Source of the DNA: an uncultured Desulfobacteraceae bacterium
Lineage (GTDB): Bacteria > Desulfobacterota > Desulfobacteria > Desulfobacterales > Desulfatirhabdiaceae
Direction: 5' to 3'
Length of the DNA: 64,000 nucleotides
NCBI GenBank assembly: GCA_903839535.1
Contig: CAIMCT010000153.1
Span: 1 to 64,000 of the forward strand
Position numbers and translations under genes: made by a program. Of the stretch, positions 1 to 64,000 are shown in pieces (the stretch's first letter is position 1; every line of letters starts with the position of its first letter). The notes beneath the pieces are model-generated. The model made no database searches, had not been told where the DNA came from, and saw only the letters and a list, made by a program, of their open reading frames with translations.

Positions 1-71
1 CCTCCCTCCCTCCCTCCCCCGCCGAGAGAGGGAGCATAAGGAAAGTACGAATTATGCCCTTTCGCAGTATA
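1..71. repeat. Partial copy of dispersed element A (MITE-like)
   Basis: The right end (CAGTATA at 65-71) and the C/G-rich interior match the right half of complete copies at 51369-51474 and 61284-61387. The left half lies outside the window. No coding sequence is seen inside. Confidence 0.65.
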
Positions 72-318
72 TCTACAGCACAATGAACCTATAACCAAGA
101 ACTGTCAAGTTTGGATAGGCAATGAAGCGGAATTTCAAACGGATACAGGTAAGCAAGTGTAATGGAAAGAGATGCCTGAAGGATGATTTTTATCACTCGG
201 AATTTGGACTGTTTCAGAAGATTCTTGAAAAAAACCAGAATGCCAAAAAAATATTTTATTTTTGTTGATTTCTGTTTTTTGTAATGTTAGAAGGGGGAGA
301 TAAGAAGATGATGAACAA
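72..318 (+). promoter_or_regulatory. Leader region upstream of the tRNA-tuf operon
   Basis: No gene is seen here. It must contain the promoter of the tRNA-tuf unit. An AT-rich stretch at 250-290 holds a TTGATT-like -35 (265-270), but no -10 at standard spacing is convincing. The placement is therefore inference from position and composition. Confidence 0.3.
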
Positions 319-391
319 GCCAGCGTAGCTCAGTTGGAAGAGCTACTGATTTGTAATCAGTGGGTCGGGGGTTCGAGTCCCTTCGCTGGCT
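319..391 (+). tRNA. tRNA-Thr (anticodon TGT)
   Basis: A full cloverleaf is visible. The acceptor arm GCCAGCG pairs with CGCTGGC at 384-390, the D arm has GCTC/GAGC, the anticodon loop carries TGT and the T arm carries GTTCGAGTC. CCA is not encoded. First gene of the tRNA-tuf operon. Confidence 0.96.
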
Positions 392-444
392 TCATCAGGC
401 AGGTTTTAGTGCCTGAATTAAATGAATTAAGTTAAATAAAAAAA

Positions 445-529
445 GGTGGGGTTCCCGAGTGGCCAAAGGGAACAGACTGTAAATCTGTCGGCGAAGCCTT
501 CGGAGGTTCGAATCCTCCCCCCACCACCA
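445..529 (+). tRNA. tRNA-Tyr (anticodon GTA)
   Basis: Class II tRNA of 85 nt with a long variable arm. Acceptor GGTGGGG pairs with CCCCACC at 519-525, the anticodon is GTA and the T loop is TTCGAAT. Terminal CCA is encoded at 527-529. Confidence 0.96.
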
Positions 530-693
530 GCCTCAATAAATGTTGTATGTAGGAGATTTTGCTGACAAGATCAAGCGAAATCATTATTGGACTACATAGC
601 TTCATCTGCAGCGCGTAGAGCTTCTTGAGGAAGCAGGGTTGTCCCCGAACAGAAGCCGGGGGGGTCTGTAGGGTATAATAAGGATGCCTGTTG

Positions 694-768
<75 letters not shown>

Positions 769-814
769 AATTTCAACAGCCTGGTATCCTCGGATTACCC
801 CAATTTGCATTATT

Positions 815-891
815 GCCCACGTAGCTCAGTTGGTAGAGCGCTTCCTTGGTAAGGAAGAGGTTCATCGGTTCGACTCCGATCGTGGGCTCCA
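815..891 (+). tRNA. tRNA-Thr (anticodon GGT)
   Basis: Acceptor GCCCACG pairs with CGTGGGC at 881-887. Anticodon stem CTTCC/GGAAG holds GGT, and CCA is encoded. Together with the first tRNA this gives two threonine isoacceptors in one cluster, the classic Thr-Tyr-Gly-Thr-tuf order of Proteobacteria. Confidence 0.96.
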
Positions 892-1013
892 ACACAATGG
901 ATAAAGACCAAAAGATAAGGACTGGGACAGTGCAGATGGGAACTATCGTAAAAAAGACAAATGGTTAAGCCTGAGCATCCGTTTAATCATTATTTGGCAG
1001 GGAGGACAGTGAA

Positions 1014-2207
1014 ATGGCGAAGGAAAAGTTTAATCGGTCGAAACCGCATGTGAATGTGGGAACGATAGGACATATTGATCACGGGAAGACAACGCTTACA
1101 GCGGCGATAACCAAACATAACGGTTTGAGGGGGATGGCCACTTACGTTCCGTTTGACCAGATTGACAAAGCGCCCGAGGAAAAAGAGCGCGGAATCACGA
1201 TAGCGACCGCGCATGTGGAGTACGAGACCAAGAATCGCCATTACGCACATGTAGACTGTCCTGGCCATGCGGACTACATCAAGAACATGATCACAGGTGC
1301 GGCTCAGATGGATGGCGCTATATTGGTAGTAGCGGCAGACGATGGTCCCATGCCGCAGACCCGTGAACACATTCTGCTGGCGCGTCAGGTTGGAGTGCCG
1401 ACCATGGTGGTCTTTTTAAACAAATGCGACATGGTGGATGATCCGGAATTGATTGAGCTGGTGGAGCTGGAGCTTCGCGAGCTTTTAAGCAAATATGATT
1501 TTCCAGGAGATGATACGCCGATAATTCGAGGAAGTGCATTAAAAGCCCTTGAGAGCGATGATCCGGACAGCGAAGAGGCCAAGTGCATATTTGAATTGAT
1601 GGCGGCAATAGATTCTTTCATTCCTGAACCCAAGCGTGATATCGACAAGCCATTTTTAATGCCGGTGGAGGATGTGTTCAGCATATCTGGTCGAGGGACT
1701 GTCGTTACAGGTCGCGTGGACCGCGGTATTGTGAAAGTTGGCGAGGCTGTAGAGATCGTGGGGATTCGGACAACGCAAAAGACAGTTTGCACTGGTGTTG
1801 AAATGTTCAGAAAGCTTCTGGATGAGGGCCGTGCGGGAGACAACATCGGGGTTCTTCTGCGGGGCACCAAGCGCGAAGAAGTTGAGCGAGGGCAGGTGGT
1901 GGCGCATCCTGGAACGATTACGCCACACACCAAGTTCAAGGCTGAGGTATATATTCTGAGTAAGGAAGAAGGCGGAAGACATACGCCGTTTTTCAATGGG
2001 TACAGGCCTCAATTTTATTTTCGAACAACGGATGTGACGGGGATTCTTTCACTGCCGGAGGGGATCGAGATGGTAATGCCCGGAGACAATGTGGCGATAA
2101 CGGCAGATCTGATCACTCCGATCGCCATGGAAAAAGAGCTTAGGTTTGCGATTCGTGAAGGTGGCCGAACCGTAGGCGCGGGCGTTGTCAGCGAAATTCT
2201 GGAATAA
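1014..2207 (+). CDS. tuf: Elongation factor Tu, copy 1
   Basis: EF-Tu is the GTPase that brings aminoacyl-tRNA to the ribosomal A site. The protein is 397 aa, the usual length. The P-loop GHIDHGKT is at residues 19-26, followed by switch I ([13 protein letters not shown]), switch II (DCPGH) and the guanine-specificity motif NKCD, then beta-barrel domains 2 and 3. A GGGAGG ribosome-binding site lies 7 bases before the ATG. It follows four tRNA genes and precedes rpmG. The deduced protein appears identical to copy 2 at 16520-17713, although the DNA differs at scattered synonymous positions. Confidence 0.99.
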
Positions 2208-2222
2208 TAAAGGAGCCTTGTC

Positions 2223-2372
2223 GTGAGAGTGATTGTTACCCTTGCATGTACAGAATGCAAAAGAAGAAACTACACCACAACCAAAAATAAGCGGACAACA
2301 CCAGACAAGCTGGAATTCAGCAAATACTGTCGATTCTGCAAAAAACATATTTCGCACAAAGAAACCAAATAG
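2223..2372 (+). CDS. rpmG: 50S ribosomal protein L33 (zinc-binding form)
   Basis: A 49-aa basic protein of the large subunit E-site region. It starts at GTG, 15 bases after the tuf stop, with an AGGAG site at 2211-2215. Cys9-x2-Cys12 and Cys36-x2-Cys39 form the zinc ribbon of C+ L33 proteins. The order tuf, rpmG, tRNA-Trp, secE, nusG is conserved in many bacteria, which supports this short gene strongly. Confidence 0.95.
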
Positions 2373-2434
2373 CCGAGTCTCGGAATCCATTTATCAGCAA
2401 TGCAAATGGATTACTTTGTGATAAGGATTAAAAC

Positions 2435-2510
2435 AGGCCAGTAGCTCTAACGGTAGAGCGTCGGACTCCAAATCCGAGTGCTGGGGGTTCGAATCCCTCC
2501 TGGCCTGCCA
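2435..2510 (+). tRNA. tRNA-Trp (anticodon CCA)
   Basis: Acceptor AGGCCAG pairs with CTGGCCT at 2500-2506, discriminator G, encoded CCA at 2508-2510. Anticodon stem CGGAC(T) and (A)TCCG hold CCA. It sits between rpmG and secE, a common place for tRNA-Trp. Confidence 0.96.
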
Positions 2511-2525
2511 TATCATTTGATGAGT

Positions 2526-2591
2526 AAAGCTCAAAGAAGGTCACTGGTGGATACCGGCTGACATCGTCCACTTTGAGCTTTCACTTTTTTT
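2526..2591 (+). terminator. Hairpin plus T-run between tRNA-Trp and secE
   Basis: Perfect 11-base arms AAAGCTCAAAG (2526-2536) and CTTTGAGCTTT (2571-2581), with an inner GTGGA/TCCAC pairing, are followed by seven T at 2585-2591. It looks like an intrinsic terminator or attenuator that separates tRNA-tuf-rpmG transcription from secE-nusG. It ends only 9 bases before the secE start. Confidence 0.65.
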
Positions 2592-2600
2592 AGGAGAACA

Positions 2601-2993
2601 ATGGGACGGTTACTCAAAAAAAAAGAACCAAGCCAGAAAAAGAAAAACAAGTGTGATGAAAAAAAATCTGCTGAATCCGAAACTGAAGCAGCGGGATTGA
2701 ACTTCACAAATCAAACGACTGCCGGAACTGTAAAAGAAAATCAACAGAAAATTGCTCCCGTAAAAAAAGCAATTGCCGGTGGCTCCATGTATAAAATCAA
2801 TAATAAATATGTTGACCAAGCACTGCAATTTCTCAGAGAAGTCAAGGTTGAATTAAAAAAAGTTGCCTGGCCTTCCCGAAAACAGGCAATGGGCTCTACC
2901 ATTGTGGTTGTCATGCTGGTGTTGCTGGTGTCATTTTTCTTGGGCATCGTAGATATCGGATTGTCCAGCCTGATCAAAGCTGTTCTGAGCTAG
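2601..2993 (+). CDS. secE: Preprotein translocase subunit SecE
   Basis: Small membrane subunit of the SecYEG channel. It has 130 aa: a lysine-rich, low-complexity cytoplasmic N-terminal extension (about residues 1-75), then the conserved amphipathic segment with KKVAWPSRKQ at 86-95 and one membrane helix at about 99-120. Single-helix SecE proteins are usually 60-80 aa, so the extension is long but of no recognisable fold. The stop overlaps the ribosome-binding region of nusG. Confidence 0.95.
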   Translation: MGRLLKKKEPSQKKKNKCDEKKSAESETEAAGLNFTNQTTAGTVKENQQKIAPVKKAIAGGSMYKINNKYVDQALQFLREVKVELKKVAWPSRKQAMGSTIVVVMLVLLVSFFLGIVDIGLSSLIKAVLS

Positions 2994-3004
2994 GAGAAAA
3001 GCAA

Positions 3005-3535
3005 GTGTCTCTTAAGTGGTATATTGTCCATGTCTATTCTGGATTTGAAAATAAAGTTAAGCTGGCACTGGATGAACGCATAGCGACTTCCCCACACCCA
3101 GAGAAGTTTGGTGAGGTGCTTGTGCCAACTGAACAGGTTGTGGAACTGGTTAAAGGGAAACGGAAGGAATCCTCACGGAAATTTTATCCCGGCTATATCC
3201 TGGTCAGAGTGGATTTAGACGATGAAACCTGGCATATTGTCAGTGATACGGCAAAGGTAACGGGATTTCTGGGAGGAAAAGAAAAACCAACACCGCTTTC
3301 AGATGAAGAAGCTACCCAGATATTGAATCGCATGGAGGCCGGGAAACAGAAACCCAAACCTAAATTTTACTTTGAACCCGGCGATGAAATTCGTGTTGTA
3401 GATGGACCTTTTTCAAATTTTAATGGAACAGTTGATGAAGTTAACCCGGAAAAGGGAAAAATCAGGGTTCTGGTGAGTATTTTTGGGAGAGCCACGCCGG
3501 TTGAATTGGAATTTGTCCAAGTCATCAAGTTATAA
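3005..3535 (+). CDS. nusG: Transcription termination/antitermination protein NusG
   Basis: NusG binds the RNA polymerase clamp, suppresses pausing and links polymerase to Rho or the ribosome. It has 176 aa. The NGN domain starts with WYIVHVYSGFE (about 5-115) and includes GYILVRV, and the C-terminal KOW domain contains GPFSNFNGTV (about 125-176). Start is GTG 11 bases after secE, with AGGAG overlapping the secE stop. Confidence 0.98.
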   Translation: MSLKWYIVHVYSGFENKVKLALDERIATSPHPEKFGEVLVPTEQVVELVKGKRKESSRKFYPGYILVRVDLDDETWHIVSDTAKVTGFLGGKEKPTPLSDEEATQILNRMEAGKQKPKPKFYFEPGDEIRVVDGPFSNFNGTVDEVNPEKGKIRVLVSIFGRATPVELEFVQVIKL

Positions 3536-3629
3536 ACACTAGGGTGCGTGGGGCAGGTCAGGGGCTGGTGCAGAAAACATGCGCCCAGTATCTGCTTCCA
3601 GCCACCTTTATCAGGAGTATTGAGATACA

Positions 3630-4052
3630 ATGGCAAAAAAGGTGATTGCACAGATCAAGTTGCAGGTAACGGCTGGAAAAGCCAACCCTTCACCCCCGAT
3701 CGGTCCGGCGTTGGGCCAGCACGGGGTTAATATCATGGAATTCTGTAAGGCGTTTAACGCCAGGACCGCCAATGACGAAGGCATGATCATACCGGCTGTC
3801 ATCACGGTGTACCAGGACAGGTCCTTTACTTTTATCACAAAAACGCCTCCTGCATCTGTTCTCCTAAAGAAAGCAGCCAAAATTGCCAAAGGTGCCGGGG
3901 ACCCCAAACGTGACAAGGTCGCTAAACTGACAATGGATCAGATTACAGAAATCGCCAGGCTGAAGATGGTTGATTTAAATGCGAATGATATGGATGCAGC
4001 ATGTAAAATTATCATGGGTACAGCCAGAAGTATGGGGATTGAGGTTGGTTAA
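3630..4052 (+). CDS. rplK: 50S ribosomal protein L11
   Basis: Part of the GTPase-associated centre, where it binds 23S rRNA with L10/L12 and is needed for stringent-response sensing. It has 140 aa, close to the usual 141. The N-terminal domain carries [11 protein letters not shown] and the C-terminal rRNA-binding domain ends with the ARSMGIEV-type motif. The 94-base gap after nusG holds no clear terminator, so co-transcription with nusG is likely. Confidence 0.98.
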
Positions 4053-4075
4053 AGTAAAAAGGAGTTAAAGGGATT

Positions 4076-4780
4076 ATGCCGAAGCGGGGGAAAAAATACT
4101 TAGAATCACAGAAGAAAATTGACATAACTAAACGGCATGCCTTGACCGAAGCAGTCCAGGTAGCTCTTGAATCGTCTTTTGTCAAATTTGATGAAACGGT
4201 TGACGTGGCCGTTCGTCTGGGTGTTGATCCAAGACACGCAGATCAAATGGTTCGAGGAACAGTCGTTCTGCCCAATGGATTGGGCAAGGAAGTGAAAATT
4301 CTTGTGTTTGCCAAAGGCGAAAAGGAAAAAGAAGCGCTTGACGCAGGGGCTGATTTTGCTGGCAATGACGAGTTGATAGAAAAAATCAAGGCGGGCTGGA
4401 CAGGTTTCGACAAGGCTGTGGCAACTCCAGATATGATGGGTACGGTTGGTAAAATTGGAAAAATATTGGGACCCAGGGGACTGATGCCCAATGCCAAAAC
4501 TGGAACAGTGACATTCGATGTAGCAAGAGCAGTAAGTGAGCTTAAAGCCGGAAAAATCGATTTTCGAGTTGAGAAGGCGGGAATTGTTCATGTTCCGGTA
4601 GGAAAAGTATCCTTCGGAGTGGAAAAGCTTGTCCAGAATGTTACGGCCTTTCTTGAAACCATTATTCGCATAAAGCCTTCCACAAGTAAGGGAACATATC
4701 TGAAGGGATTGGCTATTTCTACAACCATGGGGCCAGGTGTCAAGGTGGATGCCGCATCATTGAAAGATGTGATCCGGTAG
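4076..4780 (+). CDS. rplA: 50S ribosomal protein L1
   Basis: L1 forms the mobile L1 stalk at the E site and, in E. coli, represses the L11 operon by binding its mRNA. The 234-aa length and motifs are typical: [10 protein letters not shown] at the start, [11 protein letters not shown] in the middle, and [10 protein letters not shown] about residue 140. It starts 23 bases after rplK behind an AAAGGAG site. Confidence 0.98.
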
Positions 4781-4949
4781 TGCGATCCTGCCTTAATTGG
4801 TCAAGAGCTCTTTTGGCCGCATAATTCAGAATGCGGGGCAGAGAAATACAATCTGTTCGGCTTGCTTGGCAAGGGGGTGACTCAGAGTCAGTGCAGCGGT
4901 CGAGTGCTTCCCGAGGCTGAGCAGTGTTTATCATAAATTATGCATCTGT

Positions 4950-5030
4950 ATTATCCTGTCCGAGACCGTAGGTACACACTTTTGGTGTTTAATTGGCATT
5001 GCTGGCCTACCGAGATGGGTTTTAACGAAC
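4950..5030 (+). ncRNA. L10 ribosomal-protein leader in the rplA-rplJ gap
   Basis: The 353-base gap between rplA and rplJ holds paired elements CCGAGACCGTAGG (about 4960-4972) and CCTACCGAGA (about 5006-5015). They can form the kink-turn stem typical of L10 leaders, to which the L10(L12)4 complex binds to repress rplJL translation. Assignment rests on position and on the CCGAG/CCTACCGAG pairing. No covariance search was run. Confidence 0.65.
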
Positions 5031-5133
5031 TGAAAGAAGATGGCGGATGGTTCTATTTCAATCCTGTCCAAAAACCTTGAATCGTAATTACCTCCGGTGG
5101 ATAACAGTTGAAGAAAGGAGGTGTAATTAATCT

Positions 5134-5664
5134 GTGAAATTAGAGAAAAAAAAGCAGATCGTTGAGGATCTTGAAGAGAAATTTGCAAGATCCAAGATCG
5201 TCATTTTGACAAATTTTAATGGACTCAATGTGGCGACCATGAGTTCTTTGCGCAGACAGCTCAGAGAAGCCAAGGTTGAATATAGAGTTGTTAAAAACTC
5301 TTTGCTTGCACGTGCTTCCGAAAACAATTCGGTTGCATTGATCAAAGATAAATTAAAAGAAGCTAGCGCGGTTGCGTATAGTTTTGATGACCCTGTGGCT
5401 CCTGCAAAAGTATTAAGCGCTTTTGCAAAGGAGAATGAAAAATTTAAGATCAAAGCAGGCGTTATGCAGGGCAAAGTGTTGAATGCAGACGCTATTCTTG
5501 CTCTATCGGTGCTGCCATCCCGCGAAGTGTTGTTGGGACAGTTGCTATCCGTCATGCTCGGTGTGCCGACAGCGATGGTGCGCGCGTTAAGTAATGTTCC
5601 CAAAAAATTGCTGTATGTATTGACCGCCTTAAAAGATCAAAAAGAACAGGCGATTACAGAATAA
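5134..5664 (+). CDS. rplJ: 50S ribosomal protein L10
   Basis: Base of the L12 stalk. It anchors L12 dimers through its C-terminal helix and is the autorepressor of its own operon. It has 176 aa, with the N-terminal rRNA-binding domain followed by an alpha-helical tail. Translation starts at GTG behind AAAGGAGGTG at 5113-5122. The spacing is on the long side, but no in-frame alternative exists because a stop lies just upstream. rplL follows after 39 bases. Confidence 0.97.
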   Translation: MKLEKKKQIVEDLEEKFARSKIVILTNFNGLNVATMSSLRRQLREAKVEYRVVKNSLLARASENNSVALIKDKLKEASAVAYSFDDPVAPAKVLSAFAKENEKFKIKAGVMQGKVLNADAILALSVLPSREVLLGQLLSVMLGVPTAMVRALSNVPKKLLYVLTALKDQKEQAITE

Positions 5665-5703
5665 GTTGTTTGATGTTGAAGTGTAAACTGGAGGAAACTA
5701 ACG

Positions 5704-6084
5704 ATGGCTGATATTACAAAAGCAGATGTTATTGAATTTATAGCAAATATGACAGTTTTGGATCTTTCTGAACTGGTTAAGGAAATGGAAGAAAAATTTG
5801 GTGTTTCTGCAGCAGCGCCTGTTTCGATGGTTGCGGCCGCCAGCTCTGCTGTGGCGGCACCGGTCGAGGAACAAACCGAATTTACGCCAATACTTATCAG
5901 CTTTGGAGATAAAAAAATTCAGGTTATCAAAGAAGTAAGAGCGCTAACCGGTCTGGGATTGAAAGAAGCCAAGGATCTGGTTGACGGGGTGCCAAAACCC
6001 GTCAAAGAAGGGGTATCCAAGGATGAGGCTGAAAAAATTAAAGCCGTAATCGAAGAAGCTGGCGGCCAGGTTGAAATAAAATAG
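5704..6084 (+). CDS. rplL: 50S ribosomal protein L7/L12
   Basis: Multi-copy stalk protein that recruits and activates translational GTPases. It has 126 aa: an N-terminal dimerisation domain, an Ala/Val/Pro hinge (about 36-55) and a C-terminal domain with the factor-binding segment [15 protein letters not shown]. Preceded by GGAGG. An attenuator-like hairpin follows before rpoB. Confidence 0.98.
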
Positions 6085-6113
6085 CATCAAGCAAGTTTTC
6101 AGGGATTACAAAT

Positions 6114-6162
6114 GGAGATGGGATGAAAGGACTCAGGCCTTAAATCCCATTTCCGCTTTTTC
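6114..6162 (+). terminator. Attenuator-like hairpin between rplL and rpoB
   Basis: Arms GGAGATGGGAT (6114-6124) and ATCCCATTTCC (6144-6154) pair with one mismatch and are followed by GCTTTTTCG. Its position matches the partial terminator/RNase III site known between rplL and rpoB in E. coli, where it sets the ratio of stalk protein to polymerase. The short T-run suggests partial rather than full termination. Confidence 0.55.
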
Positions 6163-6185
6163 GAAACCTTTAATTTGGAGCTGCC

Positions 6186-9100
6186 ATGACGGAACGCCCT
6201 TTGGCATCGAAGCGTATCAGAAAAAACTTTGGCAAGATTAGTAAAATTGTTGAAATTCCCGATCTTATTGGTATGCAACGGGAGTCATTTCGGCGGTTTT
6301 TGCAAATGGATGTCCCAGCGGACAAACGCAAGGATATCGGGTTGCAGACAGTTTTTAATTCCGTATTTCCGATTAAGGACTTTACGGGGAGCGCCTCTCT
6401 TGAGTTTGTTGATTATCGTTTTGCAGAGATCAAACACGGTGTTGAAGAATGTATCCACAGGGGCATGAGCTATGAAATTCCTGTAAAAATCACAGTCCGC
6501 CTGCAAGTTTACGATATGGATAAAGAAACCGGTAAATCCACTCTCAGGGACATCAAGGAACAGGAAATTTATTTCGGAACAATTCCTTTGATGACGGAAA
6601 AAGGGACTTTTATCATAAATGGTACTGAGCGGGTTGTGGTCAGCCAACTGCATCGCTCCTCCGGTGTATTTTTCGATCACGACAAAGGAAAAACACATAC
6701 CAGCGGCAAGGTGATTTACACATCTCGTATTATTCCGGTTCGGGGTTCCTGGATTGATATGGAAATTGACCCTAAGGATATTGTGTATATCCGTATTGAC
6801 CGTCGCAGAAAATTTCCGGTTACATTGCTTTTCAAGGCATTTGGCTATACGCCAGAAGACCTCCTGTCATATTTTTACGAATCTGAAAAAGTTATTGTGA
6901 ATAGAGATCTTTTGGTCAGCCGCTATTTTAAAGCGTTTAATGAAGAATTTCTGAAAGGTTCCCGGGCGACCCAGGATGTGATAGACCCCAATACCGGAGA
7001 GGTCGTTGTCAAAAAAGGAAGGGTGTTTACCCAGCGAATACTCAAGCGAATGAAGGTCGATAAACTGGATGCCATTCCCATTACCCTTGAAGAGCTTTAT
7101 GACAAAATTATAGCTACGTCCATTCTGCATCCTGTCACACTTGAGGTGGTTGCAAGGGCCAATGAAACTGTCAGTGAGGACTTGCTGAGTCGATTAACTA
7201 AAGCGGGCATTACAGAGTTTGAAATCCTGTTCATTGATGGAACAACCATAAGCGATTCGATTCGAAAGACGCTGATTTTAGACAAGGTCCAGTCCAAAAA
7301 AGAAGCCCTTCTTGAAATCTATCGCAGGCTTCGCCCGGGTAACCCTGCAACGCCTGAAGTTGCACAGGATTTTATGGATCATCTGTTTTTTAAATCCGCA
7401 TTTTATGATCTTTCCAGTGTGGGCAGACTTAAAATCAATCAGAGTTTGGGAATAGACAGCAATATCGATCTGCGGATTCTGCGCAAAGAAGACATTTTGT
7501 TAACCGCCAAAACCCTTATCAGACTGCGAGACACTCAGGGAGTTGTGGATGACATTGATCATCTCGGCAATCGTCGGGTGCGGGCGGTGGGTGAATTGCT
7601 GGAGAACCAGTATCGAATCGGATTAGTCCGTATGGAGCGGGCCATCAAAGAGAGGATGAGCCTTCAGGAGGTTGATTCCCTGATGCCGCACGATCTGGTG
7701 AATCCCAAGCCCGTGTCCGCCGTGGTTAAGGAATTTTTTGGAACTAGCCAGCTTAGTCAGTTTATGGATCAAACCAATCCGCTCTCTGAAACAACACACA
7801 AACGCCGTCTCAGCGCACTGGGCCCTGGTGGGCTCACCCGGGAGCGTGCTGGATTTGAGGTTCGCGATGTTCATCCCTCTCATTATGGCCGTATTTGCCC
7901 GATTGAAACGCCCGAGGGACCCAATATAGGGCTGATCGTCTCGCTGAGTACATATGCCCAGGTGAATGAATATGGATTTATCGAAACTCCATACCGGGTG
8001 GTGTCTGATGCTGCGGTCACCAGTGATGTGCGGTTTCTAAGCGCCTTTGATGAAAAGTCTCATGCCATAGCTCAGGCCAATGCAGCCATGGACAAAAATG
8101 GGAGTTTTACCGAGACGGAAATTAACTCCCGGGTTGCCGGTGAGTTTACGATGGCGAAACGCGATAATATCGCGTTAATGGATGTTTCACCCAACCAGCT
8201 AGTCAGTGTTTCTGCATCGCTGATTCCGTTTCTGGAAAATGATGATGCGAACCGTGCGCTTATGGGCTCCAATATGCAGAGACAGGCCGTACCGCTTCTG
8301 GTTAGTCAAGCACCTCTGGTCGGAACAGGCATTGAAGGGGTAGTCGCCAAGGATTCGGGCGTGGCTGTGGTTGCCAAGCGGGATGGAGTTGTCGAGGATG
8401 TTGAAGCGGACCGCATTGTTGTTCGCCACGATGTGATGGTTCAGAATGCCGACCAGGAGATATTTTGGCCGGTTACTATCTATAATCTGTCCAAATTTAT
8501 CCGATCCAATCAGAATACTTGTTTCAATCATCGGCCAATTGTAAAAAGGGGTCAGCACGTCAAGGCTGGCGAAGTTATAGCCGATGGGCCCGCCACAGAC
8601 AAGGGCGAGCTGGCGCTGGGCAAGAACGTCACGGTGGCGTTTATGCCCTGGGGCGGGTACAATTTCGAAGATTCCATTCTCGTTGGTGAACGTCTGGTTC
8701 GGGAAGGTGTCTATACATCCATTCATATTGAAGAGTTTGAATTGGTCTCAAGGGATACCAAGTTGGGCAAAGAGGAAATTACCCGTGATATTCCCAATGT
8801 CGGGGAAGATGCCCTGAGAAACCTGGATGAGAGTGGGATTATTATGCTGGGGGCGGAGGTTGTGCCAGGCGATATTCTTGTTGGCAAAATCACACCCAAG
8901 GGCGAAACTCAGCTTTCTCCCGAAGAAAAACTTCTTAGGGCCATTTTCGGTGAAAAGGCAGGAGACGTTAAGGATACTTCCTTGAGGGTGCCGCCGGGGA
9001 TTCAGGGAATTGTGATTGATGCCAAGATATTTTCCAGAAGAGGTGTGGATAAAGATGACCGGACACGGAACATTGAAGACAGTGAGATAGCTTTTTTGGA

Positions 9101-10316
9101 ACGCGACATGAAGGACGAGCTTCTGGTGATCAGTGAAGTTGTTCAGTCAAGGGTGTTCAGCCTGATCAAGGGCCAGGTTTGCAGCGTGCCGTTTAGAAAA
9201 GGAAAGAAGGTGTTGATTCCAAAAGGAGTGCTGATTGATGATGAGATCATCGCGGATATCTCCATAGATCAGCTTGAGGGTATTGTGCTGAACAGTCAGG
9301 AAATATCAGAGCAGATTAACCAGATATTGGTGCAATACCGGGAACAGTGCGCTCATTGCAGGAATAATTTTGAAAGACAGGCCACCCGGTTTGAAAAGGG
9401 AGATGACCTGGCCCCCGGTGTCATCAAAATGGTTAAAGTGTATGTAGCCATGAAGCGCAAACTCTCCGTAGGGGACAAAATGGCTGGCCGCCATGGAAAT
9501 AAAGGCGTTGTTTCCCGAATACTGCCTCAGGAAGATTTGCCCTATTTTGCCGATGGAACCCCAGTGGACATGGTATTGAACCCGCTGGGCGTGCCTTCTC
9601 GAATGAATGTAGGGCAGGTACTTGAGATTCACTTGGGCTTTGCTGCAAAAGGCCTGGGTGATCAGATCAACAGCTTGGTTGAGCAAAAGAAGTTGAGCGA
9701 TCTTCGGGATAAATTCGCCAAAATTTTTTCATCACCGATGCAGGAAGATTCCGAAATTCGAAATCGGGTTGCCGATATGTCCGATGACGATCTGCTTGGT
9801 TTCGCCGCACAATTCAAGCAGGGAGTTCCCATGGCGACACCGGTTTTTGACGGTGCCAAGGAAAAAGAAATCAAGGATTTGCTTCAGGAGGCCGGATTGG
9901 ACAGATCCGCGCAAAGTACGCTGTATGACGGGCGGACCGGGGAGCCTTTTAAGGAAAAGATCACGGTTGGGACCATGTATATGCTGAAGCTCCACCACTT
10001 GGTTGACGATAAAATCCATGCCAGGTCCATTGGTCCGTATTCACTGGTCACACAGCAGCCATTGGGGGGGAAAGCACAGTTCGGAGGTCAGCGTCTGGGA
10101 GAAATGGAAGTGTGGGCAATGGAGGCGTATGGAGCTTCCCATGCACTTCAGGAATTTTTGACTGTGAAATCCGATGATATGGCAGGAAGAACCCGAATGT
10201 ATGAAAAGATCGTAAAAGGTCAAAATTCGCTTGAACCCGGTATTCCAGAATCATTTAAAGTTTTGACCAATGAATTGATGAGTCTGGGATTAGACGTTAC
10301 GCTGCTCGAAGATTGA
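6186..10316 (+). CDS. rpoB: DNA-directed RNA polymerase subunit beta
   Basis: Catalytic subunit of RNA polymerase, paired with beta' at the active site. It has 1376 aa, near the usual 1340-1400, so large insertions like those in its rpoC partner are not evident. The rifampicin pocket begins at residue 517 ([13 protein letters not shown]) and keeps the Asp, His (THKRR) and Ser (SALGPGG) positions associated with sensitivity. Compared with E. coli it has Thr in the DQTN segment and at the ETTHK position. The C-terminal MEVWAME segment that packs on RpoC is intact. GGAG lies before the ATG. Confidence 0.99.
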
Positions 10317-10467
10317 TGACTGCGTAAGAGACTGTTCGCTGCGCTATCGACAAACCTTTTCGCAATAATAACTGGCAATAGCTTCAAAGTTTTTCGCGTT
10401 GCGGATGGCATGGAGATTCAGATTCTAACGCCATACGGTTTCAGATAGAACAATAAGGAGAGAATTT

Positions 10468-13400
10468 TTGGAAACGCTATACGATTTTTTCGCTAAACCC
10501 ATGGATCCCAAACGGTACACAGGTGTACGAATTGCACTGGCATCTCCGGAGCAGATACTAAAATGGTCCCACGGTGAGATAAAGAAACCGGAAACCATTA
10601 ATTATCGAACGTTTAAACCCGAACGCGATGGGTTGTTCTGCGCAAAAATATTTGGCCCTACAAAAGACTACGAATGTAATTGCGGAAAATACAAACGAAT
10701 GAAACACAGAGGTGTCATTTGTGAAAAATGCGGTGTGGAGGTCATACAGTCCAAAGTCCGCCGAGAACGCATGGCGCATATTGAGCTGGCTTGCCCCGTG
10801 GCGCATATCTGGTTTCTCAAAAGTCTTCCCAGCAAAATCGGTAATCTGCTGGATCTGACGCTCAAAAACCTTGAAAAGGTTCTGTATTTCGATAGTTATA
10901 TCGTCATTGATCCGAAAGAGACCCCTTTGGTGCGCGGCCAGCTTCTTTCGGATGATAAATACCGTGATGCTCTTGAGGCATTTGGTCCCAAATTTGAAGC
11001 CGGCATCGGTGCAGAGGCCATAAAAACTCTGCTGGATGACATTGACCTTCAGACGATTTATCAGGAGCTTCGCGTCGAAATCCGCACAAGCAATTCATCT
11101 GCCAAACGCCAAAAAATGGCTAAACGGTTGAAAATCGTGGATGCATTCAGGCGATCCGGCATTGATCCAACCTGGATGATTATGGATGTCATTCCTGTAT
11201 TGCCTCCGGACCTGCGGCCTCTGGTTCCCCTTGAAGGTGGACGTTTCGCAACTTCCGACCTCAACGATCTATATCGACGGGTCATCAATCGGAACAACCG
11301 GTTGAAACGCCTGATCGAACTGCGGGCCCCGGATATCATCATTCGAAATGAAAAGCGCATGCTGCAGGAGGCTGTAGATGTACTTTTTGACAACGGCCGG
11401 CATGGGAGGGTCATAACCGGAACAAATAAACGCCCGCTGAAATCGCTTAGCGACACGCTGAAGGGAAAACAGGGTCGTTTTCGCCAGAATCTGTTAGGAA
11501 AACGCGTGGACTATTCCGGCAGAACGGTTATTACCGTGGGTCCGAATCTCCGGCTTCATCAGTGTGGTCTTCCCAAAAAAATGGCGCTTGAACTTTTTAA
11601 GCCTTTTGTCTATTACCGCCTGGAACAAAAGGGGCTGGTGCAAACGGTCAAAGGTGCCAAAAAAATGGTTGAAAGTGAGGACCCCCAAGTTTGGGATACC
11701 CTTGATGAAGTGGTGCGCGAGTATCCGGTTATGTTGAACCGTGCGCCCACGCTCCACCGGCTGGGAATTCAGGCTTTTGAACCGATTTTAATTGAGGGAA
11801 AAGCGATTCAGTTGCATCCGCTTGTGTGTACGGCCTTCAATGCCGATTTTGACGGCGACCAAATGGCGGTACACATACCTCTTTCGGTAGAATCTCAGAT
11901 TGAAGCCCGCATACTCATGCTCTCCAGTAACAACATCCTTTCACCCGCAAACGGGAGTCCCATCATCGTTCCCAGCCAGGACATTGTTCTGGGCATTTAT
12001 TATATGACCCGCGAGGTCGCGGGAGCCAAGGGCGAAGGTATGTTGTTTGCGGGTCCCGAAGAAGTGAGATCGGCTTATGACACCGGAATTGCCGCCCTTC
12101 ATGCCGGGATAACGGTGCGTATTCATGGAAAACGTCTTAAGACAACCGTGGGCAGAATGCTTTTGTGGGAAATCATGCCCAAGGATACGGTGATGGTGCT
12201 TCGTCGCGTCATGACGGCGACACGCGAAGAAGCCCTGCAGGTAAAGGAAGAACTTGGTGATGACACTTCATTTGTGGCATTGGTCCAAAAGTATTCTCAG
12301 CATCCGGACAAAGCACACAAGGGACTGATCGGTCGGCTTAGAAGCGAGGAGTTCAAACGGGTATTTCCGGCAACCGAAGAAGAAGCTGACGTGTTGTTTT
12401 CGTTGAACCCCGGCGATACCAGCGAGATTATGAGCTTTGATGAGGCTTACCATATTTTTGAAGTCGTTGACCGTATGCCGGAAATTCCTTTTGAAGTAAT
12501 TAATAATGTGATGGATAAGAAGTCGCTCCGCGACTTAGTGGACTACGCATACAGGAACCTGGGGCCGAAATCCACTGTTATTCTGGCGGATCGGATTAAA
12601 GACATTGGCTACCGATATTCGACTGAGGCCGGTCTTTCCATTTCAATTGACGCGATGATTATTCCGGATGCAAAAGCAAAAATATTAAAACTTGCCGAAG
12701 AACGGGTCAAGGAAATTGAAAAGCAATACACGGAAGGGCTGATCACACCGGGCGAAAAGTATAACAAGGTCGTCGATATTTGGGCCAAGGGGACGGATGA
12801 TGTAGCCAACGAAATGATGGAAGCCATGAAAAAGGAAATCATTTTTCCTGTGCAAGATTGTATCGAAAAATGGGTCAAAGATTTAGCCAAGGAAATGATG
12901 AATGCCAAGAAAAAGGAGGACATTCACGATGTGCAAGCAATAATAGTGCAACTTGTCGAAGAACGGCCCAAGAATATCGAAAAGAATTATATCGAAGAAT
13001 TGAATGAACTGGATAAAAAATTCCCAGAGTACTACAAGTCAAGAAATGGATATAGTGAAAGATATGATAAGGCTAAGGCTATGATTGGGAGCAAAAAAGA
13101 TGTAGCCAGCGAAATGATGAAAGTTATGGAAACTGAGATTAGTTTTGTTGCTAAAATATTGAAACTTGCTGAAGAACGAGTTAAGGAAATCGAAAAACAA
13201 TGCACGGAAGGTTTGATTACATCGGATAATAAGAATAACAAGATCGACGGTATCAGGAAGGATGCCGAGTATGCTGTGACCGATATTTTGTTAGAAGCCA
13301 TGAAAAAAAATGGATCCTCTATGGAGGAAAGCCTGAATCCAATTTACATGATGGCCGATTCGGGAGCTAGGGGCAGCAAGGATCAGATGCGCCAGCTTGC

Positions 13401-15336
13401 GGGCATGCGCGGGCTGATGGCCAAGCCTTCAGGTGAAATCATTGAAACGCCGATTACGGCGAATTTTCGTGAAGGGCTCTCGGTTCTTCAGTATTTTATT
13501 TCGACGCACGGCGCTCGAAAAGGCCTTGCCGACACGGCATTAAAAACCGCCAACTCAGGATACCTGACCCGGCGACTTGCGGATGTGGCTCAGGATTGCG
13601 TGGTCAGCGATGATGACTGCGGAACGTTGATGGGGGTCGATGTAGAGCCTTTGACTGAAGGTGGGGAAGTGATTCAACGCCTTGGAGACCGTATTCTGGG
13701 GCGCGTGGCCTGTGAAGATATTTTGGATCCCTATACCGACGAAGTCCTGATCACGACGGGAACCGAACTGGATGAAGTTGCGGTCAAGATCATTGAAGAC
13801 GCAGGCCTGAAAAAAGTTCGGATTCGAAGCGTTCTGACCTGTAAATCCGATCATGGTGTTTGCGCCAGGTGTTATGGTCGCGACCTAGCGCATGGCCGCA
13901 CCGTCGAAATCGGACAGGCAGTCGGCATTCTTGCGGCCCAGTCCATCGGGGAGCCTGGAACCCAGTTGACGATGCGCACCTTTCATATCGGTGGAACAGC
14001 CAACCGCCGCGTGGAGCAGGCGGATATTCGAGCAAGGGTGGACGGAACAGTAAAATTTCAAGACCTGGTTGTCGAGGCGAATTCTGAAGAACATGAAATT
14101 GTCATGAACCGGAAAGGTGGGGAATTTGCTATCATTGGTGAAACTGGGCGAAAACTGGAACAGTTTTCCGTGATCTTTGGTGCCAATGTACATGTGAAAG
14201 ACGATCAGAAAGTAAAGATCGGAGATTTACTGGCAACCTGGGATCCCTTTACCACCCCGATTATTTCGGAAGTCAGGGGCATTGTAAAATTTGGTGATAT
14301 TACACAGAACAAAACCATGCAGGAAAAGGTGGATCCGGTTACCCTGAAATCGAGCCGCACCATTGTAGAGTCCAAAAATATCGACGAACGGCCTAGAATT
14401 TCGATAAAGGATGACGACGGAAAAACCGCCAAGCTGCCAAGATCCAGCGGATGGGCCAGGTATATGCTGCCAGTGGATGCCATTTTGCTGGTTGAAGAAG
14501 GGGACGAAGTTAAGGCTGGCGATGTGGTTGCCAAGCTACCACGGGCTACGACCAAGACAAAAGACATTACCGGTGGTCTTCCCCGTGTGGCCGAACTGTT
14601 TGAAGTCCGAAAACCTAAGGACATTGCTGTCCTTAGTGAAATCGATGGCTATGTAGCGATTGCAAAGAGCAGCAAGAAGGGAAAGCAGAAGGTGACCATC
14701 ACACCGGTCGATGTCGGCGAGAAGAAAGAGTACCTGATTCCCCGCGGAAAACATATCAATGTGATTGAAGGGGATTATATCCGGGCCGGGGAACCGCTCA
14801 TCGGTGGATCCAAAATTCCCCAGGATATTTTAAATATCAAGGGCGAAATCGAACTGGCGCGATATTTGGTGAATGAAGTCCAGGAGGTTTACCGGCTTCA
14901 GGGCGTACGCATCAACGATAAGCATATTGAGGTCATTGTTCGACAGATGATGCGCAGGGTGAAGATTACGCAGGTCGGAGACACTGATTTTATTCAGGAT
15001 GAGCAGATCGACAAGCTCCGGTTCCAGGAAATCAATGCGGCAATTGTCGATAGAATTTTCGAGGAAGAGGACAGTGTCGGCAAAATTGTCGCCAGACATG
15101 GAGTTCCTGCAAAGGCAGAGCCGCTTATCCTGGGCATCACTAAAGCATCTCTGAGTACTGAAAGCTTTATTTCAGCAGCATCTTTTCAGGAAACCACAAA
15201 GGTTTTGACGGATGCAAGCATTGCAGGCGCCGTGGACTGCCTTCGCGGTCTGAAAGAAAATGTGATCATGGGAAGAACCATTCCAGCAGGCACAGGATTT
15301 CCGGCGTATCGCGAAATCAGAATAGATGCATCCTGA
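10468..15336 (+). CDS. rpoC: DNA-directed RNA polymerase subunit beta' with two unusual insertions
   Basis: Largest catalytic subunit of RNA polymerase. It starts at TTG behind AAGGAG (10455-10460) and has 1622 aa, against about 1400 in E. coli. The N-terminal zinc site (CNCG...CEKC), the metal-binding NADFDGD at 458-464, bridge helix ([11 protein letters not shown]), trigger loop ([13 protein letters not shown]) and second zinc site ([11 protein letters not shown]) are all intact, so the enzyme should be active. An SBHM-type insertion (SI3-like) follows the trigger loop, as in Proteobacteria. Two other insertions are unusual: a parvulin-like domain at about 574-672, and three copies of the rim-helix hairpin at about 737-951. 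Both are given as separate entries. Base composition in the second insertion is more AT-rich than its surroundings. Confidence 0.98.
12187..12483 (+). other. Parvulin-like (PpiC/SurA rotamase) domain inside RpoC
   Basis: RpoC residues about 574-672 interrupt the conserved path from [13 protein letters not shown] to [12 protein letters not shown]. They show the parvulin pattern in order: [25 protein letters not shown], a KGLIGRL segment in place of the GGdLG motif, [14 protein letters not shown], and a final YHIFEVVDR. The terminal His of parvulins is kept. The first-strand His (xHIL) is replaced by LRRVM, so isomerase activity is doubtful. It may act as a binding module near the NTP-entry channel. 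The fold assignment is by eye. Confidence 0.75.
12676..13320 (+). repeat. Three tandem copies of the RpoC rim-helix hairpin
   Basis: Copy 1 (residues about 737-795) is the canonical segment [18 protein letters not shown]...[10 protein letters not shown]...MMEAMKK. Copy 2 (about 822-893) is diverged: [15 protein letters not shown]...ERYDKAKAM...MMKVMETE. Copy 3 (about 895-951) begins [18 protein letters not shown] and leads into [11 protein letters not shown] half-copy ([14 protein letters not shown]) lies between 1 and 2. Copies 1 and 3 are also clearly similar at DNA level. In E. coli this hairpin borders the secondary channel that GreA, GreB and DksA enter. Confidence 0.85.
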
Positions 15337-15466
15337 TTCCAGTTCGAACTCAATCAGACTGCCTTTGTCAGCTTCTCTGTGCTGCAACTCGACGTAATGA
15401 AGGACCGTCTCATCGTTGCTTGTTTTCGTGGTCTCAGCTTGAATGAGCAGTGAAGAGACAAAAGAC

Positions 15467-15493
15467 TTGACAAATTGAACGAATCTATATAAA
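15467..15493 (+). promoter_or_regulatory. Candidate sigma-70 promoter for the str operon
   Basis: TTGACA at 15467-15472 and TATAAA at 15488-15493 (15-base spacer), or a TAAAAG -10 with a 17-base spacer. It lies in the 221-base gap between rpoC and rpsL and would let rpsL-rpsG-tuf be expressed apart from rpoBC. Confidence 0.55.
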
Positions 15494-15557
15494 AGTACTA
15501 ATTTTGCTTTATGCAAGTTCTAATTATGTTCCAATTGAAGCGATCGAAGGGGAGAAA

Positions 15558-15929
15558 ATGCCTACAATTAACCAGTTGGTAAGAAAGGGAAGAGATCGGG
15601 TCAAGAAGAAGACCAATACGCCTGCGCTGAAAGGAGCACCTCAAAAAAGAGGGGTTTGCACCCGAGTTTACACTTCAACGCCCAAAAAGCCGAACTCAGC
15701 GCTCAGAAAAGTCGCCAGGGTGAGGCTGACAACAGGTATTGAAATCACAGCGTATATTCCGGGCATCGGACATAACCTTCAGGAACACTCAGTTGTTCTG
15801 GTTCGCGGGGGCCGCGTGAAAGATCTTCCTGGTGTTAGATATCACATCATTAGAGGAACATTGGATACGTTAGGTGTGGATGATCGGAAGCAGAGCCGAT
15901 CAAAATATGGAGCCAAGAAACCCAAATAA
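15558..15929 (+). CDS. rpsL: 30S ribosomal protein S12
   Basis: Decoding-centre protein of the small subunit. The start at ATG 15558 ([12 protein letters not shown], behind GGGGAG) gives 123 aa, the family length. An in-frame upstream ATG would add 18 residues with no family match. [13 protein letters not shown] and [13 protein letters not shown] carry lysines at the two positions where streptomycin-resistance changes occur, so the wild-type form is present. Confidence 0.97.
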
Positions 15930-15988
15930 ATTAAGATATCGATCGCTTAAGGGTTAACAAGTAACTTTTAGAGAAAATGGTGTAGGAT

Positions 15989-16459
15989 ATGCCCAGACGA
16001 AGAGAAATCGCTGAAAGAGTAATCATCGCAGATGCAAAATACGACAGTAAGCTGGTGGCAAAATTTATCAAGTCAATCATGCGTGATGGGAAGAAGAGTA
16101 TCGCAGAATCAATTCTCTACAATGCTTTTGGTATTATCGAAAAAAAGACGAGTGAGGCGCCGCTGAAAACATTCGAGCAGGCGGTTGATAATGTCAGGCC
16201 CATAATTGAGGTAAAATCTAGGCGCGTAGGTGGATCTACTTATCAGGTACCCACGGAAATCCGGCAGACTCGGCGGACGGCTTTGGGAATTCGATGGCTC
16301 ATCGGCTTTGCAAGAAAACGATCCGAGAAAAGCATGGCGGAAAAACTTGCTGCGGAAATAATGGATGCCGCCAACAACAAAGGATCTTCTGCGAAGAAAA
16401 AAGAAGATACTCACAAAATGGCTGAAGCCAATAAAGCCTTTGCGCATTACCGGTGGTAG
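15989..16459 (+). CDS. rpsG: 30S ribosomal protein S7
   Basis: Primary 16S rRNA-binding protein that nucleates assembly of the 30S head. The 156-aa length is standard. [11 protein letters not shown] opens the protein, [11 protein letters not shown] is in the central loop and [15 protein letters not shown] at the end. The second tuf follows after 60 bases. fusA, normally next, is missing here. Confidence 0.98.
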
Positions 16460-16519
16460 TATCTGGCCGCTGGAAGCATGAAAGAAACGGATTGACCGTA
16501 AAAAAAGGAGGACGGTGAA

Positions 16520-17713
16520 ATGGCGAAGGAAAAGTTTAATCGGTCGAAACCGCATGTGAATGTGGGAACGATAGGACATATTGATCACGGGAAGACAACG
16601 CTTACAGCGGCGATAACCAAACACAACGGTTTGAGGGGGATGGCCACTTACGTTCCGTTTGACCAGATTGACAAAGCGCCCGAGGAAAAAGAGCGTGGAA
16701 TCACGATAGCGACCGCGCATGTGGAGTACGAAACTAAAAATCGCCATTATGCACATGTGGACTGTCCTGGCCATGCGGACTACATCAAGAATATGATCAC
16801 TGGTGCGGCTCAGATGGATGGCGCGATACTTGTAGTGGCTGCAGACGATGGCCCCATGCCGCAGACCCGTGAGCATATTCTGCTGGCGCGTCAGGTCGGG
16901 GTCCCGACCATGGTGGTCTTTTTAAACAAATGCGACATGGTGGATGACCCGGAATTGATTGAGCTGGTGGAGCTGGAGCTTCGCGAGCTTTTAAGCAAAT
17001 ATGATTTTCCGGGCGATGATACGCCGATAATTCGTGGAAGTGCATTAAAGGCCCTCGAGAGCGATGATCCGGACAGCGAAGAGGCCAAGTGCATATTCGA
17101 GTTGATGGCGGCAATAGATTCTTTCATTCCGGAGCCCAAGCGTGATATCGACAAGCCGTTTTTAATGCCGGTGGAGGATGTGTTCAGTATATCGGGTCGG
17201 GGGACTGTTGTTACAGGTCGTGTGGACCGCGGTATTGTGAAAGTTGGCGAGGCTGTAGAGATTGTGGGGATTCGGACGACGCAAAAGACAGTTTGCACTG
17301 GTGTTGAGATGTTTAGAAAGCTTCTGGATGAGGGCCGCGCCGGAGACAACATCGGGGTTCTGCTGCGTGGCACCAAGCGCGAAGAGGTTGAGCGAGGCCA
17401 GGTAGTGGCGCATCCTGGAACGATTACGCCACACACCAAGTTCAAGGCGGAGGTGTATATTCTGAGTAAGGAAGAAGGCGGAAGACATACGCCGTTTTTC
17501 AATGGGTACCGGCCGCAGTTTTATTTCCGAACAACGGATGTGACAGGGATTCTCTCACTGCCAGAGGGGATCGAGATGGTGATGCCCGGAGACAATGTGG
17601 CGATAACGGCAGATCTGATCACTCCGATCGCCATGGAAAAAGAGCTTAGGTTTGCGATTCGTGAAGGCGGCCGAACCGTGGGCGCAGGCGTCGTCAGCGA
17701 AATTCTGGAATAA
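16520..17713 (+). CDS. tuf: Elongation factor Tu, copy 2
   Basis: Second EF-Tu gene in the str-operon position, behind AAAGGAGG. The 397-aa product appears identical to that of copy 1 at 1014-2207, with the same [13 protein letters not shown] and NKCD GTPase motifs. DNA identity is highest in the first 150 bases; synonymous differences build up further in. This pattern fits recurrent gene conversion between the copies plus strong purifying selection. rpsJ starts 17 bases downstream, so the str and S10 operons appear fused. Confidence 0.99.
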
Positions 17714-17730
17714 GAAGAGAGACGAAAACC

Positions 17731-18042
17731 ATGATTATGAATAATAAAATCCGAATCAGACTTAAGGCTTACGACCATAAACTGCTGGATCAATCAGCAT
17801 CGGATATTGTGGATACCGCCAACAAAACTGGGGCGAAAGTCATTGGTCCGATTCCGCTGCCGACCACAATCAATAAAATATGTGTGCTGCGATCTCCGCA
17901 TGTTGACAAAAAGTCTCGCGAACAATTTGAGATGCGGACGCACAAACGACTAGTTGATATCCTGGAGCCAACACAACAGACGGTAGATGCGCTAATGAAG
18001 CTGGATCTTTCTCCAGGTGTCGATGTTGAAATTAAATTGTAG
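17731..18042 (+). CDS. rpsJ: 30S ribosomal protein S10
   Basis: Small-subunit head protein, also the NusE partner of NusB in antitermination. It has 103 aa with [14 protein letters not shown] near the start and the GPIPLPT loop. GAGAGACG precedes the ATG; a second ATG two codons on (MNNK) could also serve. First gene of the S10 cluster. Confidence 0.97.
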
Positions 18043-18057
18043 GGGAACAAAAACGCG

Positions 18058-18702
18058 ATGTGCAAAGGAATGATAGGAAAAAAACTGGGGATGACAGGTG
18101 TTTTCTCTCCAGAAGGGCGACATATACCGGTGACAGTTCTTCAAGTGGGACCTTGCGTTGTGACACAGATTAAAACTGTGGCGACGGATGGTTATAATTC
18201 ATTGCAGCTGGCCTTTGGCTCCAAAAAGAAAACGCATGTAAACAAGCCGATGCTTGGCCATTTTGGCAAATCCGGCGGCGAAGTATATGCGCATGTTATG
18301 GAGTTTCATGTGGACAATCCTGCAGAATATACTCTGGGTCAGACGATCCCATTGGATATGTTTGCCATCGGGGATCTGGTCGATGTTTCTGGGGTCAGCA
18401 TCGGAAGGGGCTTTTCCGGTGTAATTCGACGTCATGGGTTCAGCGGCGGCAGAAATACACATGGCAGTCACTGTCTCAGAATTCCCGGTTCCATTGGGTG
18501 CAGTGCTTGGCCTTCACGTGTTGTCAAAGGAAAGAAGCTGCCCGGCCAGTTTGGGAATGTACATAAAACGGTGAAAAACTTGATGATTGTGGATATACGG
18601 CCGGAGGAGCAGGTTATTCTGCTAAAAGGAGCAGTTCCAGGAGCTGAGTCCGGAATTGTCACCATCAAAAAAGTGAAGACCATCAAGAAGGTCAGTGCAT
18701 AA
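18058..18702 (+). CDS. rplC: 50S ribosomal protein L3
   Basis: Early-assembly protein reaching towards the peptidyl-transferase centre. It has 214 aa, with [12 protein letters not shown] near the start, RHGFSGG and [12 protein letters not shown] in the central extension, and GAVPGAESG near the end. It begins 15 bases after rpsJ behind AGGGGA. Confidence 0.97.
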
Positions 18703-18762
18703 AAGAATCATTGATGATTCGATTGTGAAGGGTATCCAGTGCCAACGAATGCGAGGGGATAT

Positions 18763-19386
18763 ATGGCTGTTGTAGATGTATTCAATAGTAAAGCAGAAAA
18801 GGTTTCACAGGTGGAATTAGTGGAGGACATTTATAATGTCCCGGTCAAGTCCTGTGTTCTGCACGAAGTCGTAACTATGCAGTTAGCCAATCGACGTGCA
18901 GGCACAGCATCTGTAAAAACCCGATCAGATGTGCAGGGCAGCACCAGAAAACTTTTTAAACAAAAGGGGACCGGTCGTGCCCGCAGAGGGGATATCAAAA
19001 GTCCGCTACTGCGTGGAGGTGGGGCGGTTTTTGGGCCTCATCCAAGATCTTATGTTTACAAGGTTCCCAAGAAAGTCAGGCGACTTGCGTTAAAAATGGC
19101 TTTAAGCACCAAGGCACAAAGCCAATCCCTTCTGGTGTTGGACAAGTTTGACCTTGAACAAGTCAAAACCCGGCAGGTTGTCCAAATTCTGAATGCCTTG
19201 AAAGTTGAAAGGGCGCTGATAGTCGCCGACACGGGAGATGAATTTTTGAGGCTATCCTGTAGAAATCTACCTCACGTCAAGGTATTGAAACCTGAAGGAC
19301 TCAATGTTTATGATATTTTGAAATACAAACACCTGCTGCTGGTTGAGCCTTCAATAAAAGCCATTGAAGGGAGGCTTCTGAAATGA
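18763..19386 (+). CDS. rplD: 50S ribosomal protein L4
   Basis: Lines the peptide exit tunnel and, in E. coli, represses the S10 operon. The ATG at 18763 (MAVVDVFN), behind GAGGGG, gives 207 aa, matching the family. A GTG at 18739 in the same frame would add eight residues without support. The tunnel loop with [22 protein letters not shown] is intact. The stop overlaps the rplW start (ATGA). Confidence 0.96.
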
Positions 19387-19670
19387 ATTATCATGCCATC
19401 ATAAAACGTCCAATAGTCAGTGAAAAGTCAACCATGCAAAGGGAAGTTTCAAACCAGTTTTCTTTTGAGGTGGATAGAAAAGCCAATCGGGTCGAGATCA
19501 AAAAGGCAGTACAAAACCTCTTCAGTGTTCAGGTGGATGGTGTAAGGACACTGCAAATCAAAGGCAAATACAAACAACGAGGCCGAATTATTGGAAAACG
19601 TAGAGACTGGAAAAAAGCAATCGTCACGCTGAAACCGGGTGAACGTATAGAATTCTTTGAAGGGATATAA
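19383..19670 (+). CDS. rplW: 50S ribosomal protein L23
   Basis: Tunnel-exit protein that docks trigger factor and SRP. It has 95 aa, with [11 protein letters not shown] at the N-terminus and the extended loop with [14 protein letters not shown]. Translationally coupled to rplD by a 4-base overlap. Confidence 0.97.
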
Positions 19671-19685
19671 ACCGGGGAAATAACC

Positions 19686-20510
19686 ATGGCTGTTAAGAAG
19701 GTAAAACCAACATCACCAGGACGCAGATTTCAAGTGTATTCTACATTTGAAGAAATCACGCGATCAACGCCCGAAAAAAGCCTCTTGAGAGTTTCAAAAA
19801 ACAAGGGTGGGCGAAATTCCTATGGCAGAATCACCAGTCGGCATATCGGTGGGGGACATAAGCAGCATTACCGAGTGATTGATTTCAAGCGGGATAAAAC
19901 CGGCGTACCAGCCAAGGTTGCCACCATTGAATATGATCCGAATCGTTCATCGAGAATTGCCCTGCTGCACTATGCAGATGGTGAAAAAAGGTATATTCTG
20001 GCTCCTGTGAATCTCTCCGTCGGCGATACTGTCATGTCTGGCCCGACAGCGGATATCAAACCTGGCAATAATCTGCCGCTGATAAATATTCCGTTGGGAA
20101 CTCAGATACACAATATTGAGCTAAAAAAAGGAAAAGGTGGGCAGATTGTCCGGAGCGCGGGTACGTTTGCGCAGTTGATGGCCAAAGAGGATCGCTATGC
20201 GCTTCTTAAACTGCCATCAGGCGAGGTTCGAATGGTACTCCTGACTTGTCAGGCAACTATCGGCCAAGTTGGCAATGTCATTCATGAAAAGCTGTCTTTG
20301 GGTAAAGCCGGGCGGAAACGTTGGTTAGGAAAACGTCCCAAGGTCAGAGGTGTTGCGATGAACCCCGTTGATCACCCCATGGGAGGCGGCGAGGGCAGGT
20401 CGTCCGGTGGACGGCATCCTTGCTCTCCTTGGGGTACTCCATCAAAGGGGTACAAGACCCGGAAAAATAAACAGACGACTAAATTCATAGTTAAAAAACG
20501 GGTGAAATAA
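19686..20510 (+). CDS. rplB: 50S ribosomal protein L2
   Basis: Essential for subunit association and peptidyl transfer. It has 274 aa. The N-terminal half has [20 protein letters not shown] and the C-terminal part has [16 protein letters not shown] with the conserved His. It is followed by an unusually long 159-base gap before rpsS in which I see no gene. Confidence 0.98.
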
Positions 20511-20669
20511 GTATATGGCGATTTGCTATATATTTTATGGAATGGTTTTAAGAAGGCCGCAGAGGGGGCAGTAATTTTTGTACATCCCTGACCGGCAATG
20601 CAACCCAAAGATTTTCTGTGTGTCTATAGTTGATGGATAGAGTAAGAACTGACAAACTCAGGAGAAGTT

Positions 20670-20951
20670 ATGCCACGGTCGCTAAAAAAAGGTCCATTCA
20701 TTGATTTGTTTTTGTTGAAAAAAGTAGTGATTGCCCAAGAAACTCGGAGCAATCGTGTGGTGAAAACCTGGTCACGTCGTTCTACTATTGTACCTGAAAT
20801 GGTGGGCATCACGATGGCCGTACACAATGGTAAGAAATTTGTGCCCGTATTTGTTTCAGAAGATATGGTAGGCCACAAACTTGGAGAGTTTTCGCCAACA
20901 AGGACGTTTTATGGCCACACCGGAGATAAAAAAACCAAAGTCAAGAAGTAA
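20670..20951 (+). CDS. rpsS: 30S ribosomal protein S19
   Basis: Small-subunit head protein that contacts the A-site finger. It has 93 aa, starting [12 protein letters not shown], with [14 protein letters not shown] in the middle and [12 protein letters not shown] near the end. GGAGAAG precedes the ATG. Confidence 0.98.
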
Positions 20952-20965
20952 TATTGGAGCAAAAA

Positions 20966-21313
20966 ATGGCTGAGTTAGATGTGAAAGCTGTGTCAAGGTT
21001 TGTGCGAATTTCTCCTCGAAAAGTTCGAATACTTGTTGACACCGTAAAAGGGAAACCGGTCGAAAAAGGTCTGTATATTCTGAAATTTATGCCACAGAAA
21101 GCGGCTGCAATAGTGGAGAAAATCGTCCGATCTGCTGTTGCCAATGCTGGACAGCGTGCGGGAGTTGATGTAGATGCGCTAATTATCAAGAATATCACTG
21201 CTGATCAGGGGCCTTCTCTGAAACGTTTCTGCGCCAGAGCTAGAGGCCGTGGAACTCAAATCATCAAAAGAACATCACACATCACGGTAACGTTAGCACA
21301 AAAATCGTTCTAA
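20966..21313 (+). CDS. rplV: 50S ribosomal protein L22
   Basis: Its long beta-hairpin lines the exit tunnel. ATG at 20966 behind GGAG (20956-20959) gives 115 aa. A TTG at 20954 in the same frame coincides with that ribosome-binding site and is unlikely. RFVRISPRKVR and the RARGRGTQIIKRTSHIT hairpin are typical. Confidence 0.96.
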   Translation: MAELDVKAVSRFVRISPRKVRILVDTVKGKPVEKGLYILKFMPQKAAAIVEKIVRSAVANAGQRAGVDVDALIIKNITADQGPSLKRFCARARGRGTQIIKRTSHITVTLAQKSF

Positions 21314-21328
21314 AAAGGAGGATATCGC

Positions 21329-21976
21329 TTGGGCCAGAAAGTAAATCCAATTGGGTTGAGATTGGGAATTGTCAAAACTTGGGAGTCACGTTGGTTTGCC
21401 AGTAAAAAATATTCGGCTTATATTCTCGAAGATTTTAATATCCGAAAATACCTGAAGAAGAAACTAGGTCACGCTGGAGTTTCCAAGATTGAAGTCGAAA
21501 GATCATCCAAGCGCGTGAGACTACGCATATTCACATCCCGACCCGGAATCATTATTGGAAAAAAAGGCGCAGAGATCGTTCAGCTCAAGCAAGATGTTGA
21601 AAAAATGATTTCTCAGGATGTTATTATCGACATTCAGGAAATCAGAAAACCTGAATTGGATGCCCAACTGGTGGCGGAAAATATTGCCCTGCAAATCGTA
21701 CGGAGAGTGGCTTTCAGGCGTGCGATGAAAAGGGGAATTGCATCAGCAATGCGATTTGGCGCCCAAGGCGTTAAAGTGATCTGCTCTGGCAGGCTTGGTG
21801 GCGCTGAAATGGCCAGAACCGAACTGTACCGCGAAGGAAGGGTTCCTCTGCATACACTCAGAGCCGATATCGATTATGGATTTTCAGAAGCCAATACTAC
21901 CTATGGGATAGTCGGGATAAAGGTTTTCATATTTAAGGGCGAAATTCTGAAAAAAGATGCGGTTGAAGTCAGATAG
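21329..21976 (+). CDS. rpsC: 30S ribosomal protein S3
   Basis: Forms the mRNA entry site with S4 and S5. It has 215 aa, starting at TTG behind [20 protein letters not shown] opens the protein, [13 protein letters not shown] is the KH-domain loop, and the C-terminal domain has [13 protein letters not shown]. Confidence 0.98.
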
Positions 21977-21998
21977 TAATGGATAGGAGATATAGGGC

Positions 21999-22415
21999 AT
22001 GCTGAGTCCCAAAAAGGTAAAGTTTCGAAAACAGCAACGTGGACGCATGAGAGGGTTATCCAAGCGTGGTGCTACGTTAAATTACGGAGATTTTGGATTG
22101 CAGGCGGTTGAATGTGGTGCAATCAGCTCAAAACAGATTGAGGCCGCCCGAATTGCCATGACTCGACATGTAAAACGAGGCGGGAAGTTATGGATTCGGA
22201 TTTTCCCTGATAAGCCTTTTACGAAAAAACCCGCCGAAGTCCGGATGGGTAAGGGCAAAGGCGCGCCTGAAGGTTGGGTTGCTATTATTCGTCCTGGCAG
22301 AATCCTCTATGAAATGGAAGGCATTTCAAAAGAGCTTGCTGTGGAAGCTCTAAGACTTGCATCTCACAAGCTGTCCATAAAAACCCGATTTATAGAGAGG
22401 AGCGAGGTGCAATGA
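21999..22415 (+). CDS. rplP: 50S ribosomal protein L16
   Basis: Contacts A-site tRNA. It has 138 aa, with [19 protein letters not shown] at the start and the [14 protein letters not shown] loop, where many Gammaproteobacteria carry hydroxylated Arg81. Overlaps rpmC by 4 bases. Confidence 0.97.
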
Positions 22416-22612
22416 AGGCCGGTGAAATCAGAAAGTTGACTCCTGAAGAAATGGAACTGAAAGTTGCCAGTATGCAGCAGGAATTGTTCAATCTGCGATT
22501 TCAGCACGAAATTGGTCAGCTTGAAAATCCCAAAAAGTTAATGTTTATCAAACGGGATATCGCAAGACTAATGACCATAAAGAACGAATTTAGGATGTCA
22601 CAAGACAGCTAA
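22412..22612 (+). CDS. rpmC: 50S ribosomal protein L29
   Basis: A 66-aa helical hairpin protein near the tunnel exit, next to L23. The core pattern [16 protein letters not shown]...RDIARLMT is recognisable. Translation is coupled to rplP through ATGA. Confidence 0.95.
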
Positions 22613-22639
22613 CCCATGAACTCAAAAGAGAACAGCAAC

Positions 22640-22897
22640 ATGAAAACTCGAGGAATGAGAAGGCAGATGGTTGGAAAAGTCATCAGTAACAAAATGGATA
22701 AATCCGTTGTTGTTCAGGTTGAAAGGCTTGTAAAGCACAAGGTGTATCATAAATTTGTAAAGCGCCGTGCAAAATTCGCCGCCCATGACGAAACCAATGC
22801 CTGTAGTATTGGCGATAAGGTATTGATTACTGAGTCCAGACCCATCAGTAAAACTAAAAGATGGCGCGTTAGTGAAATCGTCGAAAAAGCCATTTGA
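22640..22897 (+). CDS. rpsQ: 30S ribosomal protein S17
   Basis: Small-subunit body protein. The ATG at 22640 gives [21 protein letters not shown], the family's usual beginning, and 85 aa. An ATG at 22616 in the same frame adds eight residues and has no better ribosome-binding site. The conserved [13 protein letters not shown] is near the C-terminus. Confidence 0.94.
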
Positions 22898-22918
22898 TGA
22901 TAAAGGAAGGCAAAGAAG

Positions 22919-23287
22919 ATGATTCAGTCAGAGACCCAATTAACAGTGGCGGATAATTCTGGAGCCAAGACTGTTTACTGTTTGAAAGTATTAGGCGGTT
23001 CCAGAAGACGGTATGCAAGTGTTGGCGACGTAATCGTCGTGTCTGTTAAGGAAGCCATCCCCAACGCCAAAGTAAAAAAAGGGGAAGTTTTAAAGGCTGT
23101 TGTCGTTCGTACAAAAAAAGAAATCAGAAGACCGGATGGCTCGTTTATCAGATTCGACGATAATTCCGCTGTACTGATTAATGCTAACCAGGAACCTATC
23201 GGAACACGTATTTTTGGCCCGGTGGCCAGAGAGCTTCGATTAAAACGTTTCATGAAAATTATTTCACTGGCTCCAGAAGTCCTTTAG
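22919..23287 (+). CDS. rplN: 50S ribosomal protein L14
   Basis: Sits at the intersubunit face with L19. It has 122 aa, starting [37 protein letters not shown] is in the middle and [13 protein letters not shown] near the end. AAGGAAGG is upstream. Confidence 0.98.
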
Positions 23288-23316
23288 AAATACACTGTCT
23301 GTCGGAGAAGCTGCTC

Positions 23317-23673
23317 ATGCTAAGAAATACATGTCACTTGAAAAAAGATGAAAATATATGTCATTTGAAAAAAGATGATAAAGTAAAAGTAATTACCGGC
23401 AAAGATTCTGGTAAGATCAGTAAGGTGTTGAAAGTTAATCGTAAAAAATGTCGCGTTTTGATCGAAAGCGTTAATATCGTGAAACGACATACTAAACAGA
23501 GCGCAAAAAACAGACAGGGTGGCATCGTTGAGAGTGAAGCGCCGATTCATTGGTCAAATGTTCTGTTGATGTGCAATAAATGTATGATGCCGGTGCGGCT
23601 CAAAATCAAAAGCCTCGACGATGGTAAAAAAATTCGGGTATGTCGAAAATGCAACGAATTCATTGATAAATAG
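23317..23673 (+). CDS. rplX: 50S ribosomal protein L24 with duplicated N-terminus and zinc ribbon
   Basis: Assembly initiator of the large subunit, with a KOW fold ([19 protein letters not shown]). It has 118 aa. Two features stand out. The N-terminus carries a tandem 27-base duplication, CHLKKDEN then CHLKKDDK, which lengthens the start against the usual M-x-x-KKGD. The C-terminus has CNKC and CRKC, a zinc ribbon present in only some L24 proteins. GGAG at 23303-23306 supports ATG 23317; a TTG inside the second repeat unit would restore a standard length. Confidence 0.93.
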
Positions 23674-23695
23674 GATCGTTTGCTGGAGGATTATC

Positions 23696-24235
23696 ATGTC
23701 TCAGTTGAAAGAATACTACGGAACGGAAGTTGTCCCCAAGTTGGTTGATACCTTCCAATACAGAAATAGGATGGAAATTCCAAAACTTGATAAGATTGTT
23801 CTGAATATGGGTTTGGGTGAAGCCATTCACAATATCAAGATTATGGATTCGGCAGTTGAGGAACTGAAAGCTATTTCTGGTCAGAAGCCGGTCATTACCC
23901 GATCTAAAAAATCGATTGCTGCTTTCAAGCTTAGAGAAAATATGCCTATTGGATGTATGGTCACATTGCGGCAAGACCGAATGTACGATTTCTTTTATAA
24001 ACTGGTAAATGTGGCGCTTGCGCGGGTTCGCGATTTTAAAGGAATCTCCGGAAAAGCCTTTGATGGAAGAGGCAATTATACCCTCGGCATTAAAGAGAAC
24101 ACCATTTTCCCAGAATTGAGTTATGATACGATTGATGTGATCAAGGGGCTGAATGTTACGGTTGTCACAACTGCGAAAACTGATAAAGAGGGCAAAGAGC
24201 TTCTGAAACTTTTAGGCATGCCATTTCGAAATTAA
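23696..24235 (+). CDS. rplE: 50S ribosomal protein L5
   Basis: Central-protuberance protein that binds 5S rRNA and P-site tRNA. ATG at 23696 behind GGAGGA gives [16 protein letters not shown] and 179 aa, the usual size. The frame is open further upstream inside rplX, but that part has no family match. Conserved [16 protein letters not shown] and [11 protein letters not shown] are present. Confidence 0.97.
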
Positions 24236-24291
24236 TAATGATTGCAGCTCAAAAAGTGCTAAGTGATAACTATTTATAAGGGGAGGATGAA

Positions 24292-24477
24292 TTGGCAAAA
24301 AAATCGCTGATGAATAAGGCATTGAGAGTTCCTAAGTTCGGGGTCAGGGCGTATAACCGGTGTCCAATGTGTGGGAGGCCCAGAGGATTTATTCGAAAGG
24401 TCGGGATATGCCGGATTTGTTTTAGGAATTTAGCCTCTCAAGGCTCTCTTCCTGGCATAACCAAATCGAGCTGGTAA
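24292..24477 (+). CDS. rpsN: 30S ribosomal protein S14, zinc-binding (type Z)
   Basis: A 61-aa small-subunit head protein, starting at TTG behind GGGGAGG. Cys24, Cys27, Cys40 and Cys43 make the zinc site of the short C+ form; the longer zinc-free form is about 100 aa. [10 protein letters not shown]-type and LPGITKSSW endings are typical. Confidence 0.97.
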
Positions 24478-24530
24478 CAGTGCAGGGTTTATGAAAATTC
24501 AAATATTGCAAAATGTTATGGGAGAAAGCA

Positions 24531-24929
24531 ATGGCGATTAGTGACCCAATTGCAGATATGATTACAAGGATTCGAAACGCTGGAAAAGCAAAATTCACCA
24601 GTGTGGATATTCCGGGTTCGAAGCTGAAAGTCGAGCTGGCCAAAGTGTTGAAAAACGAGGGCTATATTCGAAACTATAAGTTCGTTAAGGATGAAAAACA
24701 GGGTATATTGCGAGTTTACTTAAAATATGCCCAGGGAAACACGAACGCTATCTATGGACTGGAGCGTGTGAGTAAGCCCAGCAGGCGGATATATACAAAG
24801 GGTAAGGATATCAAGCCTGTTCTGAATGGACTAGGCATTTCCATTCTTTCGACTTCAAAGGGAATATTGACCGACCGACAAGCTAGAAATGAAAATATCG
24901 GCGGAGAAATTCTCTGTAAAATATGGTAG
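24531..24929 (+). CDS. rpsH: 30S ribosomal protein S8
   Basis: Binds the central domain of 16S rRNA and, in E. coli, regulates the spc operon. ATG at 24531 (MAISDPIADMITRIRNA) behind GGGAG gives 132 aa. An upstream ATG at 24513 would add six residues overlapping the ribosome-binding site. VLNGLGISILSTSKGILTD is conserved. Confidence 0.97.
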   Translation: MAISDPIADMITRIRNAGKAKFTSVDIPGSKLKVELAKVLKNEGYIRNYKFVKDEKQGILRVYLKYAQGNTNAIYGLERVSKPSRRIYTKGKDIKPVLNGLGISILSTSKGILTDRQARNENIGGEILCKIW

Positions 24930-24944
24930 GATGAGGAGTAATAC

Positions 24945-25484
24945 ATGTCCAGAATAGGTAAAAAGCCGATCATGATTCCCGATAAAGTCCAGCTTTCCCT
25001 TGCTGGTAGCCAGATCACGGTTCAGGGCGAGAAAGGGAAATTGACCCATTCACTTCATCCATCTGTTGAATTGCGGGTAGATGGTGGAGTCGTTACAATC
25101 ATTAAAAAAGATGAAGGTAAAAAAACGGACGCTCTCCAAGGGTTGACACGAAGTCTGGTCGCCAATATGGTAACCGGTGTCCATGCTGGGTTTCAACGGA
25201 ATCTGGAGGTAAACGGGATCGGATATCGCGCTTCAGTCAGTGGCAATGTATTGGTGATGAGTCTTGGGTATTCTCATCCGGTCAATTATGATCTACCCGA
25301 TGGTATCAGCGCCTCGGTCGATAAGAGCAACGTGATTACGCTTTCTGGTATAGACAAAGAACTTCTTGGCCGAACTGCCGCAACGATCCGACAATTTAGA
25401 TCTCCGGAACCTTATAAGGGCAAGGGGATTAAATACGCAGAAGAGCGTATTCAACGAAAAGCTGGAAAGACAGGGACTAAATAG
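24945..25484 (+). CDS. rplF: 50S ribosomal protein L6
   Basis: Large-subunit protein near the factor-binding site. It has 179 aa: two related domains, the second with PEPYKGKGIKYAEE, the signature near the C-terminus. It begins MSRIGKKPI behind GAGGAG, 15 bases after rpsH. Confidence 0.98.
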   Translation: MSRIGKKPIMIPDKVQLSLAGSQITVQGEKGKLTHSLHPSVELRVDGGVVTIIKKDEGKKTDALQGLTRSLVANMVTGVHAGFQRNLEVNGIGYRASVSGNVLVMSLGYSHPVNYDLPDGISASVDKSNVITLSGIDKELLGRTAATIRQFRSPEPYKGKGIKYAEERIQRKAGKTGTK

Positions 25485-25555
25485 CAAGTGAATGAGAGTG
25501 CAGTTTCTTGAACGACCTGCTGAACAAGTTGTAAACTGATAAAGGAATAAACAGG

Positions 25556-25924
25556 ATGAGTTCAGTTGATGAAAAAAAACAAGCGCGCTTAAAACGAAAG
25601 CAGAGAATTCGAAAAAAACTTTCTGGCACATCCGAGCGCCCGAGGCTCTGCGTCTTTCGCAGTGCAAAGCATATTTATGCCCAAATTATTGATGATTCGA
25701 AAGGGCTAACGATGGTGGCCATATCTACCCTTGATCCGGCTGTAAAAGTTCTGGACAAATTTGACAATAAAGTCGCAAAAGCGGTTTTTATTGGAAAATT
25801 GCTCGGAGAAAAAGCCGTCAATATGGGAATTAAAAAAGTCGTTTTTGATCGCAACGGGTTTCTGTATCATGGTCGGGTTAAGGCGGTCAGCGATGGCGCC
25901 CGTGAAGCCGGTCTAGATTTCTGA
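25556..25924 (+). CDS. rplR: 50S ribosomal protein L18
   Basis: 5S rRNA-binding protein of the central protuberance. It has 122 aa with [20 protein letters not shown] and [14 protein letters not shown]. Start ATG follows AAAGGAA. Confidence 0.97.
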
Positions 25925-25941
25925 TCGAAGGAGGAATACAC

Positions 25942-26439
25942 TTGTTCAAACAAGATAATGTCGACAATCAACTGATTGACAAGGTCGTTCATATCAACCG
26001 GGTTGCAAAAGTTGTGAAAGGCGGGCGTAGATTCAGCTTCAGTGCTATCGTTGTCGTTGGTGACGGGAAGGGTAGTGTCGGATACGGCCTGGGAAAAGCA
26101 GGTGAAGTTCCGGAGGCGATTCGAAAAGGCGTCGAGCAGGCCAAAAAAAACATGTGCAGTGTTCCTTTGATCGAAGGCACTATCCCCTATGAGATTCTGG
26201 GGAGGTTCGGTGCGGGCAAGGTTTTTCTGAAACCCGCCGCCAATGGGACGGGTTTGATTGCCGGCGGTGCAGTTCGTGCTGTACTGGAAGCTGTCGGGGT
26301 TCAGAATATACTGACCAAGTGCATGGGATCAAATAATCCGCACAATGTGGTCAAAGCGACTATTGAAGGCCTTAGAAAACTCCAAAGCCGCGAGCAGGTA
26401 GCAGCAAGACGGGGTAAACGGGTGGAAGAACTCTATTGA
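25942..26439 (+). CDS. rpsE: 30S ribosomal protein S5
   Basis: Helps form the mRNA entry channel and affects decoding accuracy. It has 165 aa, starting at TTG behind GAAGGAGG. The N-terminal dsRBD-like domain has [17 protein letters not shown], and the C-terminal domain contains [16 protein letters not shown]. Its stop overlaps the upstream region of rpmD. Confidence 0.97.
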
Positions 26440-26450
26440 AGGGAAAAGCG

Positions 26451-26633
26451 ATGTCCGGTATCCTTACGGTTAAACTGATTAAAAGTATGATTGGCAGGCC
26501 AGAAAAACACAGAAAAGTGCTAAGAAGCCTGGGATTGACAAAAATAAACCAGGCGAAAGAACATGCGGATACCCCTTCAATCAGGGGGATGATCAATACC
26601 GTATCTCACCTGGTGAAAGCCGAGGAGAAGTAG
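26451..26633 (+). CDS. rpmD: 50S ribosomal protein L30
   Basis: Small large-subunit protein. ATG at 26451 (MSGILTVKLIKSMIGR) behind GAAGGG gives 60 aa, the family size; a TTG at 26436 in the same frame would overlap that site. The stop TAG is directly followed by the rplO ATG. Confidence 0.95.
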   Translation: MSGILTVKLIKSMIGRPEKHRKVLRSLGLTKINQAKEHADTPSIRGMINTVSHLVKAEEK

Positions 26634-27077
26634 ATGAGCTTAAATGAATTGTCCCCAGCGATTGGAGCCAGAAAAGATCGTAAAAGATTGGGAAGAGGCA
26701 TGGCCTCCGGCACGGGTAAAACCTCAGGGAAAGGGGCCAAGGGACAGAAAGCCCGTTCTGGCGGCGGTGTGAGGCCAGGATTTGAAGGTGGTCAGATGCC
26801 GATCCATCGCAGACTGCCTAAACGAGGATTTACCAATATCTTTAAAAAAGTCTATGCCATCGTCAATTTGCGTGATCTTGCTGTGTTTGAGACTGGTGCG
26901 GTCGTTGATGAAGCCAGCTTGATTCAGCGAGGAATTGTCAAGGGCAAATTTGACGCTATCAAGGTTTTGGCAAATGGCGAAATTACCTCTTCGATTACCC
27001 TGATGATAGGGCATATCAGTATGGGGGCGAAGGCAAAAATTGAAGCTGCAGGCGGAACCGTCGAGGTAACAGCATGA
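26634..27077 (+). CDS. rplO: 50S ribosomal protein L15
   Basis: Late-assembly protein with a long glycine- and lysine-rich N-terminal extension ([21 protein letters not shown]) running into 23S rRNA. It has 147 aa. It abuts rpmD with no spacer and overlaps secY by 4 bases (ATGA), so the three are translationally coupled. Confidence 0.97.
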
Positions 27078-28390
27078 TTGGTGGCGGGTTTCAGAATCTT
27101 TTTAAAATTCCTGAGCTAAAAAAACGTGTACTGTTCACCCTATGCTTGCTTATCGTTTACCGTATTGGGGTTCATGTTCCGGTTCCTGGAATTGATGCAG
27201 TGGCTTTGGCCAGTTTCTTCGCCAAAGCCAAGGGAACAATACTGGGTCTCTTTGACATGTTCTCCGGAGGCGCGTTGGAGCGATTGTCCGTTTTTGCTCT
27301 GGGCATTATGCCGTATATTAGCGCATCCATTATTCTTCAGCTTCTTACCGTTGTTGTGCCGCACTTGGAACGTTTGTCCAAGGAAGGTGAGCAGGGGCGG
27401 AAAAAGATCACTCAGTACACGCGGTACGGTACGGTTGTTTTGAGCATTATTCAGGGGTTTGGTATCAGCGTTGGTTTGGAGAGTATGATGGCTCCCGGCG
27501 GCGCGCCGGTTGTCCTTGTTCCAGGATGGGGTTTTCGCCTCTTAACCATGATCACTCTTACTTCCGGAACTGCTTTTATCATGTGGCTGGGGGAACAGAT
27601 CACGGAAAGAGGGATCGGCAATGGTATTTCACTGATTATTTTCTCTGGAATTGTGGTTCGAATTCCAAATGCGATCTCCAATTCGTTCAGGTTGCTGTCA
27701 ACAGGCGAACTCAGTATTTTCCCGTTGCTGTTACTAATTGTACTGATGGTTGCAGTGATTGGCTTTATTGTTTTTATCGAACAGGGTCAGCGACGTATTC
27801 CGGTACAGTACGCCAAACGGGTGATCGGCAGAAAGCTTTACGGTGGTCAAAGCACCCATCTTCCACTTAAGATCAATACTTCAGGGGTTATACCGCCTAT
27901 ATTCGCTTCTTCTATCATCATGTTTCCGGCAACTATAGCCAGCTTTATCAACGTTGATTGGATTCAGAGCGTGGCGGGGGCTATTAAACCTGGGAATTTT
28001 TCCTATGAGCTGCTTTTTGTTGGATTTATATTTTTCTTCTGCTACTTTTATACCGCTGTTACGTTTAATCCCGTTGATGTTGCAGAGAACATGAAAAAAC
28101 ATGGTGGGTTTATTCCCGGAATACGGCCGGGAAAAAGGACAGCCGATTATATTGACCGGGTTCTTACCCGCTTGACATTGGGCGGTGCTTCTTATGTGGC
28201 TGCCGTATGCGTTCTTCCTTCAATTCTTATTTCAAATTTTAATGTTCCGTTTTATTTCGGTGGCACTGCTTTGATGATTGTGGTCGGCGTTGCCATTGAC
28301 ACGATGTCGCAGATGGAATCTCACATGCTGACGCGACATTATGAAGGATTCTTGAAAAAAGGCGGTGGTCGATTAAAGGGAAGAACTTAA
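27074..28390 (+). CDS. secY: Preprotein translocase subunit SecY
   Basis: Channel-forming subunit of the inner-membrane Sec translocon. It has 438 aa with ten membrane segments, the plug region after TM1, [16 protein letters not shown] in TM2 and the ribosome/SecA-binding loops including [13 protein letters not shown]. The gene is coupled to rplO. map and adk, which often follow secY, are absent here; infA comes next after 27 bases. Confidence 0.98.
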
Positions 28391-28417
28391 TTATTTGCGT
28401 TAGCGGGGTTAATGTGT

Positions 28418-28636
28418 ATGCCTAAGGAAGAAGCGATCAAAGTTGAAGGAAAGGTGCTTGAGACCCTTCCGAATGCCATGTTTAAAGTCGAGTTGGAGAA
28501 TAAACATCAGATACTCGCGCATATTTCCGGGAAAATGCGAATGCATTTCATAAAAATACTGCCTGGAGATAAAGTGACGGTCGAACTGTCTCCATATGAC
28601 CTTACCCGGGGCAGGATTACTTACAGATCCAAATAA
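28418..28636 (+). CDS. infA: Translation initiation factor IF-1
   Basis: S1/OB-fold factor that blocks the A site during initiation. ATG at 28418 ([13 protein letters not shown]) gives 72 aa, the exact family length; an ATG two codons upstream is also possible. [14 protein letters not shown] and [19 protein letters not shown] are diagnostic. Confidence 0.97.
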
Positions 28637-28707
28637 TTATTATCCCTGAGGTACTGGAAATAGTTATGATTCCATAGATAGACCGCGGGGAACAGGAGCG
28701 AAGCTTA

Positions 28708-28821
28708 ATGAAAGTAAGGGCATCAATTAAAAAAATATGCAGCAAGTGTAAGATAATTCGTCGTAAACAGGTTTTACGCGTCATTTGTGAAAATAAGCGA
28801 CATAAACAAAGGCAGGGATAG
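28708..28821 (+). CDS. rpmJ: 50S ribosomal protein L36 (zinc-binding form)
   Basis: A 37-aa protein: [15 protein letters not shown]..., with Cys11, Cys14, Cys27 and His32 as the zinc ligands of the C+ form. AGGAGCG lies upstream of the ATG. It sits in its usual place between infA and rpsM. Confidence 0.96.
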
Positions 28822-28835
28822 AGGAGGATTTAGCT

Positions 28836-29216
28836 TTGGCTAGAATTGCTGGTGTAGATTTACCGAAGCGTAAACGGATTGAAGTTGGGCTCACCTATAT
28901 TTTTGGAATTGGGCTGACCACATCAAAAAGCATCCTGAACAGACTGAACATAAACCCGGACACAAAAGTAGATCAGCTTTCAGATATAGATGTCAACAAT
29001 ATCCGAAAAATTATTGACAGCGATTTAAAAGTTGAGGGTGAACTCCGGACCCAAATATCCATGAGTATTAAGCGTTTGATGGATTTAGGATGCTATCGTG
29101 GGCTTCGTCATCGAAAATCGCTTCCGGTACGGGGTCAACGGACCAAGACCAATGCGCGTACCCGTAAAGGGCCTAAACGGGCTGCTGTCAAAAAGAAAGT
29201 TGCAGCTAAAAAATAG
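28836..29216 (+). CDS. rpsM: 30S ribosomal protein S13
   Basis: Head protein making the intersubunit bridge to L5. It has 126 aa, starting at TTG behind [20 protein letters not shown] opens it, [25 protein letters not shown] is the conserved C-terminal part, and a Lys/Ala tail contacts tRNA. Confidence 0.98.
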
Positions 29217-29245
29217 GGAACCATAGGAAACAGGGGCTTTAATCA

Positions 29246-29632
29246 ATGGCAAAAAGAACCCGTATCAAGAAGAAAGAAAAGAAGAACATATCCAGTGGGG
29301 TAGTTCATATTCAGTCCACTTTTAACAATACGATCGTTACGATTACCGATCCGGTTGGCAATGTTCTGTCGTGGTCCAGCTCTGGTGTCCAGGGATTTAA
29401 AGGTTCTCGAAAGAGTACGCCTTTTGCTGCGCAACTAGCTGCTGAGGATGCTGTTAAAAAAGCAATGGAATATGGTATGAAAACTGTTGAGGTATTTGTT
29501 AAAGGACCCGGCGCTGGACGTGAGTCCGCTCTTCGATCTTTGCAGTCTGCTGGATTTAATATTGTTTCAATCAAGGATGTTACGCCAATCCCGCATAATG
29601 GCTGCCGACCACCTAAAAGGCGGCGCGTATAG
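29246..29632 (+). CDS. rpsK: 30S ribosomal protein S11
   Basis: Platform protein near the mRNA exit. It has 128 aa with [16 protein letters not shown] and the C-terminal [18 protein letters not shown]. The N-terminal lysine-rich segment KKKEKKN is typical. Preceded by CAGGGG. Confidence 0.98.
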
Positions 29633-29682
29633 TTTGTGCTGTTTTGACGTTATAGAGTCAACTGGATATAAAGGAGGATGAC

Positions 29683-30312
29683 TTGGCAAGATATATTGGT
29701 TCGGTATGCCGGCTATGCCGACGCGAAAATCTGAAACTCTTTTTGAAAGGGGATCGATGCTATTCAGACAAATGTGCTTTCGATCGCCGCAGTTTCCCCC
29801 CTGGGCAACATGGGCAGCGAAGAGGCAGGAAAGTCTCTGACTACGGTATCCAGCTTCGTGAAAAACAAAAAGTCAAACGCATGTATGGGCTGTCAGAAAA
29901 ACAGTTTCATCTGTTTTTTGAAAGGGCCGAACATCAGAAGGGTATAACAGGATCGAATCTGCTGATAATGTTGGAAAGGCGGCTGGATAATGTCATATAC
30001 CGACTTGGTTTTACGAATTCCAGAACTCAGGGAAGGCATTTTGTCAGACATGCCCATTTTAAGGTCAACGGGACCAGGGTTGACATTCCATCATTTTTGG
30101 TTAAGGTCGGGGATGTTATTGAACTTCGGGAGTCCAGCAAAGAGATCAAGGCGATTAATGACTCTCTTGAGGCTGTAGTCAGAAGAGGCGTACCACAGTG
30201 GCTTGAATTAAAAAAAGATGTATTTACTGGCAATGTTAAAGGATTGCCGGTCCGCGAGGACTTGACCATGCCAATTCAGGAGCAGCTTATTGTCGAACTT
30301 TATTCAAAATAA
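29683..30312 (+). CDS. rpsD: 30S ribosomal protein S4 (zinc-binding form)
   Basis: Primary 16S rRNA-binding assembly protein. It has 209 aa, TTG start behind AAAGGAGG. Cys9, Cys12, Cys26 and Cys31 give the N-terminal zinc knuckle. An S4 RNA-binding domain ([11 protein letters not shown]...[14 protein letters not shown]) occupies about 97-160. Confidence 0.98.
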
Positions 30313-30402
30313 GCGTACTTCTCGGAGTTTATCAACTGTCGTGCTATGTTCATCAGCAATTAATATCTGAGAATCCTCTGAAAACAGTCTGGAGAAATCA
30401 TA

Positions 30403-31431
30403 ATGCCAACCAATGAACTTATGACAATCAACTGGCAAAATTTGGTTATGCCGGGAAAGGTTCATGTTACAAGCTCGCCGGTGTACGGCAAGTTTGTTTG
30501 CGAGCCTCTCGAAAGAGGATTTGGAATCACAATCGGGAATACCCTTCGACGTATATTACTCTCTTCTTTGCACGGTGCTGCTATCGTATCTGTTAAATTT
30601 GAAGAAGTGATGCATGAATTCAGCGTCATTCCTGGTGTTCTGGAAGATGTTTCTGAGATTATTCTGAATCTTAAATCTGTGCGGGTCAAGGTAAAGGAAG
30701 CAGGCCCTCATACGATTCGTATCCAGCGATCTGGAGAATGCATAGTTAAAGCCGGTGATATAATCAGTGAGGATGGACACTGTGCAATTCTGAATCCGGA
30801 CTTGCACATTGCTACCTTATCCGAAAAAGCGACGCTGAATATGACGATGACCGTAAGGCTGGGTAAGGGTTTCGCATTATCTGAAGTCAATAAGGACATG
30901 AATGAGCCGGTCGGGACCATTCCGATTGATTCTGTGTTTTCGCCGATTAACAAAGTGGTTTATGTTGTTGGAAATGCCAGGGTTGGTCAGCGAACCGACT
31001 ACGACAAATTGACAATGGATGTCTGGACTGATGGAAGCGTTCTTCCCGAGGATGCAGTATCTTACGCTGCCAAGATCATGAAGGAGCAACTGTCTAAATT
31101 TGTCAATTTTGATGAACATTTGATTCCACCCACCGCGGATCCGCCGACAGGTCCCACTGATCCGCGATCTAAAGAAATTGAAATAAATCTGCTCAGAAGT
31201 GTCGAAGAACTTGAGCTTTCCGTTCGCAGCGCCAATTGTTTAAAAAATGCTGATATTTTTCAAATTTATCAACTTGTCAGTAAAACTGAAGCTGAAATGC
31301 TGAAGACAAAAAACTTTGGCCGCAAGTCATTAAACGAAATCAAAGCGGTTCTGAGTGAAATGAAACTATCTTTGGGGATGAAGCTGGAAGGTTTTAATAC
31401 TCCTGAGGATGATACACAGCAAGGAGAGTAA
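30403..31431 (+). CDS. rpoA: DNA-directed RNA polymerase subunit alpha
   Basis: Assembly platform of RNA polymerase and target of many activators. It has 342 aa. The N-terminal dimerisation domain has [26 protein letters not shown]-type sequence, then a linker and the C-terminal helix-hairpin-helix domain ([16 protein letters not shown]...[11 protein letters not shown]). A short acidic tail follows. It lies in the usual place before rplQ. Confidence 0.98.
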
Positions 31432-31439
31432 ACAGGGCT

Positions 31440-31934
31440 ATGAGACATGGAAAAGCCGGATTAAAATTAGGACGTTCAAGCAGCCATCGTAAAGCGATGT
31501 TCAGAAATATGGTCACGTCCTTGTTTAAGTACGATCGCATTACGACAACGGATGTTAAGGCAAAAGAACTTAAACGATGGGCCGATGATCTGATCACTCT
31601 GGCAAAACGTGGCGATCTTCATGCTCAGCGCCAGGCGCTTGCGATCATCACTGAAAAAGAAGTCGCCTATAAGCTTTTTAATGAGGCTGCCGATCGTTAT
31701 GGCGATCTTCATGGCGGTTACACGACCACCGCAAAAATAGGAAACCGTCCTGGTGATTCGGCTCCTATTTCCGTTATCGAGCTGGTTGCCAGAGGAAAAA
31801 GCATGCCGCTTCAGCCTCGATCCCGTAAGTCCGCCAAATCGGACGAAACCAAAAAGAAGGCCGAAAAAACGAAAGAAGTATCGATAGAAAAACAGGTACC
31901 TACAGTTCCGGAGACGCAAACGGAAAATGCATGA
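31440..31934 (+). CDS. rplQ: 50S ribosomal protein L17 with charged C-terminal tail
   Basis: Large-subunit protein at the tunnel exit. It has 164 aa: the conserved core [23 protein letters not shown] to about residue 118, then a lysine- and glutamate-rich tail of about 40 residues that most L17 proteins lack. Last gene of the ribosomal block. An intrinsic terminator follows. Confidence 0.97.
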
Positions 31935-31993
31935 TTATTGCTGTGTTCTGCGCTGAATCTTTTTTTATAAAATCTTTTCGACATCCATATTTT

Positions 31994-32031
31994 AAGGGTT
32001 CCGAGCTTCTTTAGCTCAGTACCCTTTTTTA
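31994..32031 (+). terminator. Intrinsic terminator after rplQ
   Basis: AAGGGT (31994-31999) pairs with ACCCTT, and GAGCT (32003-32007) pairs with AGCTC. The stem is followed by a run of T to 32030. It ends the long ribosomal transcription unit. Confidence 0.85.
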
Positions 32032-32180
32032 TTGTTAGTTGCAATAAAATGAGACATCATGACCATGCTTTAGTAGCTGAAAGATGATGAATGGTTTTGC
32101 AGTTGCTTTATGGTAAGTGTTGTTCATTTTAGTCTTTGGTGGTTGGAATTTTTTGCCGCCCTTGGAAAGGATTACTCAAG

Positions 32181-33092
32181 GTGACGACTTCAAAATTGAT
32201 GGACATGACTGATGCCATATCCCGATGGGTGGTGGATGGATGTTCCGTTGCAATCGGCGCGAATCTGGAAACCGCCATTCCTTTTGCGGCGGGGCATGAG
32301 ATCATGCGTCAGGAGAAGAGGAGACTGACCCTGATTGGGCCGATATCCGATATCCTTTTTGATCAGATTATTGGCGCCGGATGCGTCCAGCGCGTTCAGG
32401 CTGCCTGGGTTGGTAATGTGATTACTGGCGTTGGATATAACTTTCGTCGGGCCGTGGAACAGGGCCAGATCAATGTCGAGGACCATTCAAATTTGACTAT
32501 TTCGATGGCTCTTCAGGCCGGGGCGATGGGCGTGTCTTTCTTGCCGTCCCGAACCGCCCTGGGCAGCGATCTGTTTGCGACAAACCCTGGATTGAAGTTT
32601 GTTACATGCCCGTTTACAAGTCAAAAACACGCAGCAATCGCCGCTATTGTTCCTGATGTAGCTATTGTTCATGTTCAACGATCGGATTTATTCGGCAATG
32701 CCCATGCTTGGGGCAATATGGGGATTACCCGCGAGGCCTGTCTCTCAAGCCGGAATGTGATTCTGACTGCGGAAGAAATTGTGTCCACCGAAATGATCAC
32801 TCGCGATCCCAATCGCATTCTGACACCCGGATTCAAGGTCAGCGCCGTAGTTCATGCTCCATGGGGAGCCCACCCCTCTCCGATGCCTGGATATTATAAC
32901 CGGGACCATGCTGTTTTTTTGGACTACCAGACTCAAAGCCGAACCCCGGAGCTGTTTGCGTCATGGATGAATCAATGGGTTCGCTCCATTTCTTCGATTC
33001 ATCAGTATGCTGAAACACTGGGGGATGCGTATTTGTCGCGACTTTCGATAACCCATCATGACTATTCGGAGCCTGTTGATTATGGATACTGA
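32181..33092 (+). CDS. CoA-transferase family I, subunit A
   Basis: Alpha-type subunit of a two-subunit CoA-transferase (glutaconate/3-oxoacid CoA-transferase family) that moves CoA between organic acids. GTG at 32181 (VTTSKLMDMTDAI), behind GGAAAGG, gives 303 aa. The glycine-rich VVDGCSVAIGAN region and the AVVHAPWGAHPSPMPGYY segment are typical of the glutaconate-type A subunit. It overlaps the B subunit by 11 bases. The substrate cannot be read from sequence; nearby acid transporters suggest a carboxylic acid. Confidence 0.85.
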   Translation: MTTSKLMDMTDAISRWVVDGCSVAIGANLETAIPFAAGHEIMRQEKRRLTLIGPISDILFDQIIGAGCVQRVQAAWVGNVITGVGYNFRRAVEQGQINVEDHSNLTISMALQAGAMGVSFLPSRTALGSDLFATNPGLKFVTCPFTSQKHAAIAAIVPDVAIVHVQRSDLFGNAHAWGNMGITREACLSSRNVILTAEEIVSTEMITRDPNRILTPGFKVSAVVHAPWGAHPSPMPGYYNRDHAVFLDYQTQSRTPELFASWMNQWVRSISSIHQYAETLGDAYLSRLSITHHDYSEPVDYGY

Positions 33093-33855
33093 TTCGGTCT
33101 ATACCCGATCTGAGTTGATGGTTGCCGCCGCGTCCCGTCAAATAGCCGATGGGGAGGTTGTATTTGTTGGCATGCGGCTTCCGCTTCTGGGTTTTCTGGT
33201 GGCCAAAAGTCTCAGGGCTCCGAATGCCGTTGGAGTTTATGAGCTGGGAATCATCCGCGACACTGTAGCTTCGGAACCTATACTTACGATGGGTGACCTG
33301 CCAAATCTGTACAGGTCTCAGTGGTTGGCGGATACTCGGGATACTATGTCGCTGCTGCAGCAGGGGCTTGTGGATGTCAGTTTTATTGGCGGTGCGCAAG
33401 TGGATCGATTTGGAAACTTGAACACCACTTTGACAGGCAGTTCCGTAAACATTACAACCAGGCTTCCGGGCAGCGGGGGGGCCTGTGACTTGGCATGTCT
33501 GGCGCACCGCCATATCATCATCATGGCCCATGAGAGGCGTCGGTTTATGCCTAGGGTGGATTATATAACCTCCCCCGGATATGGAGATGGCAAGGGCTGG
33601 CGCGAGTCGGTTGGTTTGATTCGCGGCGGGCCGTCTGCCGTCATCACCACAATGGGAATATTCGCTTTTGATCATGAAACTTGCGAAATGGTGCTTACTT
33701 CACTCCATCCCGGAGTCACTGTGGAAATGGTGCAAGAACAAACCGACTGGCCAGTGCGCATTTCAACGGAACTATCTCAAACGCCCTTACCTACCCACCA
33801 GGAGCTTTCCACCCTGCGCCGATTCGATCCGAATGGATACTGGACAGGCAAATAG
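33082..33855 (+). CDS. CoA-transferase family I, subunit B
   Basis: Beta-type subunit carrying the active site. ATG at 33082, with GGAG ten bases upstream, gives 257 aa; an ATG at 33058 is possible. VYELGIIRD contains the glutamate expected to form the glutamyl-CoA intermediate, and VDVSFIGGAQVDRFGNLNTT matches the family's QVDRFGN signature. The pair resembles CoA-transferases used in aromatic or dicarboxylic acid degradation, but the acid is unknown. Confidence 0.85.
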   Translation: MDTDSVYTRSELMVAAASRQIADGEVVFVGMRLPLLGFLVAKSLRAPNAVGVYELGIIRDTVASEPILTMGDLPNLYRSQWLADTRDTMSLLQQGLVDVSFIGGAQVDRFGNLNTTLTGSSVNITTRLPGSGGACDLACLAHRHIIIMAHERRRFMPRVDYITSPGYGDGKGWRESVGLIRGGPSAVITTMGIFAFDHETCEMVLTSLHPGVTVEMVQEQTDWPVRISTELSQTPLPTHQELSTLRRFDPNGYWTGK

Positions 33856-33862
33856 AAATCTT

Positions 33863-35152
33863 ATGATCTCTGATGCTAAAACCCGGCAATATCGCTGGAT
33901 CATTTTCTGGGTTCTGGCTTTTGGCTACATACTGGTGTATTTTCACCGGCTATGTCCGGCTGTTGTCGCCGTCGATATGATGAAAGATCTTCAGACCGGG
34001 GGAGGCCTGACCGGTTTTTTATCCGCCGCTTATTTTTATTCGTATGCAGCCATGCAGCTTCCGGCTGGGCTGCTTTCCGATTCCTGGGGACCTCGCAACA
34101 CGATCACGGTTTTTTTCCTTGTGGCCTTTGTTGGCTCCGTTATGTTGGGGTTTGCCTCATCTGCAGCTATGGCTATTGCCGGACGTTTGCTGGTCGGAGT
34201 CGGAGTGGCCATGCTCTTTGTGCCGACCATGAAGATACTGTCTGAATGGTTCACGCCCGTCGAGTTTGCTCCCATGACCGGGATTCTGATGGCCATGGGC
34301 GGCATTGGCTCCCTGTCGGCTGCAACGCCGCTGGTTTTGCTCTCCGGTGCTATCGGGTGGCGGATGTCGTTTGTCGCTGTGGGGGTACTCACCCTGGTTT
34401 TGTCACTGCTGGTATGGATATTTGTCAGGGACTGCCCCGAGGACATGGGCTGGGTGTCCCTTAACGCCTCTGTAAAGGCATCATCCGCTGCCATTAGCCT
34501 GATGGCAGGCTTTCGCACGGTCGTTTCCTGCCCGCATTTCTGGCCCTTGGCCATCTGGTTTTTTTTCGACTGTGCTGTGTTTTTTACTTTTGGCGGACTG
34601 TGGGGCGGACCATATTTCATGCACATTTACCATTTGTCCAAAACCCAGTCCGGCTATATTCTTTCGATGCTGGCTGTCGGCATCGTCATCGGCGGTCCAC
34701 TTCTCAGTTTTCTATCCAACCGGGTATTTCACGCCCGAAAACCCGTTCTTCTCATCTCAACATTAATTTTACTGACAATTACCGCAACACTGTCATTTGC
34801 AACTGATCGCATTCCCGTGTTCGGATTGTATTTGATATGCCTTGGTCTGGGAATGTTTTCCAGCTCCATCGTGGTCATTGGATTCACTGCGACCAAAGAG
34901 CTGTTTCCGGTGCAAATTGCCGGAACCGCCACTGGCCTGGTCAACCTGTTTCCTTTTGCAGGTGGAGCCATATTCCAGCCATTTGCCGGTTTTTTGCTGG
35001 AGAGGTCTGGCAGTGTGGAAGGGGCTTTTACACTGGCCGGATATCAGCAGATTTTCAATTATCTGCTGATCAGTGCTGCTATCGCGATGCTTGCCTGCTG
35101 TTTTATTAAGGAAACTTTCCCCACTGCTTCAGCCAGATCATCTGTACCCTGA
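33863..35152 (+). CDS. MFS transporter
   Basis: Major facilitator permease, probably for an organic anion. ATG at 33863 gives 429 aa with about 12 membrane helices. GLLSDSWGPR is the motif A loop between helices 2 and 3. The frame is open far upstream inside the CoA-transferase, but that part is not hydrophobic and overlaps the gene before it. The start lies 7 bases after subunit B, so one operon with the CoA-transferase is likely and the permease may import its substrate. Confidence 0.85.
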   Translation: MISDAKTRQYRWIIFWVLAFGYILVYFHRLCPAVVAVDMMKDLQTGGGLTGFLSAAYFYSYAAMQLPAGLLSDSWGPRNTITVFFLVAFVGSVMLGFASSAAMAIAGRLLVGVGVAMLFVPTMKILSEWFTPVEFAPMTGILMAMGGIGSLSAATPLVLLSGAIGWRMSFVAVGVLTLVLSLLVWIFVRDCPEDMGWVSLNASVKASSAAISLMAGFRTVVSCPHFWPLAIWFFFDCAVFFTFGGLWGGPYFMHIYHLSKTQSGYILSMLAVGIVIGGPLLSFLSNRVFHARKPVLLISTLILLTITATLSFATDRIPVFGLYLICLGLGMFSSSIVVIGFTATKELFPVQIAGTATGLVNLFPFAGGAIFQPFAGFLLERSGSVEGAFTLAGYQQIFNYLLISAAIAMLACCFIKETFPTASARSSVP

Positions 35153-35172
35153 TTTTTCCGGAGCTGCGATAT

Positions 35173-35327
35173 TATACTGTCAACGGTTATAATCTTAATT
35201 TTTGAACCCCTACCCCAGCCCTCCCCCGCTGGAGGCGGAAAACGCAGGTAGAGCCGGCATCCTGCCGGCTGCTGCAGCCGGCAAGATGCCGGCTCTACGA
35301 CGAAAGATTATGTCTGTTCGCAGTTTA
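35173..35327. repeat. Element A copy interrupted by a palindromic repeat
   Basis: The left end TATACTGTCAACGG at 35173 and the interior CCCTCCCCCGCTGGAGG match element A. The right end GTTCGCAGTTTA at 35316-35327 is degenerate. A 51-base hairpin element sits inside at 35248-35298. Confidence 0.6.
35248..35298. repeat. Palindromic GTAGAGCCGGC repeat (REP-like)
   Basis: Two 23-base arms beginning GTAGAGCCGGCAT and ending ATGCCGGCTCTAC, with one G-T mismatch, flank the 5-base loop GCTGC. It is an extragenic palindrome nested within an element A copy. Confidence 0.8.
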
Positions 35328-35384
35328 GGTGAAAATGACCATGACCGTTTTAGATGCTCAATTTTGCTTTTGGTGAAATTATTC

Positions 35385-35413
35385 TTGACAAAGAATAAAA
35401 TAGCTGCAATATA
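35385..35413 (+). promoter_or_regulatory. Candidate promoter for the TRAP transporter operon
   Basis: TTGACA at 35385-35390, 17-base spacer, AATATA at 35408-35413, in AT-rich DNA about 75 bases before dctP. The rest of the 35153-35485 gap is repeat sequence. Confidence 0.4.
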
Positions 35414-35485
35414 GCTTATAAATTACCTTTGGCAAATGAATCTTATTTATTAACTTAAGATCAGGCAAACAGTAAGGAGGCAAGC

Positions 35486-36571
35486 ATGACAGGAAAAAAA
35501 TCGACAACCATTATGGCCCTATGTTTACTCAGTCTGTTTTTGATGGTCAGTTTCGCAGCAGCCGCGGGTCCCCCGCCCATAGATCAATGGAAGCCAGCTT
35601 TTGATCCTTCAACAGCCAAGTACAAGGCAACGTTTTCAAATGTTTCGCATCCGGCGATCCGTGGGGTATATTTCGGTTTTGCCTTGCGTGATGAATTGTG
35701 GAAACGTACCAATGGTCAGATATTCATTGATTACAAACCCTTTTCGATGCTGGGCGGCGAAGTTGAGGTCTTAAATCAGCTCCAGATGGGTGCCCTCCAG
35801 GGAATGGGTGTCAGTTCCGTGGCTTCCACAAATCTGGGGCCCCGGTTCGGTGTGGTAAATCTGCCATTCCTGATTGACTCCTTTGACAAGCTCGATAAAT
35901 TCGTCGCGAACGAAAAGCTCTTTGGCCATTTCATGAATGCCATGGATCATCAGGGCATCATGGGCTTGGATATCACCGGATACGGCAATTACGGCTGGGC
36001 GACGATGACTCCGGCCGCGACTATTGATGATGCCAAGAAACTCAAAATACGGATTGCAGAAGCTGCTGTTAATCAGCTTCTTTACAAGTCATGGGGATTT
36101 AACCCAGTGGTCATGCCCTGGCCGGATGTCTCCATTGCACTGAAACAGGGGGTAATTAACGGTCTGGATCACACTCCCATGGTGTGCAACATCACAAAAA
36201 AATTTGAGGATGCCAAGTTCTTTACCCAATTGAATTACGCCCAGGGCTTGTTTATCTGGGTTGTAAACAAGGCGTGGTTTAACACTCTTCCCGCTGATCT
36301 GCAGAAAATTTTCAAGGAAACCGCAAAAGAAATCGCTGCAAAGATTCGCCAGGAAACCCGTCAGCAGGAAGCTGACGAGATCGAAAAAGCCAAGGCTGCC
36401 GGCATTCAGTTTTTCAAACTCTCAGACGCTGAAATGGCGATTCTGGATAAGCAGGGAGACGTTGCCCATAAACAGTATGCAGCGGAAATCAATAAACTGT
36501 ATGAGGGCGATAAATACCGATCGGCAAATTATCTGAAAGAAGTGCAGGATTTCATGGGATATCAGCCCTGA
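35486..36571 (+). CDS. dctP: TRAP transporter substrate-binding protein (DctP family)
   Basis: Periplasmic receptor of a tripartite ATP-independent transporter, which usually binds carboxylates. It has 361 aa with a signal peptide (basic MTGKKS, hydrophobic core about 8-26, AAA-type cleavage site). The KIRIAEA segment carries the arginine that usually clamps the substrate carboxylate. Start follows AAGGAGG. dctQ and dctM follow in order. The ligand could be a mono- or dicarboxylate or a keto acid; sequence alone does not decide. Confidence 0.92.
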   Translation: MTGKKSTTIMALCLLSLFLMVSFAAAAGPPPIDQWKPAFDPSTAKYKATFSNVSHPAIRGVYFGFALRDELWKRTNGQIFIDYKPFSMLGGEVEVLNQLQMGALQGMGVSSVASTNLGPRFGVVNLPFLIDSFDKLDKFVANEKLFGHFMNAMDHQGIMGLDITGYGNYGWATMTPAATIDDAKKLKIRIAEAAVNQLLYKSWGFNPVVMPWPDVSIALKQGVINGLDHTPMVCNITKKFEDAKFFTQLNYAQGLFIWVVNKAWFNTLPADLQKIFKETAKEIAAKIRQETRQQEADEIEKAKAAGIQFFKLSDAEMAILDKQGDVAHKQYAAEINKLYEGDKYRSANYLKEVQDFMGYQP

Positions 36572-36675
36572 TTAAAGCTGTCTGAAGGTGTTAAGGCTGA
36601 AGACTGAAGGAAAAACGGTGATGAATTGTCTGGTTGATCGCCGTTTCGACCACTGCATGTCTTCCAGGTATGAGA

Positions 36676-36700
36676 TTTCCTCCTTTGACAAAGGAGGAAA
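36676..36700 (+). promoter_or_regulatory. Perfect hairpin in the dctP-dctQ gap
   Basis: TTTCCTCCTTTG and CAAAGGAGGAAA are perfect arms around a single A. It ends 16 bases before the dctQ start, and its right arm is itself Shine-Dalgarno-like. It may stabilise the 3' end of dctP mRNA so that the binding protein exceeds the membrane subunits. Confidence 0.5.
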
Positions 36701-36716
36701 TTAAAAGGATAAATTC

Positions 36717-37220
36717 ATGTTTAAACAGATAATAAATACTGTGGATAAATGCCTGACATTATTTGAGGACTGGACCCTGTTTCTGACGGTAATGGCGGCT
36801 TTATTAGCCTTATTCGCCAATGTGATTTTGCGGTATGGCTTCGATTACAGCCTGGCCTGGTCTGAAGAACTCGTCAAACTTGTGATTATCTATACGACTT
36901 TTATTGGTTGCAGCGCCTCAATCAGAAACAGGTCCATGATTAAGGTGGACGTGCTGCTGCAACTTGTTCCCAAAACCCGGTTTCCCCTGATTGTTTTCAG
37001 CCATCTGGCGATTGCTGTGTTTTCGCTGATAATGTTGTTCTTCGGGTGGAAGATGGCTGTTCAGCAGGCAACCACCGGACAGGCGACCATTATCATGCAG
37101 ATTCCGATGGTTTATCTTTACGCCTTGATGCCGCTGATGGGCGGCTTGATGCTGATACGGACCCTTCAGGCGCTATATCAGGATATTGCCGCAGAAATGG
37201 TTCCAAAATCAAAGACTTGA
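36717..37220 (+). CDS. dctQ: TRAP transporter small membrane subunit (DctQ family)
   Basis: Four-helix inner-membrane subunit that supports DctM. It has 167 aa. NVILRYGFDYSLAWSEELVKL in helix 2 matches the family signature (R-x-x-F...L.W.EE). The probable ribosome-binding site is AAAAGGA 8 bases upstream. It lies between dctP and dctM. Confidence 0.92.
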   Translation: MFKQIINTVDKCLTLFEDWTLFLTVMAALLALFANVILRYGFDYSLAWSEELVKLVIIYTTFIGCSASIRNRSMIKVDVLLQLVPKTRFPLIVFSHLAIAVFSLIMLFFGWKMAVQQATTGQATIIMQIPMVYLYALMPLMGGLMLIRTLQALYQDIAAEMVPKSKT

Positions 37221-37291
37221 AATCAACAGAAAACTGAACGTTTTGTCATTGGCTTTCTGATTTTACCGACTGAAATGGAGATATCTGTTTT

Positions 37292-38614
37292 ATGGAATGG
37301 AGCTATATAATTCCGCTGTTGATTTTACTGGGTACCATGGCCGCATTTATTCCGGTGTTCATGTGCCTGTTCTATACCTCTTTGCTTTGCGTTCTGGCGT
37401 TTACCGATTACCCCATCATCCTTCTGGTTCAGAGTATTTTCAAAAGCATGGACAATTTCGCCCTGGTCGTGGTGTTGTTTTTTGTTCTCTGCGGCAATAT
37501 CATGACTACCGGCACCATCGTTGAAAAACTGATCAAGTTTACCAATGTGCTTGTGAGCTGGCTGCCCGGCGGATTGGGGATGGCCGGTGTCATCGCCTGC
37601 GCCATATTCGGTGCGATTTCCGGCTCAACCGTTGCAACGGTCGTGGCTCTGGGCGGGTTTATGATCCCGGCGCTGCTCTCCAATGGATATCCTGAAAACT
37701 ATAGCGTCGGGCTTATGACGACCGCCGGAAACCTGGGTGTTATCATTCCGCCCAGCATCGGCATGATTCTCTTCAGCATGATCAGCAACTGCTCGCTGCA
37801 GGGGCTGTTTTTAACCGGGTTTGTTCCTGGTATCATGATTACGTTGGTTACCTGCATCTATACATATTTTGTATTCTGGAAAGATAAGACGATTGTCCGG
37901 ATGCCGGTTCCAAAGTTTGATGACATCTGGGTAACATTCAAGGATTGTTTCTGGGCGCTGATGCTCCCTGTGGTGATTTTTGTCGGCATTTACACAGGGA
38001 TATTCACAGCAAACGAGGCTGCGGTTATTTCATGCGTCTATGCGTTTATTGTGGAGCTTTTTATCCATAAATCCATGAAATTTGAGCAGGTGAAAAAAGT
38101 GGTCGTGGGTTCCGCCGTCACGTCTGCCTCTCTTTTGATCATAGTAGGTGGCGCTACCTGTTTTGGCAGGTATCTGACCCTCGAATCCATTCCCGCAAAA
38201 ATCACTGAAGCGGTTACAGCGGGCATTCATTCGCCTATGGTCTTTCTTCTGGTGATCAACCTGGTTCTTCTTGTGGTTGGCATGCTGATGGACATCATCT
38301 CCGCTACTCTGATTATAGGACCGATCTGTATTCCGTTGCTGATTGCCTTTGGAATCGATCCCATCCACTTCGGACTGATCATGACGGTCAACTTGGCTAT
38401 CGGGTATTGCACGCCGCCGGTAGGGGTTAGTCTCTACATTGCGGGAGCCATAGCCAAGCGCGATATTGTGTTTGTCACCAAATCGTCAATGCCATTTCTC
38501 ATAATTCAGATTTCCATTCTGTTCCTGATCACCTTTTTTCCGGAACTGATCATGTGGCTGCCCAGGCTCTTTGGGTTTGAAACCGGTGTGGCATCTGTTG
38601 GCGGCGGTAACTGA
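37292..38614 (+). CDS. dctM: TRAP transporter large membrane subunit (DctM family)
   Basis: Transport channel subunit that couples Na+ or H+ flux to solute uptake. It has 440 aa with about 12 membrane segments. The two re-entrant hairpins have GAISGSTVATVVALG and the GYPENYSVGLMTTAGNLGVIIPPSI stretch, and the second half has GYCTPPVGVSLYIA. Preceded by dctQ in the same operon. Confidence 0.94.
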   Translation: MEWSYIIPLLILLGTMAAFIPVFMCLFYTSLLCVLAFTDYPIILLVQSIFKSMDNFALVVVLFFVLCGNIMTTGTIVEKLIKFTNVLVSWLPGGLGMAGVIACAIFGAISGSTVATVVALGGFMIPALLSNGYPENYSVGLMTTAGNLGVIIPPSIGMILFSMISNCSLQGLFLTGFVPGIMITLVTCIYTYFVFWKDKTIVRMPVPKFDDIWVTFKDCFWALMLPVVIFVGIYTGIFTANEAAVISCVYAFIVELFIHKSMKFEQVKKVVVGSAVTSASLLIIVGGATCFGRYLTLESIPAKITEAVTAGIHSPMVFLLVINLVLLVVGMLMDIISATLIIGPICIPLLIAFGIDPIHFGLIMTVNLAIGYCTPPVGVSLYIAGAIAKRDIVFVTKSSMPFLIIQISILFLITFFPELIMWLPRLFGFETGVASVGGGN

Positions 38615-38688
38615 TTACATTTTCTGTATCATTCTTAAATTTCAACGAACGCTCTTGTGCCCGCTAATCACAAATAGAATCGAAAGGA

Positions 38689-38777
38689 TTCCCCCCTTTG
38701 AAAAAGGGGGGCCAGGGGGGATTTAGGAGCTATCCACCTGGAAAATCCCCCTCGATCCCCCTTTTCCAAAGGGGGAA
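38689..38777. repeat. Inverted-repeat element E (C/G-rich)
   Basis: The left arm TTCCCCCCTTTG... and the right arm ending CAAAGGGGGAA are near-complementary over about 34 bases around AGGAGCTATCCACCTGG. This C/G-block palindrome type occurs between genes in many bacteria. No coding content. Confidence 0.75.
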
Positions 38778-38834
38778 GTATCATTTTCATATATGGGGGG
38801 ATCGAATTTAAGAAAGATACCATTTTCTTTTGTC

Positions 38835-38997
38835 TTGACAATAGCAGGTTTGATCTACTACACGGCGAACATGAATGCTTTGATCTTCAAGTTTTCACAG
38901 TTCGAAACAAGGGCGCCATGATCTATACATTGCATAACGAAGAATACTGTTATACCTATTTCAGGCGATCTGCCCGATAACGCGCCTTTGAAATCAG
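38835..38997 (+). promoter_or_regulatory. Promoter and structured leader upstream of livK
   Basis: TTGACA at 38835-38840 with a weak TACTAC -10 begins a leader of about 270 bases. CAAGGGCGC (38908-38916) and GCGCCTTTG (38982-38990) can pair as a 9-bp stem closing an 83-base domain with an inner GGCGATCTGCC hairpin. Two terminators follow directly. It is riboswitch-like in layout, but I cannot match it to a known class. Confidence 0.4.
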
Positions 38998-39039
38998 GCC
39001 GTGGGCGGACCGCAGAAGCGGGCTGTCCACGGCTTTTTT
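38998..39039 (+). terminator. First terminator hairpin in the livK leader
   Basis: GCCGTGG (38998-39004) pairs with CCACGGC (39027-39033), with further inner pairing, followed by six T. Its arms are also complementary to those of the second terminator, so alternative pairings are possible. Confidence 0.7.
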
Positions 39040-39047
39040 GTTTTTGT

Positions 39048-39077
39048 GAGCCGTGGTTTTTAGCCACGGCTTTTTTT
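39048..39077 (+). terminator. Second terminator hairpin in the livK leader
   Basis: AGCCGTGG pairs with CCACGGCT around TTTTTAG-type loop bases, followed by seven T. It ends 50 bases before the livK start, so it would attenuate the operon unless bypassed. Confidence 0.75.
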
Positions 39078-39127
39078 ATGCCGTTCAAACAGGTTTTTTT
39101 TACATCTTACAGAAAGCAGGAGATAAT

Positions 39128-40300
39128 ATGCGTCGATTGAAAAAATGGTGGGGAGCCGCTGGATTGCTCTTGTTGGGAATTTTGTTTCATTTTGCTGCGC
39201 CGCCTTTCGGATGGACAGTCGAATCGCCTTACCGGATCGGAGCGGTGTTTTCCATCACCGGAGTCGGATCGTTTCTGGGGGAACCGGAGAAAAAGACTGC
39301 GGAAATGATTGTTGAAGAGGTGAATCAAAAAGGGGGAATCAACGGACATCCGATTGAATTGATTATCTACGATGATGAAAGTGACGCCACCAAAAGCAAT
39401 TTGGCGGTAAAAAAGCTCATCAAGAAGGATGAAGTTCCCGTGATTATCGGGCCAACCCGAAGCGGAGAGAGCCTGGCCGTTGTAAGTGTAGCCGAAGAAG
39501 CTCATGTCCCCCTGATTTCTTGCGCCGCCAGTTATAAAATTGTAACCCCGATAGAAAGCCGCAAATGGGTTTTCAAGGTTGCCGGCTCGGATAGCCATGT
39601 GGCTGGAAAGATGTACGATTATATGAAATCCAAAGGAATTCAAAAAATTGGAATCATGACCGATTCCACTGGCTTCGGGGCCAGCGGGCGTGAAGAATTG
39701 CTGCGATTGGCGCCTGAATATGGCATTACCATTGCGGCGGATGAACGGTATGGCCCACAGGACACTGATCTATCCGCCCAGCTTACCAAAATCAGGAGCG
39801 TGCAGCCCCAGGCTGTTGTCAACTGGTCTATAGGCCCTACTCAGGTGCTTGCTGTAAAAAACTGGCGGGATCTGGGCATGGGATACACCCCACTCTTCCA
39901 GAGTCATGGTTTCGGAAACCGGAAAAATCTGGAACTTTGCGGAACGGCTGCCGAAGGCGTGTTGCTGCCCTTGGCAAGGGTGAATGTCGGAGCCCTTCTT
40001 GCGGACGCACAACCGCAGAAAAAAGTCATTATGGAATATACAAAGTCTTATGAAGATCGTTATAAAGAGCCAATTTCTTCTTTCGGCGGTCATGCCTGGG
40101 ATTCCCTGCACCTGGCTATAGCGGCATTGAAATCAGTGGGGCCGGATCGCGCTAAAATTCGGGATTTTATCGAAAAGACACAGAAATTTGTTGGACAACA
40201 TGGCGTATTTAACTTCACGCCTCAAGATCACAATGGCCTCAGCAAGGACGATCTGGAAATGGTCGTGGTTAAAAATGGGGATTGGGCGCTTGCACCATGA
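39128..40300 (+). CDS. livK: Branched-chain amino-acid-type ABC transporter, binding protein
   Basis: Periplasmic receptor of the Leu/Ile/Val-type (HAAT) family. ATG at 39128 behind CAGGAG gives 390 aa: MRRLKKWW and a hydrophobic core form the signal peptide (about 1-31), and mature sequence YRIGAVFSITGVGSFLGEPEKK begins the Peripla_BP_6 fold. GGINGHPIELIIYDDESD and GPTRSGESLAV are typical. Four transporter genes follow. In anaerobes such systems often take up aromatic or other organic acids, so the ligand is uncertain. Confidence 0.92.
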   Translation: MRRLKKWWGAAGLLLLGILFHFAAPPFGWTVESPYRIGAVFSITGVGSFLGEPEKKTAEMIVEEVNQKGGINGHPIELIIYDDESDATKSNLAVKKLIKKDEVPVIIGPTRSGESLAVVSVAEEAHVPLISCAASYKIVTPIESRKWVFKVAGSDSHVAGKMYDYMKSKGIQKIGIMTDSTGFGASGREELLRLAPEYGITIAADERYGPQDTDLSAQLTKIRSVQPQAVVNWSIGPTQVLAVKNWRDLGMGYTPLFQSHGFGNRKNLELCGTAAEGVLLPLARVNVGALLADAQPQKKVIMEYTKSYEDRYKEPISSFGGHAWDSLHLAIAALKSVGPDRAKIRDFIEKTQKFVGQHGVFNFTPQDHNGLSKDDLEMVVVKNGDWALAP

Positions 40301-40486
40301 TCGATCGCCATTTCTCATTTTTTCGAATATGCGTGTTGAAATTTATATTGTGATTAAGGTATAAGGGGGGTTTACAGAGGATATTCTTGGCTGTGGTGCC
40401 AAAGTATCCGACCAATAACCCAATTTCGGCGTTTTCCGTGTGTCAACCGAAGCGCAAGTCGAAATCATGGTTTCCGGGGGACTTCA

Positions 40487-41371
40487 TTGGGAACAGACTT
40501 TTTGCAATATACAATCACTGGTCTTACTGTTGGCGTCATTTATGCGATGGTGGCCATCGGATATAATATAATTTACAATGTCACTGAAATCATCAACTTC
40601 GCTCAGGGAGAGTTTGTGATGCTGGGCGGGCTGTTTGCAGCCTTCTTTGTCGGAACACTTCACTTGCCGGTATTCCTGGCTTTTTTTGCAGCGGTTATAG
40701 CCACCGGCTGTGTGGGTTTTGCCATGGAACGGTTTGTCATCCGCAGAGCCAGAAATGCCGGCGTTCTTTCCCTGATTATTATCACAATTGCTGTATCTAT
40801 TCTCCTGAAGGGTTCCGCAATGCTCGGATATGGAAAAGATCCCCATTGTCTGCCCGCTTTCAGCACGAGAGGTCCGATTATGATAGCCGGGGCTGTCTTA
40901 CAGCCACAGGTTCTCTGGATATTCGGGGTCAGTGCTCTTGTTGTCATTGCACTGTCGTTTTTTTTCCACCGATCTTTCTACGGCAAGGCCATGCTGGCCT
41001 GTGCGGACAATCCCATCGCAGCCCGAATGGTGGGTATTCCCGTGCGGCAAATGGTGCTTCTGGCCTTCATCCTTAGTGCGTCTATTGGTGCTGCCGCAGG
41101 TGTCATCATCACGCCGATTTCCCTGATGGATTACGACAGGGGCGCCATGCTGGGGCTGAAGGGTTTTGGCGCAGCCGTGCTTGGCGGATTGGGCAATTTT
41201 TACGGCGCGCTGTTGGCGGGCTGTGTTCTTGGCCTTGCTGAATCATATTGCGCCGGCTATCTTTCTTCAGGTTATAAAGATGCCGTGGCATTGATTTTTC
41301 TGCTCCTGGCGCTCTTTTTCAAACCAGAAGGTCTTTTCGGCTCCGAAGCAGCCACTTTGAAAAAGTTTTAA
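40487..41371 (+). CDS. livH: Branched-chain-type ABC transporter permease, LivH family
   Basis: Inner-membrane permease. It has 294 aa, about eight helices, TTG start behind GGGGG. IGYNIIYNVTEIINFAQGEFVMLGG is characteristic, and GLKGFGAAVLGGLGNFYGALLAG is the conserved stretch before the last helices that contacts the ATPase. It lies 186 bases after livK. Confidence 0.93.
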   Translation: MGTDFLQYTITGLTVGVIYAMVAIGYNIIYNVTEIINFAQGEFVMLGGLFAAFFVGTLHLPVFLAFFAAVIATGCVGFAMERFVIRRARNAGVLSLIIITIAVSILLKGSAMLGYGKDPHCLPAFSTRGPIMIAGAVLQPQVLWIFGVSALVVIALSFFFHRSFYGKAMLACADNPIAARMVGIPVRQMVLLAFILSASIGAAAGVIITPISLMDYDRGAMLGLKGFGAAVLGGLGNFYGALLAGCVLGLAESYCAGYLSSGYKDAVALIFLLLALFFKPEGLFGSEAATLKKF

Positions 41372-41402
41372 AAATTATCGGGATTTTCATCCAGGGGCTA
41401 TT

Positions 41403-42380
41403 ATGAATAAAAAAGACCGATGGGCATTTGTGGGAATGGGACTGTTAATTGCAGTTTTTCCAGGGGTCGCCCTGAATGTGAAGTGTATATCCCACTACGT
41501 CGATGTAATGGTCTTTGCCGGTATTTTCAGCCTGGTCAGCCTTGGACTTTGCATGCTCATGGGCTATGCGGGCCAGGTTTCCATGGCTCAGGCGGCTTTT
41601 TTCGGAATCGGGGCTTACAGTTCCGGAATCCTGACCAGCCGTCTGGGATGGAATCCATGGATGGCCATGCCCGCCGGCGCAGGTGTGGCCGCCCTGGTCG
41701 CATGGATCATCGGCGTTCCCGCCCTTCGCCTCAAAGGGCACTATTTGGCCATGGCTACACTAGGATTTGGCGTGATTGTTCACATTATCCTGGGCGAGGA
41801 AGTGAAATGGACAGGCGGACCTTCAGGCATGGTCGATATTCCGGGGCTGCAAATTGCGGGCTGGAAGCTGACAAGTGAAGTGGCATGGTATTACATGATC
41901 TGGTCAGTTGTGTTTATGGCTCTGCTGTTCTGTCTTCATGTGATCTACTCCAGGGTGGGCCGTGGACTCAGAGCCATTCATGAAGAGGAAATGGCGGCGG
42001 AATCCATGGGCGTTCCCACAGCTTGTTACAAGGTTCAGATATTTGTATTCAGCGCTATTCTATCAGCCATTGCCGGAAGTTTTTATACCCATTACGTTAC
42101 ATGTCTGAATCCGGGGTCTTTCAATCTTATGTGGTCCATCCGTTTTGTGCTGATGGTCATGGTGGGGGGAACGCAAAGTCTCTGGGGAGCGATTCTTGGC
42201 GCGGTTCTGCTTACCTTTGCGGGTAATGAATGGCTTCAGATTTTTTCTGACTTTGAAATTCTTGTGTATGGTGCGATGTTGCTGTGCGCGGCACTTTTTT
42301 TACCCGGAGGCTTGGCTTCCCTGGTTCCAAAGGTCATCGGCGTTTTCCGGAACTCTCTGACCCATCTTTGCAAACGATAA
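41403..42380 (+). CDS. livM: Branched-chain-type ABC transporter permease, LivM family
   Basis: Second permease subunit, 325 aa. LVSLGLCMLMGYAGQVSMAQAAFFGIGAY is the family signature and GLRAIHEEEMAAESMGV the coupling loop. It starts 31 bases after livH and ends 6 bases before livG. Confidence 0.93.
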   Translation: MNKKDRWAFVGMGLLIAVFPGVALNVKCISHYVDVMVFAGIFSLVSLGLCMLMGYAGQVSMAQAAFFGIGAYSSGILTSRLGWNPWMAMPAGAGVAALVAWIIGVPALRLKGHYLAMATLGFGVIVHIILGEEVKWTGGPSGMVDIPGLQIAGWKLTSEVAWYYMIWSVVFMALLFCLHVIYSRVGRGLRAIHEEEMAAESMGVPTACYKVQIFVFSAILSAIAGSFYTHYVTCLNPGSFNLMWSIRFVLMVMVGGTQSLWGAILGAVLLTFAGNEWLQIFSDFEILVYGAMLLCAALFLPGGLASLVPKVIGVFRNSLTHLCKR

Positions 42381-42386
42381 AGCACC

Positions 42387-43172
42387 ATGCAAGAAGCCTG
42401 CTGTCCCGAGTTATCTTCCATTCTTGAAATTAGTGATGTTCAGATGCATTTTGGCGGCATTGTTGCGCTGAAAGGTATCCGGTATGCTGTGCCACCTGGC
42501 ATCATTCAGGCGCTGATCGGCCCAAATGGCGCTGGAAAAACAACTCTTTTTCACTGTATCAGCGGATTGATCCAGCCCACATTCGGTCATGTTCTGTTCG
42601 AAGGCAGGCAGATCGACGGTATGCTCCCCCACAAGATTGCTCGGCTTGGCATCTCACGCACCTTTCAGCATGTGGCCCTTTTTAAATCCATGACAGTACT
42701 GGAAAACATCATGCTGGGACGGCACCCGAAAACAAAAAGCGGCTTCTGGGCAACTGGTTTGAGGCTACCTGCCATGCGCCGGGAAGAACGCAAAATCCTG
42801 GAAACCGCCAGATATCATCTGGACTTTGTAGGGTTGGGGGATTCGGCGAATCTTCCTGCCGGAACGCTTCCGCTGGGCAAACAGAGGATACTTGAAATTG
42901 CAAGGGCCTTGGCTACTGATCCCAGACTACTGCTTCTGGATGAGCCTGCCGGAGGGCTCAACATCCGGGAGACTGAAGTTCTGGGAGATCTGATTCAGCG
43001 TATCAGAGCCTGTGGCGTGACGGTAATCCTGGTAGAGCATGATATGAATCTGGTCATGGAGATTGCGGACAGGATTCTGGTGCTGCACTATGGGTCACAA
43101 TTAGCTTCGGGGACACCGATGGAGATTATGGATCATCCCGCTGTGATCGAAGCCTATCTGGGAGGTGGATAA
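42387..43172 (+). CDS. livG: Branched-chain-type ABC transporter ATPase, LivG family
   Basis: Cytoplasmic ATPase, 261 aa. Walker A is GPNGAGKTT, Q-loop region ISRTFQHVALF, Walker B LLLLDEPAGGL, and switch His in VEHDM. The ABC signature reads LPLGKQR instead of LSGGQQR, a degeneration seen in some LivG proteins. It overlaps no gene but is 14 bases from livF. Confidence 0.93.
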   Translation: MQEACCPELSSILEISDVQMHFGGIVALKGIRYAVPPGIIQALIGPNGAGKTTLFHCISGLIQPTFGHVLFEGRQIDGMLPHKIARLGISRTFQHVALFKSMTVLENIMLGRHPKTKSGFWATGLRLPAMRREERKILETARYHLDFVGLGDSANLPAGTLPLGKQRILEIARALATDPRLLLLDEPAGGLNIRETEVLGDLIQRIRACGVTVILVEHDMNLVMEIADRILVLHYGSQLASGTPMEIMDHPAVIEAYLGGG

Positions 43173-43186
43173 TTGGAATTCTTTCA

Positions 43187-43960
43187 ATGCTGACGGTCTC
43201 TGATATCCACACCTATTACGGGAATATCCATGCTCTCAAGGGGATATCGCTTCAGGTACGGAGCGGGGAGATGGTTGCTCTGATCGGCGCCAATGGTGCC
43301 GGAAAAAGTACGCTTGTTCATACCATCTGCGGCCTTATACGGCCGGAAAAAGGCACCATCATGTTTCAGGGAGCCGCCATCCATGGGCTATTGCCCGAAT
43401 CTATTGTTGAACGCGGAATAGCAGTTGTGCCGGAAGGCAGGCATGTTTTTTCGACCCTGTCCGTGGAAGTGAACCTGCAGATGGGGGGCTTTGTCCATAG
43501 AAGAAACAGCAGCCAGATTCAGGAAGACATCCACTGGATGTTTGACATCTTTCCCATTTTGCGTCAAAGACGGCTTCAACTTGCTGGAACCCTCAGCGGC
43601 GGAGAGCAGCAGATGCTGGCCATCAGTCGGGCGCTGATGTCCAGGCCACAGCTTCTCATCCTTGATGAACCATCCATGGGTCTTGCTCCGCTGGTGATCA
43701 AGGAGATATTTCGCATTATCCTGGATCTGAAAGAGAAAGGTAAAACGATCCTGCTCATCGAACAGAACGCCAGGGCTGCACTCCAGATTGCCGACAGGGG
43801 ATATGTTCTTGAAACCGGAAGAGTGGCTCTCGAAGGGGAGAGTGCAATGCTCCTTGAACACAAGGATGTGCAGCGGGCTTATCTGGGTCAGAAAGGCCAT
43901 CTTTCCACGGTTCCGTTCGCCGCAAAGGCGCAAAAAAGACAACGCTCTTGTGGCGGCTAA
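43187..43960 (+). CDS. livF: Branched-chain-type ABC transporter ATPase, LivF family, with repeat-derived tail
   Basis: Second ATPase, 257 aa. Walker A is GANGAGKST, signature LSGGEQQ, Walker B LILDEPSMGL, switch His replaced by Gln in IEQNA as is usual in LivF. The family normally ends soon after VQRAYLG. Here the frame runs into a palindromic element at 43916, whose 5' arm encodes the last 14 residues, FAAKAQKRQRSCGG, and the stop. The native end was therefore probably replaced by the insertion. Confidence 0.92.
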   Translation: MLTVSDIHTYYGNIHALKGISLQVRSGEMVALIGANGAGKSTLVHTICGLIRPEKGTIMFQGAAIHGLLPESIVERGIAVVPEGRHVFSTLSVEVNLQMGGFVHRRNSSQIQEDIHWMFDIFPILRQRRLQLAGTLSGGEQQMLAISRALMSRPQLLILDEPSMGLAPLVIKEIFRIILDLKEKGKTILLIEQNARAALQIADRGYVLETGRVALEGESAMLLEHKDVQRAYLGQKGHLSTVPFAAKAQKRQRSCGG

Positions 43961-44005
43961 TTTCATTGAATATTTTCTTTGCGATCTTTGCGCCTTTGCG
44001 GCGAA
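43916..44005. repeat. Inverted-repeat element C (GCAAAGGCGC arms)
   Basis: Perfect 19-base arms TTCGCCGCAAAGGCGCAAA (43916-43934) and its complement at 43987-44005 flank a core nearly identical to that inside 46868-47034. It overlaps the 3' end of livF. The right flank (44011-44036) resembles the right end of element B. Confidence 0.85.
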
Positions 44006-44100
44006 TAAAAACCAAGTAATTGACCGCCCAAAGTAACACATCGCAGTCGAAGCGATCCTGCCTCCAGCACTCACCTTTCTCTGATCCCAGCCTTTTTTTT

Positions 44101-44748
44101 TCAGCAAGCAGTCATGTCAACAGGCAGTATGATGAGCAGTTCCCGGTGTTGCGAATTGGCGGACTGGGTAGCCTTCAGGTAGCTAAGCAGGTCAATGGCG
44201 CGGCCATCTGTTACCGGAACATCGACAGGAGAAAAAATAACGGCGGTGCCTTCCTGTTGAGGTCGAAGGGTAAGGGTAATTTCTTTTTCCGTACCTGCTC
44301 TTTCAAGGATTTCTTTGATGTACAACCAGATAAGATTTTCAAGATAAAACATATGGGTTGTTACGCAAATCGTTTGTGGAGGCGGTTTAAAGATCAGCGT
44401 GACGCACTTCATGGCGGCAAGCCTGGAAGATAGCGCAACGATCAGCGCCATAGTTTCTCCGAGATCTATACATTTCACTATCTCATCGGTGCTGTGAGCA
44501 AAACGGTTCATATTTCGGATAATATCGTCAGCACGCTGAATCTGCTTGCCGATGTTGGCGGCTAAACTTTTCAGTTTGGCAGGATCAAGGGGCAGCCCTT
44601 TTCCCGCCATGAAAGACAGATCTTCCAGTAGCCCCGCGTTTTCATTGATGATGGCCAGGGCGTTTTTTAGTTCGTGCGAAACGGATGCCGATATGGACCC
44701 AAAACAGTGAAGGCCGCATGCTCCAATGGATTCCTGATAATCGCTCAT
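44101..44748 (-). CDS. Histidine-kinase-like phosphotransfer protein lacking ATP-binding motifs
   Basis: A 215-aa protein with no membrane helix. An H-box SVSHELKNALAIINENAGLL (about 23-42) closely resembles HEINNPLAIINEKAGLI of the sensor kinase at 45100-46851. The region after it aligns loosely with a HATPase fold, but the N-box asparagine and the G-boxes are missing (YLENLIWLYIKEIL in place of the N-box). It may pass phosphate without autokinase activity, as Spo0B does, or act as a decoy. It overlaps the response regulator upstream by 4 bases, so the two are co-translated. Confidence 0.75.
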   Translation of the reverse strand: MSDYQESIGACGLHCFGSISASVSHELKNALAIINENAGLLEDLSFMAGKGLPLDPAKLKSLAANIGKQIQRADDIIRNMNRFAHSTDEIVKCIDLGETMALIVALSSRLAAMKCVTLIFKPPPQTICVTTHMFYLENLIWLYIKEILERAGTEKEITLTLRPQQEGTAVIFSPVDVPVTDGRAIDLLSYLKATQSANSQHRELLIILPVDMTAC

Positions 44749-45119
44749 TTTCCGTCTCCTTGTTGTTGCATCACCTCATTCATTTTTTCAAGCAGGGACT
44801 CGATTTTTACCGGCTTGACCAGATAAAAATCCTTGCCGGCTTCTGCAGTCCCGATATTAAAATCATCTTCAGAACCATGCCCGGTCAGGAAGATGAACTT
44901 CATAGCCGGGCGCAAAACCTGAAGTCTTTTTTTCAGCTCCAAGCCGCTGATTTTGGGCATTTTGACATCAAGAATAGCCAAATCAAAGGACTCGGTTTCA
45001 ATCAGTTCCAGGGCTGCCGTGCTGCTTGTGACCCAATTGGCATGGATCCCTCTGAAAGCCAGGCGTTCTGCCAGTGTTGAAACCAATTGCTCTTCATCAT
45101 CAACCAGCAATACGCGCAT
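44745..45119 (-). CDS. Single-domain response regulator (CheY-like)
   Basis: A 124-aa receiver domain alone. The acidic pocket is Asp7-Asp8, the phosphoacceptor Asp51 (ILDVKMP), Thr in FLTGHG and Lys in LVKPV. No output domain follows, so it must signal by protein contact or phosphotransfer. It overlaps the sensor kinase by 20 bases and the kinase-like protein by 4, forming a three-gene unit read from 46851 down to 44101. Confidence 0.93.
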   Translation of the reverse strand: MRVLLVDDEEQLVSTLAERLAFRGIHANWVTSSTAALELIETESFDLAILDVKMPKISGLELKKRLQVLRPAMKFIFLTGHGSEDDFNIGTAEAGKDFYLVKPVKIESLLEKMNEVMQQQGDGK

Positions 45120-46851
45120 AACCCTCTCCTTTTTTCTTTATATATGTCAATGGCAGAATGATCGTAAATCGTGTACCCTTGCCGACCGTGCTTTTTACCT
45201 GAATTTTTCCGCCGATTTCCTGTACCAGTCCATACGTGATGGACAAGCCCAGACCGGTACCGCCGGTTCGGCTTTTGGTTGTAAAAAAAGGTTCGAAAAC
45301 CCGTTTCATATCAGACTCTGAAATCCCGCATCCGTCATCTGATACCTCAATGGAAACCTCATTGTCGCCGTGCTTTGAAACCCAGATTTCCAGTTTGCCG
45401 CCATCTGTCATGGCGGCAAAGGCGTTGTTGATCAGATTCAGAAAAATCTGCTGAAGTTTTCCACGATCACTTTCAAATTCGGGAATATCATCGGGAATAT
45501 CAACCGAAATAGTGATGCTTTTGTATTCAGCCTCCTTGCTCATAAATCCCAGCACGTCCTGAATGACGGATTTTACGCTGAGTTTCTGGACGCTCACTTC
45601 GATGTGTCGGGCAAAGTTGAGCAGCCGCTTGGTGATGGTTCCGCATCGTTCCACAGTTGAAATAATGGAATCGACCAGACCATTCAGTTTTGAGTCATTA
45701 CCATAATCTTTTCGAAAGGTGAAGATGTCTTTGATCAGGCCTGCTTTTTCATTGATAATGGCCAGGGGATTGTTGATTTCATGAGCTACTCCAGCGGCAA
45801 GGCGTCCGATGGAGGCAAGTTTATTGGCATATTCGACCTGATGAAGGGTCATGACTCGCTTCTGATCCGCCAGAAAAATATTGTTGACCAGATACGTGGA
45901 TACGCCGATAATTACCACCAAAATGGCTGAAATGCTGACTCCCAGAAAACCGATCAATTGAGAGCGGGTTTTAAACCAGGGTTTCATCAGCTCTGTTTTC
46001 TGCTTGGTTACGACCAGGACAAAAGGGGTATCCGTGATATAGGCATAACCGACAATCAGTGCTTTTTCATTCCTGTCCAATGTCTGGTAAACGATCGTCT
46101 TGGGGGAATATTCCGGAACCGGGAGCGGAATTTTTTCCAGCACAGTGGTCTGGTATCGGGAAGGCGTTTGAAGAATGCCGTTATGGTTGATAATAAACGC
46201 ATCCCCCATCCCCCCAACCTCCATTTCCGATAAAAGCTCCTTGAACCGCTCCAGGTCCAGAGATGCCCGTAGAACAAAAGAAGATCCGTCCGGCGCACTG
46301 TGCTTTATGGCGATTACAAAATGGGGAACATTGCGAAGACCAAGAAAAACATCGCTGATGTAAATATTGCGTTCCTGAACCTCCCGATACCAGGCATGAG
46401 TACTGTAGTCCACACCGATGAGTTGATATGGTCCGATATAGTTGAATTGAACGCCAGAGTCGTTTATAACGCCCAGATCACAAAAACCACCCAGGCTTTT
46501 TTTAAAATTTTCCATAATTGCAGACAGGCGTTCCGGGTTTTTTAGGCTTTCGGGGGTGTTGTCATTAACTATGAAATTCAGGGCGAATTTACGTTCATCC
46601 AGAAAAAAAGACAGGGTCCGTCTGGTATTTGAAACCAGACTTGATGTTCTGAGCAGAATTTCCGATTCAACTGCATTCTGGGTGACGTTGTAGTCGATAA
46701 TCGCCATGAAAATCAGAGGGATCAGGGCGACTGCTGCAGTCAGAAATGCTGCCTGTTTCCAGATTCTTCGAAAATTGAACAAGGATTTGAATGGACCTGC
46801 TGCAGCATCCTGGTGATCCCAGAACTTGGGTTTGAAACGGATTGTCATCAT
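45100..46851 (-). CDS. Membrane sensor histidine kinase with dCache-like periplasmic domain
   Basis: A 583-aa kinase. TM1 is at about 34-52 and TM2 at about 303-325; they enclose a sensor domain of about 250 residues, Cache-like with WYREVQERNIYISDVFLG. The HisKA H-box is VAHEINNPLAIINEKAGL. HATPase motifs follow: N-box NLINNAFAAM, G1 DDGCGIS, F-box PFFTTKS, G2 GGTGLGLS. It probably phosphorylates the adjacent receiver protein. Upstream DNA is a repeat element (46868-47034), so its promoter may lie within or beyond it. Confidence 0.93.
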   Translation of the reverse strand: MMTIRFKPKFWDHQDAAAGPFKSLFNFRRIWKQAAFLTAAVALIPLIFMAIIDYNVTQNAVESEILLRTSSLVSNTRRTLSFFLDERKFALNFIVNDNTPESLKNPERLSAIMENFKKSLGGFCDLGVINDSGVQFNYIGPYQLIGVDYSTHAWYREVQERNIYISDVFLGLRNVPHFVIAIKHSAPDGSSFVLRASLDLERFKELLSEMEVGGMGDAFIINHNGILQTPSRYQTTVLEKIPLPVPEYSPKTIVYQTLDRNEKALIVGYAYITDTPFVLVVTKQKTELMKPWFKTRSQLIGFLGVSISAILVVIIGVSTYLVNNIFLADQKRVMTLHQVEYANKLASIGRLAAGVAHEINNPLAIINEKAGLIKDIFTFRKDYGNDSKLNGLVDSIISTVERCGTITKRLLNFARHIEVSVQKLSVKSVIQDVLGFMSKEAEYKSITISVDIPDDIPEFESDRGKLQQIFLNLINNAFAAMTDGGKLEIWVSKHGDNEVSIEVSDDGCGISESDMKRVFEPFFTTKSRTGGTGLGLSITYGLVQEIGGKIQVKSTVGKGTRFTIILPLTYIKKKGEGYARIAG

Positions 46852-46867
46852 GATTTCCTCAAGGTGT

Positions 46868-47034
46868 TATACTGTACGCGGGCATAAACTACACTTTATC
46901 AATTCACAGCAAAGACGCAAAGGACGCAAAGAAGACAACGCTCTTGTGGCGGCTAATTTCATTGAATATTTTCTTTGCGATCTTTGCGATCTTTGCGGTG
47001 AACAAAAACTCAGTCATTGACCGCTAAAAGTATA
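46868..47034. repeat. Element B with element C nested inside
   Basis: Outer ends TATACTGTACGCGGGCAT (46868) and CATTGACCGCTAAAAGTATA (to 47034) match element B at 61388-61456 in reverse orientation. Between them, about 46905-47005, lies a C-type palindrome with GCAAAGACGCAAAGG and CTTTGCGATCTTTGCGG arms and the same core as 43916-44005. Confidence 0.8.
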
Positions 47035-47112
47035 CTCCGAAACGCAAGCGTTCAGCCCCATCCCGCTGGGATGGGGAGTGAACGGTTACTCGTAAACAGT
47101 CAAATCCATTCA

Positions 47113-48342
47113 TTAGGCACCGGTTTTTTTCTTCCGTGTTTGAATTTTTTCATTGGCTTTTTTCAAGGTGGCGCTCAGAACATCTATGTCAACAGGTTTC
47201 TGCAGGTAGGCAAAGGCTCCCAGGTTCATGCAGGTTTCCCTGTCCGTTTCCGAACCATGTCCGGTAAGGATAATGACTTCAATTCCGGGCTGAGTTTCCT
47301 TAACCCTTCGAAGGACTTCGATGCCGTCTATGCCAGGCATTTTGAGATCCAGAATCATCACCTCGGGTTCTTCCTCATGAACCAGTTTAAGTGCTGATTC
47401 TCCGTCAAACGCTACGACAGAGCCCATGTCCCGAAGGATCAGGCGTTCGGACAGGGTTTGAACAAATTCCCGTTCGTCATCTACGAGCAATACTTTAGAA
47501 GGGACTTCAAAATCAAATTTTCGATAAATATCAGACTGATGAAAGCCCTTCCCCACGCAGGTCTCTATAGTTTTTACGCCTGGAACAATTCCGGCAATGG
47601 ATTTTAGCTCCTGTTCCAGTCGGCTTAGCATCAGCACATTCTTGTTGATTGTCAGGGTAACTGCGCCGCTTGCAGCGCTGACGCCCACCTGATGGCCTTC
47701 GTTGGCCAGGGCGACTTCCACCTGAGCGGAAAGGAGGAAATCATCGACGGTTTTACGAGAATTTTCAGTCTTTCTAAGCACATCCTTGTTCAGATTGTTC
47801 AAAATCAGTTGAATGGCATCGTTCGTATTGGTTTTGTTCATGGGCAGGATCATGTCGTAAAGAACAGAATCCCACGGATCAGCCAGATTGAATAAGGTGT
47901 TGATCCAGCTCGCGCAGTCTTCATCGTGACGGTGTATCCATTTTGCTGCTTCTTTTTCTGATAATCCCTCGGCTTTTGCAGCCAGGGCAACCCTGAAACC
48001 CATGTCTGCAATAAGACATATCCGCAGAACATGACTGATCGCTTTGGGTATCAAATGTCCGGAAAAACCAGATAGCAACAGATTATCATCTGTCAGTTTT
48101 TCAGCCAGCGCCAGCTTTAGATAGGCAATCGAACGTTCTTTTTCATGCGTAAACTTATTGAATATCGATGTTCGAGATACAAAGGCGCGGCTGATTTTGG
48201 ATGCATCTATTCCCGAAAGTCTTGCTGCATCGTTTGTAAGTTCGCTGTCTGTAACCGGTTTATATCCGGTATGAGTGATAAGTTCCTGAAGAACGACATC
48301 TTCATTGCAGAACGTACCTGGGAAAATCGTAATTATTGGCAT
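47113..48342 (-). CDS. Nucleotide-kinase-like / BON-like / receiver fusion protein
   Basis: A 409-aa cytoplasmic protein with three parts. Residues about 1-190 resemble the cytidylate-kinase-like family (MPIITIFPGTFCNED at a degenerate P-loop position, then helical sequence). Residues about 205-275 look like a BON domain (VEVALANEGHQVGVSAASG...TL...VPGVKTIET). Residues 282-409 are a receiver domain with the acidic pair in LLVDDE, phospho-Asp332 in ILDLKMP, LTGHG and KPVD. Kinase activity is doubtful because the P-loop lysine is not evident. It may be a phosphorylation-controlled sensor. It lies upstream of, and on the same strand as, the kinase cluster. Confidence 0.7.
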   Translation of the reverse strand: MPIITIFPGTFCNEDVVLQELITHTGYKPVTDSELTNDAARLSGIDASKISRAFVSRTSIFNKFTHEKERSIAYLKLALAEKLTDDNLLLSGFSGHLIPKAISHVLRICLIADMGFRVALAAKAEGLSEKEAAKWIHRHDEDCASWINTLFNLADPWDSVLYDMILPMNKTNTNDAIQLILNNLNKDVLRKTENSRKTVDDFLLSAQVEVALANEGHQVGVSAASGAVTLTINKNVLMLSRLEQELKSIAGIVPGVKTIETCVGKGFHQSDIYRKFDFEVPSKVLLVDDEREFVQTLSERLILRDMGSVVAFDGESALKLVHEEEPEVMILDLKMPGIDGIEVLRRVKETQPGIEVIILTGHGSETDRETCMNLGAFAYLQKPVDIDVLSATLKKANEKIQTRKKKTGA

Positions 48343-48403
48343 TTAATACCCCTTATCATTTGAATTATGAATTATGAATTGTGAATTATGAGATAATGTG
48401 AAT

Positions 48404-48513
48404 CCCCGAATTGCATAAGTATTGGCCATTATTCCCATGCAATTCCACCAGTCTTTGCCATTGCTACAAATGTCGCTAAACTCAAATGTGGCCAATACTT
48501 ATGCAATTCGGGG
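48404..48513. repeat. MITE-like element D with 25-base inverted ends
   Basis: Left end CCCCGAATTGCATAAGTATT... (48404-48428) and right end (48489-48513) are perfect complements over 25 bases. The element is 110 bases, AT-rich inside and non-coding. Both flanks read AAT, which fits a 3-base target duplication. Just upstream, 48360-48390 is a short tandem repeat of TGAATTA-like units. Confidence 0.85.
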
Positions 48514-48537
48514 AATTATACTTTTTTACGCCGGCAA

Positions 48538-50661
48538 TCAATTCAGGTTGCAGACCGTTAAAGGGCACGTTGGTTCATCGCCATCCCTGTGTGTGGGTTC
48601 ATAAATGGCGTGAATGGCTTTTTCCATTGTCGGGAATAGGTGATCCGCGCCTATTTTTGCAGTCAGGTGGGTACGGCTAAGCACTTTCATGACCACTTCA
48701 TTCACCCCGCTCAGGGAAATGTCCAATCCTGCGCTGCGGATTCTGTCTATCAGTAAAGATAGCGTTTCTTCCCCTGATGCGTCAATATCATTAATGCCAT
48801 TGGAGACAATTAAAATGTGTTTGAGTGTTTCCCTGCTAAGCATCAGTTCAGTAATCTGATCATCCAGATAGCTGGAATTGGCGAAAAACAGGGGTCCGTC
48901 AAACCGGATCAGGGAAATATATTTACATTCATTCAAGCCGTGAGTCGTAACACACCGGAGCGCATCATCTTCGTCTCTGGCAAGGGATGCTACGTTTGGC
49001 CTCATGCTTTTGTAGAGAAAAACCATCAGGGAGAGGGTAACACCCACCATAATCCCTTTATCCAGATGCGGTGCAAACCACAGGGTGCAGATAAAGGAAA
49101 TGATGGAAATGGCCCCGTCATATTTTTGCGCTTTCCAGGCATGGACAAAACCGGATATATTTATCAGGCCAATCACGGCCAACATGATGACAGCAGCCAG
49201 AACAGACTGAGGAAGATGATAGAGCAAAGGAGTAAAGAACAGCAGGGCGATTACCACAGCAATGCTGGAAAAGACACTGGAAAGTCCGGATACTGCGCCT
49301 GCCTGAAGATTTACGGCGGACCTGGAAAATGAACCCGATGTCGGATAGCTTTTTCCGATTGCCCCCAGGATATTGGCCAGCCCCTGACCGATGAGTTCCT
49401 GATTGGGATCCAGTCTCTGGCCGGTTTTTCCGGCCATGGCTTTTGCGATGGAAATGGCTTCCATAAATCCCAGAAGGGAAATAATGGCCGCATAAGGAAA
49501 TAGTTGGACGATAATATTCAGGCGAATGGTTGGAATGGTAAACGCAGGAAGTCCACTGGGAACCATCCCGACAACTTCACCGCCACCAATCATTCGAATT
49601 TTATCTAATTTCAGCGGCGAATTTCCCAAACGGATACGCCATATCCGCCCATCGGTTTTTACACCTTGCTGCAAGTTGTCTTTGGGTAAAAATTTCAGGG
49701 AGCCGTCTGTCTGTTCAACGCCGACAAATAAAAAATTACGGATTTCTTCCCGATAAATCTGCACGTCATAATTGATCAGATCGCTTTTGGTGGAAAGCAT
49801 TTTATCCTGATGTTCAGCTTCAAGGGTACCCAGCAGATCATGTCTGTGTTTGGCATCTTCGATTTGTTTATTGAATTCAGTCCGCTTTTCAGCGATGGGG
49901 GGCAGGGAATTGACAGCGGAATTGAATTTGTCCACCATTTCAAGGGCTCTTTTGGAATTGATGGCTGTGATATTTGCGGTAATGTCATGCTCGAAATTCA
50001 AGGCCCATGAAAGGACTGTGGTAATGACGACGGCCACCAGAACATTGGGAATTTTCGGCACCATCCGTTTCAGTCCATACATGATTGCGAATGCCAGAAC
50101 ACCCATGGCCAAGGTAGGCCAGTGGGTGTAATGAACGGCTGCTTGTACAACGTTAATGATGGTTTCATAATGATGGGGGGCATTGTCAACGTTCACGCCA
50201 AACATTTTTGAAAGCTGTGAAGTTGCAATGATAATGGCGGCGGCATTGGTAAAACCGTTAACCACCGGATGGGAAAGAAAATTGACCACTAGGCCAAGCC
50301 TGAGAACTCCGAGGCTTAGCTGAAAAACGCCCACCATCAGCGCCAGCAAAATCGCATAGACAATGTAGCCTTCACTTCCGGCAGTGGCCAGTGGTGCCAG
50401 AGACGCCGAAGTCATCAGGGAGACCACCGCAACTGGTCCGGTTGCAAGCTGACGGCTGGAACCAAAAAGAGAGGCGATCATGGGTGGGAGAAATGAAGCA
50501 TACAGACCATAGTAAGGCGGCAGACCGGCAAGCTGCGCATAAGCCATGGATTGAGGGATCAATACGAGCGCCACTGTCAACCCGGAAAGCGCATCAATTC
50601 TGAGGTCTGATACAGTGTAGTTTTTAAACCAGATCAAAAACGGGAAAAATCGTTTATACAT
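48538..50661 (-). CDS. SulP family anion permease with STAS domain and a soluble insertion
   Basis: Inner-membrane SLC26/SulP transporter, probably for sulfate, bicarbonate or another anion. ATG at 50661 follows AGGTGGAAGG; a GTG at 50670 would overlap the tetR stop. It has 707 aa: QSMAYAQLAGLPPYYGLYASF in the first helices, the GTGIP-like MVPSGLPAF segment, and a C-terminal STAS domain with DIDASGEETL (phosphorylatable Ser position). About 125 hydrophilic, coiled-coil-prone residues (about 233-357) are inserted in mid-membrane domain. Downstream of and probably co-transcribed with tetR. Confidence 0.9.
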   Translation of the reverse strand: MYKRFFPFLIWFKNYTVSDLRIDALSGLTVALVLIPQSMAYAQLAGLPPYYGLYASFLPPMIASLFGSSRQLATGPVAVVSLMTSASLAPLATAGSEGYIVYAILLALMVGVFQLSLGVLRLGLVVNFLSHPVVNGFTNAAAIIIATSQLSKMFGVNVDNAPHHYETIINVVQAAVHYTHWPTLAMGVLAFAIMYGLKRMVPKIPNVLVAVVITTVLSWALNFEHDITANITAINSKRALEMVDKFNSAVNSLPPIAEKRTEFNKQIEDAKHRHDLLGTLEAEHQDKMLSTKSDLINYDVQIYREEIRNFLFVGVEQTDGSLKFLPKDNLQQGVKTDGRIWRIRLGNSPLKLDKIRMIGGGEVVGMVPSGLPAFTIPTIRLNIIVQLFPYAAIISLLGFMEAISIAKAMAGKTGQRLDPNQELIGQGLANILGAIGKSYPTSGSFSRSAVNLQAGAVSGLSSVFSSIAVVIALLFFTPLLYHLPQSVLAAVIMLAVIGLINISGFVHAWKAQKYDGAISIISFICTLWFAPHLDKGIMVGVTLSLMVFLYKSMRPNVASLARDEDDALRCVTTHGLNECKYISLIRFDGPLFFANSSYLDDQITELMLSRETLKHILIVSNGINDIDASGEETLSLLIDRIRSAGLDISLSGVNEVVMKVLSRTHLTAKIGADHLFPTMEKAIHAIYEPTHRDGDEPTCPLTVCNLN

Positions 50662-50670
50662 GCCTTCCAC

Positions 50671-51270
50671 CTATCCTTTAATGGGGTTATTTTCAAGCAT
50701 CCTCCTGCAGGATGCAATCAGTTCATTAAACAGCGCGCCAGCGTCATAAAGGTTATAGAGTTTAAAACGCACCAACCCATCCACCATAGTAAAAACAATC
50801 AAAGCGGTTTTTCTGGCAGGCATGGGACCGATGGATCCATCGGCCTGGCCGGACACTATGGCATGCTCAAAAATATCCACAAAGCAGTTGTAAATGGACT
50901 CCAAATGCTCCCGGCAAACCGGATTAACTTCCGCAAGTTCGTAAGGATATCTGCGGTGAAGCAGCAAAAATAAATCTTCTTTTAGCCCGGCCAGATAGAG
51001 ATAAAAAGATATTGCACCTTCCATCATCTCAATGCCGGTTTCAAATTTTCTGTTCGCGGTATAACTGTTAAATTCGGACAGAATGTCTTCTTTTGCAGTT
51101 TTTAATATTTCCAGAAAAATGCCCTGTTTGGTTTTGAAATGATAAAAAATCGTGCCTTCAGCCGCACCGGTGGTTTTTGACAGTTCGGCCATTGAGGTGT
51201 CTTTGAATCCTTTTCTGGCGAAAAGCTGCATTGCCACTCGAAGAATAATCTCTTTTTTTTTCATCGGCAT
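50671..51270 (-). CDS. TetR family transcriptional regulator
   Basis: A 199-aa repressor-type protein. The N-terminal helix-turn-helix is RVAMQLFARKGFKDTSMAEL...GAAEGTIFYHFKTKQGI (about 10-55), and a variable ligand-binding helical domain follows. It precedes the SulP gene, with only a few bases between the tetR stop and the permease start. A perfect palindrome at 51287-51300, 17 bases upstream of its start, is the likely operator, which implies autoregulation together with sulP. Confidence 0.93.
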   Translation of the reverse strand: MPMKKKEIILRVAMQLFARKGFKDTSMAELSKTTGAAEGTIFYHFKTKQGIFLEILKTAKEDILSEFNSYTANRKFETGIEMMEGAISFYLYLAGLKEDLFLLLHRRYPYELAEVNPVCREHLESIYNCFVDIFEHAIVSGQADGSIGPMPARKTALIVFTMVDGLVRFKLYNLYDAGALFNELIASCRRMLENNPIKG

Positions 51271-51286
51271 ATCCCTATAAAATTAT

Positions 51287-51300
51287 ACTGAGTACTCAGT
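51287..51300. promoter_or_regulatory. Palindromic operator upstream of tetR
   Basis: ACTGAGTACTCAGT is a perfect 14-base palindrome directly upstream of the tetR start on the minus strand. This spacing and symmetry are typical of operators bound by TetR-family regulators. Confidence 0.7.
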
Positions 51301-51368
51301 CAGTTTTTTTAAATAGCGCAATAATACGGACGTGTCAACTTAAAAAAATAACTTCCAGGAAAGATGAT

Positions 51369-51474
51369 TATACTGCAAAGGGGTATAATCTGCATTTTTG
51401 AACCTCCACCCCAACCCTCCCCCGCTGAGAGAGGGAGTTTATGGAAAGTTCAAATTATACCCGTTAGCAGTATA
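51369..51474. repeat. Complete copy of element A (106 bp)
   Basis: Terminal inverted repeats TATACTGCAAAGGGGTATAA and (reverse strand) TATACTGCTAACGGGTATAA flank a C/G-rich stem, CTCCCCCGCTGAGAGAGGGAG. It is non-coding and lies between tetR and the next + strand gene. Confidence 0.85.
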
Positions 51475-51667
51475 TTTGCGGAAACCTGAGGCGCGGAGGT
51501 AGCCAGAAAAATTCCATCACAAAATGCTGCACAATGAGACAGTCTTCGCCATCCAGCACCGCCCGCAGTGGGATGGGATCACCACCGTCATCCTGCCCAT
51601 AAAAATGAGAATATAGATAAAATTTCGCATTGGCTTTTTGTGATAACATGGGTATGGTAGCTTTCAT
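51464..51667 (-). CDS. Doubtful small protein
   Basis: A 67-aa reading frame starting MKATIPMLSQKANAKF and containing GQDDGGDPIPLRAVLDGEDC. No family is recognised and no good ribosome-binding site is seen (GAGG about 15 bases upstream). Its last codons lie in the end of the element A copy, so if real its terminus was changed by the repeat. It may be a gene fragment. Confidence 0.25.
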   Translation of the reverse strand: MKATIPMLSQKANAKFYLYSHFYGQDDGGDPIPLRAVLDGEDCLIVQHFVMEFFWLPPRLRFPQIYC

Positions 51668-51737
51668 GATCGGAGCATGTACCTCATGTTAATCGACTAA
51701 AAAATATGCTGCCAGAACACACAGGGGATAAAAGAAA

Positions 51738-52667
51738 ATGAAAGCTAAATATTCGGGCAAAAGCATCGGAACTTTGGTTGTTGCAGCCGCTTTGGTTGCG
51801 TTTCTTGTATTCGTCGCATGGATTCTTTATATAAAACCGAAAATGGCGGATATCTTCTTTGAACCGGTTTTTATTAATGATGTCAAGAAAGCCCGGCTGG
51901 TGTCCGGGATGCGGGTAAATCTGAATGCATCTGTCGAGGCGGAAAAAAGCGCCGTCCTGGCTGACACCGATGATGCCTCTATCGTTTATGCGGACCAGGC
52001 ACTGGAGTTTTCGGCTGCCGTGGAAGAGGCCAGGCTTGAACTTGAAGTGTTGATTGAAACAGAAAAAATGGGTCGGGAGGTGGATATTCTTAGTGAGTTC
52101 AGCGCCTGCTGGGAGAGGTTTCAGCAAATAGACCGGGAATTATTGCCGCTGTCCGTACTGAATACGAACCTGAAGGCGTACGATCTTTCTTATGGTTCGG
52201 CAGGCAAAGCCCTCAAACAATTGGAGCAGGCTCTCAACGTCCTGATGAACAGCAAGGTTTCAAAGGACAAGACATGTGAAATCGGCAGATTATCTTTGCG
52301 GACGCTGTCCGCTGCGCTAAAGATTCATGCGCTGCAATCTCCCCATATTGCCGAGAGTCGGGAAGAGAAAATGGACGAAATTGAGACAGCGATTCAAACA
52401 AATGATGCGCTGATCAATCAGTCTTTGGATGCCCTGTCGTTTTTGATGAATCCGGCGGACAAGCCGCTGTTTGAGGTGGCGAAATCAGCATATACGGAGT
52501 TCTGGATGATCAACACGGAAGTGATGAAGCTCTCTCGCCAGAACAGCAATGTCCGATCCCTTGCACTATCTCTGGGTCAAAAACGCAAAGCCACGGTTCA
52601 GTGCCAGGATGTTCTGGCGGCTCTTGAGGAAGCCATTCAGAGCAAGGCGTATAAGGCCACAAGGTAA
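51738..52667 (+). CDS. Membrane-anchored periplasmic helical-bundle protein
   Basis: A 309-aa protein behind GGGGAT. One membrane helix (about 11-32, VVAAALVAFLVFVAWILYI) follows a basic N-terminus, and the remainder is strongly helical and charged, with heptad-like patterns. It looks like the four-helix-bundle sensor part of a chemoreceptor or kinase, but there is no second helix and no cytoplasmic output domain. It starts 70 bases after the doubtful frame on the other strand. Function unknown. Confidence 0.75.
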   Translation: MKAKYSGKSIGTLVVAAALVAFLVFVAWILYIKPKMADIFFEPVFINDVKKARLVSGMRVNLNASVEAEKSAVLADTDDASIVYADQALEFSAAVEEARLELEVLIETEKMGREVDILSEFSACWERFQQIDRELLPLSVLNTNLKAYDLSYGSAGKALKQLEQALNVLMNSKVSKDKTCEIGRLSLRTLSAALKIHALQSPHIAESREEKMDEIETAIQTNDALINQSLDALSFLMNPADKPLFEVAKSAYTEFWMINTEVMKLSRQNSNVRSLALSLGQKRKATVQCQDVLAALEEAIQSKAYKATR

Positions 52668-52836
52668 CCAATCTTTTGATTCACGAATACACGGAAGAAC
52701 ATGCCTCGAAAACGGAATTCGATATTGTAATTGATGGCACCTCCAGGCTAACTTGGGGAATAGGAGCAAAAGGTCGCCGCCGCTTTGAAGTCTGACACAT
52801 GAGAACACTGAGGAGTTACCGTCAATGTTCTCCAGA

Positions 52837-53037
52837 TCATTTCAACATCCATTGATGGATAACAGCCGCCCCCAGCCATGAGCCAAAGCTTGCAATTAGG
52901 ACGACCGACAGTGGAAGATGCTTTTTAAAACAGATAAAAGCTACAAGATAAAAGAGAACGCTCGGCAAAATTCCCCAAATTCCTATTCCTATGCTGCTAA
53001 AAAACATCCGTATTAGAATCAAGGTCGCCTCATCCAC
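52837..53037 (-). CDS. Small membrane protein downstream of the McrBC-like genes
   Basis: A 66-aa protein with two hydrophobic segments (about 14-34 and 42-60) and a short basic link (FKKHLP). Its start lies 103 bases after the nuclease stop on the same strand, so it could be the third gene of that module. The ribosome-binding site is weak. No family recognised. Confidence 0.45.
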   Translation of the reverse strand: MDEATLILIRMFFSSIGIGIWGILPSVLFYLVAFICFKKHLPLSVVLIASFGSWLGAAVIHQWMLK

Positions 53038-53140
53038 AACGAGATCAGATTATCATCCATGCTGTTTCACGGTTTCTTTACCATACTTTCTTTCAAGGCT
53101 CTGGTTAATAAAATGTAAATGCGCCATCCTGAAAATGACT

Positions 53141-54934
53141 CTATCTTCTATCAACAAACATCCGAATAATTTTTCCAATCGAATCATCAAGTTGATCGAA
53201 AAGGTATTCGAGTGATCCTTGAGATGTCTCGTTGGCGGTTGGTGCGAGAGACAAAACTCCCTGAACAGTGTTGCTTGGCATTCGGACGAGGTCTTCAGGC
53301 GCGCCATAAGGCACATTGACCTGCCAATATGGTCGCTCTCCAGGATGGATAATCCATAACTGATCTGCAACATTTCGAAGCCCTATACTCTCAAAAAGTT
53401 GACTCTGATATTTCTCTACATCATTCCAATGTACTTCCAGAATTCGTGAAGTGTACTTGCAGTCGATGACTATACCATATTCAAGGTTCGGAGACTCTGT
53501 TGTTCCAGATAATATTTCGATGAAAATATCAGGCACTAATGGTTTACTGCCCCTTAATGTTGAACGAATAAATCTACTACCGATCTTTTCAGCTTCGGTT
53601 TTTGTGAAAAAGGTTGGTTCGTAGTGAATCGCGACTTTGAAACCGTTTTGGGCCAAAAAAATTATGTGATCACCGGAATTGATATTTAAAGCATATCGAT
53701 CTTTGTTACTTGTAGGATTCAGGAAAGGTGCTTCTGTTGTAGCAGATAAACATAAACGTTTTTTTAGGTAAAAAAAGATTAAGAGAAAAATCCAGTATTC
53801 GTAAAGTTTTGAAGTGTCCTTGAGCTTTTGTTCAAGTATTCCGTTATCAAATATCAAACCGTTATTGCTTATGAATTCGATCATTACAGAGTAGGCATGC
53901 GAATAAAAGAGATCTCTCATGAATTTTGGCGTTGGCTTTAAATCAAGTTTGGATTTGCTGACTCCTTCAAGGAAAACAAAACGTTTTGGATATAGGGATA
54001 GCCGTCGCTGTATTTTGCGACAAGAATCAATTGATCTTTCCAATTGAGTTATTCGTGGAGCATCTTCAATGTCCCATAACGAGATTTTTCCTTTTGGAGC
54101 AAGCCTCCTCCATTGTTTATCCCTTTTTATGGTATCAATTTGAATTTGAGCTTTACTTGCAACGAGAGACGATCGATCGGCAACCCAGTTACACAATGCA
54201 GATATCTGCCGATTTTCCCAAATATCAAAAGTTCTTTCTTTTCTTTGAATTTCACATTGAAATGGCCTTCTATATCCTTTTTTTCTGGGATCTGATCCGC
54301 TACGACTCATTTGTGCAAGCGATTTTGGTGTGAAATTTTCTTGGCCATAGCAAAGCGATTGAATATTCATAACCGTTAAGCGATTGCCAGGGTCTCTGTT
54401 GATTCGTTCGAGGATAGGCTCAAATTGGCTCAGGAATTGATTGATAAGGAGATATTCTTCAACACCGGATAATTCATCGACAGACTTCGTGGCTACCCAA
54501 CCGAAGAAAGAGCTGGTTTTGGAGACAATATCAAGCAGGAGCCCCCTGGATATTGTAGAAATATCCTGGAGCATTATTTTGTACTGTTGCCTGGTGATTT
54601 TACTGGGATAACAGAAAACTTCAACCAAAAAGACCGCCTGCCAAATATTCGAATCTTTACTTCTTACTTCGAGAACAATTTGTACCTTGCCTATACAATT
54701 TGAGAGGTATTGAGATTTTTCCCATTCCATAAATTGTCTATAATTCATTGCATCAGGAAGCTGTTTATCCCCAATATGAAGACGAAAATCAACATGCTCG
54801 GGATAATCTTCTATTGTAAAGCTCAAGGAATCCGTTTCTTCCAGTGCTTCATTCAATAAAAATACTCGATACGTTGATAAATCAATCTGTTCAGAAACCA
54901 GATTGTTGATACCCTTGTGGATGGTAAACAGCAT
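53141..54934 (-). CDS. DUF2357 / PD-(D/E)XK nuclease, McrC-like
   Basis: A 597-aa protein. The N-terminal half resembles the DUF2357 domain found in McrC-like proteins. The C-terminal part has a restriction-endonuclease core: LVPDIFIEI (about 466) and GIVIDCKYTS (about 490) give the PD...DxK catalytic motif. It starts 6 bases after the stop of the AAA+ gene, with AGGAA overlapping that stop, so the two are one operon. By family, this would be the effector nuclease of a type IV restriction-like system. The exact subfamily and target (modified DNA or RNA) are inferred. Confidence 0.8.
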   Translation of the reverse strand: MLFTIHKGINNLVSEQIDLSTYRVFLLNEALEETDSLSFTIEDYPEHVDFRLHIGDKQLPDAMNYRQFMEWEKSQYLSNCIGKVQIVLEVRSKDSNIWQAVFLVEVFCYPSKITRQQYKIMLQDISTISRGLLLDIVSKTSSFFGWVATKSVDELSGVEEYLLINQFLSQFEPILERINRDPGNRLTVMNIQSLCYGQENFTPKSLAQMSRSGSDPRKKGYRRPFQCEIQRKERTFDIWENRQISALCNWVADRSSLVASKAQIQIDTIKRDKQWRRLAPKGKISLWDIEDAPRITQLERSIDSCRKIQRRLSLYPKRFVFLEGVSKSKLDLKPTPKFMRDLFYSHAYSVMIEFISNNGLIFDNGILEQKLKDTSKLYEYWIFLLIFFYLKKRLCLSATTEAPFLNPTSNKDRYALNINSGDHIIFLAQNGFKVAIHYEPTFFTKTEAEKIGSRFIRSTLRGSKPLVPDIFIEILSGTTESPNLEYGIVIDCKYTSRILEVHWNDVEKYQSQLFESIGLRNVADQLWIIHPGERPYWQVNVPYGAPEDLVRMPSNTVQGVLSLAPTANETSQGSLEYLFDQLDDSIGKIIRMFVDRR

Positions 54935-54940
54935 TTATTC

Positions 54941-57421
54941 CTATACCATAGAATAATTGAAAAAATCCATTGCGATCGGAGCTTCAGCAATGAGTTTGAT
55001 TCTTGATGAAGACCTGTTGTAATTTCTCAATTCTGTTATTTCGATTAATTTGAAAAGCATTTCTCTGAATTGCGTGGAGTGTCCTCTCAACCCGGGCAGT
55101 ATCTTTTGAAAAATTGCATAATCCATAGCCTCTTCATCGGACTCCATAACCCCTCTGGCATTTGAAACATATCTGCAAATGGATTTAAATGTTCTCGGTG
55201 ATATTCTCAATCCCATCGCGGAAAGAAGACATTCAATTTCGTTTATGCTCTTTAATACATATTCCTGTACAAGTCCGGGTTCCTGTGACCATGAATAGTA
55301 AATGCGTGTTGAAATGGGTGTGCCAATTGCTGAATTGTCTGGTTGGTGCTCATTCCATGAGTTGATATTTGATAATGCTACAGGTCCCATTTCAATAATA
55401 TGCACACGATCAAGAACTTTAGGGCTAAAGAACTTCGTGGTTTCATCAACATTTACAGTACCACAAAAACGAAGGGACGAAGGAAGATGAATCTGGTGGA
55501 AGTCTCTGTATGGATCATCAATACGGCAGAGATTTTTATCGAAGAATATTATCTGTCGATCCTCCATGGGTGCTTGAAGCAGAACAAGAAAATCTGCAAA
55601 GTATTGCTCGACATAAGATAAATTCATCTCATCCAAACAACAGATGTAAACGCCATTTTCAGGTTCAAGCGACTCACTGTGTGAAGCGACAAGGAATTGG
55701 TAGAAACCACTACTTGATGGTTGAAAACGCCCGTCAAGAGCATTGAAATATCCTATCAATTCCTGGCTGTCCAGCCAGCCGGGCTTAACTGATATGGAAA
55801 GATAACGCATTTTCCCTTCAGCACTCCCATGTAAAGCTTGAGAATAAAATCGTGGAAGTGATGACTTACCGATACCGCTTGGGCCTGTCAATATATTGAA
55901 ATTCTCGGATTTGGTACAGACATGGAAGTTTCTTAGATCTTTTTCATTATACGAAAATCCGGAACCATTAACCCATTTTATCCAGTAATCCATAAATTCC
56001 GATTCAGATAACGACTTTGGAATTCCATGAAAAGGTAAATAAGGACAAATATTGATAGTTTCAGTTAACTCTTTTTTCTTTTCTGTCAGTACAGTTTCAT
56101 CTGATTTATCCGCCGTTGTGCGAAATCCCATTTCTTGGAGAATCGGCATTAAGCCAATCAACTGAGCAACAATTTCATCACGGTTTTGATTCAGTTTACC
56201 TACAAGGTTGGAAAAATACTCCTGTTTTCCTATAAATTCTTTTTCTTTTTTTAATATTTCATCTTCTCTTTGCCGAAATAATTCATCAAGTTCAGTTTTT
56301 TTATTATTTAGAGTCCGTTCATATTCTCGAAATTTCTCTTTTTTTTCTGTCTCAATTAACGATTGAAGGGCATTAAAGGATTTATCTAAATCCGAAAGTT
56401 CCTTCTTTTTTTGAAATATCTTTTCATTTGCTTGGCGATCAAGGTCTTTCCTATTCTCTTCTATGTGATAATCGACTCGTTCTTTAATTCGATCCTGAAG
56501 TAATGCCTTTAATCGCTCTTCCTCGAGCAAGGTGTCAAGCAATTCACGAATGATTTTTTCGTTTTCCTCAACTTTATTGGCAATTTCCAGAATGCGATCT
56601 TTATTCTTGTGAACCCTATCAAGACCTGGATCTGCACGGTGTATCTCATCGACCAGCCTGGTAAGAGCTTGTTTATCAGCCCGTGACCATTTCAACTCCT
56701 TTACAACTTCACTAACTACCATTTTGTCAGATCGCAGATCAATTTTTTTTCCAATATCAGTCGATAGTACTCTTTCAAGTCTATCCTTTGGAATAAAGGT
56801 ATATTCAATTTCAATTTGGTTTCGTTCATGAGTTTCAGTGTAAATTATCATTGGAACAACACGTGGTTGAGCTATATTAATAAACTCCTGATATTTCATC
56901 TTTCGTAAGGGTTGACCTCCCCAGCAGGGAGAAAGATTAAGAAAAACGGCAATCTTTTCATCTTTAATCGGTTCTACTCCCGTTGCTGTGAAGGGGCCAA
57001 TTACTAATGTACCAAATCTGCAAAAGACAGCCCCATTTCGAATTGGATGATTACATTTTAGCCGCCCGGTCTCAACAAGAGATGTTGGAGAAAGCGAGGC
57101 ATCCGTTCCTACGATTTCAGCAATATAACTTTCAGCTCCTGTCACAGTTCCCAAAGAAGCCTGAAAAAAATCTTTATTGGGATCAGACTTGTCAAAACCG
57201 TTGGCTGGCTCTATCTCAACAGAAATAATTCTTCCGAGAGTGGTGTAGCCTAAGTCTTCATTTCTCACTTTCCACCAAACTCTGCCCCTATTATAGAATT
57301 CTGATGGTTCTATTTCGTCGCCTGATATATCCGCTATAGGTTTCAGCGTACAGAAATTTCCAGTTGCTGTCGGCCAATAAGACTCATGCACTACTGCAAT
57401 AATTCTATCACCAATATCCAT
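54941..57421 (-). CDS. McrB-like AAA+ protein with long coiled coil
   Basis: An 826-aa protein. The N-terminal region (about 1-200) is beta-rich and unassigned and may recognise nucleic acid. A charged coiled coil spans about 270-430 (KELSDLDKSF..., REDEILKKEKEF). The AAA+ domain has Walker A GPSGIGKSS (about 510), Walker B CLDEMNLSYVEQYFADF (about 595), and the sensor-type CGTVNVDETTKFFSPKVLDR, all McrB-like. The coiled coil between specificity and motor domains recalls CoCoNuT systems. First gene of the operon, in AT-rich DNA unlike its neighbours, suggesting transfer. Confidence 0.82.
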   Translation of the reverse strand: MDIGDRIIAVVHESYWPTATGNFCTLKPIADISGDEIEPSEFYNRGRVWWKVRNEDLGYTTLGRIISVEIEPANGFDKSDPNKDFFQASLGTVTGAESYIAEIVGTDASLSPTSLVETGRLKCNHPIRNGAVFCRFGTLVIGPFTATGVEPIKDEKIAVFLNLSPCWGGQPLRKMKYQEFINIAQPRVVPMIIYTETHERNQIEIEYTFIPKDRLERVLSTDIGKKIDLRSDKMVVSEVVKELKWSRADKQALTRLVDEIHRADPGLDRVHKNKDRILEIANKVEENEKIIRELLDTLLEEERLKALLQDRIKERVDYHIEENRKDLDRQANEKIFQKKKELSDLDKSFNALQSLIETEKKEKFREYERTLNNKKTELDELFRQREDEILKKEKEFIGKQEYFSNLVGKLNQNRDEIVAQLIGLMPILQEMGFRTTADKSDETVLTEKKKELTETINICPYLPFHGIPKSLSESEFMDYWIKWVNGSGFSYNEKDLRNFHVCTKSENFNILTGPSGIGKSSLPRFYSQALHGSAEGKMRYLSISVKPGWLDSQELIGYFNALDGRFQPSSSGFYQFLVASHSESLEPENGVYICCLDEMNLSYVEQYFADFLVLLQAPMEDRQIIFFDKNLCRIDDPYRDFHQIHLPSSLRFCGTVNVDETTKFFSPKVLDRVHIIEMGPVALSNINSWNEHQPDNSAIGTPISTRIYYSWSQEPGLVQEYVLKSINEIECLLSAMGLRISPRTFKSICRYVSNARGVMESDEEAMDYAIFQKILPGLRGHSTQFREMLFKLIEITELRNYNRSSSRIKLIAEAPIAMDFFNYSMV

Positions 57422-58055
57422 AAATTATTCCTAAAAACAGGTTATTGAGAGAAAACAACGATTATTACCTTGCCGTTATATTTTGAAAAGATACCATCTG
57501 TAACCGAACTATACCATATCAAGTGGGATATCAAAAGCCCCCAGTATCAGCCAACAAGAAAAGTAACTCTGCATGCGCGAAATATCCTCTTCATTGACCA
57601 GGTTGATAAAACGTCTCCTGCGTCAAATTGAGAAGGTTAAAGAGTCAAACAAAAATAGAATCTACTGGAGAATTAATAACATGAAAATATTTTCAGAAGC
57701 AAGCAGCCAAGCAAAAAACAACAGCTTCTCTATAAAACGTGATCATTTTGACAGATAATAAGTACTCGTGCAAGATAACAGAAGAGCTGCTGAAAAATAA
57801 AATAAGCAAATTTACCTAAAAAGCAGGAATTTCCAGGGAGTAACCAGTGTCCGTTTTTTCAATTTTTTCATGATCATTTTGGCGAATAATCCGAGATCAA
57901 GCAAGCCTTTGTCTCCAGGTAGTTTTTGATGCAAAACCTCCCCCTTTTGGTCATTTTTTGGACAAAAGCGGGGTGGAAAATAAAAAGTAGCTTAAAAATG
58001 AGCGAAAGGTAAGAAAATAGTAAACTTAAAATATTAATAGCGTCTCCAGCGTCCC
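57422..58055. other. 634-base stretch without a clear gene
   Basis: It must hold the promoter of the McrBC-like operon (leftward). On the minus strand, about 57819-57978 encodes an open stretch ending GDKGLLDLGLFAKMIMKKLK... then stop, with no start codon; it could be the 3' remnant of a lost gene. A 61-codon + strand frame at 57573-57758 shows no support. Otherwise nothing is seen. Confidence 0.4.
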
Positions 58056-60566
58056 TTATCTCATGAGCGGCTGGATTGTCAGCTCATTTCCGTCCGTGTT
58101 GATTTGAACCGCACCGTGTATTGCGGTATTCAGCAGGGTTGCGCCCATATCCTGATAACGCTTTACAACTGATGGATGTGGAAAATTAAAGTGATTCTTC
58201 AAGCCGGTTGTAAAAATCACAGTATCCGGCCTTATTGTATCAATAAAAGCTGGGGTACTCGATGTTTTGCTGCCGTGGTGGGGGGCAATCAGAACCCGGC
58301 TTTGAAGGCGAGCTCCATACAGGGTGACCATTTCCTTTTCAGCTCCGGATTTGATGTCTCCTGGGAAAAGCATGGAGACAGTTCCAAAACTGGCCTGAAC
58401 CACAAGGGAATTGTTGTTGATATCCCGCCAGGTTTCATTATGCCGCCTCTCCATGAAATCAGGCGGAGGGTTGACGATATCCAGGGACACGCCATTGATT
58501 TCATGATGTCGGGGAAAGGTTTTAAAGTCCACGGGAAACAGGCTGCATTGCCGAAGAACATCCATGAATCGCAGATATCCGGAGCTGTTTTCCGGCTCTG
58601 CGTTAGCCCATAAGGCTTTCACATGGAAATGCTCGGCGATGTAGGTCATTCCATTGACGTGGTCGCTGTTGGCATGGGACAGTACCAGAATGTCCACAGA
58701 CCTGATTTTTTTCCGCCACAACAGCGGCGCTACGACCATTTTCCCCATATCAAACGCGGAAAAACCCACAAAACCACCTGCATCAATCAGCATGACCTGT
58801 CCCTTGGGAAATTCCAGAAGACTGGCGGTACCCTGGCCGACATCCAGGACTGTCACCCTGAAATCGGAGCGGAAAAAGCGTTGATATCCCCAGTAAACCG
58901 CATCCACGCCAAGTGTTATTGCCGAGGCGACAGACAATACAATCAAAATGTTTTTTACGCCAGTTGACAAGCCTTCCTTCTTTCGCAGTGTAAGAGATTT
59001 TAACATCTGTGAATCCGAAACATATTTTTGCTTTAATGTGATCAACGTCAATAACAGTGTATAAAAGCAAATCACTTCCAGCAAGGAAGGTGTTATGGTC
59101 TTGACAGCAGAAAACGGAAGGTTTGCAAAAAAATCAGTGATGTTCAGGGATATTTTCAGAATTGCAGCAGCAAGTTCAAGTCCCCACAGGGAAGCGATTG
59201 GTGAAATCAGCGATATGCAGGCGAAGACCAGTCCCAGCGGGATCACCCCAAAACCCACAAGCGGAACCAGAATAAAATTGGCAATCGGACTGATCAGGGA
59301 TATCTGGTTAAAATAAACCATCACGAGCGGCTGAACGCCAAGGGTCGCAGACAGGGTAATCCATAGGGACGAGTAACTGTAATTCTTGATGCGCTTTCGG
59401 ATATTTGTGGCATCATCGTCCGGCTGCCAGAACCTGGGAAGAAAATAGAGAATAGCGAAAACCGATGCAAAGGAGAGCTGAAAAGAAATGGCGAAAAGGG
59501 AGGGTGGGTGAAGCATCAGAATCAGGATTGCCGCTGTGGCCAAGGTGTTTAACGACTCGTGTTCCTTATGAATCAGAAATGTCATCAAGAAGATGACGAT
59601 CATTATAACGGCTCTTTGGGTAGATGGCGACATGCCGGAAACAAGGCCATATCCCAGAACCGGGATCATGGATAAAATTGCGGCACCTTTTCGCGTCCAG
59701 GCGCGCCAGAGGAAGAACGGAAACCAACTGAGCATCCATCGAAACATGAAAAAAGAAGTCGTTGCAACAATCCCGACATGAAGTCCGGAGATGGCCAGTA
59801 AATGACTGACTCCGGCTTTGCTGAAATTCTCCATTATCAGGTCTGAAACATCGCTGCGTTCTCCTATGAGAAGTGCTTTTAAAACCGCCCGTTCAACTGC
59901 TTCGCCGATATTGTCCAGGGTTCGTGATACGGTCTTTCGAATGCGGTAAATCCACTGAAAAAAACCGCTCAGATGTGGCGCTGTCTGTTTGATCTTGCTG
60001 CTTTGAACGAAAACAGAGCCGTAAATACCGTTAAATGCCATGTACTGCCGGTAGTCGAACCCGCCAGGGTTTTGAAAATTGCGGAGCGGGTGGATTTTGC
60101 CTGTAAAGCAGATACTATCCCCCATGTTCAGATCCAGTGGCTCCCCATCAAGGGTCACCCTGAGTTTGCCAGTAACCGGAACAATATTGTTAGCGCTTTC
60201 CAGGGTTTCAACCGTTAAATCGAATTTCTGGCGCTGGTTATCAGTCCAGGCGGGAGAGTCCATGATGCCGGCTATGTTCAACAAGGCAGAGTTGCTAAAG
60301 TGTGAAATATGGCGATCTGGTAGTTGGGAAGTTACCCACGGCTGAATTGAAAAATAGCCTGCAGCGACAAAGAGGATAAGTGGCGAAAACCGTATCGGTG
60401 AGCTACGAATAATTCCGTAAAGTATCCCTGATATTCCGGCCAGAGCCAGGGGCCATACCCATAAACAATGGTCAGGCGCTCCGTAGCCCGTCAGAATACC
60501 GACCATTAGGGCTACTAACAGAGCGGCCAGCGGCCTGGAATAATACGAAACCGGTGAGTTTAGCAT
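58056..60566 (-). CDS. comEC: ComEC/Rec2 family DNA-uptake channel protein
   Basis: Inner-membrane channel for single-stranded DNA during natural transformation. It has 836 aa. Early helices and a DUF4131-type OB region come first (about 1-210), then the Competence domain with LLIGERSDVS and SHLLAISGLHVGI, then a C-terminal metallo-beta-lactamase-like domain with VTVLDVGQGTASLLEFP, LSHANSDHVNG and APHHGSKTSS. The metal motif reads HANSDH where HxDxDH is usual. Full length, so probably functional. No other competence genes lie nearby. Confidence 0.93.
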   Translation of the reverse strand: MLNSPVSYYSRPLAALLVALMVGILTGYGAPDHCLWVWPLALAGISGILYGIIRSSPIRFSPLILFVAAGYFSIQPWVTSQLPDRHISHFSNSALLNIAGIMDSPAWTDNQRQKFDLTVETLESANNIVPVTGKLRVTLDGEPLDLNMGDSICFTGKIHPLRNFQNPGGFDYRQYMAFNGIYGSVFVQSSKIKQTAPHLSGFFQWIYRIRKTVSRTLDNIGEAVERAVLKALLIGERSDVSDLIMENFSKAGVSHLLAISGLHVGIVATTSFFMFRWMLSWFPFFLWRAWTRKGAAILSMIPVLGYGLVSGMSPSTQRAVIMIVIFLMTFLIHKEHESLNTLATAAILILMLHPPSLFAISFQLSFASVFAILYFLPRFWQPDDDATNIRKRIKNYSYSSLWITLSATLGVQPLVMVYFNQISLISPIANFILVPLVGFGVIPLGLVFACISLISPIASLWGLELAAAILKISLNITDFFANLPFSAVKTITPSLLEVICFYTLLLTLITLKQKYVSDSQMLKSLTLRKKEGLSTGVKNILIVLSVASAITLGVDAVYWGYQRFFRSDFRVTVLDVGQGTASLLEFPKGQVMLIDAGGFVGFSAFDMGKMVVAPLLWRKKIRSVDILVLSHANSDHVNGMTYIAEHFHVKALWANAEPENSSGYLRFMDVLRQCSLFPVDFKTFPRHHEINGVSLDIVNPPPDFMERRHNETWRDINNNSLVVQASFGTVSMLFPGDIKSGAEKEMVTLYGARLQSRVLIAPHHGSKTSSTPAFIDTIRPDTVIFTTGLKNHFNFPHPSVVKRYQDMGATLLNTAIHGAVQINTDGNELTIQPLMR

Positions 60567-60697
60567 GGAATGGCTTTTGTCGAGTAGTCAGGTTTTTCCG
60601 GCCTGGGTAAATACAAGTGGGTCTTTATCATTGCAGGTGGTCGGAGGTCAGATATTTTTTCCGATTTTCGACTTTATATCAATTATTTTCTGAGTTA

Positions 60698-61228
60698 TCA
60701 ATAATTTATAGCCGGTTCAAAGTAAAAGAAAACCCCGTTTACATGAATAACCAACCGCCTGTCTCTCAATCGCAAGTATTCTGCAAATCCAGGCAGGTTG
60801 CAATCGGTCTTAATCACCTCAAAAGTTTCATCCACAATATTAAGCAGTTGTGATGTAATATGAAAGACATTGTTCAAGTATTCTTTCGTTTTTACTGTTT
60901 CCTTTTTAAAAATGACATTGCTGCATTTATTGCCATCAAAGGTAATCGTTGTTGCAGTTATGTCCAATGGCTTAAAAAGCATATTGCGTGCTTCTTCATT
61001 CCCCCACAGCGCATTTGCGCCTATTTTATATTCGGAGACTGTCCACAAAACACGCATGGAAACACTACCCTCCATCGTCTGTGGTTTCGGTTGAATAATG
61101 TCTTCCGCGGTGGTTTTCGCGGTTGTTGAGCCGCTCGTCTGACCGGTATCCAGAACAGATGCGGTCCATGCAACCAATGTAAACATCAGAATAATGAAGC
61201 AGAAAGCACTTATGAATGATATTTTCAT
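60698..61228 (-). CDS. Secreted protein of unknown function
   Basis: A 176-aa protein behind AAGGAAAA. A signal peptide (MKISFISAFCFIILMFTLVAWTAS) precedes a Ser/Thr-rich linker and a mixed alpha/beta domain with two cysteines (KCSNV and DCNLP) that could form a disulfide in the periplasm. No family recognised. It is alone between comEC and a repeat cluster. Confidence 0.7.
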   Translation of the reverse strand: MKISFISAFCFIILMFTLVAWTASVLDTGQTSGSTTAKTTAEDIIQPKPQTMEGSVSMRVLWTVSEYKIGANALWGNEEARNMLFKPLDITATTITFDGNKCSNVIFKKETVKTKEYLNNVFHITSQLLNIVDETFEVIKTDCNLPGFAEYLRLRDRRLVIHVNGVFFYFEPAINY

Positions 61229-61283
61229 GCTGTTTTCCTTTTTTTGATGTTAGCAATTTGTGGGTACTCTGAATGTATCCTTC

Positions 61284-61387
61284 TATACTGCGAACGGGCA
61301 CAATCTGAACTCTCCATAAACTCCCTCCCCAGCGGGGGAGGTTTGGGTGGGGGTTCAAAACTGCAGATTATGACCGTTGACAGTATA
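61284..61387. repeat. Complete copy of element A, reversed
   Basis: TATACTGCGAACGGGCACAA at the left and CCGTTGACAGTATA at the right flank a C/G-rich stem. It matches the copy at 51369-51474 in opposite orientation and abuts element B. Confidence 0.85.
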
Positions 61388-61456
61388 TATACTTTGAGCG
61401 GTCAATGACTTAATTTTTAGAATTGAAAAGTGCAGTTTATGTCCGCGTACAGTATA
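61388..61456. repeat. Element B, simple copy (69 bp)
   Basis: TATACTTTGAGCGGTCAATG at the left and TTATGTCCGCGTACAGTATA at the right match the outer parts of 46868-47034 in reverse, but without the nested C element. The rest of the 61229-61583 gap shows no gene. Confidence 0.8.
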
Positions 61457-61583
61457 ATCTTAAAATAATAGGGTTTTGATTTTTTTTAATCTCGACCATT
61501 GACTCTCGTGACTTGAACTAATATTGGCCATGTCCCTTAGCAGTCTGTCCTGTTTTTTTGAGGGAATGATAGTTTATGTCACC

Positions 61584-64000
61584 CTATATTCCCCCATATT
61601 GTCCAATGGTGAATACTGTCGGGATATTGATCGTTCCATCTGAACTATTCGTCAGATTGGTGACGACCGCACTTAACGAATCAATCGAAAATTCGTATGT
61701 AACGGGAGTACCACCAGGGAAACGATTTCGAAGGTCGTCCCCTTTGATGGTGGTTGTACCGTGATTATTGAGTTTCAGCGCTGCGGCACCTACGGATTCG
61801 GAGATAATATTTCCGTCCATATTCCTGGCGGTAATGGTTATACTTGTCCCACCAGATGGGATGCCGCCGGACATATCCGTAATTTGAATGGTATTCAGAT
61901 CACTGACATAGTTGGTCGTATAGTTGGTTATCCCACTGGTGTAAACTGTTGGGATATTGATGATGCCGTCCGAGCTGCTTTTGACATTGGTAATCAATAT
62001 CTTTGATGACCCGACGGTAAACTCGTATGTCATGGGTGAACCGGAAGAGAACCGACTGGCCAGCTCTGCACCAGTGATTTTTACCGTTTTGTAATTGAAA
62101 ATTTTATAAGAACCGATAGATTTGGACTCGGGTATTTCCGTTCCCGAAACATCCCATGCCCTGATGCTGATAGCAGCTCCGCCTATATCCAATGTACCCG
62201 AAAAATCAGAAATATAGATGGAATTTCGCAAACCAATTGAGTTTGCTACAAAATTGCTTACCCCAATCGGATAGACGGTTGGAATGTTCAGCGTTCCATC
62301 GCTGCTGTTTTTCACATTCGAAATAATTAGCTTTGGCGAACCGATACTAAACTCATAGGTCATTGGCGTACCAGATGGAAAACGGGCGGAAATGGATGAC
62401 CCGGCAATGGTAGTTGTGCCATGGCTGTAAAGTTTCAAGGTTTCCGCAGATGCGGATTCCGGAATTGCCTTACCTAATGCATCCCAGGCTGTAACGGTTA
62501 TTGCAGCGCCGCTGCTGGCAATGGCACCGGACATATCTGTTATTTTAACGGTGTTTCTGGAACCGATGGAGTTGGAGACGAAGCTACTCAGCCCGTTTGA
62601 ATAAATGATGGGTACCTTAACAGCGCCATCAATGCTGTTATTGACATTGGTGATGAACATCTTCGATGACTCGACTGAAAAGCTATATGCCGCCGGAGCG
62701 CTGTCAGGGAATCTATCCTTGATATCCGCACCCGGAATGATTGTCGTACCGTGGTTGATAATGGATAATGGCAAGGCAGACCCCGCCTCTGTGAGCTGCT
62801 TTCCGTCTTTATCCCAAGCCCTGACGCTGACAGCGCCGCCAACATCAGGAAGCGAACCCGACATATCCGTAATCTTGACCACATCTATCGAGTCAATTGA
62901 ATTTGAACCAATTAAATGAATAGGGCTGCCCAAATAGACGGGGCTCGTCCACGCCTGATAAATCCTGTCCTGTCCCTGCAGTCTGGCTCTGGCATATATA
63001 AAGTGTCTGCCGGAAGCCAAATCAAAGGTGCGGTCTATCTGGCTGCCTGCCGCATTTGCTATAAAACACCCATCAACAATGATGTCAATTCGCTCCACAT
63101 TGGTGCTGGCTAAGGCTCTGACACGAACTGATCCACCGTTGAAAGACAGGAAATCACCCATAAGCAGATTCTGTCCGCCAGCCTCCACTGACAAAAGCAG
63201 GGGGATTTTTGTTCCAGTGGAACTCGCCTGAGTGTGTCTGGATGACAATGAAGACCACAAGTTGTTCCTGGTCAAAGTGGGGGTGGCTATTCCTGTCAAT
63301 CCTCCGAGATAATGCATGCCTGGGTCGCAGTAATCATCGAGCCAGCTTCCAGGATGCCCCCTATGATTATCAGTGCCTCCGATAAAAGATAGCAAATACA
63401 AAGTATTACCTTCAGTTATCCATTTTTGGTAAAGGACGTTGCGCAAAGTATTTGCAACCAGGATTTCCGCATCCACGTTTTCAATTGGGACATCCGCCTG
63501 GGGGCAGTTGGCGGATACAGGCTGCGTCCCTTCTGAATTGCCCCATTTGGATATGATTTCCGCGTGCTTGGTAAAATCAGAATCCATTACATTCCAGTCG
63601 GTGATATGATTGGTTGTGGTTGAGCCCTGTTCCGGTCCCAGATGCGCCGGCGTATGAATGAGAGTAAAAGCCTTGGGTTCAAGGCCGGGCGATGGTCTGA
63701 AATCAAATAAATAGTTCCATAGTTCCTGAGCATTGACAGCTTGTCGGCCCGGAAGCATGGAGCATGCCCCGATGCGAAAAGCAAAAACTTCAGTCAAGCT
63801 TTTGAATACAACATTTTTATGCCCATACCCAGTACTCCCTGTGCAATTAGGCACCCCCCTGGTGTTGGTATATTCCCAACCAGGAAAGACAATGAACACT
63901 TTTCCGGCAGAAGCATCCTCGTTATTGTATAGCGCGCTGATACGAAGGCTGCTCTGCCAGAGATCAGTATCCTGACTGGGAAGGGCAGCCATATTCTCAA
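61584..64000 (-). CDS. C-terminal part of a PHP/DUF3604-like protein with four tandem beta-rich repeats (partial)
   Basis: The frame is open to the window end, so the N-terminus lies outside; at least 804 residues are seen. The first part has VFPGWEYTN, GHKNVVF, LIHTPAH and IGGTDNHRGHPGSW, which resemble the C-terminal half of DUF3604/PHP phosphoesterase-like proteins with metal-binding His and Asp. An Ig-like segment follows. Four repeats of about 107 residues then run to the end, each with ITDMSG, a HGTTTI-type strand, RFP.G.P.TYEFS and SSDG..NIPTVY. A secreted or surface role is likely. The substrate is unknown. Confidence 0.7.
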   Translation of the reverse strand, partial: ENMAALPSQDTDLWQSSLRISALYNNEDASAGKVFIVFPGWEYTNTRGVPNCTGSTGYGHKNVVFKSLTEVFAFRIGACSMLPGRQAVNAQELWNYLFDFRPSPGLEPKAFTLIHTPAHLGPEQGSTTTNHITDWNVMDSDFTKHAEIISKWGNSEGTQPVSANCPQADVPIENVDAEILVANTLRNVLYQKWITEGNTLYLLSFIGGTDNHRGHPGSWLDDYCDPGMHYLGGLTGIATPTLTRNNLWSSLSSRHTQASSTGTKIPLLLSVEAGGQNLLMGDFLSFNGGSVRVRALASTNVERIDIIVDGCFIANAAGSQIDRTFDLASGRHFIYARARLQGQDRIYQAWTSPVYLGSPIHLIGSNSIDSIDVVKITDMSGSLPDVGGAVSVRAWDKDGKQLTEAGSALPLSIINHGTTIIPGADIKDRFPDSAPAAYSFSVESSKMFITNVNNSIDGAVKVPIIYSNGLSSFVSNSIGSRNTVKITDMSGAIASSGAAITVTAWDALGKAIPESASAETLKLYSHGTTTIAGSSISARFPSGTPMTYEFSIGSPKLIISNVKNSSDGTLNIPTVYPIGVSNFVANSIGLRNSIYISDFSGTLDIGGAAISIRAWDVSGTEIPESKSIGSYKIFNYKTVKITGAELASRFSSGSPMTYEFTVGSSKILITNVKSSSDGIINIPTVYTSGITNYTTNYVSDLNTIQITDMSGGIPSGGTSITITARNMDGNIISESVGAAALKLNNHGTTTIKGDDLRNRFPGGTPVTYEFSIDSLSAVVTNLTNSSDGTINIPTVFTIGQYGGI

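Follow-up and report, generated by a model that had tools for sequence, protein, structure and literature searches.

Dissimilatory sulfate reduction is one of the major processes in anoxic sediments and begins with sulfate uptake. The transporters responsible for this uptake are mostly uncharacterised (PMC5840216), and SulP group Ci, which holds putative sulfate transporters of sulfate reducers, was described in a study (Marietou et al., PMC5840216) whose main text makes no mention of response regulators, histidine kinases or two-component systems. Among phosphorelay proteins, known phosphotransferases of the histidine-kinase-derived type include ChpT, Spo0B and PhyT (PMC3433190, PMC5898713). 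The Spo0F-Spo0B-Spo0A, CckA-ChpT-CtrA and SdrG-PhyT-PhyR relays each combine a kinase and an output receiver with a dimeric kinase-derived protein that lacks autokinase motifs, and two of the three also contain a lone receiver. Here we describe a cassette with a comparable set of parts in a 64,000-nucleotide stretch of DNA from an uncultured Desulfobacteraceae bacterium (the window; GCA_903839535.1, contig CAIMCT010000153.1), in which a pseudo-cytidylate-kinase, a BON domain and a receiver are joined in one protein (CK-BON-REC). No description of such a protein was found in the literature searched, where 'cytidylate kinase-like' and 'response regulator' never occurred together.

Domain architecture of the CK-BON-REC protein

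The gene and its domains are located as follows:
47113-48342, minus strand: CK-BON-REC gene, 409 aa from an ATG start, with pseudo-cytidylate-kinase, BON and receiver domains
47797-48342, minus strand: Cytidylate_kin2-like domain, residues 1-182 (PF13189, 3.3e-17; motif comparison)
47554-47766, minus strand: BON domain, residues 193-263 (hhalign; Pfam BON in 13/29 orthologues; modelled topology)
47155-47499, minus strand: receiver domain, residues 282-396 (PF00072, 3.5e-27; phospho-acceptor D332, plus D288, D289, T360 and K382)

An earlier note, made from the sequence alone, had read this gene as a fusion of a nucleotide-kinase-like, a BON-like and a receiver domain, and Pfam searches, comparison with BON profiles and the AlphaFold2 topology bear it out. 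The kinase-like fold that it proposed for the N-terminus is supported by a Cytidylate_kin2 match (PF13189, residues 3-169, E-value 3.3e-17) of 63.7 bits against a cut-off of 28, while Response_reg matched residues 284-393 (3.5e-27); both families were present in 37/37 aligned orthologues. The AlphaFold2 model (pLDDT 89.7, pTM 0.85) shows the kinase fold with good confidence. As Foldseek matches of the full model were swamped by receivers, the fold assignment relies on Pfam and on the closest PDB sequences, 3fdi and 3hdt, both uncharacterised. No DNA-binding domain was found in the protein.

Pfam BON stayed below threshold in the window protein itself. A profile built from true BON domains of related genomes nevertheless matched the alignment of residues 188-268 (hhalign probability 93.8, E-value 1.7e-7), and Pfam BON matched 13 of 29 orthologous segments (E-values up to 1, best 5.2e-5). 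The modelled elements (helix 193-214, strands 220-224 and 227-232, helix 239-251, strand 258-263) follow the alpha-beta-beta-alpha-beta order given for the BON topology of DolP (PMC7806268), so the BON-like segment had been recognised correctly. It had also been called unusual for a cytoplasmic protein, which is wrong, given that Kbp and CBS-CBS-BON proteins exist (PMC7806268, PMC9481166). CK-BON-REC differs from the BON-domain proteins DolP, OsmY, Kbp and CBS-BON in having a single BON domain between a pseudokinase and a receiver. This arrangement is absent from the table of 12 main architectures in PMC7806268, a paper that is indexed as mentioning PF13189 once and may thus pair BON with this family.

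Motifs of the kinase part were counted in 101 non-redundant fused orthologues. The P-loop was kept in none of them (0/101), its place being taken by a [SN]Gx[FY]C-type motif (PGTFC in the window protein), so that the degeneracy noticed earlier in one protein extends to the whole set. Three PF13189 subfamilies were distinguished in these genomes. The short proteins (about 205-230 aa) have a GSGG-type P-loop, and the kinase-BON proteins (about 265-300 aa) mostly carry RGSxSxGK. In the third, the fused form, the GRG motif and the LID arginine pair seen in the short proteins have disappeared as well. The N-terminal 170 residues of CK-BON-REC score well above the family cut-off, and the short and kinase-BON paralogues co-occur in the same genomes, but the fused protein lacks the P-loop, GRG and LID arginines and has gained BON and receiver domains. 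Catalysis by the kinase part is unlikely from these motifs, and with all three gone nucleotide binding may be lost too. F61, N62, F64, T65, E67, E69, H104, R117, W146 and D163 are strongly kept, which points to selection on the domain for something else.

The N-terminal part could still bind or phosphorylate a nucleotide as a sensor or enzyme gated by the receiver, given its clear PF13189 homology and confidently modelled fold. We consider this quite improbable, since the P-loop is lost in 101/101 orthologues together with the GRG motif and LID arginine pair, and binding would need another site; the 'nucleotide sensor' suggested in the earlier note is accordingly doubtful on sequence grounds. 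In the receiver, D288, D289, D332, T360 and K382 are found in 100-101 of the 101 orthologues, and this conservation of at least 99% agrees with phosphorylation as the likely means of control. Overall, that first interpretation held for the fusion, the fold, the P-loop, the BON segment and phosphorylation as the probable means of control, and failed on the unusual cytoplasmic BON. It did not take in the neighbouring SulP gene and candidate phosphorelay cassette, the unfused kinase-BON relatives next to transporters, or how widely the protein is conserved in sulfate reducers.

A same-order genome encodes a cytidylate-kinase-like protein (L140:895-1701) whose GSGG P-loop is intact and whose C-terminal part gives a Pfam BON match; it is a possible intermediate.

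Conservation among sulfate reducers

A search for the same architecture, suggested in the earlier note, covered 58 genomes, mainly of the same order, and returned full-length orthologues (37-90% identity) in most of them. This conservation led us to reject chance, a frame error and a recent misassembly joining separate genes as explanations. A scan of named genomes gave 261 relatives; the best 80 of these were labelled as Desulfobacteraceae, Desulfobacterales and other Deltaproteobacteria, among them Desulfonema magnum and strain NaphS2, apart from one labelled Nitrospira, perhaps through a binning error. Across the phylum, the fused form was present in 36 of 297 genomes, as counted from listed long open frames. 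The sulfate reduction gene dsrA was found in 33/36 genomes with the fusion vs. 111/261 without it (Fisher p about 1e-8, uncorrected for phylogeny), and two of the three fusion genomes lacking it are assemblies < 70% complete. The window's own genome contains dsrA. All fused proteins formed one clade (SH-like support 0.89), most simply explained by a single fusion.

The SulP cassette and its candidate phosphorelay

In the window, the cassette runs in the order TetR, SulP, CK-BON-REC, dCache histidine kinase, lone receiver and HisKA-only protein, all on the minus strand. The genes around CK-BON-REC are:
50671-51270, minus strand: TetR-family regulator, first cassette gene; upstream of SulP in 48/59 loci
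48538-50670, minus strand: SulP anion transporter, 710 aa, with STAS domain, PYYGLY motif and an insertion of ~130 residues
45100-46851, minus strand: membrane histidine kinase with dCache sensor, HisKA and intact HATPase
44745-45119, minus strand: single-domain receiver (Spo0F-like), overlapping the end of the kinase gene
44101-44748, minus strand: histidine-kinase-derived protein without ATP motifs, with H25; candidate Spo0B/ChpT-like phosphotransferase (HPt-like)

Neighbourhoods were counted with profiles in the best 80 of the 261 loci, with denominators that vary by gene. A SulP gene (~710 aa) lies directly upstream of CK-BON-REC in 74/77 loci (median gap 23 bp) and a histidine kinase directly downstream in 59/67, while the receiver and HPt-like protein are in place in 45/51. 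Some loci have an incomplete cassette, and a number of divergent fused genes stand beside a PAS-sigma54 activator, a NifX-like protein and DASS transporters, or have no transporter close by. Four sister cassettes (L065, L066, L067 and L069) combine a PAS-sigma54 activator and a NifX-like protein with kinase and receiver or HPt-like genes; L067 has SLC13 transporters too and L069 is without a CK-BON-REC gene.

The window SulP agrees with group Ci in its length of about 710 aa, insertion, STAS domain and PXYGLY motif (PMC5840216), a comparison of features rather than a tree, and the organisms are of the same kind. Judged by these features, its substrate is probably sulfate. SulP proteins also carry bicarbonate and dicarboxylates. 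The insertion, at about residues 230-365 in the membrane domain, is hydrophilic and partly coiled-coil-looking.

Two gaps are enlarged in the window. The one between SulP and CK-BON-REC measures 195 bp vs. 18-137 bp in seven relatives; a MITE-like element (48403-48514; 26-bp perfect inverted repeat around a 60-bp centre) lies between the two genes and has a partial copy elsewhere in the genome. A 69-nt direct repeat (43924-43992 and 46920-46988, 96%) flanks the kinase, receiver and HPt-like genes, its second copy being situated in the gap between CK-BON-REC and the kinase (261 bp vs. 26-108 bp in relatives).

In 28 homologues of the HPt-like protein H25 and the H-box were invariant, and the G1/G2 boxes (DxGxG, GxGxG) were absent from 28/28. 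It was modelled as a DHp with a degenerate catalytic domain (pLDDT 93.5), for which Foldseek returned histidine kinases and kinase-derived proteins (LvrB, DivL). The lone and the fused receiver both keep their active-site residues and are 42% identical to each other, which is compatible with shared partners. The cassette holds the components of a Spo0F/Spo0B-type phosphorelay, in which the final receiver would sit on a pseudokinase, with the order of transfer deduced from the parts; the degenerate kinase-like protein could also be a phosphatase, or a heterodimer partner of the kinase.

In a shorter route, the CK-BON-REC receiver would take its phosphoryl group straight from the histidine kinase, with the lone receiver and the ATP-less protein as a phosphate sink or phosphatase branch. 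The H-box region of the HPt-like protein is close to that of the cassette kinase, and with receivers also similar the kinase could dock either of them; moreover, the receiver and HPt pair is not in place in 6/51 loci. We nevertheless regard this direct route as rather unlikely, as the pair is present in the other 45, the lone receiver gene overlaps both its kinase and HPt-like neighbours in the window, and the list of parts equals that of the Spo0F/Spo0B relay.

Candidate transporter partners and comparison with known regulators

Unfused kinase-BON genes are also associated with transporters. DASS, TauE, SulP or Na-H-exchanger genes were located within 1.4 kb of 40/77 of them, nearly all on the same strand, and about half had no transporter nearby. 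The short BON-less relatives were rejected as transporter partners (0/30 vs. 40/77, p about 5e-8). Some of these loci had supplied the search seeds, so the search was repeated as a plain Pfam scan of held-out loci, where the same-strand neighbours of 55 kinase-BON genes included DASS/CitMHS (8), lone receivers (8), TauE (3) and SulP (1). In a control scan no such transporter was among the 25 commonest families, and a receiver was found in 1/37. Eight loci contain a DASS gene, a kinase-BON gene, a diverged second kinase-BON gene and then mostly a lone receiver gene; this arrangement is the unfused counterpart of the fused protein and a second conserved cassette.

The position of the CK-BON-REC gene beside a probable sulfate transporter and a signalling relay suggests that it may control the uptake of an anion, e.g., sulfate. 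Gene neighbourhood is linkage, not contact, and we lean, cautiously, towards CK-BON-REC as a phosphorelay output that acts on the adjacent SulP, and neither on DNA nor as a nucleotide kinase. The dCache histidine kinase would sense an outside signal and pass a phosphoryl group to the lone receiver (44745-45119), from which it would move to His25 in the histidine-kinase-derived protein without ATP motifs (44101-44748) and on to Asp332 of the CK-BON-REC receiver. Phosphorylation of Asp332 would then alter how the pseudokinase-BON part engages the transporter, at its STAS domain or the adjoining membrane, and transport would be tuned. The domains, the loss of kinase motifs, the intact receiver, the conserved gene order and the repeated occurrence of kinase-BON genes beside unrelated anion transporters are observations; the order of phosphotransfer, a contact with SulP, the sulfate substrate and the sign of any effect are inferences.

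Another target, such as gene expression or TetR, might be regulated instead, the place behind SulP reflecting shared regulation. Such a target would fit those divergent cassettes in which the place of SulP is taken by a PAS-sigma54 activator and a NifX-like protein. We take it to be unlikely, since kinase-BON modules stand beside three unrelated anion-transporter families and the protein has no DNA-binding domain. Returning to action on the transporter, a broader proposal, possible rather than probable, is that kinase-BON proteins form a new class of subunits that regulate transport in sulfate reducers, attached to anion transporters of the SulP, DASS and TauE types, and whose SulP branch acquired the final phosphorelay receiver and directly controls sulfate uptake. 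The conserved cassette names concrete genes linking a probable sulfate transporter with a sensor kinase, a candidate phosphorelay and an output that has no DNA-binding domain. If the proposal is true, a pseudokinase-BON output is added to those of response regulators, and a role is suggested for a family so far annotated only as cytidylate kinase-like.

Compared with the Spo0A, CtrA and PhyR relays, the output here is a pseudokinase-BON part, neither a DNA-binding nor a sigma-mimic domain, and unlike in those three the candidate relay genes share one cassette with a transporter. SbtB and PII-type regulators of SbtA and AmtB resemble CK-BON-REC as read here: they are small cytoplasmic proteins whose genes accompany that of an anion or ammonium transporter, and they act on this transporter. 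Their fold is unrelated to that of CK-BON-REC, and the switch expected in CK-BON-REC is phosphorylation, not nucleotide binding.
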